Source: Cupriavidus pauculus (lineage in GTDB: Bacteria > Pseudomonadota > Gammaproteobacteria > Burkholderiales > Burkholderiaceae). Taken from it: a DNA stretch of 64,000 bases. Below the pieces are notes generated by a model that worked only from the letters and a program-made list of their open reading frames with translations, did no database searches and was not told where the DNA came from. Location of the stretch: assembly GCF_022179805.1 (NCBI RefSeq), contig NZ_BPUO01000003.1, positions 62,001 to 126,000 of the forward strand, given 5' to 3'. The position numbers and the translations under genes are program-made. This document shows, piece after piece, positions 1 through 64,000 of the stretch (positions within the stretch are counted from its first letter, which is position 1; the number at the start of each line of letters is the position of its first letter).

Positions 1-1251
1 CTGCCCGCGCGGTTGCAAGCCGAGCCGCATCTGTCCGTACATGCTGGACACGGCGTGCCAGTTGACGCTGATGTGGTGGGCCACCGCGTTGATGTCGCGC
101 CATGCACGCTGCACGCCGTTGTCCAACTGGATGCCGGTGCCGCCCACCACGTCATACAGTTCGTTGATGGCCTCCACGCAGAGCTGCACGGCATAGGCGT
201 GACCGCGCCGCAGCGTGATGCGCTGCGCGGCGCTCAGCTTGGTGCCGGCGGCCACCAGGTCCGTGGCCAGTTGCAGGTCACGCTGCAGGATCAGTTGGGC
301 GGCGTCCACGGCGGCTTCTCCGCGCGCCACCGCCGACTGCACGTGGCCAAACTGCGCGATCGATTGCCCGCCGCCCGCGAACGCGCCGCGTGTGGCACGC
401 GCCGCCACACCGTCGACAAATTCGTCCAGCGCGCCGCGCAATGCGGACACAGCGGGGTTGGCCAGCAGCGGCGGGAATCCGCTCAGGAACGGCAGCCGGT
501 AGATCAGCGACGCATGCAGTTCGGCACCGGGCCCGGCCTGCTCCAGCACATCAGCGAAAGCCACCGTGCGATGCTCCGGCACGAAAACCGGCTCGGTGAT
601 GGCGATGTCCTTGCTGCCGGTACCTGCCAGGCCAACCGTGTGCCAGGTATCGACGATCTCGTACTCGCCCTTGGGCACCAGCAGGAACACCGGACGCGGA
701 GGCTGGCCCTCTTCCTGCTGGACCATCGCGCCAAGCGACATCCATTGGGCGTTGTCGCAGTTGCTGCCGAAGCTCCAGCGGCCTTGCAGGCGGAAACCGC
801 CGGCCACCGGCTCGGCCTTGCCGGTCGGGGCGATGCACGAGGCGATCAGCGCGTCGGGCGATGCACCCCACACATCCTGCTGGGCCTCGCCCGGGAACAT
901 GCCCAGCACCCATGACGCCGCCGCGCTCAGGCCATAGCACCAGCCGGTGGAAGTGCATCCGCGCCCGAGTTCGAACGCCAGGCGGCGCAGCACTTCGAGC
1001 CCGAGTTCGTGTCCGCCGAAGCGCTTGGGCTGGACCACGCGGTACAGGCCGGCGGCGGTCAGCTGTTCCGTGATGTCCGTCGAGACGCGGCGGTCCAGCT
1101 CCGTCTGGCGGGCGCGTTGCGCAATGATCGGGCGAAGCCGCGCGGCGGCCTCCATCAGCTTGGTCTGCACGGCGGTGTCGGCAATCGTTGCCGGCGCCGA
1201 TGCCGGGTTCAGTGCAGTGGGGCGATCCAGTACAGCTTGGGTTGTGGACAT
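1..1251 (-). CDS. Flavin-dependent monooxygenase, acyl-CoA dehydrogenase fold (partial, 3' end off the window)
   Basis: The minus-strand frame is open from an ATG at 1251 to the left edge (417 codons), so only the last few residues are missing if the length is typical of the family (about 390-420). The protein has the acyl-CoA dehydrogenase fold used by two-component aromatic hydroxylases of the HsaA/HpaH type: a GCTSTGWCYGL segment near residue 100 and AGTGSKDIAITE in the middle domain. Such enzymes use reduced flavin from a separate reductase, which is not in view. An AGGAG Shine-Dalgarno precedes the ATG. The gene is divergent from the amidohydrolase at 1365 and shares its control element. 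Exact substrate unknown; a phenolic ring is a guess from the family. Confidence 0.75.
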   Translation of the reverse strand, partial: MSTTQAVLDRPTALNPASAPATIADTAVQTKLMEAAARLRPIIAQRARQTELDRRVSTDITEQLTAAGLYRVVQPKRFGGHELGLEVLRRLAFELGRGCTSTGWCYGLSAAASWVLGMFPGEAQQDVWGASPDALIASCIAPTGKAEPVAGGFRLQGRWSFGSNCDNAQWMSLGAMVQQEEGQPPRPVFLLVPKGEYEIVDTWHTVGLAGTGSKDIAITEPVFVPEHRTVAFADVLEQAGPGAELHASLIYRLPFLSGFPPLLANPAVSALRGALDEFVDGVAARATRGAFAGGGQSIAQFGHVQSAVARGEAAVDAAQLILQRDLQLATDLVAAGTKLSAAQRITLRRGHAYAVQLCVEAINELYDVVGGTGIQLDNGVQRAWRDINAVAHHISVNWHAVSSMYGQMRLGLQPRGQ

Positions 1252-1270
1252 CGAACGACTCTCCTAAATT

Positions 1271-1328
1271 GTTGCAAAAGCAACCTATCCGTGCTCGAAT
1301 TAAAGCGCATGACAGTTGCTTTTGCAAC
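1271..1328. promoter_or_regulatory. Double-palindrome operator A between divergent genes
   Basis: Two 14-bp palindromes, GTTGCAAAAGCAAC (1271-1284) and GTTGCTTTTGCAAC (1315-1328), lie 44 bp centre to centre, with GAATTAAAG between them. The same arrangement recurs at 3988-4046. The pair sits in the divergent promoter of the monooxygenase and amidohydrolase genes. I infer a dimeric regulator that binds cooperatively; which one is not known. Confidence 0.7.
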
Positions 1329-1364
1329 CGTTTAGCGCGCACTTCCCTATCAGGAGATACCCGA

Positions 1365-2387
1365 ATGAACGCCCCCACCCTACCCGCCCGTTGCGGCTGC
1401 ATCGACGTCCACACCCATGTGATACCGGCCGAATTTCCCCGGTATCTCGGCAATCGGGCCAACGTGCCGTGGCCGTCGATGCGCGACGCGCAGCCCTGCC
1501 ATCGGCACGTTGTCATTTCGGGGCAGGTCTACCGCACGGTGCCGCACCACGCATGGGACACCGACGCCCGGCTAGCCGACATGGACGCTACCAACGTGAG
1601 CCACCAGGTGCTCTCGCCGATGCCGGAGCTGCTGTCGTACTGGATGGATGCGGAAGATGCCGGCGTGCTGTCGCGCTACCTGAACGAAACGCTCGCCGGC
1701 ATGGTGGCGCGCGCACCGGCCCGCTTCAGCGCACTGGGCGCGGCACCGCTACAGGATGTGGACCGTGCCATCGCCGAACTCGACCATGCGGTGCACACGC
1801 TGGGGCTGGCAGGGATTGAAGTGGGCAGCAATGTGATGGGCGTGCCGATTGGCGACCCGCGCTTCTGGCCGTTCTTCGAGGCGGCGCAAGCGTGCAATGC
1901 GGCGATCTTCGTGCATCCGCTGCGCCCGGCCGGCATGGAGCGGCTGGTCGGTCCAGCGGCACTGGAGCAGATCGTCGCCTTCCCGGGCGAGATTGGCCTG
2001 GCGGCGGCATCGCTGATCACGGGCGGTCTGCTCGCGCGTTTTCCGAAGCTGCGGATCGCCCTGAGCCACGGGGGCGGATCGATCCAGGCACTGGTGCCTC
2101 GCATGCAGTTCGCCTGGGAAAAACAGAGCGCATTGCGTGACGCCATCGAACAGGCACCCGCCGAGGCAGCGCGCGCGCTGTACTACGACGATCTGCTCTA
2201 CAGCCCCGAGGCCATTCGCGCGCTGGTGGATCTGGTCGGCGACCATCGCGTCATGATTGGCACCGACTATCCCTTCGCGATCATGGACCCGGACCCCGCC
2301 GCACGCGTTGCGTCGCTTGGCCTGTCGAACGATGTGATGGACCGGCTGCGGTGGAGGAATGCCGCCGCGTGGCTGGGCCGGATCTGA
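1365..2387 (+). CDS. Amidohydrolase-2 family (ACMSD-like decarboxylase/hydrolase)
   Basis: 340 residues from the ATG at 1365, chosen because CAGGAG lies eight bases upstream and because the conserved N-terminus starts there. Metal-binding motifs of the amidohydrolase-2/ACMSD group are visible: DVHTHVIP near residue 15, FVHPLRP near 180, LSHGGG near 230 and GTDYPF near 300. Family members decarboxylate or hydrolyse aromatic-ring cleavage products or benzoates (aminocarboxymuconate semialdehyde, gamma-resorcylate) with a bound zinc. With the neighbouring flavin hydroxylase and aldehyde dehydrogenase it suggests a hydroxylation, cleavage and oxidation route for an aromatic compound, though no ring-cleavage dioxygenase is in view. 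Confidence 0.8.
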   Translation: MNAPTLPARCGCIDVHTHVIPAEFPRYLGNRANVPWPSMRDAQPCHRHVVISGQVYRTVPHHAWDTDARLADMDATNVSHQVLSPMPELLSYWMDAEDAGVLSRYLNETLAGMVARAPARFSALGAAPLQDVDRAIAELDHAVHTLGLAGIEVGSNVMGVPIGDPRFWPFFEAAQACNAAIFVHPLRPAGMERLVGPAALEQIVAFPGEIGLAAASLITGGLLARFPKLRIALSHGGGSIQALVPRMQFAWEKQSALRDAIEQAPAEAARALYYDDLLYSPEAIRALVDLVGDHRVMIGTDYPFAIMDPDPAARVASLGLSNDVMDRLRWRNAAAWLGRI

Positions 2388-2398
2388 CGCACCACGTT

Positions 2399-2431
2399 CA
2401 CCCCGCCCGCCGCAATCCGGGCGGCGGGGTG
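2399..2431. terminator. GC-rich hairpin between convergent genes
   Basis: CACCCCGCC (2399-2407) pairs perfectly with GGCGGGGTG (2423-2431). It lies between the stop codons of the amidohydrolase (plus) and aldehyde dehydrogenase (minus). No T-tract follows on either strand, so it is only a probable bidirectional terminator. Confidence 0.5.
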
Positions 2432-2448
2432 CGCGGGCTCAATGGAGC

Positions 2449-3909
2449 TCAATGGTGATGCGGAATGAAATCCTGGGTGATCTGCTTGTACTCCAGGAAG
2501 TCTTCCACCGAAGCCAGGCCACCAAGCCGTCCCAGCCCGCTTGACTTGAATCCGCCCTCTTCCATTTCCACGGCGAGGTTGGCCCAGCTATTGATCGAGA
2601 CAAGCCCTGCCTGCAGGCGCCGCGCCACGCGGATCGGGCGATCGGCATCGCGGCTCCACACGCAGGCACTCAACCCGTAGTCGCTGTCGTTGGCCAGGGC
2701 GATGGCCTCGGCCTCGGTGTCGAACAACTGCAGGGTCTGGACCGGGCCAAACGTTTCCTCGCGCGCGATCGGCAAACGCTGGTCGGCAATTTCCAGCAGC
2801 GTCGGCCGATAGAATGCGCCGCCCGCCAGCGCAGGGTCCTGCGCGGGTCCGCCTCGCACGATGGGCCTGGCGCCCGCCGCGATGGCTGCTTCCACCGCCG
2901 CATCCACACGCGTCACCGCTGCCTTGTCGATCAGCGGTCCCATCTGGCTCGATGACTCGCGGGCCGGGCCCACGCGTACTGCCTCCAAGCGCTGCGCCAG
3001 GCCGGCACGCACGGCATCGGCAATGCCACGCTGCACCAGGACGCGGCTGCCCGTCATGCAGAACTGCCCCGCGAACACCGTGCAGGACTTCTCCAGCACC
3101 GGCAACACGGCCGCCAGGTCGGCATCGTCGAACACGAGGTGCGGCGTCTTGCCACCGAGTTCGAGCCCGACGCGCTTGAGCCGGTCTGCCGCCGCGCGGG
3201 CAATGGCCCGTCCGGTCACCGTGCTCCCGGTAAAGCTGACCACTGGCACCAGCGGCGAATCCACCAGCAGACGTGCGCCTTCGGCGCCCGATTCGGTGAC
3301 GATATTGACCACGCCCTTTGGCAACTCCGGTACGCTTGCGATGATGCTGGCGAGCAGCGCGGCGGTCTGCGCGGCCTGATGCGGCATCTTGACCACCGCC
3401 GTGCAGCCTGCGGCCAGCGCCGGCGCGAGCGCCCGGATGCACAGGTAGGCCGGCGAGTTCCAGGGAATGATGAGACCGGCTACGCCGACTGGTTCGCGAA
3501 TGCTCATGGTTTGCTGGCCTGGCCGGCTTTCCACCACGCGGCCGAAGTTGTGCATCGCCAGCCCCGACACAAACCGCAGCGCGCGCGGAATCAGCGACGC
3601 CTCGAACGTCGCTTCCGGGCGGATCTTGCCGTTCTCGGCGCACAGGCTGTCCACCACCTCCTGCTGCCTGGCGGCAAACGCGTCGGCCAGATGGCCAAGC
3701 GCCGTGGCGCGCAGATAGGCATCGTCCCGCCAGTGGCTGCCTGCAAAAGCTTCGGCGGCAGCATCGATGGCCAACTGCATCGTGGCTACCGGTGCGTCGT
3801 GGAAATAGCCAATCACCTCACCCGTCGCCGGATCGATACTCTCCCTGCACTGCCCATCGGCGAGCCATTCGCCGCGGATCCAGTGCATGGCTTCAGCCTT
3901 TGCCGTCAT
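2449..3909 (-). CDS. NAD(P)-dependent aldehyde dehydrogenase
   Basis: 486 residues from the ATG at 3909; the open frame extends 17 codons further, but the family N-terminus (MHWIRGEW and onward) fits the shorter form. Visible landmarks are the IPWNSP strand near residue 150, the FTGSTVTGR cofactor loop near 230, the general-base glutamate in ELGGKTPH near 255, the nucleophile in GQFCMTGSR near 290, and EETFGPV near 390. This is a complete soluble aldehyde dehydrogenase of the betaine/hydroxymuconic-semialdehyde type. The natural aldehyde is probably a product of the monooxygenase/amidohydrolase route, because both transcription units share the same control element. Confidence 0.85.
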   Translation of the reverse strand: MTAKAEAMHWIRGEWLADGQCRESIDPATGEVIGYFHDAPVATMQLAIDAAAEAFAGSHWRDDAYLRATALGHLADAFAARQQEVVDSLCAENGKIRPEATFEASLIPRALRFVSGLAMHNFGRVVESRPGQQTMSIREPVGVAGLIIPWNSPAYLCIRALAPALAAGCTAVVKMPHQAAQTAALLASIIASVPELPKGVVNIVTESGAEGARLLVDSPLVPVVSFTGSTVTGRAIARAAADRLKRVGLELGGKTPHLVFDDADLAAVLPVLEKSCTVFAGQFCMTGSRVLVQRGIADAVRAGLAQRLEAVRVGPARESSSQMGPLIDKAAVTRVDAAVEAAIAAGARPIVRGGPAQDPALAGGAFYRPTLLEIADQRLPIAREETFGPVQTLQLFDTEAEAIALANDSDYGLSACVWSRDADRPIRVARRLQAGLVSINSWANLAVEMEEGGFKSSGLGRLGGLASVEDFLEYKQITQDFIPHHH

Positions 3910-3987
3910 GGAATGTCGCCTTGTCTGTAGTTGGTGCAAGCCGGTGGTTGGGCCGGTCATGCCTGTGCGTCGCCAGATCGCTTTTAT

Positions 3988-4046
3988 GGTTGCTAAAACA
4001 ACCTATGCGCGGGGAATTAAAGCATAGACAGGTTGCTTTTACAACC
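3988..4046. promoter_or_regulatory. Double-palindrome operator B upstream of the aldehyde dehydrogenase
   Basis: Two 16-bp palindromes of form GGTTG-N6-CAACC (3988-4003 and 4031-4046), 43 bp centre to centre, with GAATTAAAGC between. It matches the element at 1271-1328 in half-sites, spacing and central sequence, in the same orientation. It lies between the LysR stop (4084) and the aldehyde dehydrogenase start (3909). Confidence 0.7.
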
Positions 4047-4083
4047 TGTGGGAACCATTGGGGAGACGGGAATTGGGGGGACG

Positions 4084-4998
4084 CTAGCCAAGCATGGATA
4101 TGACAGCCTCGCGCATCCACCGGTGTGACAGTGACTGGTCCCAGCGTGAATGCCAGGCCATCGAGTAAATGCGATTCGGCAACTCTGCCGGCAGTTCCAG
4201 CATGCTCAGGTCGAACTGGCTTGCAAGAATCCTCGCCACACGCACTGGCAGCGTAATTGCCGCGTTGCTCTCGCGCATGGCGAACGGCGCCAGGGACAGC
4301 GTCGACACGTACATCGGGAACTTGCGCTTCGGCAATCCATGCTCCTTGAGCAGGTTGTCGACGTCGTTGTCTCGCCCGAGCATGTTGATCGTGCTGATGA
4401 AACGCATGTCGGCGAGATCGGCCAAGTCCAGCCGCTTTTCGGCAAGCGGATGGTCGCGCCGCACCAGGCATACGCGCCGCTCTTCGAACAGCGGAAAGAA
4501 CGTCACGTTGCGCGCCTGGCGGTCGAAGCGGCCGATTGCGATGTCGATGGCGCCAGTTTCGAGATCCTCGACAGGCGTGACATCGCCATAGGCCGGGAAG
4601 AAATACGCGCCGGCATTGGGCGCGGCGGTTTCCAGGAATTTATGCAGCAATGGGGCCAGCAGCAGTTCGACGGCACTCGTCGTCCCGATCTTGAACACCT
4701 GCGTCGACTCCGACGGCCGGAAGCCCCCTCCCTCCTCCAGCGCGTGGTCAACGGCTTCGAGCGCTCGCCTGACCGATTCACGGAGATGGCGAGCCAGTTC
4801 GGTGGGCTCCAGTTTTCCCCGGACCCGGACAAACAACGGGTCGGACAACTCTTCCCGTAGCCGGGCGAGATCGCGACTCACGCCCGGCTGCGTACGCGCA
4901 AGCCGTTCAGCGGTCTTGGTAACGCTGCCCGTGTCCATCAGGGATTCGAAGACCACCAGCAGATTCAGGTCGAAGCGTCGGAGCGACAGGAGATTCAT
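4084..4998 (-). CDS. LysR-family transcriptional regulator
   Basis: 304 residues, the usual LTTR length. The N-terminal winged helix-turn-helix is clear (LNLLVVFESLMDTGSVTKTA, then QPGVSRDLARLREEL), followed by a periplasmic-binding-like effector domain (residues about 90-300). N-terminal style (FDLNLLVVFE) resembles the NodD/LinR/aromatic-sensing LTTR branch. It is divergent from the Bug receptor at 5192, with a perfect dyad at 5070-5089 in the shared intergenic region, so the Bug/C45/serine-dehydratase operon is its likely target. Effector unknown. Confidence 0.88.
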   Translation of the reverse strand: MNLLSLRRFDLNLLVVFESLMDTGSVTKTAERLARTQPGVSRDLARLREELSDPLFVRVRGKLEPTELARHLRESVRRALEAVDHALEEGGGFRPSESTQVFKIGTTSAVELLLAPLLHKFLETAAPNAGAYFFPAYGDVTPVEDLETGAIDIAIGRFDRQARNVTFFPLFEERRVCLVRRDHPLAEKRLDLADLADMRFISTINMLGRDNDVDNLLKEHGLPKRKFPMYVSTLSLAPFAMRESNAAITLPVRVARILASQFDLSMLELPAELPNRIYSMAWHSRWDQSLSHRWMREAVISMLG

Positions 4999-5010
4999 TT
5001 TTCGGTTCTG

Positions 5011-5089
5011 GAATATGGTCGGCCGCTAGCCCCTGCACTCATCAGGCGGTGCGACCACGGGCGCGACAAACATACCGAATATGGTATGT
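5011..5089. promoter_or_regulatory. LysR-type operator region with a dyad and a repeated half-site
   Basis: ACATACC-GAATAT-GGTATGT at 5070-5089 is a perfect 7-bp-arm dyad. The 9-mer GAATATGGT within it (5077-5085) occurs again at 5011-5019, close to the LysR start. A recognition site plus a weaker activation site between divergent genes is the usual LysR arrangement; that this LysR protein binds here is inferred. Confidence 0.55.
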
Positions 5090-5191
5090 CATTGCCGATA
5101 AATATGATGAAAAGTTGAGGTTTCCCGGGTCCATACTGCTCGCACAAGCAGGTGTTGCAGATCGCAGCATCGAGATTTGCGGAGACTGAAG

Positions 5192-6175
5192 ATGAACCGT
5201 GTTTTCCTGGCACTAACGTGCTGCAGTGCTGCGGCCGCCACCTGTCTGGCCCCCAGCGCATTCGCCCAGGACAACTTTCCGACGAAGCCGATCCGGCTGG
5301 TGGTGCCGCTTCCGCCGGGCGGCGGTGCCGATGGCCTCGCGCGCATCTGGGGCGATTACGTGGCGCGGCATCTGGGTGCGGCCGTCGTGGTGGAAAACCG
5401 CGCCGGCGCGAATGGCTCGATTGCGGCGGCATACGTTGCCACCCAGCCGGCGGACGGCTACACGATCCTGCTTGGCACCCAGTCCAATCTCGCACTCAAC
5501 CGTTTCTCGTTTGGCAAGCTGAACTACGATCCCGACCAGAGCTTCGCTGGCATCGGCATTCTTGCCACTACGCCGCAGGTCTTGCTGGCCAACAACGCGG
5601 TTCCGGCCAACAACGTTGCCGATCTGATCCGTCTGGCAAAAGCATCGCCGGGCAAGTACTCCTACAGCACCGCAGGCAAGGGCAACTCGACCCATCTGAA
5701 CATGGAGATTTTCGCCAGGCAGCTTGGCGTGGATCTGCTGAACGTTCCCTACAAGGGCAGCGCCGCCGCCCTGCTGGCCGTGGTGGGTGGCGAAACCCAG
5801 TTGACCAGTGCCGTGGTCTTCTCCGCCATCCCGTTCAGCAAGGAAAAGAAGGTCAAGCCGCTGGTCGTGTTTGCCGACAAGCGCGTGCCCGAGATGCCCG
5901 ACGTCCCCACGCAGCCGGAAGTCGGTATCCCGAAATCGCTCGGCGGTGGCTGGTACGGCCTGGTGGTGCCGAAGGGCACACCCGACGCCGTCATCCAGAA
6001 ACTCAATGTGGCCACCGCGAAGATGTGGGCGGACCCCGAGTCCCGGCAAAAGCTGGGCAGGATCTACATGGTCGAGCCAACCGACAAGGCGACGTCCGCT
6101 GTGGCGAAAGCCACCCGCCAGGACGCCGAGCAGTGGGGCCCGCTGGTCAAATCACTGAATCTCGCCGCGCAGTAA
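5192..6175 (+). CDS. Bug-family (TctC-like) periplasmic solute receptor
   Basis: 327 residues from the ATG at 5192, preceded by GGAGACTGAAG. The signal peptide ends at AFAQD near residue 26. The mature protein begins with the family signature FPTKPIRLVVPLPPGGGAD, then VVVENRAGANG and DGYTILLGTQSN. It would bind a carboxylated solute in the periplasm. No TctA/TctB membrane partners are nearby, as is common for Bug proteins. First gene of a likely operon with the C45 hydrolase (20 bp downstream) and the serine dehydratase. Confidence 0.88.
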   Translation: MNRVFLALTCCSAAAATCLAPSAFAQDNFPTKPIRLVVPLPPGGGADGLARIWGDYVARHLGAAVVVENRAGANGSIAAAYVATQPADGYTILLGTQSNLALNRFSFGKLNYDPDQSFAGIGILATTPQVLLANNAVPANNVADLIRLAKASPGKYSYSTAGKGNSTHLNMEIFARQLGVDLLNVPYKGSAAALLAVVGGETQLTSAVVFSAIPFSKEKKVKPLVVFADKRVPEMPDVPTQPEVGIPKSLGGGWYGLVVPKGTPDAVIQKLNVATAKMWADPESRQKLGRIYMVEPTDKATSAVAKATRQDAEQWGPLVKSLNLAAQ

Positions 6176-6195
6176 GACCCCTGAAGGACATTCGA

Positions 6196-7335
6196 ATGCA
6201 AGCAGCGCAATACTTCCCGTTGGTGGACGTGACCGGCAGCCCATACAACCGCGGAATGCAACACGGGCGCGCGGTCCCCGAACGCATTGCGGCGGGCGCG
6301 GCGCTATATCGCGCCCAGCTTGGCCGTCGCGGACTGGACGATGCCACCATCGACCGCCTCGCACGCGCCATGCTCCCGCAGATCGAAGCGTTCGACCCCG
6401 CTTACCTGGAAGAAATCCAGGGCATCGCCGCAGGCGCGGGCACTTCGCTTGAAGACGTCGTCGTCATCAACTGCCGGACCGAGATGCTCTATGGTTTCTC
6501 GACCATCGGTAGCAATGCGCCATCCGAAGACGGCAATGAGCATGGCGATTGCACCGGACTTGTGGTGTTGCCAAAGCGCTCCGCCACGGGCCGGCTGCTG
6601 CACGCCCACAATTGGGACTGACGGCAGGAATGCGTGGACACCTGCATCGTGCTGCGCATCCGCGCCGACAGTGCGGCTGACAGCGGCCCCGATATCCTCG
6701 CGTTCACCGAAGCCGGCGCCCTGGCGCGGCACGGCTTCAACAGTCACGGCGTATCGCTCACGGGCAATGCGTTGTCCTGCCACGAGGACTACCAGCACGG
6801 CCCAGGCGTTCCGGTCGTGCTCTTGCGCCGGCGGCTGCTGGAGTCCACCAACCTTGCGCATGCGATGCGAGCCGTATGGAACGCGCGCCGCTACTGCTCC
6901 AGCAACATGATCCTCGCGCAGAGCAGCGCCACCGACGGGGCATGCGCCAGCCTTGAAGCCGCGCCCACCGACGTGTACTGGACCCTTCCCCAGGACGATG
7001 TGCTCGTGCATGCCAACCACTGGCTGTCGCCCGTGGCAATGTCGAAACTGCGAGACCCGGGCCTTGCCGCGCGGCCCGACAGCCTGTATCGGCAGCATCG
7101 TGTGGAGAACGGATTGCGGTCCATTACGGACCGGGGCATCGAATGGGACGACATCCGCACCATCCTGGCCGACGATTTCGGTTTCCCCGACGGGGTCTTG
7201 CGCAGCCCCAAGCCCGGCGACTTCAGCAGCATCTCGGCGACGGTGGCAACAACGCTGATGGATGTCGCCAAGAAGGTCATGTGGATAGCGCGCAAGCCGT
7301 ATGAGTGCCGGGAGTTCCAGGAATACACGCTTTAG
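6196..7335 (+). pseudogene. C45 Ntn-hydrolase (acyl-CoA:6-APA acyltransferase-like) interrupted by an in-frame TGA
   Basis: Two reading-frame halves in the same frame are separated only by TGA at 6619-6621. The first half has the N-terminal SPYNRGMQHG motif and the presumed nucleophile in HGDCTGLVV. It ends at HAHNWD; the second half resumes RQECVDTC. The family normally has NWDW here, so a TGG-to-TGA change would restore a 379-residue protein. Upstream GAAGGA precedes the ATG at 6196. Downstream residues (AFTEAGALARHGFNSHGVS, then the SSNMILAQ region) are intact, so the lesion looks recent or is a sequence error. Members cleave amide bonds of small conjugates (penicillin-like, beta-alanyl or N-acyl amines). 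Neighbouring serine dehydratase hints at a seryl conjugate. Confidence 0.7.
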
Positions 7336-7402
7336 CTCCTGGGCACGAGGCGGCAGCGCCCCGCTCAGAAGTAAGAAATTTGCCCTCACCCCGGAGTTTT
7401 TC

Positions 7403-8782
7403 GTGGCATTCAGTGCGTTGGACCTTTTCAAGATCGGCATCGGGCCATCCAGCTCGCACACCATCGGCCCCATGCGGGCTGCACGGCAGTTCGTGCAGAC
7501 AATGCAACACCACGGCACGCTCGGCAGCATGACGCAGCCGCGGAGCGAACTATATGGATCGCTTGGCGCAACCGGGAAGGGACATGGCAGCGACACCGCG
7601 ATCCTGCTGGGCCTTTCCGGCCATGATCCCGATACGGTCGACGTCGCCCGCATCCCGGAATACCTGGCTGACATCCGCAACACAGGCACGCTTGCCCTGA
7701 ATGGCGGCCAATCGATCGCCTTCGACGCACGCAAGGACGTCGTCTTCTACCGACGCAGCTTGCCGCTGCACGCGAACGGCATGCGCTTCGTCGCGTTCAC
7801 CGCTGACGGCGCAGAACTCAATTCGTCGACGTTTTACTCGGTGGGCGGTGGATTCGTTGTGCCCGAGCCAGCGACAGACCGGGAAGGCATGGAATCGCCC
7901 CCGGGCGTGGAGGTGGCGCTGCCACTGCCATTCGACAACGCCGAAGACTTGCTGGCCATCGCGGGCAGGCTGGGCATCTCGATCGCCGAGATCATGCGCC
8001 GGAACGAGGAGTACTGGCGGCCCTCCACAGACACCCGTGGCGCACTACTGGCCATCTGGAAAACGATGCAAGACTGTGTAGCGCGAGGTTGCCGCACCGA
8101 TGGCGTCCTGCCCGGCGGCTTCCAGGTTCGCAGGCGTGCGGCACCGCTGTTCAGCAAATTGAGCACGCGTGACGCCTCGGGCGACATGCTCGATGCCATG
8201 GACTGGGTCACGCTGTACGCCCTGGCCGTCAACGAGGAAAACGCGGCCGGCGGCCGCGTGGTCACCGCGCCAACGAACGGCGCCGCCGGCATCATTCCGG
8301 CCGTCCTGCACTACTACATGAAGTTCGAAGCCAGCGCCTGCGACGACGGCGTTGTCGACTTCCTGCTGACCGCCGCGGCCATCGGCATCCTCTTCAAGAA
8401 GAACGCATCCATCTCAGGCGCGGAAGTCGGATGCCAGGGCGAAGTCGGCGTCGCGTGCTCGATGGCGGCGGCCGGACTGTGCGCAGTACTGGGCGGCACC
8501 GTCGAGCAAGTCGAGAATGCCGCGGAAATCGCCATGGAACATCATCTGGGACTGACCTGCGACCCCGTTGGCGGGCTCGTCCAGATCCCGTGCATCGAAA
8601 GAAATGCGATCGGCGCGATCAAGGCGATTGGTGCCGCACGCATGGCGTTGCATGGCGACGGCCGGCATCACGTCAGCCTGGACAAGGTCATCAAGACCAT
8701 GCGTGAGACGGGGGCCGATATGAAGACCAAGTACAAGGAAACTGCACGGGGTGGATTGGCGGTCAATATTGTTGAGTGCTGA
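7403..8782 (+). CDS. L-serine ammonia-lyase (L-serine dehydratase), single-chain iron-sulfur type
   Basis: 459 residues from a GTG at 7403 with CGGAG upstream; the longer open frame to 7301 lacks family sequence. Characteristic motifs are [11 protein letters not shown] near the N-terminus, [25 protein letters not shown] near residue 295, [11 protein letters not shown] near 345 and [12 protein letters not shown] near 395. The cysteines in the last three regions are those that hold the 4Fe-4S cluster in this family. It converts L-serine to pyruvate and ammonia. It starts 67 bp after the C45 hydrolase stop, so co-transcription with the Bug receptor and hydrolase is likely. Confidence 0.9.
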
Positions 8783-8837
8783 GGCTGGTATCCGGCAACC
8801 CTTCATACCTCAAGCCAGCGAACCGATGGCGCCGCAG

Positions 8838-10169
8838 CTAGTGCGCCTCGGGCAACGGCGCCGGACCCTCATAGGCGCGATGTGTACGGAATGTCCACAG
8901 AAAGAGCACAGCCGCCAAGATGAGTGCAGAACTCAGGAGGTACAGGCTGACAATGAAGCCACCCGTAGCGGCCTTGATCGCGCCGACGGCCGCAGGCGCG
9001 ACGATGCCCGCAGTCGCGGCCACCGTACTGATCAATGCAATGCCTCCGGCTGCACTGCGCCCACTCAGGACAGTGCTCGGCATCGCCCACACAACGACGT
9101 AGGCCAGCGATGTGCCTGCGGAGCTGAGTGCGAGGCAAAGAATGGCGGCGCCGGGACTGGCAGGGAACAGCGTCGTCAACATGAGGCCCGTGGCGGCAAC
9201 GACTGCAGCCACCGCGAAATGCCACTTGCGCTCCCCTGTCCGATCCGAATGACGGCCCAGCACGATGGCGGAAGTCACCCCCGCGAGTGCCGGGATCGCG
9301 GAGTAGAGACCCGCCTGCATGATCGTAAGGCCCATGCCTTTCAGTATGGTTGGCTTCCAGAAGGCAAGCGCATAGATGCCTAGCAGTACGAGAAAGGCCA
9401 CGATTCCAAGCGCCCACACCCGCCCATCCTTGATGACGTCTCGCAACCCTGCGCCATGTCCGGCGGTAGCGGCAGTTCCCGCGCCAATCAACTCACCAAT
9501 ACGCGCCTTTTCCTGGACGCTCAGCCAAGGCGCGTCCACGGGACGGTTTGGCAGGATCAGGAATGCCGCGACACCCAGGGCGATGCAGGGTATCCCTTCG
9601 AGGATATAGAGCCATTGCCAGCCATGCAGGCCGGACGTGCCGTCCATGTACGTCATGATCGCGCCTGCCGTCGGCCCCGCCACAATCGGCGCGACGCTGA
9701 AGGACATGAAGAAGATTGCCGTCACCTGCGCCAGGCGCTGCTGGGGAAACCAGAGCGTCAGGTAGTAGAGCACGCCGGGAGCGAAACCTGCTTCGAAGAC
9801 GCCGACGAGAAAGCGCAGGAGATAAAACTGCGTCGGGGTACGCACGAACACCATCGCCGCCGAAGCCATTCCCCAAAGACACAGTATGCGCAATAGCGTG
9901 CCGCGCACGCCAATTCGCGCCATGAGCATGTTGCTCGGCACCTCGAAGAGTGCGTATCCGACGAAGAAGACGCTCGCACCCAACCCGAAGACCGCATCGC
10001 TGAACTGCAGGATTTCCTTCATCTGCAACTGGGCGTATCCCACGTTGGTTCGGTCCAGATAGTTGAAGACGTAGCAGACGCACAGGATCGGCATAAGACG
10101 CCACATGATCTTCCTGAACATCTTGTCGTCCGTGCTCGCTGATTGCGGGAGCCTTTCAGGGCTTTGCAT
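8838..10169 (-). CDS. MFS transporter, anion:cation symporter (ACS) family
   Basis: 443 residues with twelve predicted membrane segments. The ACS-type opening (RLMPILCVCYVFNYLDRTNV) and the GVFEAGFAPGVLYYLTLWFP segment after helix 4 are typical of carriers for tartrate, 4-hydroxyphenylacetate, phthalate and similar organic anions. GGAGACATACG precedes the ATG at 10169. The gene converges on the serine dehydratase and is divergent from the cupin gene at 10436, so it could serve either cluster. Substrate cannot be read from the sequence. Confidence 0.85.
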   Translation of the reverse strand: MQSPERLPQSASTDDKMFRKIMWRLMPILCVCYVFNYLDRTNVGYAQLQMKEILQFSDAVFGLGASVFFVGYALFEVPSNMLMARIGVRGTLLRILCLWGMASAAMVFVRTPTQFYLLRFLVGVFEAGFAPGVLYYLTLWFPQQRLAQVTAIFFMSFSVAPIVAGPTAGAIMTYMDGTSGLHGWQWLYILEGIPCIALGVAAFLILPNRPVDAPWLSVQEKARIGELIGAGTAATAGHGAGLRDVIKDGRVWALGIVAFLVLLGIYALAFWKPTILKGMGLTIMQAGLYSAIPALAGVTSAIVLGRHSDRTGERKWHFAVAAVVAATGLMLTTLFPASPGAAILCLALSSAGTSLAYVVVWAMPSTVLSGRSAAGGIALISTVAATAGIVAPAAVGAIKAATGGFIVSLYLLSSALILAAVLFLWTFRTHRAYEGPAPLPEAH

Positions 10170-10435
10170 CGTATGTCTCCGTTCTTCCGTGAGCCGCTTT
10201 TTGTTCCTGGGCCCGTGCGCCGATTATCGACATTCGGAAGAATCTGGACTGTCGCCTTTTGGCGCTTCGGCGTGAGGGATTTCCCCCTGTCGTTCGCTAC
10301 GAGCTCTTGCATCGACGTTCGCGCCCGGGAAAGTACTGACGCGGAACTGCCAAGGGGCGACAGATTTCTGCGGGGCACGTCACCATAATCCGCTCACAGA
10401 AGAATCATCGACACCGCGCAGGAGACACGACACAC

Positions 10436-10942
10436 ATGGCACTTCCCGAAGTCACAACGCATCAGGACCGCTTGCTGACGGTCAACATCAACGTGGAACC
10501 CGCACTCCCGACCGAGAGCGAAGGCGTGACCATCACGCCGTTGTTTCTGGATCGGGAGCAAAGTATCTGGGTGCTCTACGGGCGCTTTGCACCCGGCACC
10601 CAGCTCCCCGCGCATTTTCATACGGGCACCGTGCACTTCTTCACGACCAAGGGTGCCTGGAACTATCTGGAGTATCCCGACGATCCGCAGACAGCAGGCA
10701 GCTATCTGTACGAGCCCGGTGGCTCGATCCATACGTTCGCCGTGCCGTCGAACGCCACGGAAGCGGCGGAAGGCTTCATGGTGGTCCATGGCGCCAATAT
10801 CAACTTCGTGGGCGGCGAGTACCAGAGCATCATGGATGCGGGTGCCATCGAGGAGTCCATCCTGAATGCGGTGCGCGCCGGCATGATTGGCATGCCGTCA
10901 TATATCCGCCCCAAGGGTGGTGCGAAGTTCTCGAGTGATTGA
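10436..10942 (+). CDS. Cupin dioxygenase, 2,4'-dihydroxyacetophenone dioxygenase-like
   Basis: 168 residues, a single cupin domain. The metal site is visible as HFHTGTVHFFTTKG near residues 60-73 (three histidines) and a distal histidine in GGSIHTFAVP. The family cleaves the C-C bond of hydroxylated acetophenones or diketones with non-heme iron; the exact substrate here is unproven. A CAGGAGACACG leader precedes the ATG. It is closely similar along its length to the second cupin at 15976-16482, with the same motifs and nearly the same N- and C-terminal sequences. It converges on the Crp/Fnr gene with only 14 bp between stops. Confidence 0.72.
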   Translation: MALPEVTTHQDRLLTVNINVEPALPTESEGVTITPLFLDREQSIWVLYGRFAPGTQLPAHFHTGTVHFFTTKGAWNYLEYPDDPQTAGSYLYEPGGSIHTFAVPSNATEAAEGFMVVHGANINFVGGEYQSIMDAGAIEESILNAVRAGMIGMPSYIRPKGGAKFSSD

Positions 10943-10956
10943 CACTTAGCGGACTG

Positions 10957-11613
10957 CTAGGCCAAGGCGCGCAGTGCGTCCTGGTCCAGCAATGTCACGG
11001 TGCCGTATTCCAGGCGCAGAATCGCCTTGGCTTCCCATTCCTTGAGCTGACGGTTGACGCTTTGACGCGACACGCCAAGCATGTGGCTCAGTTCCTCCTG
11101 CGAAATCCGCAGCGATACTGGCTCACTGTGGCGCAGCGTCTGCCCGTGGATTGCCGTTGCCGCGATCAGCCGCCTTGCCAGCCGAACCGGCAGAGACAGC
11201 AGTATGGTCTCGTCGATCCAGTCGAGTGCAAACCGAAGACGCTGGCTGACCAGCCGTGTCAGCTCCAGCAGGAATTCGGGCCGGTCTGCAACAAGCCGAT
11301 GGAACACTGCGGCCGTCACCACAAGTACATCGGTCGTCTCGGTGGCCCGCGTGTCATAGGGATGTGGCGCCCCGGAGAACAGCGATACCTCGCCGAACCA
11401 TTGGCCAGCCTCATACATGCCAATGACGGCCTCCCGGCCATTGGGACCAGAAACACTCACACGGAGCCGTCCCTGCTCGATGCAGTAGAAGGCGTCCGGC
11501 GGGGATCCATGCGCGAACAGGATGTCCCCTCGGTGGATCCGCCGTTCTCCGGCCATTGAACGCAGTTCGGCATCAAAGCCTGGTGACAGGGCGCCCCATT
11601 GGTTTGACGTCAC
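10957..11613 (-). CDS. Crp/Fnr-family transcriptional regulator
   Basis: 218 residues from the GTG at 11613, which has GGGAGGAG upstream; in-frame ATG codons at 11664 and 11727 are possible but have poorer support. N-terminal cyclic-nucleotide-binding-like domain (GDILFAHGSPPDAFYCIEQGRL, then WFGEVSLFSG), a long dimerisation helix and a C-terminal winged helix (SQEELSHMLGVSRQSVNRQL). No Fnr-type N-terminal cysteine cluster is seen, so it is Crp-like. It is divergent from the LacI gene at 11834 and one LacI-type operator lies just upstream of its start. Confidence 0.85.
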   Translation of the reverse strand: MTSNQWGALSPGFDAELRSMAGERRIHRGDILFAHGSPPDAFYCIEQGRLRVSVSGPNGREAVIGMYEAGQWFGEVSLFSGAPHPYDTRATETTDVLVVTAAVFHRLVADRPEFLLELTRLVSQRLRFALDWIDETILLSLPVRLARRLIAATAIHGQTLRHSEPVSLRISQEELSHMLGVSRQSVNRQLKEWEAKAILRLEYGTVTLLDQDALRALA

Positions 11614-11674
11614 GTCGTGGTCTCCTCCCAAAAGCGCCGCCCGGCTGGTGCAGGCGGCAACCATATCCGTGGAT

Positions 11675-11692
11675 TCTAAAAACGTTATTAGT
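11675..11692. promoter_or_regulatory. LacI-type operator 1
   Basis: TCTAAAAACGTTATTAGT, an imperfect 18-bp palindrome with the central CG typical of LacI-family sites, between the Crp/Fnr gene and the LacI gene. It matches the site at 13454-13471 (shared core CTAAwAACGwTATTAG). Probable autoregulatory site. Confidence 0.6.
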
Positions 11693-11833
11693 ATTGTGCA
11701 ACCAGACTGTACCGCATTAGCTGGCAAAAAGTGGCTAAAGGGACGCTAAAACGGCGCAGTGAGTTGCGATTCGAAAGTCGGCATCGCGGGCTGGCTTACA
11801 ATGGGCGCCCTTCCACGGCCCTGCCAACCCAAC

Positions 11834-12871
11834 ATGCCCGCCGAGAAAAAGCGAATCACAGTGCTCGACGTCGCCCGTCACGCGGGCGTGTCGCAGGGCA
11901 CCGTCTCACGGGTCATTACAGGCAAGAACTGGGTATCCGAAGAATCTCGCCAACTGGTGGAGGCGGCGGTCCGCGAACTCGGCTATGTGCCGAATCCAAT
12001 GGCGCAAGGCCTGAAGAGTCAGCGTTCGAACACGGTCGCTGCACTGGTCTCCGATATTTCCAATCCGCTGCACGGTGTATTCCTGGCCGCAGCCGAAGAG
12101 GTACTCGACGAAGCGGGCTACCTGCTTTTCGTATCCAGCACGCACAGCCAACCCGAGCGCGAGGTCGCGCTGCTGAACGCCTATGGCTCGGGACGGGTCG
12201 ATGGCCTGATCGTCGCGCATGCCGATGAAAGCAACAAGCAGGTCGCGCAAGTCCTGAAGGCTACCAAGTTGCCGATTGTCTTTCATGACCGGGAGAGCCA
12301 TGGCATGGGGGACGCCGTCATCGTCGATCATATGAGTGGTGCCCTGGAGGCCACGCGCTATCTGATCGGCCTTGGCCACAAGCGTATTGCCGTGCTGACG
12401 CCCGCATCGAAGATCCGCCCAGGCCGCGAGCGGCTGCGCGGTTATGAAATGGCGCTGAAGGAAGCCGGCATTCCGCTGGATCCCATGCTGATTGCGGAAC
12501 TGGATGCCTCCAGCCAGGAAGCCTACAGCCAGACGCGCGCGCTACTGGAACACAAGCACCGTCCTACCGCCGTCATTTGCCTGGGAACAGGCATGCTGGC
12601 AGGTGTGCTTTCCGGCATCGCGTCTTCGGGACTCAAGGTACCCGAGGACATTTCCATCATCGGTATCGGTGACACGGATCTTGCACGGCTTCACACCCCG
12701 CCCATTACTTCCCTCAAATGGGATATTGGCGAGTGCGGCAGGGTTGCCGCGCGCATGCTGCTGGCCCGCCTTCGTGGCGATGCCAAATCCGGTCTGCAAG
12801 CGGAGACGACACGGGTACCGGTGGAACTGATGATCCGGCACTCCTGCGCGCCTCCGCGCGCCCGCTACTAG
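11834..12871 (+). CDS. LacI-family transcriptional repressor
   Basis: 345 residues from the ATG at 11834. The DNA-binding domain is canonical: ITVLDVARHAGVSQGTVSRV near residues 8-27, with the hinge helix NPMAQGLKSQRSNTVAALV near 50-68. The C-terminal periplasmic-binding-like domain contains DGLIVAHAD, GHKRIAVLTP, and IIGIGDTDLARLHTPPITS. The two LacI-type palindromes flanking this gene's cluster are its likely operators. The stop codon overlaps, tail to tail, that of the carboxymuconolactone-decarboxylase-like gene. Effector unknown, perhaps an intermediate of the adjoining pathway. Confidence 0.9.
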   Translation: MPAEKKRITVLDVARHAGVSQGTVSRVITGKNWVSEESRQLVEAAVRELGYVPNPMAQGLKSQRSNTVAALVSDISNPLHGVFLAAAEEVLDEAGYLLFVSSTHSQPEREVALLNAYGSGRVDGLIVAHADESNKQVAQVLKATKLPIVFHDRESHGMGDAVIVDHMSGALEATRYLIGLGHKRIAVLTPASKIRPGRERLRGYEMALKEAGIPLDPMLIAELDASSQEAYSQTRALLEHKHRPTAVICLGTGMLAGVLSGIASSGLKVPEDISIIGIGDTDLARLHTPPITSLKWDIGECGRVAARMLLARLRGDAKSGLQAETTRVPVELMIRHSCAPPRARY

Positions 12872-13371
12872 CTCTCGATGGCGATCTCGAACGTGCGCAG
12901 GTAGTTGCACACGAGCTGGTAGAAGCCTACGGTCATGACAATATCCATGAGTCCCTTGTAGCCAAACCTGGCTACAGCAGCCTCGCGCTCTCCTCCGACC
13001 AGTTCGTGATTGTTCACGATACTGTCCGTCCAGGTGATGAGCGCTCGCTCGTCGTCCGTCAGCCCTTCCGCATCGGCGCCCACTCTGGCGCCATTGATCC
13101 CCGACTCCGACAAGCCGGCATCGCGAGCCAGGCGCTCGTGGTGGAACAGTTCGTACGGGGCGTCATACAGATTTCCAACTCGCAAGATCACCAGTTCGCG
13201 CAGCGGACCCGGCATCGTATTGCCGCGGACGATGCCTTCGGCGAGACCGAAATAGCCAGGTGCCATGTTCGGCGAATGGAACAGCATCTTGAAGACGTTG
13301 AGGGGCTTTCGCTCCAGCAACGCTTGCCACTCCTGAGCAACACCCGTCGTGTCAGGGTACGGAATCGTCAT
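12868..13371 (-). CDS. Carboxymuconolactone decarboxylase (CMD) family protein
   Basis: 167 residues from the ATG at 13371. All-alpha CMD fold with PGPLRELVILRVG near residue 55 and YELFHHERLARDAG near 75; the CxxC pair of AhpD peroxidase relatives is absent, so it groups with the decarboxylase/lactonase-like members. It is divergent from the Bug/SDR/VOC/cupin operon and a LacI-type operator lies between them, which suggests a shared inducer and pathway. Exact chemistry not deducible. Confidence 0.78.
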   Translation of the reverse strand: MTIPYPDTTGVAQEWQALLERKPLNVFKMLFHSPNMAPGYFGLAEGIVRGNTMPGPLRELVILRVGNLYDAPYELFHHERLARDAGLSESGINGARVGADAEGLTDDERALITWTDSIVNNHELVGGEREAAVARFGYKGLMDIVMTVGFYQLVCNYLRTFEIAIES

Positions 13372-13453
13372 TTTTTCTCCTCGATATTCGGTGTGAATGA
13401 GTGACCAGACGCCCAAGAAGTCTGCTTGCCCATGCAGATCCCTCTTGAAAACG

Positions 13454-13471
13454 ACTAATAACGATATTAGT
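13454..13471. promoter_or_regulatory. LacI-type operator 2
   Basis: ACTAATAACGATATTAGT, 16 of 18 positions symmetric, central CG. It sits 82 bp before the CMD start and 76 bp before the Bug start, so one repressor dimer could block both divergent promoters. Matches the site at 11675-11692. Confidence 0.68.
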
Positions 13472-13547
13472 ATGGATGCCATGCCGCTGGCTAGTGGTCA
13501 TCCACCGCACAGCGCACCAGACCAAAAAATTATCTGGAGACAGCCTC

Positions 13548-14531
13548 ATGATGAATCGCCGCAGGTTTCTGGCCACGCTCGCCGTTGCCGGAGCTTCCCC
13601 CTTTCCCACCCTTGCCAATGCAGCCAATGACGCCTTTCCCACCAAGCCGGTCACGCTCGTCGTGCCGAATCCTCCCGGTGGTGCTTCGGACGTGATGGCC
13701 CGCCTCATTGGTACCGGCCTGTCCCAGATGTGGGGACAACCGGTTGTTGTGGAGAATCGAGCCGGCGCTGGCGGCAGCATTGGGGCCGAATACGTTGCAC
13801 GGTCTGCCGGCGACGGCTACACGCTGCTGATGGGCGGCATCGCATCACATGCGATCAACCCCGCCCTCTACAAGAACATCAAGTACGACCCGCTTCGCGA
13901 TTTCACTGCGTTGACCCTGGTGGGAACGCTGGCCAACGTGCTGCTCGCCCACCCGAGCTTCCCTGCCGACAACGTCAGGCAGATGATCGAGCTCGTGCGC
14001 GCGAATCCCAACAAGTACTCCTACGCTTCAGTGGGCAACGGCACGTCTCCGCACCTTTCGGGAGAACTCTTCTGCGAGATGACCGGATTGAAGATGGTCC
14101 ACGTGCCGTACAAAGGTAGTGCGGCAGCGCTGAATGATCTGCTTGCCGGACAGATCCAGCTCGGATTCGACAACCTTTCGGCGGGAATTCCCTTCATCAA
14201 GGACAAGAAGCTGAAGGCGCTTGCCGTTACCACCAAGACTCGATCGCCATTGCTACCGTCGGTGCCGACCATCGCCGAGTCCGGCGTACCGGGCTATGAC
14301 CTGACCTCCTGGGCTGGCCTCTTCGCGCCCGCCCGTCTTCCCGCAGCCGTTGCGCAGAAGATCAGCACTGATGTGGCGACCATCCTTCGCAAGCCGGATG
14401 TGGCAGAGAAGCTGCTCACGCTCGGTGTGACCGCTGCGCCGAACACACCCACCGAATTCGCAGCCTTCCTGACGAGCGAAGTGAACAAGTACCGGTCGCT
14501 GTCGCAGAAAGCCAACCTTCACATCGGATAA
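13548..14531 (+). CDS. Bug-family periplasmic solute receptor
   Basis: 327 residues from the first of two adjacent ATGs (13548, 13551), with GGAGAC upstream. The N-terminus carries a twin-arginine-like stretch (NRRRFLATLAVAGA) and a cleavage region at ANAAND. Family landmarks are FPTKPVTLVVPNPPGGASD, VVVENRAGAGG and DGYTLLMGG. First gene of a tight operon; the SDR gene begins four bases after its stop. Likely captures the compound degraded by the SDR, VOC and cupin enzymes encoded downstream. Confidence 0.88.
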   Translation: MMNRRRFLATLAVAGASPFPTLANAANDAFPTKPVTLVVPNPPGGASDVMARLIGTGLSQMWGQPVVVENRAGAGGSIGAEYVARSAGDGYTLLMGGIASHAINPALYKNIKYDPLRDFTALTLVGTLANVLLAHPSFPADNVRQMIELVRANPNKYSYASVGNGTSPHLSGELFCEMTGLKMVHVPYKGSAAALNDLLAGQIQLGFDNLSAGIPFIKDKKLKALAVTTKTRSPLLPSVPTIAESGVPGYDLTSWAGLFAPARLPAAVAQKISTDVATILRKPDVAEKLLTLGVTAAPNTPTEFAAFLTSEVNKYRSLSQKANLHIG

Positions 14532-14535
14532 CGCC

Positions 14536-15312
14536 ATGCAACGCAATCTAGAAGGTCGTATCGCGGTGGTGATCGGTGGCGGCAATCCGCCGCAAGGACT
14601 GAGCAATGGCGGCGCGGCCGCGCAATGCTATGCCAGGGAAGGTGCCACGGTGGTCTGCGTGGACATGGACGTGGCCGCCGCCCAACGCACGGTGGACAGC
14701 ATCGTGGAGGCAGGCGGCAAGGCCGTGGCCGCGCAAGCGAACGCCGCCAGGCAGGAAGACATCATCGCGCTCAGGAACCAGACCGTGGAGAGGTACGGCC
14801 GCGTCGACATCCTTCATAACAACGTGGGCACCGAGCATGTCTGCGAGCTGGAGGACATCACCGAGGAAGCCTGGGACCGCATCCACGACATCAATCTAAA
14901 GAGTGTCCTGTTCGCGTGCCAGCAGTTCATTCCATTGATGGTCAAGCAAGGCGGCGGCTCCGTCGTCAACATTTCGTCGACCGCGAGCATCCGCCCCAGC
15001 CCCACCACGTTCTATCTCTCGTACAACACTTCGAAGGCCGCGGTGAATCACATGACCCGCGTCCTAGCCCGACGCTACGCCAAGGATCAGGTACGCGTGA
15101 ACGTCATCCTGCCGGGGATGATTCGCACGGCGCACGCGACAAAGCTCTATGCGGACCCCGTTCAAGCAAACATCGAACGCGATGCGCGCTGCCCGATGGG
15201 ACGCCAGGGTACGCCCGAGGATATCGGCAATGCCGCAGCGTTTCTCGCGAGCGACGACGCCAGGTACATCACCGGCATCGAGCTTCGGGTCGACGGCGCC
15301 CTCTCCCTCTAA
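14536..15312 (+). CDS. Short-chain dehydrogenase/reductase (SDR)
   Basis: 258 residues, classical SDR length. Catalytic YxxxK is in SYNTSKAAVNH near residue 160, preceded by the serine in VVNISSTAS. HNNVGTEH replaces the usual NNAG. The glycine-rich cofactor loop is atypical: GGGNPPQGLSNGGAA in place of TGxxxGIG, with extra residues between the glycines. C-terminus ITGIELRVDGALSL is typical. It is translationally close to the Bug gene (4 bp) and followed by the VOC and cupin genes. Presumably oxidises or reduces a hydroxyl/keto group of the imported substrate. Confidence 0.85.
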   Translation: MQRNLEGRIAVVIGGGNPPQGLSNGGAAAQCYAREGATVVCVDMDVAAAQRTVDSIVEAGGKAVAAQANAARQEDIIALRNQTVERYGRVDILHNNVGTEHVCELEDITEEAWDRIHDINLKSVLFACQQFIPLMVKQGGGSVVNISSTASIRPSPTTFYLSYNTSKAAVNHMTRVLARRYAKDQVRVNVILPGMIRTAHATKLYADPVQANIERDARCPMGRQGTPEDIGNAAAFLASDDARYITGIELRVDGALSL

Positions 15313-15411
15313 GCCCTTGCAAATAGCTTCCAACCGCGCGGACCAGCCGTGCGGCAGGGCTTCATTCGCCTTCGCTTCACCCATTCAATCATCTGTTCGG
15401 AGTGCATACAC

Positions 15412-15942
15412 ATGAGCAAAATCTACGGCGGGATTCACCAGATCGGCTACATCGTCAAGGACATCGAGAAGGCCATGGAACACTGGTCGCGCGTACTCGG
15501 CGTTGGCCCCTGGTTCTACCGCGAAGACGCCACGCCGTCGGTCTTCACCTACTACGGCAAGGACTCCACGCCGCCGAAGATCTCGATTGCGGTGGCCAAT
15601 TCCGACTACATCCAGCTTGAGTTGATCCAGCAGCACGACGACGCGCCGTCGCTGTATCGGGACTCTCTCAAGACAGCAGGCGGCGACTGCATGCAGCACG
15701 TGGCGTTCTGGACAGAGGACCACTACGACGAGCTTCGCGCACAGTTGATCGAAGCCGGCTACGTGGAAGGTCACGCGGGCCAGATGGGTCAACGCGGCCG
15801 TTTCACCTACCTGGTCCACAAGGACCTGCCGAGCTGCGTCATCGAGATCTCCGAAACGCGTGGCGGCAAGGGCGAGTACTTCAAGAAAGTTGCCGAGGCC
15901 GCGCGGGAGTGGGACGGGAAGGAAGGAATCATCCGCGTTTAA
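15412..15942 (+). CDS. VOC-superfamily (glyoxalase/dioxygenase) protein
   Basis: 176 residues from the ATG at 15412; the upstream open frame to 15349 has no family sequence. Two beta-alpha-beta-beta-beta units are suggested by HQIGYIVKDIEKAMEHWSRVLGVGPW at the start and QHVAFWTEDHYDELRAQL in the second half. Candidate metal ligands are the histidines of HQIGY and QHVAFW and the glutamate in CVIEISE. Related proteins act as lyases, epimerases or dioxygenases in ketone and aromatic catabolism. It lies between the SDR and cupin genes in the LacI-controlled operon. Confidence 0.75.
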   Translation: MSKIYGGIHQIGYIVKDIEKAMEHWSRVLGVGPWFYREDATPSVFTYYGKDSTPPKISIAVANSDYIQLELIQQHDDAPSLYRDSLKTAGGDCMQHVAFWTEDHYDELRAQLIEAGYVEGHAGQMGQRGRFTYLVHKDLPSCVIEISETRGGKGEYFKKVAEAAREWDGKEGIIRV

Positions 15943-15975
15943 ACATCAACCAGCAGTCTCTGTTCCGGAATCAGC

Positions 15976-16482
15976 ATGTCCCTACCAAAAGTCGTTACCC
16001 ATCAAGACCGTCTCCTCTCCGTCAACATCCACGACGTCCCCGAATTCCCGGGATCGGAAGCGGGCTCGACGATCACCCCCCTGTTCCTGGACCGTGAAAA
16101 CGGTATCTGGGTGCTCTACGGCAAGTTCGAGCCAGGCACCCAACTGCCACCACACTTTCACACCGGCACCGTTCACTTCTTCACGACCAAGGGCCAGTGG
16201 AACTATGTGGAGTATCCCGAGGATCCACAAACTGCAGGCAGCTACCTGTACGAGCCCGGCGGTTCCGTGCATACGTTTTCCGTTCCCGCGGATGCCAAGG
16301 AGGCGGCGGAGGGCTTCATGGTGGTCTACGGAGCCAACGTGATTTTCAAGGACGGGGAATTCGACAGCGTTCGCGATGCGGGTGCCATCGAGGCTGGCAT
16401 CCTCGCCGCAGCGCAGCGGGCCGGCATGCCTGTTCCCAAGTACATCCGCCCGGCAGGCGGCGCACGGTTTTCGAACGAGTAG
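15976..16482 (+). CDS. Cupin dioxygenase, 2,4'-dihydroxyacetophenone dioxygenase-like (paralogue)
   Basis: 168 residues. Same length and architecture as the protein at 10436-10942, with HFHTGTVHFFTTKG and GGSVHTFSVP as the iron-binding cupin motifs and a shared YIRP(A/K)GGA(R/K)FS C-terminus. It ends the Bug-SDR-VOC-cupin operon, 34 bp after the VOC stop, and is followed by a strong hairpin. Having two copies 5 kb apart in separately controlled units suggests a related substrate pair or a duplication. Cleavage of a hydroxyacetophenone-like side chain is inferred from the family. Confidence 0.72.
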   Translation: MSLPKVVTHQDRLLSVNIHDVPEFPGSEAGSTITPLFLDRENGIWVLYGKFEPGTQLPPHFHTGTVHFFTTKGQWNYVEYPEDPQTAGSYLYEPGGSVHTFSVPADAKEAAEGFMVVYGANVIFKDGEFDSVRDAGAIEAGILAAAQRAGMPVPKYIRPAGGARFSNE

Positions 16483-16503
16483 AACGTTCGATTCGCCATT
16501 CAC

Positions 16504-16527
16504 GCATGCTGCCGCCGTGCAGCATGC
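16504..16527 (+). terminator. Hairpin after the LacI-controlled operon
   Basis: GCATGCTGC (16504-16512) pairs perfectly with GCAGCATGC (16519-16527) around a six-base loop, 22 bp after the cupin stop. There is no T-tract, so termination is probable but not certain. Confidence 0.5.
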
Positions 16528-16939
16528 AATACGTCGTACCGCCACTCGCAACGGAGCAGTTCACAATGGAAGGCAAGAACCTGGATGAAGTCCGCAGACT
16601 CGGGCAATCGGATCTAGCCTCGGCGCCTATCGCGCTGGGGTGAAAGATGTGCGGATGCCTGCGGGAATACCGAACGCCGCGAAGCTGGCCTCGCTTTTCA
16701 CTTGGTATTTATTTTCGGAAGAGCCGGACATCCTCCCAGGACACACATTTTCTGCCGCACCCGACGCACCAAAGTACATAGTCGAAGAAGCGACGCCAAT
16801 TGCGTATCAGTCTGGCTCGCTATTCACAAACGAGTTTGGCACTTGGCAGCTCGTCCCGACGGCGACGCATCAATAGCGAGCGACCGCCATGGCAGGGCTT
16901 CCCGGGTAACAGCCGCCAGGACCCGCCCTCCCGCACCTC
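16528..16939. other. Intergenic stretch without a supportable gene
   Basis: About 410 bp between the operon hairpin and the stop of the SDR gene. A 78-codon plus-strand frame (16640-16876) has no ribosome-binding site of note and no family I recognise. I see nothing else. Confidence 0.4.
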
Positions 16940-17773
16940 TCAACCATCCGTCGAAACCGTCACCGTCTCCCAAGCCCGGATTTCTTCATCAATCGCCGAC
17001 AGCTTGCTTCGCACCAGGCGCAGTGCATCGCTGCCGAGCAGTAGATGAACGGGCGGGCTGTCGGCGGCGATGGCGGAAAGCATTGCGCGTGCCGCCTTGC
17101 GCGGATCTCCCAGTTGCTTTCCGCTTTTCTGTTCGCGCATCTTGCGGACGGGGTCGAACACCTTGTCGTAGTCCTCGATGCTCCGAGGAGTCCGCGTCAT
17201 TGATCGCCCTGCCCAGTCGGTCCGGAAGGAGCCGGGTGCCACGGCGGTCACGGCGATGCCCAGATGCGCGACTTCCTTGGACAGTGCTTCGGAGATGCCT
17301 TCGAGCGCGAACTTGCTGCCGCAGTAGTACGTGATGCCGGGCATCGTGATGAAGCCGCCCATCGACGTGATGTTAAGGATGTGCCCGCGTCGGCGTGCGC
17401 GCATGAATGGTAGTACCGCCTTCATCATCGCGACCGCGCCAAAGACGTTGACGTCAAACTGTCGACGCATCTCCGACAGCGGCGATTCTTCCATGACGCC
17501 TTCGTGCCCGTAGCCGGCGTTGTTGATCAGCACGTCGATGGGCCCCACGGTCGTTTCGATTTCGGCCACCACGCCGTCGATGGCGTCGAAATCCGTCACG
17601 TCGAGAATCCGTCCGAAAGCACGTTCAGTGGAGAGGGCCTCGAAATCGCGCTTTGCCTCCGCGCTGCGCACCGTACCGACGACCCTGTGGCCCGCCGCGA
17701 GCGCCTCTTCGGCGAGCGCCCGGCCGAACCCGCTGCTCACGCCGGTGACAAGAAGAGTTTTGCTTGAATGCAT
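16940..17773 (-). CDS. Short-chain dehydrogenase/reductase (SDR)
   Basis: 277 residues from the ATG at 17773, which has GGAGA nine bases upstream; two earlier in-frame starts are less likely. Cofactor loop TGVSSGFGRALAEEA, NNAGYG and the catalytic ITSMGG / YYCGSKFALEG set are all present. The sequence style (TVRSAEAKRDFEAL, then AVAPGSFRTDWAGRSM) is of the 'oxidoreductase' group common beside AraC regulators. It is divergent from the AraC gene at 17869 with under 100 bp between starts, a typical regulator-target pair. Substrate unknown. Confidence 0.88.
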   Translation of the reverse strand: MHSSKTLLVTGVSSGFGRALAEEALAAGHRVVGTVRSAEAKRDFEALSTERAFGRILDVTDFDAIDGVVAEIETTVGPIDVLINNAGYGHEGVMEESPLSEMRRQFDVNVFGAVAMMKAVLPFMRARRRGHILNITSMGGFITMPGITYYCGSKFALEGISEALSKEVAHLGIAVTAVAPGSFRTDWAGRSMTRTPRSIEDYDKVFDPVRKMREQKSGKQLGDPRKAARAMLSAIAADSPPVHLLLGSDALRLVRSKLSAIDEEIRAWETVTVSTDG

Positions 17774-17868
17774 GGAAACAGTCTCCATCGTGTTCAGTAG
17801 AGACTGCATGGTAGTCTTGCGATCAAGGCCATCAAAGGCCGATTTCGCTAAATTTCTTGCCTAAAACT

Positions 17869-18837
17869 ATGAGTGGAGAATCCGCCTCAGCGGAGCGGCA
17901 TACGAGCTCCCGTCAAGACCAGCGCCGCATGGTTGAACTGCTGCGCGGCCTGGCGCCTGACGAGGGATATAACCTGACGGCCCTGCCCAGCGTCCGGATC
18001 CTGCGCTCGAACCAGGCGTTGCCGCGTACGCCAGTGCTGTACGACCCCGGCATCGTGATCGTGTGCCAGGGCCGCAAGCGAGGTTACTTCGGCGATCAGC
18101 TCTTTCTGTACGACGAGCATCACTACCTTGCTGTCTCCGTCCCCGTGCCATTCACGATGGAAACCGACGCCACGCCGGATCGCCCGCTGCTTGCCCTGTA
18201 CCTCCATCTCGATTTCACCGTGGCTGCGGAACTGGCTGCACAGATTGATCGCGAAGGCGCGTCGGAGCAGATACAGGCGCCACAGAGCATGATGTCGACG
18301 CCAATGGATGATGCAATGCTAGCGTCCGTGCTGCGCTTTCTGGAGGCGATGCACCGTCCGCTGGAGGCCGCCGTGTTGGGCCCGGCACTGCTGCGCGAGC
18401 TGTATTTCCGCGTACTGACGGGTGCGCAAGGACGCTCGATGCGGGAGGCCCTGGCCATGCGCGGGCAATTCGGCCAGATCGCCCGATCCCTGCGGCTCAT
18501 CCACACCCGCTATGCACAGTCACTCGACGTGACGCAGCTTGCCGAGGAAGCGAACATGAGCGTTCCGAGCTTTCACAGCCACTTCAAGGCCATTACGCGA
18601 GTATCGCCGATGCAGTACGTCAAGTCGACTCGCCTGCATCAGGCGCGGTTGCTGATGGTGCGCCAGGGCCTGAGCGCGGACTCCGCCAGCCACGCCGTGG
18701 GCTACACCAGCGCTTCGCAGTTCAGCCGGGAGTTCAAGCGCCTCTTCGGTTTGTCGCCAGCCGCCGAGACCCGGCGCATGCGCGACAGTTTCGCCTTGCC
18801 GGCATTTGCCGATGCGACGTACGTGTCGTCGCATTGA
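17869..18837 (+). CDS. AraC-family regulator with AraC_N domain
   Basis: 322 residues from the ATG at 17869. The N-terminal domain (residues about 20-190; PVLYDPGIVIVCQGRKRGYFG and HYLAVSVPVPFTME) is of the AraC_N type found in regulators such as those of alcohol/aldehyde reductases. The C-terminal pair of helix-turn-helix motifs is clear: VTQLAEEANMSVPSFHSHFK and the later HAVGYTSASQFSREFKRLFG. It likely activates the divergent SDR gene. Confidence 0.88.
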   Translation: MSGESASAERHTSSRQDQRRMVELLRGLAPDEGYNLTALPSVRILRSNQALPRTPVLYDPGIVIVCQGRKRGYFGDQLFLYDEHHYLAVSVPVPFTMETDATPDRPLLALYLHLDFTVAAELAAQIDREGASEQIQAPQSMMSTPMDDAMLASVLRFLEAMHRPLEAAVLGPALLRELYFRVLTGAQGRSMREALAMRGQFGQIARSLRLIHTRYAQSLDVTQLAEEANMSVPSFHSHFKAITRVSPMQYVKSTRLHQARLLMVRQGLSADSASHAVGYTSASQFSREFKRLFGLSPAAETRRMRDSFALPAFADATYVSSH

Positions 18838-18889
18838 GGCCGGCTTGCGGCGACGGAAAGCCAAGTCACCGCAGTCCGTTTAGCGATCT

Positions 18890-19279
18890 CTACTTCGGCG
18901 CGTACTGCATTTCACCATTCCCAAAGGACCAGTTTTCCCGCTGGACATCGACAAGATTGATCCAGACATCCTCGATTCGGGTGCCGGTGCGCTGGCTGAT
19001 GCCCTCGGCCACCGCCTTGTAGAACGCCTTCTTTACTTCGACAGAACGCCCGGCATTCCAGGTCACCTGAATGAAGACGATATTCGGTGTGTACTGGATG
19101 CCAAGATAGCCCTCTTCTGGGTACACCAGCTCGCCGGGCGCATGACTGTGGATGATCTGGAATTTGTCGTTGAGGGGGACGCTCGCAACGTCGAGCATGA
19201 CCTCATAGATGACGTCGCTGATTGTCTTCACCGTTTCTTTCGAGTGACTGGCGGAGAGGCTGATTCGAACCAAAGGCAT
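18890..19279 (-). CDS. Tautomerase-superfamily protein
   Basis: 129 residues from the ATG at 19279. Proline follows the initiator methionine (MPLVRISL), giving the catalytic Pro1 of the superfamily. The body matches the longer 'tautomerase family protein' branch: SDVIYEVMLDVASVP, FQIIHSHAPGE, and RTGTRIEDVWINLVDV. Such proteins carry out keto-enol tautomerisation or dehalogenation on small carboxylic acids. It converges on the AraC gene and is divergent from the DUF1275 gene at 19407. Confidence 0.82.
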   Translation of the reverse strand: MPLVRISLSASHSKETVKTISDVIYEVMLDVASVPLNDKFQIIHSHAPGELVYPEEGYLGIQYTPNIVFIQVTWNAGRSVEVKKAFYKAVAEGISQRTGTRIEDVWINLVDVQRENWSFGNGEMQYAPK

Positions 19280-19406
19280 GGTGATCTCCTGAAGGTATGG
19301 GATGGGACGGGCGTCGTGACTCCGAGATAGTAGTGCAATGGACGAAACCACACACTTGCCCTGATGAGTGCAGAATCTCTCCAATTCACTCATCTCCGGA
19401 GCCCCC

Positions 19407-20129
19407 ATGCCCCCTTCCCCATCCCCAAAGGCGGTCGCTGGCAACAGCACGGTGGGCGTGCCCGGGTGGCTTTTGTCGTTCGTGGCCGGCTATGTCGATG
19501 TCGTTGGCTTTGCTGCCTTGTTCGGGCTCTTTACGGCGCACGTGACCGGCAACTTCATCATGATCGGTGTGCAGATGATTGGCACATCGGAAGGACTGCT
19601 TGCCAAGTTGCTGGCGTTGCCGACGTTCGTTGTGGCTGTGGCCGGAACCAGGCTCGTGGAGGTGGCGCTGCAGCGACGCAACTCCGATCCAGTTACCGTG
19701 CTGATCCTCGCCGAGTGTGTGCTGCTGGCGGGTTTCATGGCGATCGGACTTGAGGCATCGCCAATCCCGGATCCCGGCGCGCCGATTGTCGTGATCTGTG
19801 GTCTGCTCGCGGTCGCCGCAATGGGGATCCAGAACACCTTGTCCCGCACCGCGCTTGCCGATGCGGGGCCCACCACGATCATGACCGGGAACACCACGCA
19901 GATAGTGATAGACGCCGTGGATTATGCGGGTGCCACGGGGGAAGCGCGTAGCGCGATCCGCAAGCGGCTTGGGAAGATGCTGCCTGCCGTGCTCGGCTTC
20001 GCTACTGGCGCAATCGCCGGGGCCCTTGCCCTTGCGAACTGGTCGTTCTGGAGCATGTCGCTACCCATCGCCTTGTTGCTCATGCTCACGATCCGGCGCG
20101 CTGGGGCATTCGCGCGCCGGACGATCTGA
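19407..20129 (+). CDS. DUF1275 (YoaK-like) membrane protein
   Basis: 240 residues from the ATG at 19407, preceded by CCGGAG; a start 13 codons earlier is open but lacks a ribosome-binding site. About six hydrophobic segments. Family signatures are GYVDVVGFAALFGLFTAHVTGNF at the first helices and AGPTTIMTGNTTQIVIDAVD in the middle. The function of DUF1275 proteins is not established. A second family member is at 22541-23287 and a broken copy of that one at 41176-41385. Confidence 0.85.
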   Translation: MPPSPSPKAVAGNSTVGVPGWLLSFVAGYVDVVGFAALFGLFTAHVTGNFIMIGVQMIGTSEGLLAKLLALPTFVVAVAGTRLVEVALQRRNSDPVTVLILAECVLLAGFMAIGLEASPIPDPGAPIVVICGLLAVAAMGIQNTLSRTALADAGPTTIMTGNTTQIVIDAVDYAGATGEARSAIRKRLGKMLPAVLGFATGAIAGALALANWSFWSMSLPIALLLMLTIRRAGAFARRTI

Positions 20130-20173
20130 CCGACTCGACGGAGTTAGCGGACCGAGGTTGCACCAGGACCGAG

Positions 20174-20443
20174 TCACTGCTTGATGCCTGAGCGTTCTGC
20201 CTGATATGCCTCGAGTCGCCGCTGGTACTCAGGACTCGTGATGTTTGGGCCACCATTCCCGCGGAAGTACTCGGCGAGGCCGGCTCGTTGCCACGCTTCG
20301 AGGTCCGCGCGCACTTCGGCGCGTGTCAAGGCATGCGGGGCTTCGGCCGCTTGCGCAGCGACCGGGAAAGCTGCAGAGATACCCCACACAAGTCCAGAGA
20401 CAATCAGGGTCGCGGCAAACGATGAAACTTGAAGGCGTGTCAT
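20174..20443 (-). CDS. DUF4148 small exported protein
   Basis: 89 residues with a signal peptide ending at AAQAAEA (cleavage near residue 33). The mature part, LTRAEVRADLEAWQRAGL then PEYQRRLEAYQAERSG, is the DUF4148 signature of Burkholderiales periplasmic peptides. These often occur in many paralogues and are of unknown function. It stands alone between the DUF1275 gene and a non-coding stretch. Confidence 0.8.
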   Translation of the reverse strand: MTRLQVSSFAATLIVSGLVWGISAAFPVAAQAAEAPHALTRAEVRADLEAWQRAGLAEYFRGNGGPNITSPEYQRRLEAYQAERSGIKQ

Positions 20444-20843
20444 GGCGTAACTCCAGTTGAAGGTTGTCGGACGGCAAGCACCACATGGCTGCGTCCATGA
20501 CCTGTATTTGAAGTCGCGCAGGTGTACCGCATGTAGCGCCCGAACCTTCGGCTTGTGAGAACACGTATCCAGCCGAGCGCTTGATACTTCGGCTTACAAG
20601 ACGGGCATTGGCCACCTATACGAGGTGGCCAGTTCGAAACATGCACGCCAAACACATGAACTCGCCCATTGCCCTGCCGATCGTTCTGGTTCGATATTCG
20701 CCCGCGCACGGCCGATGGCCGAGATGGGCCAGAAGCGGGCGTCCGACTCCGCCGCTTGAATCGTCGACAATCGAATTTCCGGAAGGTCGGCGTCCCGCGT
20801 CGGTGCGCTCTGCCAAGGCAATTCAGCCGTGCTCGTTCGTTAT
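20444..20843. other. Intergenic stretch without a supportable gene
   Basis: 400 bp between the DUF4148 start and the end of the 291-aa unknown gene. Several frames of 60-130 codons overlap one another on both strands, none with recognisable sequence. It must hold the promoter of the DUF4148 gene; I do not see a clear one. Confidence 0.4.
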
Positions 20844-21719
20844 TTACCGCAGATCCGCAACTAGCATTGGAACTTCCAGGCGAACGCGACCGTTTGAGAA
20901 GCTGCTGTCTCCAAACAGGAAGCCCGAACCCGACTGGTCTCCCCAGATCGTCGCGGTTACCGAGCAGACGTAGTTTCGTCCGGGCTCAATGGGGAAATAG
21001 ATCTCGAGCGCCGATCCAATTGAGCCCGTCTCACTTGCCACCCCATCCGTAGCGCTAAACAGCCGCAGGTTCTGCGTGCCTACCAGGCGACCGTTCTCTA
21101 CAACGGTTGTAATGACATTGCCTTCGATTTCGGCGCCGAGGCAGAAGGAAGCCGTAATTGCGTACGACCATTGATAGTTGAGCCATGGACAGAACCGGAG
21201 TACGCCGGCAGTTGACGATCGAAGAACGATCGAAATTTGAGCGCTTGCCACCCTTGCCCCGCCGTCGTGGTCACCGGCCCCTAGCCCAACCGCCACAGCC
21301 GCCGCTACCCTGTCCGCACTTGCGGTAACCGCTGGTCCAGACATTTCGTTGACCGCATCAAGATCATAGGGAGGCGTGAACATATTCAGGTTCGGATGCA
21401 GGTCAAAGCTAGACCACCCACCTGTCACAGATCTAACTGGCAACAGATTCTTTCGGCGTTCGACGCTTTGCGCGATCAGTTCGCGCAAGCTCTTCCATGC
21501 TTCCTGCGCTTCTGCATCTTGGGAGATGAGTCGCAGCAACGGAGCGTACGCCTTGCTTCGGAGTTCCCGGTCGGCTGCAGCGAGCTTGGCCCTCTCCAAC
21601 GCCGGTTCAATTGCAGCACGCTCGATCACCGCTCGGCTTGACGAATGCGCCTCAGAAATCAAGCCAGTGTCCGTGACACGCTCCAGGCGCGCCGGTAGGT
21701 CGCGACGCAGATCCATCAT
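20844..21719 (-). CDS. Hypothetical protein, helical N-terminus plus beta-rich C-terminal domain
   Basis: 291 residues, not recognised. The first 95 residues are charged and helical (AVIERAAIEPALERAKLAAA, RELRSKAYAPLLRLISQDAE). From about 100 the sequence becomes glycine-, serine- and aromatic-rich with alternating hydrophobics (WLNYQWSYAITASFCLG, EIEGNVITTVVENGRLVG, PIEPGRNYVCSVTATIWGD), as in a beta-sandwich or carbohydrate-binding domain. No signal peptide or membrane segment. Both flanks are 400-820 bp of non-coding DNA, so the gene is isolated and may have come by transfer. Confidence 0.6.
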   Translation of the reverse strand: MMDLRRDLPARLERVTDTGLISEAHSSSRAVIERAAIEPALERAKLAAADRELRSKAYAPLLRLISQDAEAQEAWKSLRELIAQSVERRKNLLPVRSVTGGWSSFDLHPNLNMFTPPYDLDAVNEMSGPAVTASADRVAAAVAVGLGAGDHDGGARVASAQISIVLRSSTAGVLRFCPWLNYQWSYAITASFCLGAEIEGNVITTVVENGRLVGTQNLRLFSATDGVASETGSIGSALEIYFPIEPGRNYVCSVTATIWGDQSGSGFLFGDSSFSNGRVRLEVPMLVADLR

Positions 21720-22540
21720 GTCCCTCCCGTCTTTACACAGTGCGCCGCATGCAAGCGCCGCCAGGACTTAGGAAACCTGATTTGGCAATCAGGCTACATC
21801 GGCGCGCCATTGGAAGCCTTGCGGCGCTCGATTTGTAGTGACCAATACCCGGTGTTTCCGATCTGGCAGTTTTTGGGCCGGGCGGATTTCCGTGCCAACC
21901 GCCTACGGCAGATAGAACGGAACGGTCACGAACGATCTGCCGATATTTTTCCTTCGGCATCAATGCTAAGGCTGTAGTAATCGTCCTCAGTCGTCTTAAC
22001 TGCAGTTTCTATCAGATATCGAGGAACGTTAATACGAAGGTCTTTGCGGGAGTATCTCGCCTTCCAAGGCATGGCTTCTCCCGGGGCCTATGGGCAAAGA
22101 AAAGAATAGGCGCTCACGGGAAAGCCAACAAAGCCCAGTTTTCGTGAGTAGCCGTTCAAGTCGACATCGAGTGTCCTCAGCGTTGATGATCGGACGCGAA
22201 ATTGAGAAATAGGTGCCGTCTACAAACATCTGGAAATCCGTCTGCCGTCCGCGAGATCTGATTTCTCATTGCAGCCGCACGAGTGGCTGCTCTCACAGCA
22301 AGCCAGATGACCGCTTCGGAGCAGTAAGCGACGGTCGCCGTTTCCGACATCATCGATACCCAATTGCTCGCCAGGAATTGGAGCTACCAGCTATCACTCC
22401 GAGGGCAGCGCCGACCGGCAGGCGAGTTCGACCAATTCAAGGTGATCCGAACCACGGCAAAGCAACAGCTTACGCAGCCTGCCCCTGCCCCCGTGAACTG
22501 CGCGATACTCTGGTCTGGCCGACTGAAACCCGCTGGAACC
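21720..22540. other. Long intergenic stretch without a supportable gene
   Basis: About 820 bp with lower GC than its neighbours and only short frames (for instance 21733-21963 and 22029-22229, both minus) that resemble nothing I know. It could be decayed coding sequence or a scar of a mobile element, but I see no terminal repeats or transposase fragments. Confidence 0.4.
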
Positions 22541-23287
22541 ATGAGACGCCTCCGCTTTCTGACCCACCGGCACCGCACCCCTTCCTCAAACCTTGCGCTC
22601 GGCTTGCTACTTGCGCTGAATGCCGGCGCGGTGAATGCGGGTGGCTATATTGTGCTGCAGCGCTATACCTCGCACATGACCGGCTTTGCTTCGCAGGTGG
22701 CGGACGGCTTGATACTGAGGGATTTCGCGATGGTGGTCGCGTCTGCGGCGGCGATCGTCTCGTTCACCATCGGGGCTGCCGCCACAGCAATCCTGGTGAA
22801 TTTCTCGCGCCGGATCCGGGCGCGCAGTATCTACGCTTTGCCGCTGCTGCTGGAAGCGGCTCTGCTGTTCCCTTTCGGCGTGCTCGGGACCGCCACGCTG
22901 AGCTGGCAAACGCCATTTGCGGCACCGGCCACTGTCTTGCTGCTTTGCTTCATGATGGGATTGCAAAACGCGATCGGCTCCAAGACATCCGCCGGAAGTG
23001 TTCGCACCACGCATATGACCGGCAACATCACGGATTTCGGGATGGAGCTGGGCAAGATGCTCTACTGGAACCGGCGCGCGCTGCCGGAACACGCCCGAAT
23101 CCGCGCCGACCTGCCCCGCCTGAAGCGTACCGGCGGCCTGCTGCTGTCTTTCGTGCTTGGCGGCATGGCCGGTGCGGCGGGCTTCCAAAGCATCGGCTTT
23201 ATCTTCGTCACGCCGTTCGCCTTGTTGCTGTTCGCGCTGGCGTGGATGCCCGCCAGAGCTGACTTCTCCCGGCGCCGTGGCGCCTAG
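22541..23287 (+). CDS. DUF1275 (YoaK-like) membrane protein
   Basis: 248 residues from the ATG at 22541; the open frame reaches back to 22364 but the extra sequence is not family-like. Signatures are NAGAVNAGGYIVLQRYTSHMTGF near residue 20-42 and RTTHMTGNITDFGMELGK near 155-172, with about six hydrophobic segments. C-terminus PARADFSRRR. A deleted, truncated copy of its 3' half is found at 41176-41385. Function of the family unknown. Confidence 0.85.
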   Translation: MRRLRFLTHRHRTPSSNLALGLLLALNAGAVNAGGYIVLQRYTSHMTGFASQVADGLILRDFAMVVASAAAIVSFTIGAAATAILVNFSRRIRARSIYALPLLLEAALLFPFGVLGTATLSWQTPFAAPATVLLLCFMMGLQNAIGSKTSAGSVRTTHMTGNITDFGMELGKMLYWNRRALPEHARIRADLPRLKRTGGLLLSFVLGGMAGAAGFQSIGFIFVTPFALLLFALAWMPARADFSRRRGA

Positions 23288-23314
23288 GCGCCGGAATGCT
23301 CTTCGCACTAACCA

Positions 23315-24904
23315 CTAGCCGCGCCGGGAGCCCCCGCCTGACTGCGACGCGTCCACTTCAAGTTTGAACACCCTTACGGCCTGAGCCAAGGTTTCTGCCT
23401 GCTCCTGCATGGACTGCGCCGCTGCGGACGCCTGCTCCACCAGGGCCGCGTTCTGCTGCGTGACCTCGTCGATCTGTGCAATCGCCTGGTTGACCTGCTC
23501 GATCCCCGCGAATTGCTCCTGCGTCGCCGCCGTGATTTCGCCCATGAGGTCCGTCACACGCGTGACGCCCGCCACAATCTCGCCCATCGTGGCCCCCGCC
23601 TCCCCCACAAGCTGGTTGCCCTGATCGACCTTCGTCACAGAGTCGTCGATCAACGTCTTGATCTCCTTCGCCGCTGCCGCAGACCGTTGAGCCAGCGCGC
23701 GCACCTCCCCCGCCACGACAGCAAAACCCCGGCCTTGTTCGCCAGCCCGCGCAGCTTCCACCGCCGCGTTCAGGGCGAGAATATTGGTCTGGAACGCGAT
23801 GCTCTCGATCACGCCAGTGATGTCCATAATTTTCCTGGAGGACTCGCTGATCGATCCCATCGTCTCCACGACCTGCGACACCACGGCGCCGCCCTTCACC
23901 GCCACTTCCGAGACTGTCACCGCCAACTGGTTGGCCTGCCTGGCGTTTTCCGAGCTTTGCCGGATCGTGCCAGTCAGTTCCTCGATCGACGCGGCCGTCT
24001 CCTCCAGCGATGCTGCCTGCTCCTCGGTACGCGAAGATAGTTCGAGATTGCCTGCGGCAATCTGGCTCGATGCAGTGGCGATGGTGTCCGTGCCGTTGCG
24101 CACATCGCCGACGATTTGCACCAGGCTCCCCTGCATGGTTTCCATCGCGTTCAACAGGTTTTCCTCCGCCCCATCTGCGGCGCGGATGGTGCTGGTCAGA
24201 TCGCCGGCCGCGATGCGATGCGCAACCTTGACCGCATACGCCGGCTCGCCACCCAGTTGCTTCCTGATGCTGCTGGAAATCACAACCGCGATGCCCAGGC
24301 CCAGGAGCACCGCAAGGCCACCCAGGATCAGCACTTGCTGCTGCGCGTCGCGTGACAGGCGCAGGATCTCTTCACTCATGCTCGTGCTGCGCGCCGAGTG
24401 ATGGGCTGTCATTTTCCCGATCGTGGCCACGTAATCGTTCAATGCCGGCTCCAGGTTTGAGCGCATTAGATTGCGGGCATTATCTTCATTGACTGCCTTT
24501 TCCTTGAATACGCGGTCCCTCGCGGCAATATAGGCACTACGCTTTTCAGCGATCATTGAAAAAAACCCGCTTTCCTCCGACCCTTGCGCGGACGCCTCCA
24601 GCCGCTTTTGAATTTCACTGATCCTGCTGCTGGTTTGCTTGATCTGGGCCTGAATCTGTTTCTGCCGCTCCGGATCCGTGGTTTCCACAAGAATCATGGT
24701 GCGCGCGCCATTGGCATTGGTACTGGCCGCCCATTCGGATGACAGGCGCTCCTTCACGAGCACGTCGTCCATCATGGTCGTCATGACGCTGGAGCTGGCT
24801 TGCAGACGCCACCAGGCAATGCCGACGATGATCGCCAGCAGGATGAGTACAAAGAGGAAACCTGCCACCAGCCGGGTACTGACCCGTGTGTCCGCCAACT
24901 TCAT
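23315..24904 (-). CDS. Methyl-accepting chemotaxis protein
   Basis: 529 residues from the ATG at 24904. Two membrane helices (about 13-35 and 190-212) flank a periplasmic four-helix-bundle-like sensor domain. HAMP and the cytoplasmic signalling domain follow, with the highly conserved hairpin around [20 protein letters not shown] near residue 385. Methylation-type segments ([20 protein letters not shown]) flank the tip. The C-terminus lacks the CheR-binding pentapeptide. The ligand is unknown; location among catabolic clusters suggests attraction to a growth substrate. It converges on the DUF1275 gene. Confidence 0.9.
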
Positions 24905-25204
24905 CAAATGCTCCCCAAGGAATGCCTGCTCAAGAGCCAAAAAACTACCGCTGACGCCCTCCTTTCGCGGCCCGATAAATGGAAAACACAATGAGGAGGG
25001 AGGCTCAGAGACTAGACTCCGGGAGGTATATCCGGGTCAATAGTTATTTGCACCGATTAATTTGTGCGGTGCACATGCCGTCTGCGGCTGGTTCTCCGCG
25101 GCAAATAGAAACGGCTTTCGGGAAAATGGGCCGCATGGCAGGGAATGGGTCCTGCAGAGCCGGGGCGACACCATTTATTTAGTTCGGTCAGGGACTCCTG
25201 GCGC
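24905..25204. other. Upstream region of the chemoreceptor gene
   Basis: 300 bp between the chemoreceptor start and the LysR stop. I looked for a flagellar-type (sigma-28) promoter reading toward the chemoreceptor and did not find a convincing one. No other signal seen. Confidence 0.35.
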
Positions 25205-26098
25205 TCAAGCACCCGCCAGCGATTTCACCAGTCCATCGAACACCAGCCGAACACGAGGCGCCACAGGCCCCCGCTGGGGCCGGTAGACATAGAGGTCCCA
25301 CGGACTTGGCTCGAGAGGTTGCATCACGCGCACCAGGCGTCCCGCCGCGATGTGATCCTCGGCCAGGAATCCGGCAATCTGGCCGAACGCCAGACCCGAT
25401 AGCACCGCATCCAGCTCCGCTTCGGAGTCATTGCTGGCAAACGTCGGCGCCGAAGGCGTGTATTTGCGTCCCTGCGCGAATAGCCACGGCCAGGGGCGGC
25501 CGGTCGACGAGTCGTTCATGACCGTCGTTGGCAAGGTTTCGAGATCGTGGATTTGCGTCGGCGTCCCCGTTCGCTCGATAAGGGCGGGCGTTGCGACCAC
25601 ATGGAACGCATGACTATTGACCTTGCGCGCAATGAACCGGTTGTCTCGCACCGGCCCGAACCGCACACCAATGTCGATGCGCTCGTCCACGACATCAGCG
25701 GGGGTATCGCTGAGACTGAGGTCAATGCGCAGGCCGGGATGTGCAATGGCCACGCTTGTCAGCGGTGGGAGCAATCCGATTCGACCCAGCGCTTTCGGCG
25801 CGGTAATGCGAACGATGCCAGCGTAGTCCTCGTCCTTGACGGCTTCGCCTGGGGAGAACATCGCGTCGATCAACGCCAGGCGGTCACGCGCCGTCTGCGC
25901 GAGTGCCTCACCGAACGCCGTGATGCGGATCTGGCGTGTATTCCGGTGAAACAGTAGTTCCCCCTGCAAGCGTTCGAGCTCCTGGACCGCACGCGTCACG
26001 GCCTGGGGAGAAATGCCCAAGCGGATGGCGGCATCCTTGAAGCTGCCGGTTTCGGCGGCCGCCACGAATATCCGCAACATCTCCAGTCGGTTCAGCAT
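25205..26098 (-). CDS. LysR-family transcriptional regulator
   Basis: 297 residues. HTH region MLRIFVAAAETGSFKDAAIR and GISPQAVTRAVQELERLQG, then an effector domain of the CrgA/DmlR-like branch (DIGVRFGPVRDNRFIARKV, PSPWDLYVYRPQRG). It is divergent from the SDR gene at 26211, whose expression it probably controls. The intergenic region carries two copies of TTCTGAAA (26122-26129 and 26146-26153), 24 bp apart, as candidate half-sites. Confidence 0.88.
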   Translation of the reverse strand: MLNRLEMLRIFVAAAETGSFKDAAIRLGISPQAVTRAVQELERLQGELLFHRNTRQIRITAFGEALAQTARDRLALIDAMFSPGEAVKDEDYAGIVRITAPKALGRIGLLPPLTSVAIAHPGLRIDLSLSDTPADVVDERIDIGVRFGPVRDNRFIARKVNSHAFHVVATPALIERTGTPTQIHDLETLPTTVMNDSSTGRPWPWLFAQGRKYTPSAPTFASNDSEAELDAVLSGLAFGQIAGFLAEDHIAAGRLVRVMQPLEPSPWDLYVYRPQRGPVAPRVRLVFDGLVKSLAGA

Positions 26099-26210
26099 TC
26101 CGATGCTTCCTTTTTTTGGAATTCTGAAAGCATATCGTTTCCATTTTCTGAAATCTTTGGCTCGCCGATACTTCCCTCATCGCTTCAGTTCTTATCGCAA
26201 AGGAGATGAC

Positions 26211-26954
26211 ATGAGCGCGAACATCGAAGGTAAGGTCGTTGTAATCACCGGCGCAAGCAGCGGTCTGGGAGAAGCCACCGCCCGGCACCTGGCGGCACGG
26301 GGCGCGGCAGTCGTCCTGGCCGCGCGCCGGGTGGATCGCCTGAATGCCATTGCAGCGGAATTGCGTGCGGCCGGCGGCAAGGCCGAAGTCGTGCAGACGG
26401 ACGTGACCAAACAGGACGACATGCGCAAGCTGATCGACAGCGCCGTAAGCGCCTTCGGGAAAGTCGACGTACTCATCAACAACGCCGGCCTGATGTCGAT
26501 CGCCCCGCTCAGCGAGACCAAGGTTGATGAATGGGATCGAATGATCGACATCAACATCAAGGGCGTTCTCTACGGCATCGCCGCTGCACTCCCCGTCTTC
26601 CAGAAGCAAGGTAGCGGCCACTTCATCAACATTGCCTCGGTGGCCGGCATCAAGGTGTTCAGCCCAGGCGGAACCGTCTACAGCGGCACCAAGTTTGCCG
26701 TGCGAGCCATCTCCGAAGGCTTGCGCGACGAAGTTGGCGGTGCGATCCGCACCACGACGATCGAACCCGGTGCGGTTGACTCGGAACTGAAGCACGGCAG
26801 CAGCCACGCGGATAGCGCGGCGTTTGTGAAGGACTTCTACAAGATGGCCATTCCTGCCGACGCCGTCGCTCGCGCGATCACTTACGCCATCGAGCAGCCG
26901 GCCGACGTGGATATCAACGAAATCGTCCTGCGACCGACCCAGCAGGAGTTCTAA
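26211..26954 (+). CDS. Short-chain dehydrogenase/reductase (SDR)
   Basis: 247 residues from the ATG at 26211, directly after AAGGAGATGAC. Complete classical SDR set: TGASSGLGEAT, NNAGLM, NIASVAG and YSGTKFAVRAI. The C-terminal DVDINEIVLRPTQQEF is typical of the YdfG/serine-type 'SDR family oxidoreductase' group. Single gene opposite a LysR regulator. NADP preference is likely from the ARRVDRL basic stretch after the second strand. Substrate unknown. Confidence 0.88.
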   Translation: MSANIEGKVVVITGASSGLGEATARHLAARGAAVVLAARRVDRLNAIAAELRAAGGKAEVVQTDVTKQDDMRKLIDSAVSAFGKVDVLINNAGLMSIAPLSETKVDEWDRMIDINIKGVLYGIAAALPVFQKQGSGHFINIASVAGIKVFSPGGTVYSGTKFAVRAISEGLRDEVGGAIRTTTIEPGAVDSELKHGSSHADSAAFVKDFYKMAIPADAVARAITYAIEQPADVDINEIVLRPTQQEF

Positions 26955-27022
26955 ACAGGCGCGGCGGGCAGGTGGCCTGTGGCAACGCCCAGGCCACCCT
27001 TGATCCACACAAGCCAGAGCGC

Positions 27023-27991
27023 TCAGGCGATATCCTGGTGCGGGCTGGTCACGTGGGCCCCGGCGCCATCGTCGGGCACTGACCGGTCCGCCGCCCGCCT
27101 GAGGCATTCCAGCATCGTCACCACCGCCGAGCGCTTGAGTCCGTCGTCGCGCCAGTACATCGACACCGAACCAAAGCCCGCCAGCCGCAGCGGCACGATC
27201 CGCAATGCGCCCAGTTCTTCAAGCCGGCGCGCCGTGCGGTGCGAAGCAAGGCCAATCATGTCGCTATTGTTCAGAAGCGTCAGGTTGAGCACCGTGGAAT
27301 TGCTTTCGATCGAATCGGTCGGCAACGGGTAACCGGCGCTGGCCAGCGCCGCTTCCAGTGCGTTGCGAATCGGCGTGCCGCGTGGCCAGACCACCCAGCG
27401 ATACGCCTGCAGGTCGTGCCACTCCACGTGGTCGCGCAACATCAGCGGATGGCGCGGCCGCGTCACAAAGTGGATCGGCTCCATATAGAGCGATTCGCTA
27501 CGTACCTGCGTGTCCTGCAACTCCGGCGCCGAACGCCCCACCACGATGTCGAGTTCACTGTGGGCAAGCTGGCTCATCAGCCGGTCCATCGTCGTTTCCA
27601 CCAGCCTGACCTGCGCACGCGGCTGCCGTTGCATCAGCCCAAGCACTGCCAGCGGCACGGTATCGGCGGCCGATGCGCCCGACGTTCCCACCACCACAAT
27701 GCCGCTACCGCCATCCCGCATGGCCTGCATGTCATCACGGGCCGTATCGAGCTGGGCCTCGATGCGACGCGCATGTTCGATCAGCGATTCGCCATAGGGC
27801 GTCGGCCGCAGGCCACGGGCCTGACGCTCGAACAACGGCAGGCCAATGTCGTCTTCGAGATCCTTGAGCCACTTCGACAACCCCGGCTGGGTGGTGTTGA
27901 GCATGGCGGCCGACTGGCTCATGTTGCCGGTCTCCGCCAAGCTCAGGAGCATCTGCAAATTGCGCAGCCTGAGGCGCTGAGTCCAATCCAT
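27023..27991 (-). CDS. LysR-family regulator of the 3-hydroxybenzoate/gentisate cluster
   Basis: 322 residues. HTH: LRNLQMLLSLAETGNMSQSA and NTTQPGLSKWLKDLED. Effector domain residues about 95-300 of the CbbR/GbpR-like branch. It is divergent from the gentisate dioxygenase gene at 28128 and lies at the head of a complete pathway, the position held by MhbR-type activators, so 3-hydroxybenzoate or gentisate is the likely inducer. The 136-bp intergenic region is AT-rich around 28003-28035 and should hold its site and both promoters. Confidence 0.85.
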   Translation of the reverse strand: MDWTQRLRLRNLQMLLSLAETGNMSQSAAMLNTTQPGLSKWLKDLEDDIGLPLFERQARGLRPTPYGESLIEHARRIEAQLDTARDDMQAMRDGGSGIVVVGTSGASAADTVPLAVLGLMQRQPRAQVRLVETTMDRLMSQLAHSELDIVVGRSAPELQDTQVRSESLYMEPIHFVTRPRHPLMLRDHVEWHDLQAYRWVVWPRGTPIRNALEAALASAGYPLPTDSIESNSTVLNLTLLNNSDMIGLASHRTARRLEELGALRIVPLRLAGFGSVSMYWRDDGLKRSAVVTMLECLRRAADRSVPDDGAGAHVTSPHQDIA

Positions 27992-28127
27992 ATCGGTCTA
28001 CCTATACCTTTTTTAATATACATCCCAGCAAATTTTCATTTCAAATCTTATAGCGCGCGACGTATAAATCCAAGCAACAGCAGGTGCCGATCTCACAGGC
28101 GCCGCGACAAAAGCAGATGGAGACAAC

Positions 28128-29174
28128 ATGTCAGAGCACTCTCTCGACCAGGCGCGCGCCGCATATTACGAACGCATCGGCCAAAGCCACATGACACCGC
28201 TGTGGGAATCGCTGCATGCGCTGGTGCCGCCGCAGCCACGCCCGCAGATCGTTCCCGCCATCTGGAAATACGCGCAGATCCGCCCGCTGGTGATGCAGGC
28301 CGGCCGCGTCATCAGCGCCGAAGAAGCCGTGCGCCGCGTGCTGGTGCTGGAGAACCCCGGCCTGCCGGGCAAGTCGAGCATCACATCCACGCTGTATGCC
28401 GGCCTGCAACTGATACTGCCGGGCGAGGTGGCGCCGAGCCATCGTCATACGCAGTCGGCGTTGCGCTTCATCGTCGAAGGCCGGGGCGCATGGACCGCTG
28501 TCAATGGTGAGCGCACCACCATGCATCCCGGCGATTTCATCATCACGCCGTCGTGGACCTGGCATGACCATGGCAACCCTGCCGAAGCCGATGGCGGCGA
28601 ACCCGTGGTCTGGCTCGACGGCCTCGATATTCCGCTTGTGCAGCAGTTCGATGCAGGCTTTGCCGAGAACTACCCCGAGGCGCAGCAACCCGTACTGCGG
28701 CCCGAGGGCGACAGCTTTGCGCGCTTTGGCCACAACATGGTGCCGGTGCGTCATCGGGTCAGCGATCCCACCTCGCCGATCTTCAGCTACCCGTACGAGC
28801 GTTCGCGCGAAGCGCTGGACCAGCTTTTCCGCAATGGCGACCTCGATGCGTGGGACGGCGTGAAACTGCGCTACGTGAACCCCGCCACGGGCGGCTGGCC
28901 GATGCCGACCATCGCCACGTTCATGCAGTACCTGCCGGCCGGCTTCCAGGGCAAGACCTATCGCAGCACCGACGCCACGGTCTACAGCGTCGTGGAAGGC
29001 AGCGGCACCGTGCGTATTGGCGATGCCCAGTTCCAGTTCGAGCCGCGCGACGTGTTCGTCGTGCCGTCCTGGGCCCCGGTGCAACTGGGTGCCATCGAGG
29101 ACGCCGTGCTGTTCAGCTATTCCGACCGGCCGGTGTTGTCCGCGCTGAACCTGCTGCGCGAATCGCGTACCTGA
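28128..29174 (+). CDS. Gentisate 1,2-dioxygenase
   Basis: 348 residues, a bicupin. The N-terminal cupin holds the iron site ([20 protein letters not shown] near residue 103-122, with a later histidine in WTWHDHGN). The C-terminal cupin is seen around [16 protein letters not shown]. It opens the ring of gentisate to maleylpyruvate using O2 and Fe(II). GGAGACAAC precedes the ATG. First gene of the operon with hydrolase, isomerase, hydroxylase and carrier downstream, which fixes the assignment. Confidence 0.92.
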
Positions 29175-29264
29175 TCCACTTCGATTTCGACTTCGATTGC
29201 CATCGGCGCACATGTGATGCGCGCCGTGGCCCCGTTCACCCTTTTCTTGCTGGGAACCACAACC

Positions 29265-29963
29265 ATGAAGTACGTCTTTACGCCCCCCGCCACTGTCGCC
29301 GTCCCCGTTGCCGGCACCGATGACGTGTTCGCCGTTCGCCGCGTCTACTGCGTTGGCCGCAACTACGCCGCACATGCCCGCGAGATGGGCTTCGATCCGG
29401 ACCGCGAACCCCCGTTCTTCTTCTGCAAGCCGACCGATGCGGTGATTCCGGTGCAGGACGGCCAGACGCTGGAACTGCCCTATCCGTCGCAGACGCAGAA
29501 CTACCACTACGAAGCGGAACTGGTGGCCGTGATCGGCAAGTCTGGCGCCAATATCGCCGTGGAAGATGCGCTGCAATACGTGTACGGCTACGCAGTGGGC
29601 CTGGACATGACGCGTCGCGACCTGCAGATGAAGATGCGCGAGATGGGCCGCCCCTGGGAAATCGGCAAGGCTTTCGACGCCTCGGCACCGATCGGCCCGA
29701 TCCATCGCGTCAGCGAGGCAGGCCATCCGCAACAGGCCGCGATCACGCTGACCGTCAACGGCGAAACGAAGCAGAGCAGCGACGTGACGCACCTGATCTG
29801 GTCCGTGGCCGAGACCGTGGCCTACCTGTCGCAGTTCTTCCGCCTGGAACCGGGCGATGTGATCTACACGGGCACGCCCGAGGGCGTTGGCGCGGTCAAG
29901 GCCGGTGACCTCATGGTGACGGCCGTGGCCGGCCTTGGCGAACTCAAGGTGCGCGTCATCTGA
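29265..29963 (+). CDS. Fumarylpyruvate hydrolase (FAA hydrolase family)
   Basis: 232 residues from the ATG at 29265; an upstream GTG at 29214 is open but the family N-terminus fits the later start. Motifs of the FAH fold are CVGRNYAAHAREMG, KPTDAVIPV, the metal-binding NYHYEAELVAVIG and GLDMTRRDLQ, and TGTPEGVGAV near the end. It splits fumarylpyruvate into fumarate and pyruvate, the last step of the gentisate route. Its place between the dioxygenase and isomerase genes supports this role over other FAH reactions. Confidence 0.88.
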   Translation: MKYVFTPPATVAVPVAGTDDVFAVRRVYCVGRNYAAHAREMGFDPDREPPFFFCKPTDAVIPVQDGQTLELPYPSQTQNYHYEAELVAVIGKSGANIAVEDALQYVYGYAVGLDMTRRDLQMKMREMGRPWEIGKAFDASAPIGPIHRVSEAGHPQQAAITLTVNGETKQSSDVTHLIWSVAETVAYLSQFFRLEPGDVIYTGTPEGVGAVKAGDLMVTAVAGLGELKVRVI

Positions 29964-29978
29964 TCTTGCGGGGCCATC

Positions 29979-30620
29979 ATGCAGCTCTATAGTTTCTTCA
30001 ATAGCTCCACGTCGTACCGCGTGCGGATTGCGCTGGCCCTGAAGGGCCTGCCTTATGACTATCTGCCAGTCAACATCCGCACGGGGCAGCATCGCGAACC
30101 GGAGTATGTGGACGGCATCAATCCGTCGGCCAGCGTGCCCGCGCTGGTGGACGACGATTTCCACCTGAGCCAGTCGCCCGCCATCATGGACTACCTGGAC
30201 GCACGCCATCCGGAACCGCGCCTGATCCCGCAAGACCCCGTGCACCGTGCACGCGTGCTGGAACTGGCCAACCTGGTCGGCTGCGATATCCATCCGGTCA
30301 ACAACATGCGCGTGCTGCGCTACCTCGATAGCGTGCTCAAGGTGACGCCCGAACAGAAGGACGCGTGGTACCGCCACTGGATCGACGAAGGCATGGCCGG
30401 CGTGGAACGGCTGCTTGCACGCTACGGCCACGGCAGCTACTGCTTTGGCGATGCACCGACGCTGGCAGACGTGACACTGGTGCCGCAGATCGCCAACGCG
30501 CTGCGCATGGGCTGCGACCTGTCCGCCTACCCCCGCGCCATGGCCATCCACGATCACGCACTCGCCCACCCCGCGTTTGCAGCCGCCGCGCCGTCGCGCC
30601 AGCCCGATTACATCGCCTGA
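29979..30620 (+). CDS. Maleylpyruvate isomerase (zeta-class GST fold)
   Basis: 213 residues. The N-terminal thioredoxin-like domain carries the zeta-class active-site run SSTSYRVRIALALKG (residues about 9-23), and the substrate-side motif LSQSPAIMDYLD follows near 65. The C-terminal helical domain contains NNMRVLRYLD. It converts maleylpyruvate to fumarylpyruvate with glutathione. It starts 15 bp after the hydrolase stop in the gentisate operon. Confidence 0.9.
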   Translation: MQLYSFFNSSTSYRVRIALALKGLPYDYLPVNIRTGQHREPEYVDGINPSASVPALVDDDFHLSQSPAIMDYLDARHPEPRLIPQDPVHRARVLELANLVGCDIHPVNNMRVLRYLDSVLKVTPEQKDAWYRHWIDEGMAGVERLLARYGHGSYCFGDAPTLADVTLVPQIANALRMGCDLSAYPRAMAIHDHALAHPAFAAAAPSRQPDYIA

Positions 30621-30650
30621 CGTTGCGACCGACAGGCCAGGAGACAAAAC

Positions 30651-31865
30651 ATGACAACGACACCACGAAGCGATCGCAAGGTCCTGATCATCGGCGGCGG
30701 CATCGGCGGCCTTGCCGCGGCGCTGGCGCTGGCGCGCAAGGGCATCCGCATCGAACTGCTGGAGCAGGCCGAGCACATCGGCGAGATCGGCGCGGGCATC
30801 CAGCTTGCCGCCAATGCGTTCGCCGCGCTGGACGCGCTGGGCGTGGGCGAAGCCGCACGCAGCCGCGCGGTCTTCACCGACTATATCCACTTGCGCGATG
30901 CGATTGATTGCAGCGACATCGCACGCGTCGATGTGGGCCAGGCGTATCGCGAGCGCTTCGGCAACCCGTATGCCGTGATCCATCGCGCCGATATCCACCT
31001 GTCAATTCTCGAAGCCGTACAGCACCATCCGCTGATCGAGTTCCGTACCGCCACACGTGTGGAAAAGCTCGAACAGGACGACCGCGGCGTCACCGTGATC
31101 GACCAGCACGGCGAGCGTCATCGCGCCGATGCCGTGATCGGTTGCGACGGCGTGAAATCCGCCGTCCGCGAAGCACTGATCGGCGACGCCCCGCGCGTCA
31201 CCGGCCACGTGGTCTACCGCGCCGTGGTCGAGGTGGACAACATGCCCAAGGACCTGCAGGTCAACGCACCCGTGGTCTGGGCCGGCCCCCACTGCCACCT
31301 GGTGCACTACCCGCTGCGCGGCGGCCAGCAGTACAACCTCGTGGTGACGTTCCACAGCCGCGAGCAGGAAGTCTGGGGCGTGCGCGATGGCAGCAAGGAA
31401 GAAGTGCTGTCGTACTTCGAAGGCATCCACGCGCTGCCGCACCAGATGCTCGACCGCCCCACGTCCTGGAAGCGCTGGGCCACGGCCGACCGCGATCCCG
31501 TGGAGCGCTGGAGCTTCGGTCGCGCCACGCTGCTGGGCGATGCCGCGCACCCGATGACGCAATACATCGCGCAGGGTGCCTGCCAGGCGCTGGAAGACGC
31601 GGTGGCGCTGGGCGCCGCCGTGGATGCGGCCGAAGGCGACTTCGAGGCTGCCTTCAAGCTTTACGAGCAGGCACGCGTTCCACGCACCGCGCGCGTGCTC
31701 TACGGCGCGCGCGACATGGGCCGCGTCTACCACGCCAAGGGCGTGGACCGCTTTGTCCGCAACACGCTCTGGGTAGGCCGCACGCAGACGCAGTTCTACG
31801 ATGCGCTGCAGTGGTTGCACGGCTGGCGTGCGGACCAGGCGCTGAGCCCGACGCCCTGGCTTTAA
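30651..31865 (+). CDS. 3-Hydroxybenzoate 6-hydroxylase (FAD monooxygenase)
   Basis: 404 residues. Group A flavoprotein hydroxylase: N-terminal GGGIGGLAAALALARKG binds the ADP part of FAD, GCDGVKSAVRE is the DG motif near residue 160, and GDAAHPMTQYIAQGACQALE near 295 binds the ribityl phosphate. Close in pattern to salicylate hydroxylases, but placement in a gentisate operon points to para-hydroxylation of 3-hydroxybenzoate with NADH. Salicylate 5-hydroxylation would need a different, multicomponent enzyme, so 3-hydroxybenzoate is the best reading. Confidence 0.87.
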   Translation: MTTTPRSDRKVLIIGGGIGGLAAALALARKGIRIELLEQAEHIGEIGAGIQLAANAFAALDALGVGEAARSRAVFTDYIHLRDAIDCSDIARVDVGQAYRERFGNPYAVIHRADIHLSILEAVQHHPLIEFRTATRVEKLEQDDRGVTVIDQHGERHRADAVIGCDGVKSAVREALIGDAPRVTGHVVYRAVVEVDNMPKDLQVNAPVVWAGPHCHLVHYPLRGGQQYNLVVTFHSREQEVWGVRDGSKEEVLSYFEGIHALPHQMLDRPTSWKRWATADRDPVERWSFGRATLLGDAAHPMTQYIAQGACQALEDAVALGAAVDAAEGDFEAAFKLYEQARVPRTARVLYGARDMGRVYHAKGVDRFVRNTLWVGRTQTQFYDALQWLHGWRADQALSPTPWL

Positions 31866-31989
31866 GCCACCCTCCACGCATCACGCAGTAGCCACCTCGT
31901 AGCTTCAATTTTTCATTGCAGCGCAGGAAGGGTAGCGGCCACAAGAGCCGCCTCGCCCTTTCATTCCCCGAACTTCCGGAGGAGACAAC

Positions 31990-33336
31990 ATGCCCGCCAA
32001 CACCACGGTGAACGTCACCACGTTCATCGATCGCCAGCCGCTGTCCGCTTTCCAGGTCACGATCGTCGTCCTGTGCTTTCTGGTCGTCGCCATCGATGGA
32101 TTCGACACGGCCGCCATCGGCTTCATCGCCCCCGCCATCCGCGCCGAATGGCAACTCACGCCCGCACACCTGGCACCGCTGTTCGGCGCCGGGCTTGGCG
32201 GACTGATGGCCGGCGCGTTCCTGTTCGGCCCCCTGGCCGACCGCTTCGGCCGCAAGACCGTGCTGGTGCTTTCGGTGCTGTTCTTCGGCGTGGCCAGCCT
32301 GGCATCGGCATGGTCCCCCGGACTTTGGGAGCTGATCGTGCTGCGCTTCCTGACCGGCCTGGGCCTGGGCGGCGCGATGCCGAACGCCATCACGCTGACC
32401 TCGGAGTACTGCCCGGCCAAGCGCCGCTCGTTCCTGGTGACCACGATGTTCTGCGGCTTCACCGTCGGCTCGGCGGCGGGCGGACTGGCGTCGGCGGGCC
32501 TGATCGAGGCATTCGGCTGGCGCTCGGTGCTGATGATCGGGGGCGTGTTGCCGCTGATGCTGTCGGTGGTGCTGGTCTGGCTGCTGCCGGAATCGGTACG
32601 CTATCTCGTGGCTAAGGGCCGCGACCACGTGCGCGTCCGCGCCACGCTGCTTCGCATCGCGCCGCATGCCGACCTGCAACACAGCACGTTCGTCATCGCC
32701 GAGGCACCGGGCAACCACGGCTCGCCGGTACGGCACCTGTTCAAACCCGAACTGCTGCGCGGCACGCTGCTGCTGTGGTTAACGTTCTTCATGAGCCTGC
32801 TGGTGATCTACCTGTTGTCGAGCTGGCTGCCCACACTGCTGCGCACCACCGGCATGTCGCTGACCACGGCTGCACTGGTCACCACGATGTTCCAGGTTGG
32901 CGGCACCGTCGGCGCCATCGCACTGGGCTGGCTGATGGACCGCTTCAATCCGCACTATGTGCTGGCCGCCAGCTATGCACTGGCGGGCCTGTTTGTGGCT
33001 GCCATCGGCAGCCTGGCGGGCGAACCGGTCGCCGCCGGCGCCGCAGTGTTCCTGGCAGGCTTCTGCGTGTCGGGCTCGCAGGTGGGCGCCAATGCATTGT
33101 CGGCCAACTATTACCCCACCGATTGCCGCGCCACGGGCGTAAGCTGGGCCAACGGCGTGGGCCGCTTCGGCTCGGTGGTGGGCTCGGTGGGCGGTGCCAC
33201 GATGCTGTCGATGGGACTGACGATGCCCGCTCTGTTCGTACTGGTGGGCATCCCGGCGGTCATCGCCGGCGGCACCATGCTGTCGCTCGGCATCGTGCGG
33301 CGCGGCAGCGCGGCGCATGAACTGGCCGCCGGCTAA
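31990..33336 (+). CDS. MFS aromatic acid:H+ symporter (AAHS family)
   Basis: 448 residues with twelve membrane segments. The AAHS signature DGFDTAAIGFIAPAIRAEW lies in helix 1 and GPLADRFGRK in the loop between helices 2 and 3; QVGANALSANYYPTDCRATG is in the later half. It follows the 3-hydroxybenzoate hydroxylase by 124 bp with its own GGAGGAGAC, so it is the probable uptake carrier for 3-hydroxybenzoate or gentisate. It completes the LysR-dioxygenase-hydrolase-isomerase-hydroxylase-transporter set. Confidence 0.9.
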   Translation: MPANTTVNVTTFIDRQPLSAFQVTIVVLCFLVVAIDGFDTAAIGFIAPAIRAEWQLTPAHLAPLFGAGLGGLMAGAFLFGPLADRFGRKTVLVLSVLFFGVASLASAWSPGLWELIVLRFLTGLGLGGAMPNAITLTSEYCPAKRRSFLVTTMFCGFTVGSAAGGLASAGLIEAFGWRSVLMIGGVLPLMLSVVLVWLLPESVRYLVAKGRDHVRVRATLLRIAPHADLQHSTFVIAEAPGNHGSPVRHLFKPELLRGTLLLWLTFFMSLLVIYLLSSWLPTLLRTTGMSLTTAALVTTMFQVGGTVGAIALGWLMDRFNPHYVLAASYALAGLFVAAIGSLAGEPVAAGAAVFLAGFCVSGSQVGANALSANYYPTDCRATGVSWANGVGRFGSVVGSVGGATMLSMGLTMPALFVLVGIPAVIAGGTMLSLGIVRRGSAAHELAAG

Positions 33337-33408
33337 CGATAGCGGGAGGGACAAAACCAGGGCAATCGATTAGGCTTTAGCTTTACGTTTTCGACAGGTC
33401 GAATATCC

Positions 33409-33882
33409 ATGACAAGAGACGACAAGCTACGGCAGATTGCGACCGAGTTCGGATTTGATCCCGACGAGGAAATCAAGATTGGCGGAAAGTACACCCCGAT
33501 TCTGGTTGACGGGAACGTCGCCTACATTGCGGGTCAAATTCCGCGAGTCGGAGATACGGTGCGCTTCGTTGGCATAGTGGGCGAATCCATTTCACTAGAC
33601 GAGGGACGCCGCGCGGCAGCAACTTCGACGCTACGCGCGCTGTCCCTCATCAGAAAGCACTGCGGATCGCTCGACGCCATCCAGGCGGTGCCGCGCATCA
33701 CCGTGTACGTGCGAAGTGCGTCAGACTTTACGATGCAAAGCGAAGTCGCCGACGGCGCATCTGACGTGTTGTATTCCGTGCTCGGCGAGGTCGGCATCCA
33801 CACTCGCACTTCTGTGGGCGTCATGCAATTGCCCAAAGGCGCGTCGGTAGAGGTTGATTTTATTTTTTCTGTGCGGACTTAG
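33409..33882 (+). CDS. RidA/YjgF-family protein
   Basis: 157 residues. RidA-like fold with YIAGQIPR near residue 40, a central helix, and RITVYVRSASDF near 105, followed by RTSVGVMQLPKGASVEVDFIF at the end, where the catalytic arginine of true RidA enzymes normally lies. This is the longer 'RidA family' subgroup (150-160 aa), often annotated as endoribonuclease-like; deaminase activity on imines is plausible but not certain. It has its own leader and may not belong to the gentisate operon. Confidence 0.82.
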   Translation: MTRDDKLRQIATEFGFDPDEEIKIGGKYTPILVDGNVAYIAGQIPRVGDTVRFVGIVGESISLDEGRRAAATSTLRALSLIRKHCGSLDAIQAVPRITVYVRSASDFTMQSEVADGASDVLYSVLGEVGIHTRTSVGVMQLPKGASVEVDFIFSVRT

Positions 33883-33935
33883 TAGTGATGCTTGTTGCTC
33901 TAGCAGCCGTCACTCTCCCCGATAAAGACAGCGGC

Positions 33936-34754
33936 CTAGTAGGGAGCTACCAGCTTCTCGAAGGAAAAAGTATTGAAGTCCTGGAGCAGACGCGTATCCT
34001 GCAATCCTCCTGAGTCAACGCTGGCGTCAAACAGCCGACCAGACTCAACCCACACGAGCCGCCTTTCATCGACATCCGCCCACGACCAGCTCGGCATTGC
34101 TATCGAGCGCCCGGTCGCTGGGTGCAAGAGCTCGTGGCGCTCTCGACTTCCGTGCACGCGCTTGCGTAGCCGCCATCGTAGTCCGACGGGCTTCTCGAAA
34201 TGGACAATATCGCCCCTCCCAATCCAGCCGGAATCCATTCGCTGCCAGCCGTCCATCTGCAGGCGGATTTCATACAGACTGGTTAGCCCTATTGGAGGAA
34301 ACTCATGCCACGGATAGGTACCTGTGCGCTTGGCCTTGGACTGGTCACGGACGATCTTGTGTCCATAGCCATCGTTGAGCCAGTACTCGCTCTCGGAAAC
34401 AAACAGGCCACCGCCATGCCAGGTATCCCCTTTGGCCAGGAGCGTTTCGGCCTTGAGATACGGCGCACGCGATATCGCCGTATAGTAGCCTTTGCTTTCG
34501 GTTCTCCACTTGCCGGTGATCGCGAAATAGATCAGGTAGCTGCCGTCGGGTGACAAGTCGGAGCGTCGCTCATCAATTCGTCCGTTGAACCATTGTCCAA
34601 CCTCGAACTTGTCGCGCCGCCTGTCCCAGCCAATCAATGCCGTCTTTCTCGATGGGCCGCGGCGTATTACAACTGCGGAACGCGCCTCACGAGCCATCAG
34701 AATTTGAACGCGCGCGGGCGGCGGTGGACGCTTTGGCAGCTCCTCCATTGTCAT
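33936..34754 (-). CDS. Hypothetical protein, coupled to the 119-aa gene upstream
   Basis: 272 residues, unrecognised. Tryptophan- and aspartate-rich short strands recur (FEVGQWFNGRIDERRSDLSP, SYLIYFAITGKWRTESKGY, WHGGGLFVSESEYWLNDGYG, and MPSWSWADVDERRLVWVESG), suggesting a small beta-propeller-like or repeated sheet structure. No signal peptide. Its ATG overlaps the TGA of the 119-aa gene (ATGA), indicating translational coupling. Confidence 0.65.
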   Translation of the reverse strand: MTMEELPKRPPPPARVQILMAREARSAVVIRRGPSRKTALIGWDRRRDKFEVGQWFNGRIDERRSDLSPDGSYLIYFAITGKWRTESKGYYTAISRAPYLKAETLLAKGDTWHGGGLFVSESEYWLNDGYGHKIVRDQSKAKRTGTYPWHEFPPIGLTSLYEIRLQMDGWQRMDSGWIGRGDIVHFEKPVGLRWRLRKRVHGSRERHELLHPATGRSIAMPSWSWADVDERRLVWVESGRLFDASVDSGGLQDTRLLQDFNTFSFEKLVAPY

Positions 34755-35110
34755 GCTCCCAACTTCCTCTTGGCAGCCCGCCGGCCACCAGCAGCTTTCA
34801 ATTGAGATCTGTACAACAGGCGTCTAGCCACGTGTTCCCCAAGCGAAATGTCGGGCCACTTTGTCCATGGTCGTTTCTTTCGCCTGGCGATCCCAACTTG
34901 GAGTTCTGTGAGCACGAGCAATTCGTCCACTGGCTCCGACTTCAGTGTTTCAAGAGGCTGATTCTGGGCTCTGCGTGCAATCCTTGCGTAGGTGCGTTTT
35001 CGTTTCGGGACACAGCTTCCCCTTTCTCCGTGGTATGGCTGCCGGTGGTCCTTGGCGTAGCTCAGCCGCTTCTTTTCCTGCGGTGTTTTGAAGGTGCCCA
35101 TTTTTGCCAA
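34751..35110 (-). CDS. Hypothetical basic protein
   Basis: 119 residues, strongly basic (many lysines and arginines: GTFKTPQEKKRLSYAKDHR at the start, RRAAKRKLGA at the end) with a central SPDI-like segment (WPDISLGEHVARRLLYRSQ). I recall similar short conserved hypothetical proteins but know no function. Nucleic-acid contact is possible from charge alone. Overlaps the start of the 272-aa gene by four bases. Confidence 0.6.
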   Translation of the reverse strand: MAKMGTFKTPQEKKRLSYAKDHRQPYHGERGSCVPKRKRTYARIARRAQNQPLETLKSEPVDELLVLTELQVGIARRKKRPWTKWPDISLGEHVARRLLYRSQLKAAGGRRAAKRKLGA

Positions 35111-35379
35111 ACTTGGTTATCAGTTTTGTCTAAGGACGGCGGTTGCCTCGGCGCCGGAACGGCTCCCGTCAGGGGTAGGTCACTCGCTGGATTCCAGGGT
35201 TTTCCCCAAGCGTGATTGCGCGCTAGCCTTTTGCTATTTCTAGCGCAAAATATATCAAAAATGTAAGACTCAAGCTTACTGGCGAGGCTCGGAAACTTCG
35301 AGTCGACTGGAGTCGCCACTATCAGCCACTGGCGGCGGGTTAGTGATAGCAGGACGTCGGCGCGGCGCCCCGACGCCGG

Positions 35380-35910
35380 CTACGCGCCCTCAAGTCGTGC
35401 CTTCAGTCGTGTCACCGCATCCGCTGACTCGGCATCGATCCGATTGCGCAGCGTTACCCAATTGAGTATCGAAAACAGAAGCGTTGGCGCCTGGTAATCG
35501 AAGTCGCGCTTGAACCGCGTTCCCGTCTCGCTGGGGGTCAGCGTGTAAGTCACGGTTCCAGCGCGCCGGCCCTCTATCAGGCCGTCGATACGCCAGAACG
35601 ACGGCGCCCGGCGATCCGTCACGGTCCAGACGATTATCCCTTCGCGGCCCGCCACCCTGAACGCCTCTGTCACCTGCTCGCCAACCTGCAGCGAATGATC
35701 GGTGGCGCCCTGCACGCCCAGGGAAGAGGGATGCCATGCCGGCCAGTTCCCTGGCGTCGACACGTACTCGAACACTTCCGCGGGCGGCCGCTGAATCGTG
35801 ACTTCGCTGTGAATGCGCGTGCTCGATTGCCAGGGTAATGGCGAAAAGAGCAGCACCGCAATCAAGCCGATTACCACAAGCAAGCGGATACCGGTCTTAC
35901 GAGACAGCAT
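35380..35910 (-). CDS. SRPBCC-family protein with N-terminal membrane anchor
   Basis: 176 residues. Residues 8-28 (IRLLVVIGLIAVLLFSPLPW) form one membrane segment or uncleaved signal. The rest is a START/polyketide-cyclase fold: STRIHSEVTIQRPPAEVFEYV, GNWPAWHPSS, then a typical beta-rich cavity and a C-terminal helix (VTRLKARLEG). Such proteins bind hydrophobic ligands; the ligand here is unknown. It is divergent from the EthD-like gene at 35998. Confidence 0.8.
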   Translation of the reverse strand: MLSRKTGIRLLVVIGLIAVLLFSPLPWQSSTRIHSEVTIQRPPAEVFEYVSTPGNWPAWHPSSLGVQGATDHSLQVGEQVTEAFRVAGREGIIVWTVTDRRAPSFWRIDGLIEGRRAGTVTYTLTPSETGTRFKRDFDYQAPTLLFSILNWVTLRNRIDAESADAVTRLKARLEGA

Positions 35911-35997
35911 GATTGAGGCTCAGACGATCATTGGCGTAATCCGACTATAGATCAGCGCGTATATTCAAGTGGCTGCTTCACAACCGGAGAAAGCAAA

Positions 35998-36306
35998 ATG
36001 CCGAAGCTCATGGTGGTGTACAAGATGCCTGCGGACTGCGCAGCGTTCGATTCATACTATTTCACCAAGCACATCCCAATCGCCAAGGCGATTCCCGGCT
36101 TGCGCAGGTATGAAGTCAGTAACGGCGCGATCAAGACGGCCGCGGGCGACTCGCCGTTTCACCTGGTGGCGCTATTGAGCTTCGACTCGCTGGCGGACAT
36201 CCAGCACGCTCTCAATTCTCCCGAGGGCGCCGCAGCCGCAGCAGACTTGGCGAACTTCGCGCAGGCCGGTGCTGATCTCCTGATCTTCGACACCAAGGAA
36301 GTCTAG
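35998..36306 (+). CDS. EthD-family protein
   Basis: 102 residues, the usual size for EthD/dimeric alpha-beta barrel proteins. MPKLMVVYKMPADCAAFDSY opens the domain, and FTKHIPIAKAIPGLRRYEVS contains the conserved histidine and proline-glycine run. The family takes part in ether and polyketide breakdown and in other degradation pathways, usually of unclear mechanism. CGGAGAAAGCAAA precedes the ATG. It stands alone between the SRPBCC gene and the GMC dehydrogenase cluster. Confidence 0.82.
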   Translation: MPKLMVVYKMPADCAAFDSYYFTKHIPIAKAIPGLRRYEVSNGAIKTAAGDSPFHLVALLSFDSLADIQHALNSPEGAAAAADLANFAQAGADLLIFDTKEV

Positions 36307-36384
36307 GGCGCACGCGCGTTTGACCGTAGCGCCACCTCGAATGGACTGCTGCCCCGCATCCCCAACTGTCCAGATTCACGAACA

Positions 36385-36430
36385 ATCTATTAGTAATCTA
36401 ATCATTGCATTACATAACTAATTGGATGTA
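36385..36430 (+). promoter_or_regulatory. AT-rich promoter region of the GMC dehydrogenase operon
   Basis: A sharp AT-rich island (about 36381-36425) in otherwise GC-rich DNA, 100 bp before the small-subunit start. It includes the near-palindrome ATTAGTAATCTAAT (36389-36402) and TTGCAT followed by a TACATAACTAAT run. Probable promoter, exact boxes uncertain. Confidence 0.35.
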
Positions 36431-36523
36431 CGATGTCCGACTTATTACCAGTCGTCTGACGAATCAGGGGTACAGAAGAAAGATTCGCGTGGGGACAGCG
36501 CCTGGCTTGCCATAGGACCCCAC

Positions 36524-37231
36524 ATGTCAACGCCCCCGTTCTCACGTCGCGCCTTCCTGAAAGCGACTGCCGTCGCCGTCCCCGTTGCTGCCATTCCGCT
36601 GCATGAGCTTCGCGCCAAGGGGCTCGAGGACGTTCACCTGCAGCACTACAAACCCATTTTCTTCAGCGCCGCCGAGTGGCCCTTCGTGCTCGCCGCGTGC
36701 GACCGGTTGATCCCTGCCGAAGGCAAGGGCCCGGGCGCGCTGGAAACCAACGTGCCGGTCTTCATCGATCAGCAACTGCACGATGGGCTGGGCGCAGACA
36801 TCTACCTGCAAGGCCCGCATGACCCGAAAGCGCCGGCCACACTGGGCTTCCAGCTGCCGTACGCGCCGCAGGACATCTATCGCCACGGCATCCGGCTGGC
36901 ACAGCAGGCCGCCAATTCCCAGCACGGCAAGCCGTTCGAGCGGCTTGCCGCCGAGCAGCAGGACGCCTTCCTGACCGCGCTGCAGAAAAACGGCGTGGAT
37001 TTTGCCGCGCTGGGCGAGACGTCGCTCAAGGCGTCGCAGTTCTTCTCGCAACTGCTTGGCGATACCAAGAACGGCTACCTGGCCGACCCCAAGTACGGCG
37101 GCAACAAGGACATGAAGGCCTGGGTCGCCATCGGCTTCCCCGGCGCGCGCGGCCAGTACATCGAATGGGTGGACCAGCACAACGTGAAGTACCCGTTGGG
37201 CCCGGTCAGCCTCAGCGGCAAGCGCGCCTGA
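36524..37231 (+). CDS. Gluconate 2-dehydrogenase-type small subunit (Tat-exported)
   Basis: 235 residues from the ATG at 36524. A twin-arginine signal (SRRAFLKATAVAVPVAAIPL) directs export with the folded flavoprotein. The mature part matches gluconate 2-dehydrogenase subunit 3: FFSAAEWPFVLAACDRLIPA near residue 45, then NGYLADPKYGGNKDMKAWVAIGFPG near the C-terminus. It is needed for maturation and export of the large subunit. First of three genes in the order small subunit, flavoprotein, cytochrome c. Confidence 0.88.
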   Translation: MSTPPFSRRAFLKATAVAVPVAAIPLHELRAKGLEDVHLQHYKPIFFSAAEWPFVLAACDRLIPAEGKGPGALETNVPVFIDQQLHDGLGADIYLQGPHDPKAPATLGFQLPYAPQDIYRHGIRLAQQAANSQHGKPFERLAAEQQDAFLTALQKNGVDFAALGETSLKASQFFSQLLGDTKNGYLADPKYGGNKDMKAWVAIGFPGARGQYIEWVDQHNVKYPLGPVSLSGKRA

Positions 37232-37341
37232 ACGGCCGCCCTGCCCGCTTCGATTCCCGCTTCACTGCATCCGATTTTCCACGCCTGACCCGGCACGCCC
37301 TTGCGCGTGGCGGCGTCGTGCGTCCAGAACCAGAACATTTC

Positions 37342-39111
37342 ATGCCCCACATCACCAACGACGACGTTGACGTCGTCATCGTCGGCCTTGGCTGGGCCGG
37401 ATCGCTGATGGCGATCGAACTGGCCCAGGCCGGCCTGAAGGTCCGCGCGCTTGAACGCGGCCCGGACCGTCCGCCCGAAGACTTCGCCTATCCCAAGCCG
37501 GCCGACCAGTACGCCTACGCCACGCGCAACAAGGTCTTCGCCACGCCGCGCGAAGCCGCGCTGACCGTGCGCTACAACCGCGACCAGGCCGCGCTGCCCA
37601 CGCGCAAATGGGGCGCCTTCGCGCCGGGCACCGGCGTGGGTGGCTCCGGGCTGCACTGGACCGGCGTGCTGATCCGCCCCACGCCGACCGACATCAAGCT
37701 CAAGACCTACGCCGACCAGGCCTACAAGCGCGGCACGCTCGACCCCGAGATGCGCGTCAAGGACTTTCCGTTCACGTGGGACGAGATCGAGCCGTACTAC
37801 GACTTCTTCGAGAAAGTCTGCGGGCTGTCCGGCAACACGGGCAACCTGCGCGGCAACATCCAGCCCGGCGGCGATCCGTTCGAAGGCCCGCGCTCGAATC
37901 CGTACCCGCTGCCTGCGCTGCAGGACACGCTGAACTGCTCGATGTTCGCCGGCGCGGCGCGCAAGCTCGGCTACCACCCGTTCCCGAACCCGTCGGCCAA
38001 CGTGTCGCAGGCATGGACCAACCCGTACGGCGCCCAGCTCGCCCCGTGCAACTACTGCGGCTACTGCAGCAAGTACCCCTGCCTGAACTACTCGAAGGCG
38101 TCGCCGCAGACCACCATCCTCGATGTGGTCAAGCGCATGCCGAACTTCTCGTATCGCGTGAACGCCAACGTGATCCGCGTGGACCTGCACGCCGACCGCA
38201 AGACCGCGCGCGGCGTGACCTATATCGACGAGCACGGCAAGGAAGTCTTCCAGCCGGCGAAGATCGTCGTGCTGTCGAGCTTCCAGTTCGCGAACGTGCG
38301 GCTGATGCTGCTGTCGGGCATCGGCAAGCCGTATGACCCCGTGTCGGAGACCGGCACGATTGGCCGCAACTACGCGTTCCTGAGCAATGGCGGCGCCACG
38401 CTGTTCTTCAAGGACAAGCACTTCAATCCGTTCGCCACGGCCGGCGCCACGGGCGAGATGTTCAACGACATCTCGCCGGGCAACTTCGACGGCCCGTCGC
38501 TGGGCTTTATCGGCGGCGCCAAGATCCACAGCTCGCAGGCCACCGGCGCGCCCATCGGCACGTCGCTGCCGTCTGGCACGCCCGCATGGGGCAAGGGCTG
38601 GAAGGACGCCATGGTGGACTGGTACGGCCGCTCGATGAAGATCAGCATCACCACCACGTGCATGTCGTATCGCGGCCACTACCTGGACCTGGATCCGAAT
38701 TACCGCGATCCGTGGGGCCAGCCGCTGCTGCGCATGACCTTCGACTGGCGGCAGAACGAACTGAAGCTGCAGCGCTACCTGCGCGACATCGTGCTGAACA
38801 TCTCGAAGGAGCTGAAGCCCGATGCGATGTCGGAGAGCTTCCTGGCGCTGGACTCGCACTGGGACATCACCAAGTATGTGTCCACCCACAACGTGGGCGG
38901 CGCGATCATGGGTGCGTCGCCGCGCGATTCGGCGCTGAACCGCTACCTGCAGTCATGGGACGTGCACAACGTGTTCGTGCCCGGCGGCAACGCATTCCCG
39001 CAGAACTTCCAGGCCAACCCGACGGCCACCATCGGCGCCATCACGCTAATGGCCGCCAACGCCATCAAGAAGCAGTACCTCAAGAACCCGGGGCCGCTGG
39101 TACAAGCCTGA
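37342..39111 (+). CDS. GMC-family dehydrogenase flavoprotein subunit
   Basis: 589 residues from the ATG at 37342. N-terminal FAD-binding VVIVGLGWAGSLMAIELAQAG, a second nucleotide-contact motif GTGVGGSGLHWTGV near residue 95, and a cysteine-rich CNYCGYCSKYPC near 235. The C-terminal substrate domain contains STHNVGGAIMG and NAFPQNFQANPTATIGAITL with the catalytic histidine/asparagine region. This is the large subunit of membrane-bound gluconate, 2-keto-gluconate or sorbitol-type dehydrogenases, active at the periplasmic face. The sugar or polyol oxidised is not deducible. Confidence 0.88.
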   Translation: MPHITNDDVDVVIVGLGWAGSLMAIELAQAGLKVRALERGPDRPPEDFAYPKPADQYAYATRNKVFATPREAALTVRYNRDQAALPTRKWGAFAPGTGVGGSGLHWTGVLIRPTPTDIKLKTYADQAYKRGTLDPEMRVKDFPFTWDEIEPYYDFFEKVCGLSGNTGNLRGNIQPGGDPFEGPRSNPYPLPALQDTLNCSMFAGAARKLGYHPFPNPSANVSQAWTNPYGAQLAPCNYCGYCSKYPCLNYSKASPQTTILDVVKRMPNFSYRVNANVIRVDLHADRKTARGVTYIDEHGKEVFQPAKIVVLSSFQFANVRLMLLSGIGKPYDPVSETGTIGRNYAFLSNGGATLFFKDKHFNPFATAGATGEMFNDISPGNFDGPSLGFIGGAKIHSSQATGAPIGTSLPSGTPAWGKGWKDAMVDWYGRSMKISITTTCMSYRGHYLDLDPNYRDPWGQPLLRMTFDWRQNELKLQRYLRDIVLNISKELKPDAMSESFLALDSHWDITKYVSTHNVGGAIMGASPRDSALNRYLQSWDVHNVFVPGGNAFPQNFQANPTATIGAITLMAANAIKKQYLKNPGPLVQA

Positions 39112-39122
39112 GCACGACGACA

Positions 39123-40385
39123 ATGAACATCCTCAAGTCATTCCTCATTGCCGCCACCTTCGGCACGGTCGCGGCGTCTGCCGCGCAGGCGGCCACGGAC
39201 CCGGCGCTGATCCAGCGCGGCGCCTACCTGGCGCGCGTGGGCGACTGCATGGCCTGCCACAGCGCGCCCGGCAAGCCCGAGTACAGCGGGGGCCTGCCGA
39301 TCGACAGCGGCCACGGCATCATCTACTCGACCAACATCACGCCGGACAGGCAGCGCGGCATCGGCGGCTATACCGAGAAGCAGTTCGCGGACGCGGTGCG
39401 CCGTGGCGTGCGCGCCGATGGCACGCACCTGTACCCGGCCATGCCGTATCCGAACTACGCGAAGGTCACGGATGCCGACATCCACGCGCTCTACGCGTTC
39501 TTCATGAGCGGCGTGAAACCCAGCAACGTGCAACCGCCGCAGACCAGCATGGACTTCCCGTTCAACCTGCGCTGGGGCATGGCGGTCTGGAACCTGGTGT
39601 TTGCCTCGGACAAGCCGTTCCAGCCGCAGCCGAAGTGGACCGATCAGGTCAGGCTGGGTGCGTATCTGGTGGAAGGGCTGGGCCACTGCAGCAGCTGCCA
39701 CACACCGCGCGGCGTCGCCATGAACGAGAAAGCCGATTCCAGCGCCAACGCGCAGTACCTGGCCGGCGGCGACCTGAACGGTTGGCCCGTGCCTTCGCTG
39801 CGTGGCATGCCGCACTGGACCAACCAGGACATCGTCGACTACCTGCTGACCGGCCGTAACCGCACGGCCGCGGTGGCGGGCGAGATGACACAGGTGGTGG
39901 CGCACAGCACATCGCATATGCGCACGACCGACCTGGATGCGATTGCCGCCTACCTCAAGAGCCTGCCGCCCGTGCCGGGCAAGTCGCCGACCGTGAAGCC
40001 GCAAGGCGGCATGACGACGATCCGCAAGCTGACGGCGGCGAAGGACCTCACACTCGGTGAGCGGCTCTATCTGGACAACTGCGCGGCCTGCCACTTCGTC
40101 ACGGGCAAGGGCGCCACGCGCGTGTTTCCGCAGCTCGACGGGGCGACGGTAATCAACGCCGGCAGTCCCGCCGCGCTGGTCAACGTGATCCTGGCCGGTG
40201 CCGCCACGCCGTCCACGGCCAAGGCACCTTCGGTGCTGGTGATGCCGGGCTTCGCGCATCGCATGAACGATGCGGAAGTAGCCGAACTGGCCACGTTCCT
40301 GCGCCAGGGCTGGAACAACCGCGCCGCACCCGTCACCGAGCGTAATGTGAAGGCAGTGCGCGCGACGCTGACGCCAGCGCACTGA
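39123..40385 (+). CDS. Triheme cytochrome c subunit of the GMC dehydrogenase
   Basis: 420 residues from the ATG at 39123, with a Sec signal ending at SAAQAATD. Three c-heme motifs are visible: CMACH near residue 42, CSSCH near 190 and CAACH near 320. Each has the expected distal methionine regions (YPAMPYPNYAKV, WPVPSLRGMP, VLVMPGFAHRMND). It passes electrons from the flavoprotein to ubiquinone in the membrane. It follows the flavoprotein gene by 11 bp and ends in a hairpin. Confidence 0.9.
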   Translation: MNILKSFLIAATFGTVAASAAQAATDPALIQRGAYLARVGDCMACHSAPGKPEYSGGLPIDSGHGIIYSTNITPDRQRGIGGYTEKQFADAVRRGVRADGTHLYPAMPYPNYAKVTDADIHALYAFFMSGVKPSNVQPPQTSMDFPFNLRWGMAVWNLVFASDKPFQPQPKWTDQVRLGAYLVEGLGHCSSCHTPRGVAMNEKADSSANAQYLAGGDLNGWPVPSLRGMPHWTNQDIVDYLLTGRNRTAAVAGEMTQVVAHSTSHMRTTDLDAIAAYLKSLPPVPGKSPTVKPQGGMTTIRKLTAAKDLTLGERLYLDNCAACHFVTGKGATRVFPQLDGATVINAGSPAALVNVILAGAATPSTAKAPSVLVMPGFAHRMNDAEVAELATFLRQGWNNRAAPVTERNVKAVRATLTPAH

Positions 40386-40398
40386 GCAACGTCAGGCT

Positions 40399-40432
40399 GC
40401 TGCGGCCCATGATTCGCGCATGGGCCCGCAGC
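40399..40432. terminator. Hairpin between convergent genes
   Basis: GCTGCGG-CCCATG pairs with CATGGG-C-CCGCAGC across a short loop, with one bulged base, between the cytochrome c stop and the DUF2239 stop. A likely shared terminator; no clear T-tract. Confidence 0.45.
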
Positions 40433-40453
40433 GCTGCAGCCAGGAGCCGCTAC

Positions 40454-41056
40454 CTAGACGGTCACAGGCTCGGTGAGCAGTTGCAGCACGTACGCCTTCA
40501 CATCGCGCGGCCATGCAGCCATATGCGCCGCCAGTCGATCTTCATCGCCAGCGAACAGCGCTCGCGAGGCTTCCTCGAAACCGGCCAGGTCACCTGCCAG
40601 CGTGGACATGGCGTGGTACGCGCGGTCGCGTGCCTGGCGTACGTGGTCCCGGCCGCCAGCGTTCCTACGCGCTTCGTGCACCAGCTTGCGTAGCGCGACA
40701 GAGGCGCCGCCCGGCTGCGTCGCCAGCCAATCCCAGTGCTCCGGCAACAGCGTGACTTCGCGCGCCACCACACCAAGCTTCGGGCGCCCCCTGCCCTTGG
40801 GCGCCTGGGCCGGTTGGTCTGGTTGGGCCGACTGAGCCGACTGGGCCACGGTGTAGCGCGCCGCGATGCCGTCCTCCCCGCCACGCAGGTCCAGGTCGAC
40901 CGTTTTGCCGTCGACATCATTGAATACCAGCGGATATCTCTCGGGCTGGGTCGATTGCGCCCGCAGTACGGCGACTGCAACCTCGTGCAAGGAACCGGCG
41001 GCGAGCCGGCTCCCTTCGAGAAAGGCGGTGTAGGTGGGGGAGGTAGTTTGGTCCAT
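40454..41056 (-). CDS. DUF2239 family protein, possible ribbon-helix-helix regulator
   Basis: 200 residues. The N-terminal half (FLEGSRLAAGSLHEVAVAVL, FNDVDGKTVDLDLRGG) is the DUF2239 beta-alpha domain. After a Q/A/P-rich linker comes GRGRPKLGVVAREVTLLPEH, then WDWLATQPGGASVALRKLVHEARR, which has the strand-helix-helix pattern of a CopG/Arc-type DNA-binding unit. The C-terminus is helical. Palindromes that include TTTTACCCGGGTTAAA lie just upstream of its start, so autoregulation is a natural guess. Function of the family is not established. Confidence 0.75.
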   Translation of the reverse strand: MDQTTSPTYTAFLEGSRLAAGSLHEVAVAVLRAQSTQPERYPLVFNDVDGKTVDLDLRGGEDGIAARYTVAQSAQSAQPDQPAQAPKGRGRPKLGVVAREVTLLPEHWDWLATQPGGASVALRKLVHEARRNAGGRDHVRQARDRAYHAMSTLAGDLAGFEEASRALFAGDEDRLAAHMAAWPRDVKAYVLQLLTEPVTV

Positions 41057-41062
41057 GCGCCG

Positions 41063-41109
41063 AATTTTACCCGGGTTAAATTTGAAGTCAATAACATCCG
41101 GGTAAAATT
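41063..41109. promoter_or_regulatory. Inverted repeat operator upstream of DUF2239
   Basis: AATTTTACCCGG (41063-41074) and CCGGGTAAAATT (41098-41109) form perfect 12-bp arms 23 bp apart. The left arm is itself the core of a near-palindrome TTTTACCCGGGTTAAA. It starts six bases upstream of the DUF2239 initiation codon, so it overlaps the leader or promoter. Confidence 0.6.
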
Positions 41110-41175
41110 AAACAGAGTGGCATTTTCGCCTCATTTCAAGGACCTGCGTAGCCGTGCCTGTCCCGTGAAGTTTTC

Positions 41176-41385
41176 ATGATGGGATTGCAAAACGCGATCC
41201 GCGCCGACCTGCCCCGCCTGAAGCGCACCGGCGGCCTGCTGTTGTCTTTCATGCTCGGCGGCATAGCCAATGCGGCGGGCTTCCAAAGCATCGGCTATAT
41301 CTTCGTTACGCCGTTCGTCTGTTTGCTGTTCGCGCTGGCGTGGATGCCCGCCAGAGCTGACTTCTTCCGGCGACGCAGCTTCTAG
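41176..41385 (+). pseudogene. Truncated copy of the DUF1275 gene
   Basis: 69 codons, from MMGLQNAI to the stop, match the C-terminal part of the DUF1275 protein at 22541-23287. Relative to that gene, everything before the second methionine of CFMMGLQ is missing and an internal 126-bp block is deleted in frame. The deletion ends fall at a shared ATC (22973-22975 and 23099-23101 in the intact gene). What remains has RADLPRLKRTGGLLLSF and TPFVCLLFALAWMPARADFF. It cannot form the six-helix protein. Flanks are DUF2239 and DUF4279 genes. Confidence 0.85.
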
Positions 41386-41488
41386 GTGCTGGAGGGCGCG
41401 ATGTCCCAGAACGGCCAGAATCGGTCATTGAACTGATGCCTCACGTGACCAATAATCCCTGGCGCACCGAACTTCAGGTATTACGGAA

Positions 41489-41914
41489 ATGGCTCGATTG
41501 CACGAATCTGCCGTGGGGCTCCGGATTATGGGAGACGATCTTGCTCCCGATGAAATCAGCCGACAGCTCGGCTGCCTTCCGACGTTTGCCCAGCTTAAGG
41601 GCGAAGCAATTGTCGGAGAGAGATCAGGACAAACGCGTGTCGCCAAGTGTGGAATGTGGCGACTGCGAGCACAGCCGCGCGAGCCAGAAGACCTCAACGG
41701 TCAGATCGCCGAAATTCTTGGGCAACTATCTGACGACCTCGACGTTTGGAAGGCGATATCTGATCGCTACTCAGTTGACCTGTTCTGTGGTCTCCTCATG
41801 GACGGTAGCAACGAAGGCTTGTCGGTCTCAGCAAGCTCACTCTTCGCACTAGGTGCTCGCGGTATCCAACTTTCTCTCGATCTCTATGGCCCCGGCAGCA
41901 GCGCGAGTGCTTGA
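41489..41914 (+). CDS. DUF4279 domain protein
   Basis: 141 residues. LRIMGDDLAPDEISRQLGCLP near the start and RVAKCGMWRL in the middle are the DUF4279 hallmarks; the second half (SDRYSVDLFCGLLMD, and LSVSASSLFALGARGIQLSL) also fits. Members are small cytosolic proteins without known activity, sometimes encoded near polymorphic-toxin immunity genes; no toxin is seen here. Ribosome-binding support is weak. Confidence 0.75.
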   Translation: MARLHESAVGLRIMGDDLAPDEISRQLGCLPTFAQLKGEAIVGERSGQTRVAKCGMWRLRAQPREPEDLNGQIAEILGQLSDDLDVWKAISDRYSVDLFCGLLMDGSNEGLSVSASSLFALGARGIQLSLDLYGPGSSASA

Positions 41915-42135
41915 AGCGATCGCCGAGACTTAACAGTCCGCTAAGGGTCGGCAGCGGCCCCACAGGCCTACGCGACGGCGCGTGGGCCGGGCCGACGACC
42001 GGGCTCGGTAAGTACCGACAGCCACTGGCGCTTAGTCGACGCCGTTCTAGGTTCGAAAGCAGGCACTAAGCCCGGTACTACTAGCAGTCGTCATTTGTTC
42101 GCCGGCTGCTGTTGTGGCACGACCGCCCGGCCCGT

Positions 42136-43176
42136 CTACGGCACAGCCCGCGTGGCATAGGCCACGCTATCCTCCGCGCGCACCGCCCCCGGCGGCCTCC
42201 CGACCACCCGCTTAAACGCACGGCTGAACGCAGCGAGCGAACCGTAGCCGAGCCGGAACGCAACGGATTCGATCGCCTCCCGGTCGCGTGCGATCCATTG
42301 CGCTGCGAGCCGCATCCTCAGCTCGGTCAGGTAGCGCACGGGTGTCATCCCAGTCGCCGCGAGAAATCGCTCGGCGAACACCGAACGCGACACTCCCGCT
42401 TCAACTGCCAATTCCGCGACGCTCCAGTTTCGGCCCGGATCGCGATGCAGCGCGACGATCGCGCGGCCGAGCTTCGGATCGAGCAGCGCTTGCACCCAAC
42501 CGGTTGCGTCGCCGCAACCGCACTCGACCCAGCCGCGGACGATGAACGAGGCGACTACGTCTGCGAGTCGCGCGAGGATCCCCGCGAAGCCTGCGCGCTC
42601 CGAGCAAGATTCGCGCTCCATCGCATCAAGCATCGGGCGGATTTCGGGATAGCGCGCGAGCAATGTGCCTACGTGCATGAACTCCGGCATCGTGCCGACC
42701 AGCGGCTGCATACCGCCAAGATCAAACTCCATGCACCCGCTGAAGATCAGCGCGTCGCTGACCGTCGGATCGGATGTCCCGCACGGCGGTGGCGTTCCGA
42801 CCGACGCGATTGAATCACAGATTTTCGCGGTCTCGAAAGCACTGAGGGGACGGCACAGCGCGTCTGGATCGGACACAAGCGAGTGCATGCTGCCGCGCGG
42901 CAACAGGATTGCGTCACCAGTTTCAAGCCTCATCGTCGCGCCATCCGCGTCGCGCAGCAGGACGGGCCCGCGCCCGACAAAATGGAACTGCGCGCGCCCC
43001 GGGACGTGGCCGAAGCTCAACCCGAACGGGCGCAGGACCTGGATACGGCGATATTGGACGCCGCTCAGGCGCATCCCCAGCAGCAACTCGCTGACGAGGT
43101 CGCGCACGTCTGGAACGGAAAAGGAAGCGGACATTGGATCCGGACGATTGATCAATGATTGCGGATTGTATGTCAT
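42136..43176 (-). CDS. AraC-family regulator with cupin sensor domain
   Basis: 346 residues from the ATG at 43176 (AGGA six bases upstream); starts at 43191 and 43134 are also possible. N-terminal cupin_6-type sensor (RAQFHFVGRGPVLLRDADGA, METGDAILLPRGSMHSLV region) and C-terminal double HTH (VAELAVEAGVSRSVFAERF and AFRLGYGSLAAFSRAFKR). It is divergent from the MFS exporter at 43241 with only about 65 bp between, a standard regulator-efflux pair. Codon use with many TCG/GCG/GTC differs slightly from neighbours and suggests transfer from another Burkholderiales genome. Confidence 0.87.
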   Translation of the reverse strand: MTYNPQSLINRPDPMSASFSVPDVRDLVSELLLGMRLSGVQYRRIQVLRPFGLSFGHVPGRAQFHFVGRGPVLLRDADGATMRLETGDAILLPRGSMHSLVSDPDALCRPLSAFETAKICDSIASVGTPPPCGTSDPTVSDALIFSGCMEFDLGGMQPLVGTMPEFMHVGTLLARYPEIRPMLDAMERESCSERAGFAGILARLADVVASFIVRGWVECGCGDATGWVQALLDPKLGRAIVALHRDPGRNWSVAELAVEAGVSRSVFAERFLAATGMTPVRYLTELRMRLAAQWIARDREAIESVAFRLGYGSLAAFSRAFKRVVGRPPGAVRAEDSVAYATRAVP

Positions 43177-43240
43177 ATACCGTCCTGCCATCGTTGCTTA
43201 CGATACGCCGTCATTGGCACTTTTCCCGATTTTTCCCGAC

Positions 43241-44458
43241 ATGGAACAACGTATGAATCCCGGAATTTCAAAGGCCGCCCCGCTAGTGGCCCCCAGCGAA
43301 CCCGCCTGGGGTGCGGTCTTCGCAATGTCGCTTGGCGTGTTCGGCCTTGTCACCGCCGAATTCCTGCCCGCGAGCCTGCTCACACCGATGGCCGACAGCC
43401 TCGGTGTGACAGAAGGTGTCGCCGGGCAGACGGTGACGGCCACCGCAATGGTCGCGCTCGTCGCGAGCCTGCTGACCGCTGCCGCGACGCGTACGATCGA
43501 CCGGCGGCGCGTTCTGCTCGCGTTTTCGGTGCTATTGGTCGCATCGAATCTCGCCGTTGCGTTTGCGACCAACCTCACAATGATTCTGATCGGTCGCGTT
43601 GTGCTCGGCATCGCGCTTGGAGGCTTCTGGACGATGGCTACGGCCACAGCGATGCGGCTCGTGCCTGCTGCGATGGTGCCGCGCGCGCTGTCGATCATCT
43701 TCAGCGGCGTCGCAGTCGCGACGATCGCCGCTGCCCCCCTCGGCAGCTATTTCGGCCACCTGATCGGCTGGCGCAACGTGTTCCTGTTAGCAGCCGCGCT
43801 TGGCGGCGTCGCGTTTCTGTCGCAGGTCGCGACACTGCCATCGATGCCGCCGAGCGGGACGACGCGTCTGCGCACGCTGATCGACGTGCTGCGTCGGCCG
43901 ACCGTCGGCCTCGGAATGTTCGCGACGACGCTTGTGTTCACTGGACATTTTGCGTTCTTCACGTACCTGCGGCCGTTCCTCGAACAGGTTGCGGGCGTCG
44001 GAGTAAACGAACTGTCGGCGATCCTGCTCGGCTACGGGGTCGCGAACTTCGTCGGCACGTCGCTCGCCGGCCGCGTACTCGAACACCGGCTGCGGCCAAT
44101 GCTGATCGCAATGCCAGCGCTGATGGTTGTGCTCGGCATCGGGCTCGTAGCGCTCGGCCGCGCGCCGATGATCGACGCGGTGCTCGTAGCACTTTGGGGG
44201 ATGGCGTTTGGCGGCGTGCCGGTCGCATGGTCGACATGGGTCACGCGCACCGTACCCGATGAAGCCGAGAGTGCGGGCGGCCTGATCGTCGCGGCCGTGC
44301 AGCTCGCGATCGCGACCGGTGCCGCGGCTGGCGGCGTCGTGTTTGATGCAAACGGCGCGGCGGGGGTGTTCGTCGGGGCCGCCGTCGTGCTTGCCATCGC
44401 GGTTGCGACGATCGCGACGGGCGTGCCGAAACGAGTGCAGACAGTACCTGCGCGCTAG
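43241..44458 (+). CDS. MFS exporter (AraJ/sugar-efflux-like, DHA1 type)
   Basis: 405 residues from the ATG at 43241 (a second ATG lies four codons on). Twelve membrane segments; opening helix AMSLGVFGLVTAEFLPASLL followed by PMADSLGVTEGVAGQTVTAT is typical of the AraJ/YdhP group of drug and arabinose-like efflux proteins. RTIDRRRVLLAFSVLLV is the loop 2-3 motif and LGGFWTMATATAMRLVPAA lies around helix 4-5. Controlled probably by the divergent AraC gene. Substrate unknown. Confidence 0.88.
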   Translation: MEQRMNPGISKAAPLVAPSEPAWGAVFAMSLGVFGLVTAEFLPASLLTPMADSLGVTEGVAGQTVTATAMVALVASLLTAAATRTIDRRRVLLAFSVLLVASNLAVAFATNLTMILIGRVVLGIALGGFWTMATATAMRLVPAAMVPRALSIIFSGVAVATIAAAPLGSYFGHLIGWRNVFLLAAALGGVAFLSQVATLPSMPPSGTTRLRTLIDVLRRPTVGLGMFATTLVFTGHFAFFTYLRPFLEQVAGVGVNELSAILLGYGVANFVGTSLAGRVLEHRLRPMLIAMPALMVVLGIGLVALGRAPMIDAVLVALWGMAFGGVPVAWSTWVTRTVPDEAESAGGLIVAAVQLAIATGAAAGGVVFDANGAAGVFVGAAVVLAIAVATIATGVPKRVQTVPAR

Positions 44459-44483
44459 TCGAGCGTAGACCGCACTGAATCTG

Positions 44484-45000
44484 TCACTGTTCGAGCAGCA
44501 AAAATGTCAACACGCCGGCGCCCCCTAACGCGGAGCCTTGCCGGCTGGTGGCGGCATCGGTACGCCACATTAATGGTCTGCTTGGGAAGATGCTAGTCCG
44601 CCCAGGACCGGCACCAGCCGGCCGGCCGGCAACGATATCTTCGCAAATGATGTAGGGCGACTGGACCCGAATGCCGTGGCCGGCGAAGGCCGCCGCTCGA
44701 AGAACCTGACCCTCGTTCAAGTCCAGTACCTGGTGACAGGCACCGACTCCGCCCTGCCGCCCTTCCAGAGATGCAGGACAAGCGGGCCAGCAGTTCGCCC
44801 GCCTGCAGCTTTGTGCAGTTCATCGCCAGACTGAAACGTGCAGAGCTCTCCGGGCATACGCCACCCAGCAACCAAGCGCCAAGCTGTTGCGTTGACCGGT
44901 TGAATCCGCGCGGCACGAGAATCCCTCCACTTGAACCGTCCAATCCTGCCCACATCAACGTGGATTCGTCCTGCAACGTTCAGGCCCTCACCACAAACCC
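44484..45000 (-). pseudogene. Decayed LysR-family gene (C-terminal effector domain)
   Basis: Fragments of one LysR effector domain can be read in order but in changing frames. First comes VGRIGR with ARIQPVNATAWRLVAG (near 44900-44990). KGGRAESVPVTRYWT follows (near 44720-44770). LNEGQVLRAAAFAGHGI, then SPYIICEDIVAGRP (44640-44720), end the trace. The usual order of the family is kept, with at least two frameshifts and no N-terminal HTH. The 3' end lies close to the stop of the amidohydrolase gene. I infer a dead regulator gene, perhaps the former partner of an adjoining cluster. Confidence 0.6.
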
Positions 45001-45816
45001 ATACAGCGCAGCAGCATTGCGCCAACGCAGCCCCTCCTCAAGGTCCGGACGTTTCGCGAGCCATGCCATCGTTGCGCGGCATTCGTCGGCACGCGCCGGG
45101 GCTTCGTAGTTGGTCCAGGGCCAGTCGCTACCCCATAGCAGCCGATCCGGTCCGGCAACCTCCGCCCAACGTGTAGTCAGAGTCGGCCACAGGCCCGGAC
45201 TCAACAACCGATATGGCGCGCTGACTTTGACCCACAGCGGACGTCGCGCGCCCACGGCACGGGCCGCGTCGAAGATCGGATCATCGACGCCCAGCGGACC
45301 GGGTCGACCGAAGTGATCGAGCACGACGGGCGCGGGCGTACTGCCAAGCGCGGCATCGAGCGCGCACAGCACGGTCGCGCCCTCCCCGTTACTGGTATGG
45401 AGTTCGACGTGCCAGCCCAATGCCCCGATGCGCTGGAACAGCGTGCGCCACGGCGCAGTGTCGATGCGGCGCCAGTCATCGTCGCCATACAGGTTCAGGC
45501 GGATGCCGCGTACCCCGGCTGCATCAAGCCCGGCCAGCTCGGCGTCGGCCACGGCGGGATCGACCACCACCACGCCGCGAAGTCGCGTCGGCATGCGCCG
45601 CAATGCGGCCAGCATCGCCGAGTTGTCGGTGCCGAGGAAACTGGTCTGTACCACCACCCCGTAAGCATCCGACTCCGCCCCGCCCACCGAGCCGGTCAGG
45701 GAGAGCCAGTCCGTCAGCGGCGCTGCGTAAGGCGGGAGATAGCGCGCCGATGCCAAGCCTACGCCGGCATCGAAGACATGGAAGTGGCAATCCACCAACG
45801 GTTGGCTAGTCATCAT
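44980..45816 (-). CDS. Amidohydrolase, 2-pyrone-4,6-dicarboxylate hydrolase-like
   Basis: 278 residues from the ATG at 45816, with GGAG upstream; a GTG two codons earlier is possible. TIM-barrel amidohydrolase-2: DCHFHVFD at residue 10, VVVDPAVAD, GIRLNLYGDD near 100, WHVELHTSNG near 130, VVLDHFGRP near 160, and LLWGSDWPWTNYEAP near 220. The set matches LigI-type lactonases of pyrone dicarboxylate and related lactones. It is divergent from the GntR gene at 45918, which precedes two Bug receptors, so the three probably serve one carboxylic lactone or dicarboxylate. Confidence 0.82.
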   Translation of the reverse strand: MMTSQPLVDCHFHVFDAGVGLASARYLPPYAAPLTDWLSLTGSVGGAESDAYGVVVQTSFLGTDNSAMLAALRRMPTRLRGVVVVDPAVADAELAGLDAAGVRGIRLNLYGDDDWRRIDTAPWRTLFQRIGALGWHVELHTSNGEGATVLCALDAALGSTPAPVVLDHFGRPGPLGVDDPIFDAARAVGARRPLWVKVSAPYRLLSPGLWPTLTTRWAEVAGPDRLLWGSDWPWTNYEAPARADECRATMAWLAKRPDLEEGLRWRNAAALYGFVVRA

Positions 45817-45837
45817 GGGCACGGTTCTCCTGTGTAC

Positions 45838-45894
45838 GGGTTAGCCCCGATATGGCGGTGTGGGCTAGCCCGGATACTCTAGTCCTCTATAGGA
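45838..45894. promoter_or_regulatory. Tandem palindromes between the amidohydrolase and GntR genes
   Basis: GGGTTAGCCC (45838-45847) and the perfect palindrome GGGCTAGCCC (45862-45871) are 24 bp centre to centre. A third dyad, TCCTCTATAGGA (45883-45894), follows 24 bp before the GntR start. Probable GntR operators, one or more of them controlling both directions. Confidence 0.5.
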
Positions 45895-45917
45895 ATAGAA
45901 TCTAACACGGACACCAG

Positions 45918-46679
45918 ATGCCAGACAATGCCATCGCCCAACTGGCCGCCGCCTCCGCAGGCATGAGCCGCTACGGGCAGATTGCCGCGCAATTGCAGAA
46001 CAACATTCTCACAGGCAAATGGGCGCCGGGCAGCGCCATTCCGGCCGAGAGTGTGCTGGCGAGCGAGTTCGGCATTGCGTTGGGCACGATCCGGCAGGCG
46101 ATTGCGGTTCTGGTCAAACAGGGACTGCTGGAGCGCGTGCAAGGCAAAGGCACGTTCGTGCGCACTGGCCTTTCCGGTGCCAGCATGATGCGCTTTTTCC
46201 GTTTCCGCTCGGAGGCCGATGCCGAGGCGGCCCCCACGGAAGTGCCACGCTCCGAGATCCTGTCCTGCCGCAGCGTGCGCCTGGACAAGGCGATGGCCGT
46301 GCGCTTCGGGCTCGACACCGGCGCGCGGGGCCTGGCCATTACACGTCGGCGCTGGGTGGCGGATACCCCGGGCCTGCTCGAATCGATCTGGCTGCCGTTG
46401 CCGCGCTGCGCGGCGCTGCAGGACACCCCCGTGGCCGAATGGGGCCAACTGCTTTACCCGTTGCTGAGCCAGCGTTGCGGCATCACGGTGCACCGGGCGA
46501 TGGACGAGGTGACCTTCCGGCTGCTCGATGCTGACGAAGCCGACCTGCTCGCGCTGCCGGCGTCCCACCCCTGCGCCCTGGTCACGCGCCAGGCGTTCGA
46601 TATCCAGGGCCAGTGCATCGAATACCGCCAGACCAGGGGCGATGCCTATGCCTTCCGCTATACAGCCGAGATCCGCTGA
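45918..46679 (+). CDS. GntR-family regulator, HutC/UTRA type
   Basis: 253 residues. N-terminal winged helix (YGQIAAQLQNNILTGKWAPG, SVLASEFGIALGTIRQAIAV, VQGKGTFVR) and a C-terminal UTRA ligand domain from about residue 95 (SRSVRLDKA-type start, ITRRRWVADTPGLLESIWLP, ALVTRQAFDIQGQCIEYRQT). It lies between the divergent amidohydrolase and the two Bug receptors and probably represses both until a pathway carboxylate is present. Confidence 0.87.
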   Translation: MPDNAIAQLAAASAGMSRYGQIAAQLQNNILTGKWAPGSAIPAESVLASEFGIALGTIRQAIAVLVKQGLLERVQGKGTFVRTGLSGASMMRFFRFRSEADAEAAPTEVPRSEILSCRSVRLDKAMAVRFGLDTGARGLAITRRRWVADTPGLLESIWLPLPRCAALQDTPVAEWGQLLYPLLSQRCGITVHRAMDEVTFRLLDADEADLLALPASHPCALVTRQAFDIQGQCIEYRQTRGDAYAFRYTAEIR

Positions 46680-46716
46680 TCTCGCGCACCAAACCAGAAT
46701 CTGACGGAGACCCCTC

Positions 46717-47691
46717 ATGCGCTATCTGATTTCCCTCACTCTGGCCGGCCTGGCCCTGCAGTCGACCGTGCTGCACGCCGCCGATTCCGCACAGCCGTGG
46801 CCTACGCGCCCGGTGACCATCGTCGTCACCTATCCGCCCGGCGGTGGCGCGGACCTGATGGCGCGGCTGATCGCGCCCGGCCTGGGGCGCGAACTTGGCC
46901 AGACCGTGATCGTGGAGAACCGGCCCGGTGCGGGCGGGCAGATCGGAGCGTCGTACGTGGCCAAGGCTGCGCCCGATGGCTACACGTTGATGGTCGATGC
47001 GTCGTCCTACACGGTGAACCCGAGCCTCTATCCGCGCCTGCCCTACGACCCCGCCAAGGCGTTCCGCGCGGTGGGCGTGATGGCACGCTATCCCAATGTG
47101 CTGGTGGCCAATCCCGCCTTCCCTGCAGCCAATGTCAAGGATGTGCTGGCGCTGGCGCGGCAGAAACCGGGCACGGTGGCATTCGCATCGTCGGGCAATG
47201 GATCGGCGCAGCATCTGTCCGGCGTGCTGTTCGAGCAGCGCGCCGGTGTTGACCTGCTTCATGTGCCCTACAAGGGCGGTGGTCCGGCAATGACCGACGT
47301 GATCGCCGGACAGGTGCCGCTGTTTTTCGCCAACGTGGCGTCGAGTCTTCAGCACATCAAGGCGGGCAAGCTGCGGCCGCTGGCGGTGACCAGCCACAAC
47401 CGCACCTCGGCGCTGCCCAATGTTCCGACCATGCAGGAAGCGGGCGTGGCGGGATACGAGGTCTACGAATGGAACGCCGCATTCCTGCCTGCCGCCACGC
47501 CGGAAGCAGTGGTGACCCGCCTGTCGGACGCGCTACAGAAAGTGATGGCCAGCGCGGAGATCCGTCAGCGCGTGGGTGAACTGGGCGGCGAGGTGGTGGG
47601 AGGCCCGCCGGCAGATGCCGCACGCTTCATCGACACCCAGACCCGGCTCTGGGCCAAGGTCATCAAGGACGGCAACGTCAAACCGGAATAA
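46717..47691 (+). CDS. Bug-family periplasmic solute receptor
   Basis: 324 residues with a signal peptide ending at VLHAADS. Family run WPTRPVTIVVTYPPGGGAD, then VIVENRPGAGGQIGASYVAK and DGYTLMVDASSYTVN. CGGAGACCC precedes the ATG. It begins 37 bp after GntR and is followed 77 bp later by another Bug gene. The two differ throughout, so they are not a recent duplication. No TctA/TctB genes are near. Confidence 0.88.
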   Translation: MRYLISLTLAGLALQSTVLHAADSAQPWPTRPVTIVVTYPPGGGADLMARLIAPGLGRELGQTVIVENRPGAGGQIGASYVAKAAPDGYTLMVDASSYTVNPSLYPRLPYDPAKAFRAVGVMARYPNVLVANPAFPAANVKDVLALARQKPGTVAFASSGNGSAQHLSGVLFEQRAGVDLLHVPYKGGGPAMTDVIAGQVPLFFANVASSLQHIKAGKLRPLAVTSHNRTSALPNVPTMQEAGVAGYEVYEWNAAFLPAATPEAVVTRLSDALQKVMASAEIRQRVGELGGEVVGGPPADAARFIDTQTRLWAKVIKDGNVKPE

Positions 47692-47768
47692 GCACCGGAA
47701 CAAGTATCGGAACTCGCGACCATTCGCCATGCGGCAGGCGCACGGAATAATCAAACACAAGGAGACCC

Positions 47769-48767
47769 ATGTCCACCAATCACCCCCATGATGCCAATCG
47801 CCGACACTTGCTTGGCCTGATGGCCGCACTGGGCGCCGGGGCACTCGCCCCCACGCTGGCGCGCGCACAGGCCTGGCCGTCCAAGACCATCCGGCTGGTG
47901 GTGCCGTTCGCGCCGGGAGGCAGTTCGGAAATCGTCGCACGATCCACCGCCGCAGAACTGACCAAGCTACTCGGCGTATCGGTCTTCGTCGAAAACAAGC
48001 CGGGCGGCGCAGGCAATATCGCCATGGGCGAGGTGGCACGGGCCGACGACAATCACACGCTGATCCTCGGCCATATCGGCACGCTGGCGGTCAATCCGTA
48101 CATTTTCCCGAAGCTGCCCTACGATCCGATCAAGGACTTCCGGGCCATTTCACTGCTTTCCAAGGTACCCAGCCTGTATGTCGTGCATCCCGACGTGCCG
48201 GCGAAGAACCTCAAGGAGTTCGTGGCCCTGGCCAAGAGCAAGCCGGGCAAGCTCAACTATGGATCGGCCGGCAATGGCAGCGCCGGCCACCTGGCCTTCG
48301 AATACCTGAAGGCAACCACCGGCACCTTCATCACCCATGTGCCGTATCGCGGTAGCGGCCCGCAGATTACCGACCTGCTGTCCGGGCGACTGGATGCAGC
48401 GGCCATTGGCGCACCGGCCATCCTGCAATTCATCAAGACGGGCAAGGTGCGTTGCATTGCCACGGGCACCGCGCAGCGTATCCCGCAGTTGCCCGACGTG
48501 CCGACCGTGGCGGAGCAAGGCTATCCAGGCTTCGAGATGACGCAGTGGTACGGGCTGCTGGCCCCGGCGTCGCTCCCCCAGCCTGCAGCCGCCAAGCTGG
48601 CCGAGGCCACCATCAAGGCCGTGAAAAGTCCCACGTCGGTCGAGCGGCTCAGCGCGGACGCAGCGCTCGTGGCGGGTAGCACGCCAGAAGAATTCTCGCG
48701 CTTTATCGCGGCGGAGCAGCTGCGCTGGAAGCCGATCGTGGCGCGCGCTGGGATCAAGCCGGACTAA
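47769..48767 (+). CDS. Bug-family periplasmic solute receptor
   Basis: 332 residues. The leader RRHLLGLMAALGAGALAPTLARA has a twin-arginine start and cleaves near residue 34. Family motifs WPSKTIRLVVPFAPGGSSE, VFVENKPGGAGNIAMGEVA and the later AEQGYPGFEMTQWYGLLAPA are present; DDNHTLILGHIGTLAVN replaces the usual DGYT. Second of two receptors under the GntR gene; it may bind a related compound or serve as a partner sensor. A hairpin follows. Confidence 0.88.
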   Translation: MSTNHPHDANRRHLLGLMAALGAGALAPTLARAQAWPSKTIRLVVPFAPGGSSEIVARSTAAELTKLLGVSVFVENKPGGAGNIAMGEVARADDNHTLILGHIGTLAVNPYIFPKLPYDPIKDFRAISLLSKVPSLYVVHPDVPAKNLKEFVALAKSKPGKLNYGSAGNGSAGHLAFEYLKATTGTFITHVPYRGSGPQITDLLSGRLDAAAIGAPAILQFIKTGKVRCIATGTAQRIPQLPDVPTVAEQGYPGFEMTQWYGLLAPASLPQPAAAKLAEATIKAVKSPTSVERLSADAALVAGSTPEEFSRFIAAEQLRWKPIVARAGIKPD

Positions 48768-48779
48768 GGCTCACGTCTT

Positions 48780-48819
48780 GGGAAGCCGGCGCCAATCGCG
48801 GCCGGCGTAGCGGCTTCCC
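48780..48819 (+). terminator. Hairpin after the tandem Bug genes
   Basis: GGGAAGCCG (48780-48788) pairs perfectly with CGGCTTCCC (48811-48819), with further inner pairing of GCC/GGC runs. It lies 13 bp after the stop and is followed by TTG rather than a long T-tract. Probable terminator. Confidence 0.55.
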
Positions 48820-48939
48820 TTGCCCGCATATGTCGAAGTAGTGTGTCTGGCCCGTACAACACAGTAGGTCGAATCACCAGTGGATAGATCCGCCATGAGC
48901 CAAAGGGCAATGCGGACGACTAGTACGGCATCGAATCAC

Positions 48940-49914
48940 TTAGAGGTGACGAAGGAAGTCAATCAGAAGAGCATTGACATGAGCCGGCGCCTCCTGTTGA
49001 AGCCAATGTCCCACGTGCGGCACAACGTGCGACCCACGATGATGTGGCGCCAGCTTGGGTATGGCGTCAATGATGTCCAGCATGCCCGGCATCAACAGCC
49101 CTGTGTCACGCTCGCCGACAAGAAAAAGCGACGGGACCTTCAATGTCCGCCCCTCGAACGCCGCCTGCATTTCCCAGTTTCGGTCCAGATTGCGGTAGTA
49201 GTTCAATCCCCCTCGAAACCCCGAGCGTAGGAATGCTCGTACGAGAGCATCCAGATCATTGGGGGCAAGCCAGACCGGTAGCGACGAGAAATCGTGCAGT
49301 TCTTCGAGATATCCGCGTTGTCGCTTCACAAGCCCAAAAGGATTTGGACTCCTCTCATCTCTAGGGCCGACGTCACCTGATGCCGAGAAGTAGATCTTGC
49401 GCAGGGAGCTTTCAACATCTCGCTCGAGTTCGGCTTCGGCAAGTCCGAGCTGCGAAAAATAGTGTGTGTAGAACCACATCCGATCGGTTTGCGGAAAAAG
49501 CTGGCTCGGTGCCATCGGCGCCCGGTTCATCAGCGGTACCCCCAGCGCGACGACTGCGCGGAAGCGATCCGGCCGCAGCGTTGCGGCTTGCCATGCGACG
49601 GCGGCTCCCCAGTCGTTGCCCACAACCACTGCGTGCCGCTCTCCCACTGAATCCAGAAGACCGACCAAGTCGCCGATCACGTCGATGGTGGTGTATTGCT
49701 CCATCTTCGCTGGGCAATCGCTGAAGCCAAAGCCGCGTAGGTCAGGCGCAATCGCGCGGAAGCCAGCATCGGAAAGTGCCGCCAGTTGGTGTCTCCAGAC
49801 ATGCGAGGTTTCCGGAAAACCGTGGAGAAGCAGCACAAGCGGTCCTTTGCCGCTCTCGACGGCATGAAGGCGGATTCCATTGGCGTCAATGAAGTGCTGG
49901 GTGGCGGTGATCAT
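48940..49914 (-). CDS. Alpha/beta hydrolase, soluble epoxide hydrolase type
   Basis: 324 residues. Oxyanion motif HGFPETSHVWRHQ near residue 31, nucleophile aspartate in VVVGNDWGAAVAWQ near 100 (the Asp identifies epoxide hydrolases rather than serine esterases), cap-domain tyrosines (YTHYFSQ, LNYYRNLDRNWE) and catalytic histidine in PHVGHWLQQE near 305. It would open epoxides to diols through a covalent ester. It is divergent from an Rrf2 regulator, an uncommon pairing. Confidence 0.85.
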   Translation of the reverse strand: MITATQHFIDANGIRLHAVESGKGPLVLLLHGFPETSHVWRHQLAALSDAGFRAIAPDLRGFGFSDCPAKMEQYTTIDVIGDLVGLLDSVGERHAVVVGNDWGAAVAWQAATLRPDRFRAVVALGVPLMNRAPMAPSQLFPQTDRMWFYTHYFSQLGLAEAELERDVESSLRKIYFSASGDVGPRDERSPNPFGLVKRQRGYLEELHDFSSLPVWLAPNDLDALVRAFLRSGFRGGLNYYRNLDRNWEMQAAFEGRTLKVPSLFLVGERDTGLLMPGMLDIIDAIPKLAPHHRGSHVVPHVGHWLQQEAPAHVNALLIDFLRHL

Positions 49915-49943
49915 AGCGGTCCTGACAGAGGTACGAACGCATG

Positions 49944-49970
49944 TATAATATCGTAACCACAGACGTTACG
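49944..49970 (+). promoter_or_regulatory. Promoter and dyad between epoxide hydrolase and Rrf2 genes
   Basis: A perfect TATAAT (49944-49949) is followed at once by CGTAAC-N7-GTTACG (49952-49957 and 49965-49970), a 6-bp-arm dyad 20 bp before the Rrf2 start codon. Bound protein here would block a promoter reading to the right. Probable Rrf2 autoregulatory operator. Confidence 0.5.
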
Positions 49971-49989
49971 GTTATGGGAGATCTACGGC

Positions 49990-50397
49990 GTGCAACGCGA
50001 CATCAGACTAGCCCGGCTTCTTCACGTGTTGATTCACATGCACCTTCGAGGCGGCACAACGACATCGGAGACGATTGCGTTGATGTTGCATACCAATCCG
50101 GTCCTTGTTCGACGCACAATGGCAGCACTTCGTCAGGCTGGCTATGTCCATTCGGTACCGGGGCCTGGAGGGGGGTGGGCCCTCTCGTGTGAGCTCGATC
50201 AGCTCACAGCTCGAGACATCTACATCGCCATCGAGCACAGGGGATTGTTTGCGATCGGCCTCGCTGAAGACAACTTGTCTTGTCCCGTTGAATCGGCAGT
50301 CAATCGGGTTCTCGACAACGCGATGACGTCCGCGGAGGCGGCGTGGCTAAGTTCGCTTGAAGAGGTTCGTCTTTCAGAAATCGCCAAGAGTATCTAG
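49990..50397 (+). CDS. Rrf2-family transcriptional regulator
   Basis: 135 residues from a GTG at 49990. The Rrf2 winged helix is seen in IRLARLLHVLIHMH, SETIALMLHTNPVLVRRTMA, and SVPGPGGGWALS (the wing). Only one cysteine (NLSCPVE) occurs where iron-sulfur Rrf2 proteins have three, so it belongs to the cluster-free YwnA-like branch. Divergent from the epoxide hydrolase gene, its probable target. Confidence 0.85.
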   Translation: MQRDIRLARLLHVLIHMHLRGGTTTSETIALMLHTNPVLVRRTMAALRQAGYVHSVPGPGGGWALSCELDQLTARDIYIAIEHRGLFAIGLAEDNLSCPVESAVNRVLDNAMTSAEAAWLSSLEEVRLSEIAKSI

Positions 50398-50579
50398 GCG
50401 CAGATAACCCGTCGGTGGCGGAGGGGGAATAGGTGGCGTCCGACCGGCTCTCTCGATGACAGAAAGCAGCCAGAAGCCGCCCCTCGACATATACACCTGG
50501 CTTGCACGCAACCACAGCGCGCGGTCAGATAATTCAATTCAAGCCTGGGCGGTAGTCGTCCGGGATAGCGAGGTGAAGA

Positions 50580-50951
50580 ATGATTGATGGTCTAGTTGGT
50601 GGCAAGGTTTACGGAAAGTCCGCAGAGCGCCAAGGGCAAGGTGGTACAGCCTATGTCACAACGAAGGTGCTCGCGCCCGCTAGCGACGGCGAATCGCTGT
50701 TCGTCAACGTCATTGCGTTCAACGACGAAGCACGGGCAGCACTGCTCGCGCTGGATGACGGAGATTCAGTTGCCCTGTCTGGCACGCTCACACCAAAGGT
50801 ATGGACTGACAAGAACGGCGATACACGCCCAGCGCTGGACATGGTGGCCCATGCAGTGCTGACGCCCTACCACATCAACCGAAAGCGGGAAGCTGTCCAA
50901 CAGCAGTCACCATCGACCAGCGCAGACGGCCTGGACGACAGATCTGTCTAA
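50580..50951 (+). CDS. Single-stranded DNA-binding protein, mobile-element type
   Basis: 123 residues, an OB fold with SSB-like strands: MIDGLVGGKVYGKSAERQGQ at the start, AYVTTKVLAPASDGESLFVN and VIAFNDEARAALLALDDGDS in the core, and SGTLTPKVWTDKNGDTRPAL near 80. This short, DGESLFVNVIAF-type form is the one carried by plasmids and integrative elements rather than the housekeeping SSB, which has an acidic DDDIPF-like tail lacking here. No other transfer or replication genes are in view, so it is probably an orphan of a lost element. Confidence 0.75.
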   Translation: MIDGLVGGKVYGKSAERQGQGGTAYVTTKVLAPASDGESLFVNVIAFNDEARAALLALDDGDSVALSGTLTPKVWTDKNGDTRPALDMVAHAVLTPYHINRKREAVQQQSPSTSADGLDDRSV

Positions 50952-51046
50952 GGCAGCGGCGAAAAGATAAACGGCGGGGGTCAACCCGCGATGCGATCTG
51001 AGGCGAGAGTCCACAAGAACCGGGCGAGAAAAATTCTCGAAGAGAA

Positions 51047-51735
51047 TCAAACGCTGTCAGGCGCAACGAATTGCGGCCATCTCCGCATGTGGGCGATAAA
51101 GCGTTCACTCAGGCCACCCGAACGCAGGTAATGCGCAGTTACTGGCAACTGCGGACTTTGGTAGAACGGGCTCTCTCTCACCTGCCGGGGAAAGTCACGT
51201 TGCAGAATGCCTGCGCGTCCGATCAACACGAAGTCACATCCCTCATCCAGCAACTGGGCCGCTCGCTGGGCGCTCATGATTTTCCCGGCGACACCGAGAC
51301 GCACGCCCTTGCGCGGCAAATTGGCAAAGACGCTCTACATGGTCTGCCCCCGGAACGCGCCTTCCTGAACGATCTGCGCCGAATCCCAGAGCGCGAGGTC
51401 CAGATAGTCGATGAACTCCCGATCGAGAATATGCGCGGCGATCTCGCGCAGGTCTTCCAAACGCAATCCGTAGCGTTCGACAGACAATCTCCAGCCGATC
51501 TGGAAGTCCTTGCCGCAAACCTCGCGAATTGCCTGCATGACCTCGATGGTGAGACGTGCCCGGTTCTCGACGCTTCCGCCGTAGCGGTCTGTCCGCGTAT
51601 TAAGCGTCGGCGACATGAATTCAGACAGAACCCACCCGAACGCGCCATGTAACGCCACACCATCGAAGCCCGCCATTTTTGCGCGCCGTGCCGCATCGAC
51701 AAAGCTGTCGCGGATACGAACCCCAGATGATGTGG
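51047..51735 (-). pseudogene. Old Yellow Enzyme-family NADH:flavin oxidoreductase, truncated and interrupted
   Basis: Residues of the second half of an OYE barrel are legible: SFVDAARRAKMAGFDGVALH, then FMSPTLNTRTDRYGGSVENR and RLTIEVMQAIREVCGKDFQI. After a TAG at 51335-51337 the same frame continues with SVFANLPRKGVRLGVAGKIM and DFVLIGRAGILQRDFPRQV. The N-terminal third, with the FMN-binding start, is absent. The substrate-side catalytic histidine position has HGAFG instead of the usual HGAHG. So the gene is dead through truncation and at least one nonsense codon. Confidence 0.8.
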
Positions 51736-51906
51736 TCGCGGACCTACCTAATTTGCCGCCATCACTCTAGGCGGACGGAAAGTTCCGCGACAACTGAATT
51801 GTTTCGCAAGCGATCTGAACTATTTCGCTCCCAACAGCGGCGCGACCGTTGCCAGCCCCAATCCGAAAGCTACGCAACGTCAACCAGTGACAAGCAATAA
51901 GCGCCG

Positions 51907-52254
51907 CTAGCCAGCCGCAAAATCGCCATACCAAGCGTCAATCAAAGGACCAACGGTCACAGCCCGGAATTCAGCGCGGCTCTCCAGCCAGTCGATGACA
52001 ATCCGACGGTGCTCCTCGGTGGAGGAGCTACGGTTGCCCTCTGGCGACACGAATCCATCCAGGCGATCGTCGATGGCGCCGCCATAGGTCAGCCGGTTCG
52101 CTTCGATGCCATCGCGAATGAAGGCATCACAGGCCGCAACTCGCGCCTCGGCATCAAGGCCTTCAGCAAGATCAGCGGTGACATGAAACCCGAGTTCTTG
52201 AAATTCGGCCACGCGCAGTTTTTTCCGCTGGCGAAGGTTCCGTCCTTTGCTCAT
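51907..52254 (-). CDS. YggL-family (DUF469) 50S ribosome-associated protein
   Basis: 115 residues from the ATG at 52254. MSKGRNLRQRKKLRVAEFQE with the following LGFHVTADLAEG is the YggL/DUF469 opening, and GGAIDDRLDGFVSPEGNRSS fits the middle. Homologues bind the large ribosomal subunit; the role is minor and poorly defined. It runs in the same direction as the cold-shock/DUF1294 gene, 67 bp after its stop. Confidence 0.8.
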   Translation of the reverse strand: MSKGRNLRQRKKLRVAEFQELGFHVTADLAEGLDAEARVAACDAFIRDGIEANRLTYGGAIDDRLDGFVSPEGNRSSSTEEHRRIVIDWLESRAEFRAVTVGPLIDAWYGDFAAG

Positions 52255-52321
52255 AATGCAATCCTCTGAAAAGTGGGACATACACGGTCGGACAAGCAAT
52301 ACCGGGGCCCCTATTTGTCCC

Positions 52322-52903
52322 TCAAGGGGTAACGACGGTCTTCCAAAGCACAAGTGCGCCGATGTTCAGGACCACTGTCGCCCAGAAGACCACCTGAAAC
52401 GCTTGCTTCCGATTCTTGTGCCGAAGCAGGTGTTGCGCAGCCAGCGCGCCCGGCCATCCTCCGCACAGTGCAACCAGATGCAGATTGGCCTCCGGAATAC
52501 GCCAGGCCTTCCGATTTGCGCGAGCCTTGTCGTCGGCGTACGCAATGAAGGCGATGAAACTGGCAATCGCGCTGACAATGCCAACGAGCCGGGGAAGATA
52601 GCTCCCCAGCGCACCCAGGACGATTGCCGCCAACGCCACCACGCCAACCAACGCCGGTAACCAGTTCGCCCCGGCGCCGGCACCTGACTTTGGGGCGCCC
52701 GCTATGGCGACATTGAGCGCCTGCATTCGACCATCCTTGCCTTTGGCAAGCTCGAAGCTCACGCGGTCGCCCACCTTCGGCTGGACAGCGTGCGTCTGCA
52801 GCGCACTCACATGAAAGAACACGTCCTTGAGATCCGCGTGGATGTCGATGAAGCCATAGCCCTTGTCGGCATGCCAGGATTTGATCCGCCCCGCTTTCTT
52901 CAT
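52322..52903 (-). CDS. Cold-shock domain fused to DUF1294 membrane domain
   Basis: 193 residues from the ATG at 52903. N-terminal cold-shock/OB domain (GRIKSWHADKGYGFIDIHAD with KDVFFHVSAL, an RNP-like pair) followed by three or four membrane segments; DUF1294 is recognised by YADDKARANRKAWRIPEANLH and LCGGWPGALAAQHLLRHKNRK. This combination is known among proteobacteria but its function is not. It may bind RNA at the membrane; that is only inferred from the two domains. Confidence 0.85.
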   Translation of the reverse strand: MKKAGRIKSWHADKGYGFIDIHADLKDVFFHVSALQTHAVQPKVGDRVSFELAKGKDGRMQALNVAIAGAPKSGAGAGANWLPALVGVVALAAIVLGALGSYLPRLVGIVSAIASFIAFIAYADDKARANRKAWRIPEANLHLVALCGGWPGALAAQHLLRHKNRKQAFQVVFWATVVLNIGALVLWKTVVTP

Positions 52904-52998
52904 GTTCTTTGGATTGGTGCTGCTGGTTGGTGTTGCTGGAGGCACGCAGTGTACGCTTTTGGACTATCCTCCTCCAAGGGCCAAGGCAAGGAGCCGAC

Positions 52999-53523
52999 AT
53001 GGCAATCCCACAGCATTTTTACGGCGCATGGCTCACTGTACTGGGCCTGTCAGGCGTACTCGCCTCGTGCGCCACATCCCGGGTCGCGGCCCCGCCCGAC
53101 CTTCAGCCCGCAGATGTTCGTGGAACGGTCGCCGTGCTGCACGCCGCCGGTACGCAGAACTATCAGTGCAAGCGAGGCAGCGACGGCCGGCTGCTATGGA
53201 CCCTCGTGGCACCGGATGCCACCCTGAAGGATGACCTCGGGCAAGTCGTTGTCAAACACTACGCGGGGCCCACCTGGGAAGCGCCGGACGGCAGCAAGAT
53301 AACCGGCAAGGTATTGAAACAACTACCGAACGCGCAAGCGCCGGATAGCATTCCACTCTTGCTGTTGCAGGCGACGAGCACCGGTGGCTCTGGCCTGCTA
53401 TCACGGTCGCGTTACGTGCAACGTCTGAATACGCAAGGCGGGCAGGCTCTCCCTCAGACGTGCACCCAGGAAGGGCAGGAGAATCGCATGCCCTATCGGG
53501 CTGACTACGTCTTTCTGGAATAG
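52999..53523 (+). CDS. DUF3455 domain lipoprotein
   Basis: 174 residues from the ATG at 52999, which follows AAGGAGCCGAC. A lipobox (LSGVLASCATS, Cys near residue 22) marks it for lipid modification. The mature part, HAAGTQNYQCKRGSDGRLLW then HYAGPTWEAPDGSKITGKVL, is the DUF3455 signature, and SRSRYVQRLNTQGGQALPQT fits the end. Function unknown; envelope location expected. Divergent from the cold-shock/DUF1294 gene with 95 bp between starts. Confidence 0.85.
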   Translation: MAIPQHFYGAWLTVLGLSGVLASCATSRVAAPPDLQPADVRGTVAVLHAAGTQNYQCKRGSDGRLLWTLVAPDATLKDDLGQVVVKHYAGPTWEAPDGSKITGKVLKQLPNAQAPDSIPLLLLQATSTGGSGLLSRSRYVQRLNTQGGQALPQTCTQEGQENRMPYRADYVFLE

Positions 53524-53622
53524 CTGGGCGAGTCCGAACAGGACTAGAACTGCCCCGGGTCCGGTGTCCCATCTCACAGTGCATGGGAAACCTGACGTCT
53601 AGAAATCAAGGGCCTTTGGAGC

Positions 53623-54696
53623 CTAGAATCTATGTCGCAACCCCACACTTACTGATCGCGCATCGTCGCCGCTCCCCGGCTCGATTGCGATGCTGTTGAT
53701 GCTGGTGCTACCACCGGGACTGTTGTGGACGTAGACCATTCGTAGGTACGCCGTGGTTCGCTTGCTTAGATCGTGATCCCAGCCAATCGTCATTGACCAT
53801 GGGCGCTCGCCTCCCCCAAGCACCTGACGTTTTAACGCTACGGCCTTGAACGTATCTTTTGCGGTGACCAACCAGTTCAACGTGACGCCGTAGTGCCGCG
53901 CCACGCGAGTGTTGGGCAAGCGGCTGCTAGCGCTAGCGAGAAGGACGCCAACTTCTACCGGTTGAATGCGATACGACCCACCGAGAAAGTGATTTGACGT
54001 CAAGGCCGTTGCCACTTGTGGCAGGTTTGCGCCCGTGTACATGCCTTGGTAACTATAGAAGGCATAGGCCCTGTCGCCCTCGTAGGTCAAGTTCATGCCG
54101 AAATTTGTGCCGGAGCGAGGCGCTCCTGGAACTTCACCCGGTGCCACGGCCGCGCCAAACGACACGCCACCCCAGGTCGGCGAGAAATACTGGATGGCGT
54201 TGTCGAAGCGCGATCCATAGGCAACGTGTCCCAAGCCTTGTGACGCAGTCCCGCTGAGCAGATTGAACGGTGATACCTGGCCATTCAGCAGGAAAGGATC
54301 CAAGCGCAGCAATGCGTAGAACGACGGCGTGTACTGCCGACCCAGCCGCAGTTCACCCCAGCTTTCGTTCGACAGCCCTAACCAGGATTGCCGCCCAAAG
54401 AGGCGACCATTACCGAAGAATTCGCTCCCGGTATCGACGTTGATGCCCGACTCGATGAGGAAATTCGCTTTCGTGCCACCGCCGATATCTTCAATTCCGC
54501 GCATGCCCCAGCGCGATGCCGCCTGCTGGCCATCCCGCATCCGCACCACCCCTTGCGATCCCTTGGCGTACTCGAGCGACGCGTCGACAACGCCGAACAA
54601 CTGCACCGTCATGGCACCTGCTGCCCCGCACCAGCTTGCGGCCGCTAGTGCCGTGACAATCCTGGCTATCCCTTTTGCGCCTGTTCTATCAGCCAC
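53623..54696 (-). CDS. Gram-negative porin (porin_4 family)
   Basis: 357 residues from a GTG at 54696 with AAGGAAGG upstream. Signal peptide ends near AGAMTVQL. Burkholderiales porin features are VQLFGVVDASLEYAKG at the first strand, SRWGMRGIEDIGGGTKANFL, and GRQSWLGLSNESWGELRLGRQ. The C-terminal residue is phenylalanine (SVGLRHRF), as needed for outer-membrane assembly. It lies downstream of the CoA-transferase and Bug genes in the same direction and may supply outer-membrane entry for their substrate. Confidence 0.88.
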   Translation of the reverse strand: MADRTGAKGIARIVTALAAASWCGAAGAMTVQLFGVVDASLEYAKGSQGVVRMRDGQQAASRWGMRGIEDIGGGTKANFLIESGINVDTGSEFFGNGRLFGRQSWLGLSNESWGELRLGRQYTPSFYALLRLDPFLLNGQVSPFNLLSGTASQGLGHVAYGSRFDNAIQYFSPTWGGVSFGAAVAPGEVPGAPRSGTNFGMNLTYEGDRAYAFYSYQGMYTGANLPQVATALTSNHFLGGSYRIQPVEVGVLLASASSRLPNTRVARHYGVTLNWLVTAKDTFKAVALKRQVLGGGERPWSMTIGWDHDLSKRTTAYLRMVYVHNSPGGSTSINSIAIEPGSGDDARSVSVGLRHRF

Positions 54697-55003
54697 GCTA
54701 CTGCCTTCCTTTCTTGTTGGATATTGATTTCGTCTGTGTAGTGGGTGCGCTGCTCTGCGCGATTGCCCGATCCGCGCACAGCAAAATTGACGGTGAACAG
54801 GCGAACAAGGGCCATCCGACGCACGGATTGCGCCGGTTCGGCACTTGCTACCAGTTCAATTGGGGGTGATGAGGCGTCGCCGGGCCATGCCACACTGACC
54901 GATGACCCGGCTTACGAGCGCTAGCAAGGCACGATGCCTTGAACGAATCCCTGCGTACGACCAACTACGCCCGGACTGCGCCGTCAATCACAGCACCTGG
55001 ACC
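54697..55003. other. Upstream region of the porin gene
   Basis: About 307 bp between the porin start and the CoA-transferase stop. No coding sequence I can support and no strong dyad. It should hold a separate porin promoter. Confidence 0.35.
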
Positions 55004-56113
55004 TCACTGAAACGTGCGGACACCAAAGCCGAGCCCAGGTGAGATCACAGTGGCGTCTTCGCCTTGCAGCACCACGGTCGACATGTGTTCTCGGCGCATC
55101 GACTCCGTCGCAAACTCGCCAAGCTTTTGCACTTTTGCAGCAGGCACGCCGCAAAGAGCGAGTTGCGCTTCAAGGTGCTCTGCCGTCATGGACTTCAGGC
55201 GGCCAGCAAGAACTGCCTTCAGCCGTTCGGGATCCACGGAACGCACGAAAGACGCCGGTGAATCTTGATCCAATGGTTCGACGAAGAACGCCGGATCAGA
55301 TGCCACATGCACGAGGTCCAGCACCTCCAGAAGCCTGATCAATTGACGCGGTGTGTTGGCACCCAGGGCGATCCAGCCGTCCTGGGTAGAGAAGAAATCC
55401 GCGGCCGGGCTACCCGAATACCCTTGATTGCCCACCCGTGCAGGAGATGTGCCGTTGGTGAGCGCTTCGCAGGCAAAGGAATACATGAGCTGCATTGCTG
55501 CGCCAGTCATCGAGACGTCCAGTTGCACGGCACAGTTGTTGCGGTCCCGCTCGCGCAGACCAGCCAGTATTGCCAGCGCGGCCTGCATCGCGGTTGCTGC
55601 GTCGACCACAGGAAAGCCCGTCTTGATCGGTGGATCGTTCTCGGTGCCAGCCATAAAGGCCATCCCAGTAGCGGCCTGGATCACATGGTCGTACGCGGGC
55701 CGACTGGCGACGTCTGCACTACTACGCCCATAACCCGAAATCGTGCAATACACCACCCTCGGATTTACCTTCCGAATGGCCTCAAAGCCGAGGCCGAACC
55801 GCTCCAGCACGCCTGGGCGAAGGTTGTCGACTACTACATCGCAGGACGATGCCAGCGCCAGCGCCCGGGCATGATCCACCTCATTCCCGAGATCGACGGT
55901 ATGGCTTTCTTTTCCAGCATTCAGTGCGACAAAGCCTTGCCGGCCTTTCTCGGAGCGACGCATCACGTCGCCGCCGTTGGCGTTTTCCATCTTCAGGACC
56001 GTAGCCCCAAGCTGCGCCAAATAAAACGTCGCCAGCGGCCCGGCAATAACGTGCGAGAAATCGAGCACGCGCACGCCGCTAAGCGGAGCAAAGGATTGAT
56101 CTGCTGTTTTCAT
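55004..56113 (-). CDS. Class III (CaiB/BaiF) CoA-transferase
   Basis: 369 residues. Family landmarks are LSGVRVLDFSHVIAGPLATF at the start, VVDNLRPGVLERFGLGFEAI near residue 100, VVYCTISGYGRS, then YDHVIQAATGMA with the catalytic aspartate near 168. The protein moves CoA between organic acids (formyl, succinyl or aryl types). It begins seven bases after the Bug stop, so the pair is an operon: take up a carboxylic acid and activate it to its CoA ester. Confidence 0.88.
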   Translation of the reverse strand: MKTADQSFAPLSGVRVLDFSHVIAGPLATFYLAQLGATVLKMENANGGDVMRRSEKGRQGFVALNAGKESHTVDLGNEVDHARALALASSCDVVVDNLRPGVLERFGLGFEAIRKVNPRVVYCTISGYGRSSADVASRPAYDHVIQAATGMAFMAGTENDPPIKTGFPVVDAATAMQAALAILAGLRERDRNNCAVQLDVSMTGAAMQLMYSFACEALTNGTSPARVGNQGYSGSPAADFFSTQDGWIALGANTPRQLIRLLEVLDLVHVASDPAFFVEPLDQDSPASFVRSVDPERLKAVLAGRLKSMTAEHLEAQLALCGVPAAKVQKLGEFATESMRREHMSTVVLQGEDATVISPGLGFGVRTFQ

Positions 56114-56120
56114 GTTGGGC

Positions 56121-57128
56121 TCACTGAAGCGCGATGTGACTCTGTTCGACTATTTGCCGGTACTTGGTCGTTTCATCCGCAATAAAGCGGTCGAACGCTT
56201 GTGGCGACGATGTGGGGTCAATGACCGTTCCAGCCTTCTGGTAGAAGTCGCGCACACCAGGATCGTTGAGCGCCTTCTGGAAGGCGACATTCAGGCGCGC
56301 GACAACTTCCGGCGGCACGCCTTTGGGGGCCCAAATGCCGCTCCAGGAATCCAACGCTAAATCCTTGCGCCCGAGTGCCTCGCCAAGCGTAGGCACGTCA
56401 GGCAAGCTCGCGAGCCGGCCAGCCGAGGTCACTGCCAGCGCCCTCACACTCCGATTCTGCAATTGCGGGATGGCAGTCGATACGACGGGAAATCCAACCG
56501 CCGTATCACCGCGGATCAGTGACGGTACGATTTCGACCGATCCTTTGTATGGCACATGCACGAGCTGGACTCCGGCTGCGTTGGCGAACGCTGCACCAGC
56601 GAGGTGCGCCGCACTACCGATGCCTCCCGATGCGTAGTTGAGCGCTCCCGGGTGATTGGCCGCAGCCTTCACGACATCCGCGACCGTACGATACGGGGCA
56701 CTGCTTTTCACCAACATGATCTGAGGACTGAAGCCCGTACGGATGATGTGTGTGAAGCTGGTCATCGGATCGAACTTGACCGACGGCTGCAGCAATTTCT
56801 GTGTCACATGCGTGGAAGCGCCAATCATCAGCGTATAGCCGTCCGCAGGCTGCTGCGCGACGACCTCGGCCGCCAGAATGCCACCGGCGCCCACCTTGTT
56901 TTCCACTACTAGCGCTTGCCCCAACTCCCGTGCCAGGACTTCGGCCAGTTTGCGCGCCTGCACGTCGGGGCCACCGCCCGCTGCGTACGGAACAATCAGC
57001 CGAATCGGCCGTGTAGGAAAGGCGGGCTCGGCAGATGCCGCCGCTGCATATGACGCGGTGGCATTGCACACACCGGCTATGGCGATCGCCAGGCTGAATC
57101 TGACCATCGTATTGACTGTCTTGCGCAC
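56121..57128 (-). CDS. Bug-family periplasmic solute receptor
   Basis: 335 residues from a GTG at 57128 preceded by AAGGAGACAAGG (an ATG at 57107 is the alternative). Signal peptide cleaves near AAAASAEPA. FPTRPIRLIVPYAAGGGPD, VVENKVGAGGILAAEVVAQ and DGYTLMIGASTHVTQ are typical. First gene of the unit with the CoA-transferase; divergent from the LysR gene at 57232. Confidence 0.88.
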   Translation of the reverse strand: MRKTVNTMVRFSLAIAIAGVCNATASYAAAASAEPAFPTRPIRLIVPYAAGGGPDVQARKLAEVLARELGQALVVENKVGAGGILAAEVVAQQPADGYTLMIGASTHVTQKLLQPSVKFDPMTSFTHIIRTGFSPQIMLVKSSAPYRTVADVVKAAANHPGALNYASGGIGSAAHLAGAAFANAAGVQLVHVPYKGSVEIVPSLIRGDTAVGFPVVSTAIPQLQNRSVRALAVTSAGRLASLPDVPTLGEALGRKDLALDSWSGIWAPKGVPPEVVARLNVAFQKALNDPGVRDFYQKAGTVIDPTSSPQAFDRFIADETTKYRQIVEQSHIALQ

Positions 57129-57231
57129 GGGCCTTGTCTCCTTCTCGTTGTATGAACTTCTGGGGTCGATTGTGGGAGCGCCGCTCTTTCCTGTAAATTA
57201 TTAAGTCATTATCAGGTCATCACGTTTTGAT

Positions 57232-58215
57232 ATGAGCGACAGTACGCCACACAAACGCAAAGTGCCTCTTGCCGCAAGAATCGACCGATTACGCATTCGG
57301 CATCTACGGTTCCTTGAACTCGTGGATGAGCATGGTTCGCTGTCCGGCGCGGCGGCTCAACTCTCTCTGAGCCAGCCGGCTGCCACGAAGATGCTCCACG
57401 AACTCGAATCGGCATTCGAGCGTGAATTGGTCGCCCGCACCACTCGCGGCGCAGTTCTCACGCAAGCAGGCCAAATTGCGCTCAGGCGATTACGGGTTGC
57501 GCTCAATGCGCTGGCTGCTGCAATCGAGGCAATTGAAATCACGGCTCCGGTGCCAGTGGTTCGGCTTGGCATCCTGCCTCTAGTCGGCGTTGAAGCACTG
57601 CCTATGCTGCTCGCGAAGATGGCTTCGGAGCCCAACTGCCCGCGTCTGGTGATCCAGGAATCTACGGTCGACGGCCTGTTTGGCATGCTCGAGCGTGGAG
57701 AAGTCGACTGCATAGTCGGGCGCGTCAGCCGCAGCCTCGACGTGCAGGCCACGCGCCAGATGCGAGTCACGCCGCTTTGGGAAGAATGCCTTGCCATTGC
57801 CTGTGCCATGGATAACCCAGTGGCACGCAAGCGCGCCATCCAGTTGGCCGACCTGTGCGAGCAAGACTGGATTGTCACGCCGCGCGGCGCACAAACGCGA
57901 ACGCTTTTCGAGGCGCCGTTTCTTAGTGCCGGTCTCGTGCCCCCGCAGCCGGTAGTGGAATCCTCTTCGTTCCACACCAATCTCTGTATGGTGGCCAGAA
58001 GTCACCATCTGACCATCGCGCCGGAAAGCGCCGTACGACACTACGCAAAGCTGAACATGGTCAGGCGGATACGCCAGGACGCCTGGTTTCCGCCCGGACG
58101 TACCGTCTTTGTGACCCGCAACGATGTCGCAGACTCGCCGGGGGTTATCGCCGTCGACAAAGCGCTGGCGAGTTTGGTGAAGGACAAGAGTCTGGGCGCC
58201 GCTTTCTCGGCCTGA
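57232..58215 (+). CDS. LysR-family transcriptional regulator
   Basis: 327 residues with a slightly long, basic N-terminus. HTH region IRHLRFLELVDEHGSLSGAA and SLSQPAATKMLHELESAFER, then an effector domain of the GbpR/CbbR-like kind (LGILPLVGVEALPMLLAK, CIVGRVSRSLDVQA). It is divergent from the Bug/CoA-transferase operon with 103 bp between starts and most likely controls it. Confidence 0.88.
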   Translation: MSDSTPHKRKVPLAARIDRLRIRHLRFLELVDEHGSLSGAAAQLSLSQPAATKMLHELESAFERELVARTTRGAVLTQAGQIALRRLRVALNALAAAIEAIEITAPVPVVRLGILPLVGVEALPMLLAKMASEPNCPRLVIQESTVDGLFGMLERGEVDCIVGRVSRSLDVQATRQMRVTPLWEECLAIACAMDNPVARKRAIQLADLCEQDWIVTPRGAQTRTLFEAPFLSAGLVPPQPVVESSSFHTNLCMVARSHHLTIAPESAVRHYAKLNMVRRIRQDAWFPPGRTVFVTRNDVADSPGVIAVDKALASLVKDKSLGAAFSA

Positions 58216-58228
58216 CCTTGTGTCTTGC

Positions 58229-58289
58229 TGTCACGTCTCGAAATTGGTGGGAAGACCCAGGAACTACGAGGCGTGACAGAGACGTGACA
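58229..58289. promoter_or_regulatory. 11-bp inverted repeat after LysR
   Basis: TGTCACGTCTC (58229-58239) and GAGACGTGACA (58279-58289) are perfect inverted arms 39 bp apart. The motif CGTGACA occurs also at 58272-58278, just before the right arm. It lies between the LysR stop and the GbsR gene. It could act as a long-range operator; as a terminator the loop would be unusually long. Confidence 0.4.
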
Positions 58290-58364
58290 AGCGCACTTCG
58301 CCCTCCCTGCGACACCCCGTCACACCCCAACACACTCCCTCACACTCATCTCAGTTTTGTTTTA

Positions 58365-58388
58365 AACTTTCACAAATTTCTGAAAGTT
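58365..58388 (+). promoter_or_regulatory. Dyad immediately upstream of the GbsR/MarR gene
   Basis: AACTTTCA (58365-58372) and TGAAAGTT (58381-58388) flank an 8-base spacer, ten bases before the GbsR start. Probable autoregulatory operator controlling the whole regulator-cydAB unit. Confidence 0.55.
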
Positions 58389-58398
58389 CAAAAAGACA

Positions 58399-59049
58399 AT
58401 GCAGCTCTCGCCCCTGATCCAGCGCTTTGTCCTCCACTTCGGTGAGATGGGCAGCCGCTGGGGGATCAACCGGACGGTTGGTCAGATTTATGCCCTTCTT
58501 TTCACTGCGGCGCGCCCCCTCAACGCCGACGAGATCGCGGAATCGCTTGGTTTCTCGCGGTCCAACGTCAGTATCGGGCTCAAGGAACTGGAGTCCTGGA
58601 ACCTGGTGAAGCTGTCGCACCAGCCGGGTGACCGCCGCGAATACTTCTCCGCGCCTGACGATGTCTGGGCCATCTTCCGCACGCTGGCCGAGGAACGGCG
58701 CCGGCGCGAGATCGATCCCACGTTGTCGATGCTGCGCGAAGTCCAGCTGGAAACGCCGCTGTCCGACGAAGACCGGCACGCGCAGGCCCGCATGAAGGAA
58801 ATGTACGGGCTGATCCTGCTGGTCACCACATGGTTTGGCGACATGCAGAAGCTCGACGTCGCCACGCTCGAAAAACTGATGCGCCTGGGCTCGCGCGTCA
58901 CCAAGCTGCTGGACGTCAAGGACCGGCTGACCAGCGCCATCGGCCTCGGTGGTGCTGCAAAGGCCAGTAAGGACAATAAGGCGGAGAAAACCGCCAAGGC
59001 CGCCAGCAGCAAATCCCCCGCAAAGTCTGCCCGCCCCCGCAAGGAGTAA
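58399..59049 (+). CDS. GbsR/MarR-family regulator of cytochrome bd genes
   Basis: 216 residues. The winged-helix domain has QIYALLFTAARPLNADEIAE, then LGFSRSNVSIGLKELESWNL and a wing at HQPGDRREYFSAP, typical of the GbsR subgroup. The C-terminal tail (residues about 185-216) is lysine/alanine/serine-rich and low complexity. Three bases separate its stop from cydA, so it is co-transcribed with the oxidase it presumably controls. Confidence 0.87.
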   Translation: MQLSPLIQRFVLHFGEMGSRWGINRTVGQIYALLFTAARPLNADEIAESLGFSRSNVSIGLKELESWNLVKLSHQPGDRREYFSAPDDVWAIFRTLAEERRRREIDPTLSMLREVQLETPLSDEDRHAQARMKEMYGLILLVTTWFGDMQKLDVATLEKLMRLGSRVTKLLDVKDRLTSAIGLGGAAKASKDNKAEKTAKAASSKSPAKSARPRKE

Positions 59050-59052
59050 CCC

Positions 59053-60417
59053 GTGTTTGCAAGTGTCGATCCGGTGATACTGGCGCGCATCCAGTTCGCC
59101 GCGAATATCACGTTCCACATCCTGTTTCCCACCATCAGCATCTCGCTTGGCTGGGTGTTGCTGTTCTTCAAGCTGCGCTACAACAAGACCGGCGATGAAA
59201 GCTGGATGGACGCGTATCGCGTCTGGGTCAAGATCTTCGCGCTGACGTTCGCGCTGGGCGTGGTCAGCGGCATCACCATGAGCTTCCAGTTCGGCACCAA
59301 CTGGCCTGGCTACATGGAGACCGTAGGCAATATCGCGGGTCCGCTGCTGGCCTACGAAGTGCTGACGGCGTTCTTCCTGGAGGCCACGTTCCTGGGCATC
59401 ATGCTGTTCGGCATGCGGCGCGTCAGCAATCGCACGCACACCATCGCCACGCTGCTGGTGGCGGGCGGCACCACGCTGTCGGCGTTCTGGATCCTGGCGT
59501 TGAACTCGTGGATGCAAACCCCGGCCGGCTTCGAGATGATCGACGGCCGTGCGCATGTCACGAGTTGGATCGAGGTGATCTTCAACCCGTCGTTCCCCTA
59601 CCGGCTCGTGCACATGCTGCTGGCATCGGGCCTGACCGTAGCCTTCCTGCTGGCCGGTATCTCGGCCTATCGCTGGTTGCGCAACGACCGTGCCCGTGAA
59701 GTCATGCATTCGCTGCGCACCGGCGTGATGCTGGCGGCGATGCTGATTCCGCTGCAGATCGTGGCTGGAGACCTGCACGGCCTGAACACGCTGCACCATC
59801 AGCCCGCCAAGATCGCCGCCATGGAAGGCATCTGGAAGACCGAGAAAGGCGCGCCGGCCGTGCTGTTCGGCATCCCTGATGCCACGACCCAATCGAACAA
59901 GTTTGAAATTGCCATTCCCAAGCTCGCGTCGATCTACCTGACACACAAGGCCGACGGTGAAATCAAAGGCATCGACGCGTTTGCCGACCGGCATCCGCCC
60001 GTGACGCCACTGTTCTTTGCCTTCCGCATCATGGTGGGCGTGGGCCTGCTGATGCTGGCCGTGTCGTGGCTCGGTACCTGGCAGATCCGCCGGCAGGGCG
60101 CGCCCGCGCCGTGGCTGGCCCGCGTACTGGTGGCGATGACGTTCTCTGGCTGGATCGCGCTGGTGGCAGGATGGTATGTCACCGAGATCGGCCGCCAGCC
60201 CTACCTGGTCTATGGCGTGCTGACCACCGCGCAGGCCGCGTCGAAGGTGCCAGCCACGATGATCGGCTCCACGCTGGCCATGTACCTGTCGCTATATCTG
60301 ATGCTGATCGTCGCCTACATCTCGGTGGTGTTCCACCTGGCGCGCAAGGCCGGCAAGCCCGGCGCCCCCACCGAAATGCCGCAACCCGTCATCGGCCAAC
60401 CCAGGAGCGCACAATGA
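59053..60417 (+). CDS. cydA: Cytochrome bd-type ubiquinol oxidase subunit I, cyanide-insensitive type
   Basis: 454 residues, short for CydA and matching the CioA type with a short quinol loop. Heme-ligand histidine in NITFHILFPTISISLGW near residue 18, SGITMSFQFGTNWPGYMETV near residue 75, histidine in RLVHMLLASG near 186, and GWYVTEIGRQPYLVYGVLTT near 375. It oxidises ubiquinol and reduces O2 to water without proton pumping. GTG start directly after an AAGGAG. Overlaps cydB. Confidence 0.9.
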   Translation: MFASVDPVILARIQFAANITFHILFPTISISLGWVLLFFKLRYNKTGDESWMDAYRVWVKIFALTFALGVVSGITMSFQFGTNWPGYMETVGNIAGPLLAYEVLTAFFLEATFLGIMLFGMRRVSNRTHTIATLLVAGGTTLSAFWILALNSWMQTPAGFEMIDGRAHVTSWIEVIFNPSFPYRLVHMLLASGLTVAFLLAGISAYRWLRNDRAREVMHSLRTGVMLAAMLIPLQIVAGDLHGLNTLHHQPAKIAAMEGIWKTEKGAPAVLFGIPDATTQSNKFEIAIPKLASIYLTHKADGEIKGIDAFADRHPPVTPLFFAFRIMVGVGLLMLAVSWLGTWQIRRQGAPAPWLARVLVAMTFSGWIALVAGWYVTEIGRQPYLVYGVLTTAQAASKVPATMIGSTLAMYLSLYLMLIVAYISVVFHLARKAGKPGAPTEMPQPVIGQPRSAQ

Positions 60418-61451
60418 ACCCGGCCACGATTCATGACCTGAGCCAGCCGGCCGGCTGGATGCCGCTGGTGTTCCTTGCGCTGATGGGCCTGGCGATGCTG
60501 ATCTACGTGATCCTGGACGGCTACGACCTGGGCGTGGGCGTTCTGCTGCGCCGTGCGGACGATGCCGACAAGGACACGATGATCGCGTCGATCGGACCGT
60601 TCTGGGACGCCAACGAAACCTGGCTGGTGCTTGGCGTGGGCCTGCTGCTTACGGCGTTTCCGCTGGCGCATGGCGTGATCCTGACGAACCTCTACCTGCC
60701 CGTGGCATTGATGCTGGCCGGCCTGATCATCCGTGGTGTGGCCTTCGACTTCCGGGTGAAGGCGCGCGACCCGCACAAGCCCTGGTGGAATTTTGCGTTC
60801 TACGCGGGGTCGCTGCTGGCCAGCTTCTCGCAGGGCCTGATGCTGGGGCTGTACATCACGGGCTTCCGCTACGACCTGCCGAACCTGCTGTTCGCCGTGG
60901 CGGTTGGCCTGTGCCTGGTGGCCGGCTACTGCCTGCTGGGCGCCAGCTGGCTGATCATGAAGACCACGGGCAGCCTGCAGTTGCGCGCCATCTACTGGGC
61001 GCGCCGCAGCCTGTGGCTCACGGCGGCCGGCGTGGCCGCGATCTCGGTGGTGACGCCGATGGTCAGCACGCGTATCTTCGACAAATGGTTCGCGCTGCCC
61101 AACATCATCATGCTGGCGCCGATCCCGTTGCTGACGATGGGCCTGTTCGTGGCGATCGAACGGTTCCTGCGCCGCATGCGGAACCTGCACGACACCGGCA
61201 ACGACCGCTGGTGCTGGGTGCCGTTCGCGGGCACGGCCGTGATCTTCCTGCTGGCGTTCAACGGCCTGGCCTACAGCCTGTTCCCGTACTTGGTGGTGGA
61301 CCGCATCGACATCTGGCAGGCCGCCAGCGCGCCGGAATCGCTGATGGTGATCCTGGTGGGCGCCGCCGTGGTGCTGCCCACAATCCTGGGCTACACGGCC
61401 TATGCCTACCGCGTGTTCTGGGGCAAGGCCACGGACCTGCGCTACGACTGA
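60414..61451 (+). CDS. cydB: Cytochrome bd-type ubiquinol oxidase subunit II
   Basis: 345 residues from the ATG at 60414, which overlaps the TGA of cydA in an ATGA junction. Signatures are LIYVILDGYDLGVGVLLRRA near residue 30 and GPFWDANETWLVLGVGLLLT near 60, with eight or more membrane helices and LPTILGYTAYAYRVFWGK at the end. It stabilises subunit I. A strong intrinsic terminator follows 20 bp after the stop. No CydX-like small frame is evident directly downstream. Confidence 0.92.
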   Translation: MNPATIHDLSQPAGWMPLVFLALMGLAMLIYVILDGYDLGVGVLLRRADDADKDTMIASIGPFWDANETWLVLGVGLLLTAFPLAHGVILTNLYLPVALMLAGLIIRGVAFDFRVKARDPHKPWWNFAFYAGSLLASFSQGLMLGLYITGFRYDLPNLLFAVAVGLCLVAGYCLLGASWLIMKTTGSLQLRAIYWARRSLWLTAAGVAAISVVTPMVSTRIFDKWFALPNIIMLAPIPLLTMGLFVAIERFLRRMRNLHDTGNDRWCWVPFAGTAVIFLLAFNGLAYSLFPYLVVDRIDIWQAASAPESLMVILVGAAVVLPTILGYTAYAYRVFWGKATDLRYD

Positions 61452-61471
61452 CGCCCCGGCGTCCACGGAAT

Positions 61472-61516
61472 GCGGGTGTATGCTTGGCGAGACGCCATCC
61501 ATACACCCGCTTTTTT
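61472..61516 (+). terminator. Intrinsic terminator after cydB
   Basis: GCGGGTGTATG (61472-61482) pairs perfectly over 11 bp with CATACACCCGC (61500-61510), followed by six Ts (61511-61516). This is the clearest rho-independent terminator in the window. It overlaps an in-frame ATG at 61480 of the DUF2236 frame, arguing against that start. Confidence 0.85.
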
Positions 61517-61524
61517 CTTTCCCC

Positions 61525-62472
61525 TTGTCCGCCTCGCCCGATCCCACCCACCGCGCGCCCGCGGGCGCGACCAGCGGCCCGCTGCTGCGGCGCCTGCGCA
61601 GCCGCGCCGGCGACCAGGTACGCGCACTTACGCGCAGTAATTCCGGGCTGACGCTCGACTACGACAATCCGCCTGGCGATCCCGGCCTGTTTGGCCCCGA
61701 TGCGGTCTGCTGGCGCGTGCACGCCGATTTCCCGGCGATGCTGGCCGGCGGCGTCAGCGCGCTGCTGCTGCAGGCGCTGCATCCTCGCGCATTGGCCGGC
61801 GTGTGGGACCATTCCACGTTCCGCACCGACATGCAGGGCCGCCTGGGACGCACCGCGCAGTTCATCGCCGGCACCACCTATGGCAGCCGTGCCGATGCCA
61901 CGCGGCTGATCGAACGCGTGCGCCGCATCCATGCGTCGATCAAGGGCACCGCTCCGGACGGCCAACCCTACGCCGCCGACGATCCCGATCTGTTGACATG
62001 GGTGCATGTGGCCGAGGTATCGAGCTTCATGGCCGGCTACCTGCGCTATGTGGGACCGCTGTCCGTGGCGGAACAGGACCGGTATTTCGACGAAGAGGCC
62101 ACGGTGGCGGCATTGCTCGGCGCGCCCGACGTGCCGCGCTCGCGCGCACAGGTGGACGCTTATCTCGATGCGCAGCGGCCGCATCTGGTCAACAGCGAGC
62201 GCACGCGCGAAGTGGTGCGCCTGGTGATGGCGATGCCGGTAGCCAATCAGCTGCTGGTGCCGGCCGTGCGTACCATGACCGATGCCGGCGCCGCGCTGCT
62301 ACCCCCTTGGACGCGCCAGATGCTGGGACTGCATCGGCCGTCGCTGCGTCGTTCGCTGGCACTGGCCGGCATGCGTGGCCTGGCGCCGACGCTGCGCTGG
62401 GCGCTCGGCCCCGGTCTGGCCGCGCGTGCCCGGCGGCGCGTGGCGCGGCCCGCCAACAGCGACGCCGGCTGA
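61525..62472 (+). CDS. DUF2236 (MpaB-like oxygenase) protein
   Basis: About 315 residues if it starts at the TTG at 61525. The frame is open to 61402, but the ATG at 61480 lies inside the cydB terminator stem, so the start is uncertain. Family features are LLLQALHPRALAGVWDHSTF near residue 80, QFIAGTTYGSRADATRLIE, RRIHASIKGTAPDGQPYAAD and the later WVHVAEVSSFMAGYLRYVG. Members include latex-clearing and MpaB-type oxygenases thought to bind heme through these histidines. Its substrate is unknown. It converges on the exporter gene. Confidence 0.78.
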   Translation: MSASPDPTHRAPAGATSGPLLRRLRSRAGDQVRALTRSNSGLTLDYDNPPGDPGLFGPDAVCWRVHADFPAMLAGGVSALLLQALHPRALAGVWDHSTFRTDMQGRLGRTAQFIAGTTYGSRADATRLIERVRRIHASIKGTAPDGQPYAADDPDLLTWVHVAEVSSFMAGYLRYVGPLSVAEQDRYFDEEATVAALLGAPDVPRSRAQVDAYLDAQRPHLVNSERTREVVRLVMAMPVANQLLVPAVRTMTDAGAALLPPWTRQMLGLHRPSLRRSLALAGMRGLAPTLRWALGPGLAARARRRVARPANSDAG

Positions 62473-62482
62473 GCGTCTTCGC

Positions 62483-64000
62483 TTATTCGGCTGCCGCGCT
62501 GGGCGCCGGTGCCGCGCTGCCGCGCAGCGTCGTCTCTTCCAGGCGCGCCACGAAGAACGGCGCGATCAGCGACACGGCGGCGCTCATCAGGAACAGCACG
62601 CGGAACGCACGCTCGGCGGCCACGCGCACGGCGGCGGCATCGCCCTGGTCGCCCACCGACATCGCGCGGCGGAACATGCTCATCAGCACGTCCTCGCCAC
62701 CGCCCGTATCCGACAAGGCCACGCCACTGTGGCGCAGCAGCGCGATCAGCACCGTGGTCAGCACGGCCACGCCCACGGCACCGCCGAGCAGCCGCGAGAA
62801 CGCGGTCAGCGCGGTGGCGATGCCCACCTGCTGGGGCGGCACGGAGTTTTGCGTCGCCACCAGGCCGCTGGGCAGTTGCAGGCCGATCGACAGGCCCAGC
62901 ACGACCATCACCACGGCCGCCAACGTCACCGACTGCGGCGGCGTAAAGGCCAGCGCCACGATGGCAAGCGGCGCCACCAGGCAACCGGTCATCTGCAACG
63001 GCTTGTAGCGGCCACTCCACGACATCAGCCGTCCGGAGATATACGCGCCGAACGGAATCGCCAGCGTCAGCGGCACCAGCCGCAGCGCGGCCGTGTCGGC
63101 ATGCGCGCCACCCACCACCTGAAAGCGCAGCGGCAGCAGCACTGACATGGCAATCAACTGGAAGAAGCACAGGAACAGCGTCAGGCAGCAGATGGCCACG
63201 GTCGGCACGGCGAGCATTCCCAGCGGAATCACGGGGTCGGTGGCACGGCGCTCCTGCCAGATGAACAGCGCCAGGCCCACCAGCCCGGCGGCCAGCAGGC
63301 CGATGGTCTGGGGTTCAAGCGGCGAATGGCCCTGCCCCAGCCGGGTCAGGAACACCAGCACGCCGGACAGGCCGCCGCCGAACAGCAGCGCGCCCAGGTA
63401 GTCGATCTTGTGCCGCCGCCCGCTGACCGGCAGGTGGCGCAGCGCGCGGCGAACCACCACCAATGCCAGCAGCGACAGCGGAATGTTGATCCAGAAAATC
63501 CAGCGCCACGACAGAAAGTGCGCCAGATAGCCGCCGATGACCGGGCCGGCCATGCTGGCCACGGCCCACACGCCACTGACATAGCCCTGGTACTTGCCGC
63601 GCTCGCGCAGCGGCACCACGTCGGCAATGGTGGCCTGCGACACCGAAATCAGTCCGCCGCCGCCCAGCCCCTGGAGGATGCGCGCGACGATCAGCATCGG
63701 CATGGTCGTGGCCATCGCGCAGGCAATCGACGCCAGCAGGAACAGCACGATCGAGAAGGTCAGCACCGAGCGGCGGCCCAGCACGTCAGACAGCTTGCCG
63801 TAGATGGGCGTCACCACGGTGGACGCCACGAGGTAGGCGGAAATCACCCACGCCATGTCCTCGAAGCCATTGAGCTGCAGCGCGATGTCAGGCAGCACCA
63901 CGGCCACGATCGACTGTTCGAGCGCACCCAGCAGGATGGCCAGCATCAGGCCGAAGATGACCTGCATGACGGGCACGTCGGCGGGCGGTGCGTCAGGAGA
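62483..64000 (-). CDS. MFS drug exporter, DHA2/EmrB-QacA type (start may lie beyond the right edge)
   Basis: At least 497 residues from a GTG at 63976, and the frame stays open to the edge, so the start may lie outside. Fourteen membrane segments expected. DHA2 hallmarks: GALEQSIVAVVLPDIALQLN in helix 1, LSDVLGRRSVL in the first cytoplasmic loop, RILQGLGGGGLISVSQATIA in helix 4 and GPVIGGYLAHFLSWRWIFWI around helix 5. Exports toxic compounds with protons. The C-terminal tail is alanine/proline-rich. Converges on the DUF2236 gene. Confidence 0.88.
   Translation of the reverse strand, partial: SPDAPPADVPVMQVIFGLMLAILLGALEQSIVAVVLPDIALQLNGFEDMAWVISAYLVASTVVTPIYGKLSDVLGRRSVLTFSIVLFLLASIACAMATTMPMLIVARILQGLGGGGLISVSQATIADVVPLRERGKYQGYVSGVWAVASMAGPVIGGYLAHFLSWRWIFWINIPLSLLALVVVRRALRHLPVSGRRHKIDYLGALLFGGGLSGVLVFLTRLGQGHSPLEPQTIGLLAAGLVGLALFIWQERRATDPVIPLGMLAVPTVAICCLTLFLCFFQLIAMSVLLPLRFQVVGGAHADTAALRLVPLTLAIPFGAYISGRLMSWSGRYKPLQMTGCLVAPLAIVALAFTPPQSVTLAAVVMVVLGLSIGLQLPSGLVATQNSVPPQQVGIATALTAFSRLLGGAVGVAVLTTVLIALLRHSGVALSDTGGGEDVLMSMFRRAMSVGDQGDAAAVRVAAERAFRVLFLMSAAVSLIAPFFVARLEETTLRGSAAPAPSAAAE

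Follow-up and report, generated by a model that had tools for sequence, protein, structure and literature searches.

We propose that two double-palindrome elements in a 64,000-nucleotide stretch of the Cupriavidus pauculus genome (henceforth the window) most likely switch two promoters of an aromatic-degradation cluster on and off, an ordinary kind of bacterial control. In this reading, which we hold with considerable confidence on the strength of sequence comparisons, each element would be a promoter with an operator on either side, both bound by a MarR-family repressor whose gene (G000:C3:55230-55862) lies outside the window, 7.4 kb to the left of element 1. This gene, which sits at the far end of the catabolic cluster, is most likely the regulator of both elements. 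It supplies a candidate for the regulator that the initial annotation suspected to be encoded left of the window; the accompanying expectation that a single dimer-type regulator acts on two sites of that type in each element, with shared control of the module, likewise finds support as far as sequence comparison can give it.

Architecture of the elements and their genomic context

Direct inspection of the sequence confirms that the same arrangement occurs twice: in each element two GTTGY-N4-RCAAC palindromes surround GAATTAAAG, in identical orientation, with start-to-start spacings of 44 bp in element 1 (1271-1328, 58 bp in total) and 43 bp in element 2 (3989-4045, 57 bp). The coordinates originally assigned to the former stand, and those of the latter (3988-4046) prove one base too wide on each side. 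Element 1 comprises GTTGCAAAAGCAAC (1271..1284), a predicted operator, expected at about +9 to +22 relative to the leftward start, with counterparts in the genomes G178 and G089 and in Pusillimonas noertemannii, and GTTGCTTTTGCAAC (1315..1328), a predicted operator that includes a leftward -35-like TTGCAA (1327-1322, minus strand). Element 2 comprises GTTGCTAAAACAAC (3989..4002), the predicted downstream operator of an aldehyde dehydrogenase promoter, whose counterpart in C. agavae is degenerate (GTTGGTTTAACAAC), and GTTGCTTTTACAAC (4032..4045), a predicted operator with a -35-like TTGTAA (4044-4039, minus strand) and a palindrome unchanged in C. agavae.

The shared GAATTAAAG is probably better read in reverse complement, as a -10-like hexamer positioned 17 bp from the -35-like hexamer within the palindrome; with this combination of TTGYAA and TTTAAT, much of the layout may reflect promoter geometry. 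In element 1 exactly 17 bp separate the -35-like hexamer from TTTAAT (1299..1304, minus strand), which forms the conserved part of GAATTAAAG and is identical in letters in G000, G178, G089 and P. noertemannii, while in element 2 it occupies 4016..4021 (minus strand) at the same distance and reads TTCAAT in C. agavae. The 17-bp distance together with T(T/C)(T/C)AAT is found in G178, G089 (both elements) and P. noertemannii, and a TCCAAT core at 17 bp, counted by eye, in G975, G977, G980 and G981. A strict sigma-70 scan returned no promoter at either element, for the minus-strand candidates or the weak rightward one; such a promoter calls for hexamers 16-18 bp apart and an A as the second base of the -10, where TTGCAA/TTGTAA-17-TTTAAT has T. 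The weak rightward candidate, a -10-like TCGAAT (1295..1300, plus strand) 17 bp from TTGCAA at 1272-1277, has the same letters in three Cupriavidus loci and could possibly serve as an amidohydrolase promoter.

Leftward of element 1 runs a putative operon whose first gene (1..1251, minus strand, its end lying beyond the window) codes for the oxygenase part of a two-component flavin monooxygenase, HsaA/HpaH-like with an acyl-CoA-dehydrogenase fold; with it the row comprises genes for an extradiol dioxygenase, a flavin reductase, an MFS transporter, an FAA hydrolase, a second amidohydrolase and a porin. Divergent from element 1 is an amidohydrolase_2 gene (1365..2387, plus strand), a candidate ACMSD-like decarboxylase (top PDB match ACMSD, E 4e-53), and downstream of element 2 lies the aldehyde dehydrogenase gene (2449..3909, minus strand). 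The earlier view that the elements bracket one catabolic module holds insofar as they flank the convergent amidohydrolase and aldehyde dehydrogenase genes, but the cluster continues leftward for about another 7 kb, most of it beyond the window. A candidate site of this family before the second amidohydrolase of G178, GTTGTCCGGGCAAC, was rejected, since its centre is GC-rich and neither G000 nor G089 has an intact counterpart.

Rarity of the pairs and their probable link to the MarR gene

Searching the 6.80-Mb genome for spaced pairs, as the initial annotation had advised, returned elements 1 and 2 as the sole matches to the strict pattern (gap 24-36), against none for the reversed-pattern control and about 0.0008 pairs expected given 21 random single places. 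Single palindromes show no such enrichment: GTTGYN4RCAAC occurs at 21 places genome-wide versus 30 for the control, and the window holds 15 matches at up to one mismatch versus 10.5 expected, a number reached in 17 of 100 shuffles. With an A/T-only centre there are exactly four exact places in the genome, all of them palindromes of elements 1 and 2; at up to one mismatch there are 13, versus 19 for the control. With the gap fixed at N30 only and up to three mismatches allowed, element 1 was recovered and no additional pair. Recent duplication of a segment was rejected as the origin of the two elements, since their flanks are no more alike than random sequence (14/60 and 16/60).

The product of the candidate gene passes the Pfam thresholds for the MarR winged-helix domain (PF12802, 47.8 against a cut-off of 27; PF01047, 44.5 against 24.6). 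Its top NCBIfam match is HpaR (TIGR02337, E 1.5e-13); at 50.7 bits, below the cut-off of 121.2, it was not accepted as an HpaR equivalog. HpaR is the regulator of the homoprotocatechuate pathway, and the Cupriavidus cluster resembles that system in combining a flavin monooxygenase with an extradiol dioxygenase. Upstream of the MarR gene, 37 bp before its ATG, there is one degenerate variant site, GTTGCTTAAGCTAT, which suggests autoregulation, as far as its sequence goes; it is one of 22 genome places at up to one mismatch (143 for the reversed control), five of them in the catabolic locus, and falls within a block kept in three genomes, the DNA farther upstream looking unrelated.

Among 60 genomes of the genus, four encode this MarR at 83% identity or more, the next best among the matches listed reaching 38%. 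Across the 59 of these 60 genomes that were searched, the exact-pattern element is present in three of the four MarR-bearing ones and absent from the other 56; the fourth, G002, retains the porin and a truncated MarR without approximately the first 65 residues. At the level of the order, 399 genomes yielded three with a MarR at E <=1e-25 (G000, G002 and, at 37%, G597). The MarR profile used 22 of 30 matched stretches, eight with internal stops having been dropped. Farther afield, P. noertemannii combines the element with the MarR (50% identity) and the pathway genes (61-71%: monooxygenase 70%, dioxygenase 71%, reductase 61%, MFS transporter 65%), and retains the upstream operator, the 17-bp distance and GCTTTAAT. 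Six further MarRs in its family, 40-49% identical to the Cupriavidus protein, come with a palindrome of the GGTTGTTTAAACTACC or GGTAGTTTAAGCTACC type that adjoins a different catabolic operon (two of the six by eye only). All ten MarRs aligned share the motif SYLSR in what is presumed to be the recognition helix. G908, a more distant MarR-bearing locus (38-40%) that has a related monooxygenase, showed no site at the thresholds used.

Paired palindromes beside MarR genes across species

A pair scan across species genomes recovered 75 loci, 56 of which have a MarR gene within 300 bp, and in 55 the pair lies at the 5' end of that gene; all ten proteins subjected to a Pfam check (nine of the 56 and that of P. 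noertemannii) passed. Fifteen loci lack a MarR in the stretch examined, including two Cupriavidus loci with the MarR beyond it. Judged by sequence, then, paired palindromes would appear to mark MarR genes generally. A -10-like hexamer occurs exactly 17 bp past the TTGYWW of the upstream operator in 31 of the 55 MarR-linked loci, a figure dominated by one Bacillota group, compared with a mean of 3.7 and a maximum of 9 for shuffled spacers and up to 13/55 for the next best offsets. When MarRs are clustered at 50% identity the median score is at least 7 in 5 of 12 clusters, and at 35% in 3 of 7, where the 17-bp offset ranks second; the Bifidobacterium and Robiginitomaculum loci do not fit the 17-bp promoter layout. 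These paired GTTGY-W4-RCAAC sites of Bacillota, Bifidobacterium, Massilia and others share the palindrome and pair layout of the Cupriavidus elements but differ in lying at the 5' end of the MarR gene itself and in their spacing of 38-49 bp.

MarR-family proteins, according to the review PMC5487221, bind palindromic promoter sites as homodimers and are frequently autoregulated. The predicted operators described here resemble these in being palindromes at putative promoters, and differ in that the strong pairs lie at catabolic promoters whereas the MarR gene itself has one degenerate site. BhbR2 of Pigmentiphaga kullae (PMC12016517) is likewise a MarR protein of an aromatic catabolic operon with a palindrome in the -35 region (-22 to -43), but it differs in having a single TTGATT-N5-AATCAA site and in being an activator. 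In the open-licence PMC literature no report was found that combined any of five literal palindromes with 'MarR family', and searches on HpaR operators, marO sites and the pathway genes gave nothing useful.

A proposed repression switch and the alternatives to it

In the proposed switch the upstream operator overlaps the predicted -35-like TTGYAA on the minus strand, TTTAAT follows 17 bp on, and the second operator would fall just past the expected start. As long as substrate is absent, both operators would be occupied by MarR dimers, and RNA polymerase would be blocked from binding as well as in early elongation. Release of the dimers by an aromatic substrate or intermediate would then switch on the leftward genes, the divergent amidohydrolase and the aldehyde dehydrogenase together.

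The same MarR might instead bind as an activator that aids RNA polymerase at a poor -10, as the weak -10-like hexamer and the position of the BhbR2 site, close to that of the upstream operator in a related catabolic setting (PMC12016517), would allow; we consider this quite unlikely given a second operator predicted at a road-block position, about +8 to +22. Somewhat more likely, though still rather doubtful, is the idea, building on the dimer contact that the initial annotation read from a fixed spacing of about four turns, that the spacing serves mainly for contact of two MarR dimers on one face of the DNA as a cooperative tetramer. Five of the six elements of the group do have 43-44 bp (about 4.1-4.2 turns), but element 2 of C. 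agavae has 46 bp, other MarR-linked pairs are 38-49 bp apart in a search that allowed 38-50 only, and just one palindrome was noticed in six relatives; promoter hexamers account for the layout from upstream operator to core, not for the position of the downstream operator.

Control of both elements by the LysR-type regulator beside element 2 (4084..4998, minus strand) is very improbable. No other regulator gene in the window is nearer, and in P. noertemannii a LysR gene of the GcvA-like kind stands about 600 bp upstream of the element, where a LysR may play a role; however, that protein is of another subfamily, 24% alike to the window LysR (E 0.009), and matches nothing in the stretches of G000 or G089. 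In G178, G089 and P. noertemannii nothing related to the window LysR adjoins the element; the best match, 24% over 112 residues (E 3e-5), is about 11 kb away from the element in G178. The window LysR was rejected as regulator of the elements, in agreement with the original doubt about it. A palindrome of a different type, CATACCGAATATGGTATG (5071..5088), between the LysR and TctC genes is likely the LysR's own site, as had been suggested for position 5070. Still less credible is a role of the palindromes as RNA hairpins or a leader terminator: one terminator-like match occurs at element 2 (4049-4028, minus strand; shuffle mean 0.3), but its place is upstream of where transcription is predicted to start, there is none at element 1, and 55 of the 75 pairs lie at the 5' end of MarR genes.

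More speculatively, and in our view rather doubtfully, the repression switch might be extended to a compact bidirectional one at element 1, with paired GTTGY-N4-RCAAC a widespread MarR format across several phyla. Each operator would then serve as a -35 one way and a road block the other way, on either side of a 30-bp core in which two -10 hexamers overlap, and one repressor pair would silence both divergent transcripts. As matters stand, the aromatic-degradation cluster gains a named candidate regulator along with predicted operators and promoters; the elements and their MarR are a possible biosensor part, and the pair pattern would predict MarR operators in many genomes without experiment.

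Two double palindromes and their gene cluster

Both double palindromes of the type GTTGY-N4-RCAAC described in the initial annotation are present in the window sequence, element 1 at 1271-1328 with a start-to-start spacing of 44 bp and element 2 at 3989-4045 with a spacing of 43 bp. The genome-wide pair search that the annotation had proposed as a check recovered, with the strict pattern, only these two places in the 6.80-Mb genome, and none with the reversed pattern used as a control. Single palindromes show no enrichment, either genome-wide (21 places versus 30 in the control) or in the window (15 versus 10.5 expected), and the signal is thus carried by the pairing and the A/T-only centres: the genome has just four exact matches with such centres, each of them in element 1 or 2, and 21 randomly placed sites would be expected to give about 0.0008 pairs. 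The arms of the two elements are identical at 22/30 and 13/15 compared positions, whereas the flanks agree at no more than 14/60 and 16/60.

Element 1 precedes a leftward gene row, which we followed through the nearest 18 kb left of the window start (base 62001 of contig 3). It opens with a flavin monooxygenase (HsaA/HpaH-like) and continues with an extradiol dioxygenase, a flavin reductase, an MFS transporter, a FAA hydrolase, a second amidohydrolase and a porin. An ACMSD-like amidohydrolase adjoins element 1 on the right and an aldehyde dehydrogenase gene lies left of element 2. The cluster looks like one for hydroxylation, meta-cleavage and decarboxylation of some aromatic acid. Past the porin there is a MarR-family gene that points the opposite way (C3:55230-55862; Pfam MarR 44.5 and 47.8 bits, both above the cut-off). 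Directly upstream of it we observed a type II 3-dehydroquinate dehydratase-like gene (L003:10705-11160, that is G000:C3:54705-55160 of the source genome), which follows an MHS-type (shikimate-transporter-like) gene; for neither gene did tblastn detect a relative in the compared stretches of the Cupriavidus genomes G002, G178 and G089 (C. agavae) or of Pusillimonas noertemannii.

On the minus strand, element 1 reads TTGCAA-N17-TTTAAT and element 2 TTGTAA-N17-TTTAAT; in both, the first hexamer lies inside one palindrome, and the second palindrome would start about 8 bases past the predicted start. Because TTTAAT carries T in position 2, neither element gave a promoter call in a strict consensus scan, and a minus-strand promoter in each is accordingly graded as probable. 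The plus strand of element 1 carries TTGCAA-N17-TCGAAT, possibly a weak promoter for the divergent amidohydrolase.

Candidate regulators of the elements

A variant site, GTTGCTTAAGCTAT, stands 37 bp before the MarR ATG, in a block conserved in three genomes among which the DNA further upstream looks unrelated. Allowing at most one mismatch, the widened motif has 22 places in the genome, as against 143 for the reversed control; this locus accounts for five of the 22. The MarR is found at 83% identity or more in four of 60 genus genomes, namely the source genome, G178 (92%), C. agavae (89%) and G002 (83%, residues 63-210), the next best among the matches listed being 38%. Exact pairs occur in seven of 398 family genomes (59 of them Cupriavidus), with one match, in G020, for the reversed control. 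Three of the seven are the source genome, G178 and C. agavae; the remaining four belong to other genera and have different cores, and three of these (G250, G342, G386) have a MarR-like ORF 107-127 bp from the pair, none being seen within the 3-kb pair locus of the fourth, G320. Conservation among the three Cupriavidus loci is by itself uninformative, since their entire intergenic region is conserved.

Element 2 was not found in the G178 stretch, where the aldehyde dehydrogenase is matched over only ~34 residues, a piece of its end (L117:15945-16200). C. agavae has this gene together with a version of element 2 in which one palindrome is intact and the other, at a spacing of 46 bp, degenerate. 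In G002 a remnant (L116, G002:C131:29001-43767) retains the porin and a MarR lacking its first ~65 residues, which follows a stop codon and, before it, a frame of RidA-like appearance (judged by eye); neither an element nor any further gene of the cluster was found up to the contig end.

In P. noertemannii the element stands before the monooxygenase genes of a cluster (monooxygenase 70% identical, dioxygenase 71%, reductase 61%, MFS transporter 65%) with a 50% identical MarR at its end, and the upstream region has largely diverged except for the operators and GCTTTAAT. Among 268 genomes of its family, 13 including P. noertemannii match the MarR at E 1e-20 or better. Of the remaining 12, neighbourhoods were compared for seven: six MarRs, 44-55% identical to the Pusillimonas MarR and 40-49% to that of C. 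pauculus, adjoin a palindrome of type GGTTGTTTAAACTACC or GGTAGTTTAAGCTACC (recognised by eye in G982 and G976), beside operons that all contain amidohydrolase and TctC genes, and in four cases a FAA hydrolase. The seventh (G908, MarR 38%) shows no site at the thresholds used. At the MarR-linked site of G982 and G976 the palindrome is long and near-perfect, of type TTTAAAAGGTAGTTTAAGCTACCTTTTAAA (L141:10400-10450; in L142, the intergenic sequence that follows MarR). Across ten aligned MarRs an SYLSR stretch is invariant, as are several residues of the basic C-terminal tail, which may possibly provide an extra DNA contact. This tail has the conserved basic form RK-x-x-VA-x-R (around alignment columns 193-204).

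These palindromes beside related MarRs, together with the variant site before the MarR ATG, support the MarR as regulator. That the LysR-type gene beside element 2 (4084-4998, minus strand) encodes the regulator instead appears very improbable, even though we raised its standing slightly on account of a LysR-type gene located upstream of the element in P. noertemannii, at ~600 bp (L136:8599-9579). That protein is GcvA-like and only 24% alike to the window LysR (E 0.009); it has no match in the stretches of the source genome or C. agavae, and its G178 match (25%) is distant from the element. None of G178, C. agavae and P. noertemannii has a relative of the window LysR next to the element; the best match to it (24% over 112 residues, E 3e-5) lies 11 kb from the element in G178.

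Most likely, the MarR is a repressor with dimers at each promoter, let go by a pathway compound. Its dimers would occupy the -35 region and the site just past the transcript start, from which the pathway compound would release them. Published work describes sites overlapping promoter boxes as the typical mode of MarR repression (PMC12016517, which itself reports an activating MarR) and palindromic sites with autoregulation as usual for the family (PMC5487221). The fixed spacing, from which the initial annotation had suggested contact between dimers, is therefore neither strong evidence for contact nor evidence against it.

Generality of the pair signature

A single scan of contigs of species genomes, which required A/T-only centres and allowed gaps of 24-36, yielded 75 pair loci. 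With a profile started from 22 MarR sequences and extended with its own matches, a MarR gene was located within 300 bp of the pair in 56, elsewhere in the locus in four and nowhere in 15; these last include two Cupriavidus loci whose MarR falls outside the scanned stretch and six that look like repeats (L014, L015, L031, L044, L066, L076). A Pfam check of nine of the 56 MarRs and of the Pusillimonas protein was passed by all ten. The pair lies at the MarR 5' end in 55 loci and at the 3' end in one. A -10-like hexamer (at least 7 of 9) stands exactly 17 bp after TTGYWW in 31/55 MarR-linked pairs, a count that partly reflects one large Bacillota group (200 shuffles: mean 3.7, maximum 9; next best offsets, 13). 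By MarR clusters, the median score is at least 7 in five of 12 at 50% identity and in three of seven at 35%, where the 17-bp offset ranks second; the rule fails in Bifidobacterium and Robiginitomaculum. Eight Bifidobacterium loci (L017, L022, L035, L036, L048, L063, L070, L081) have paired GTTGCATATGCAAC-type sites, spaced exactly 44 bp, before MarR genes; in each, an extra TGTTGTA closely follows the first site.

The analysis offers a concrete, predicted regulator-operator assignment, and the pair signature finds MarR operators widely.
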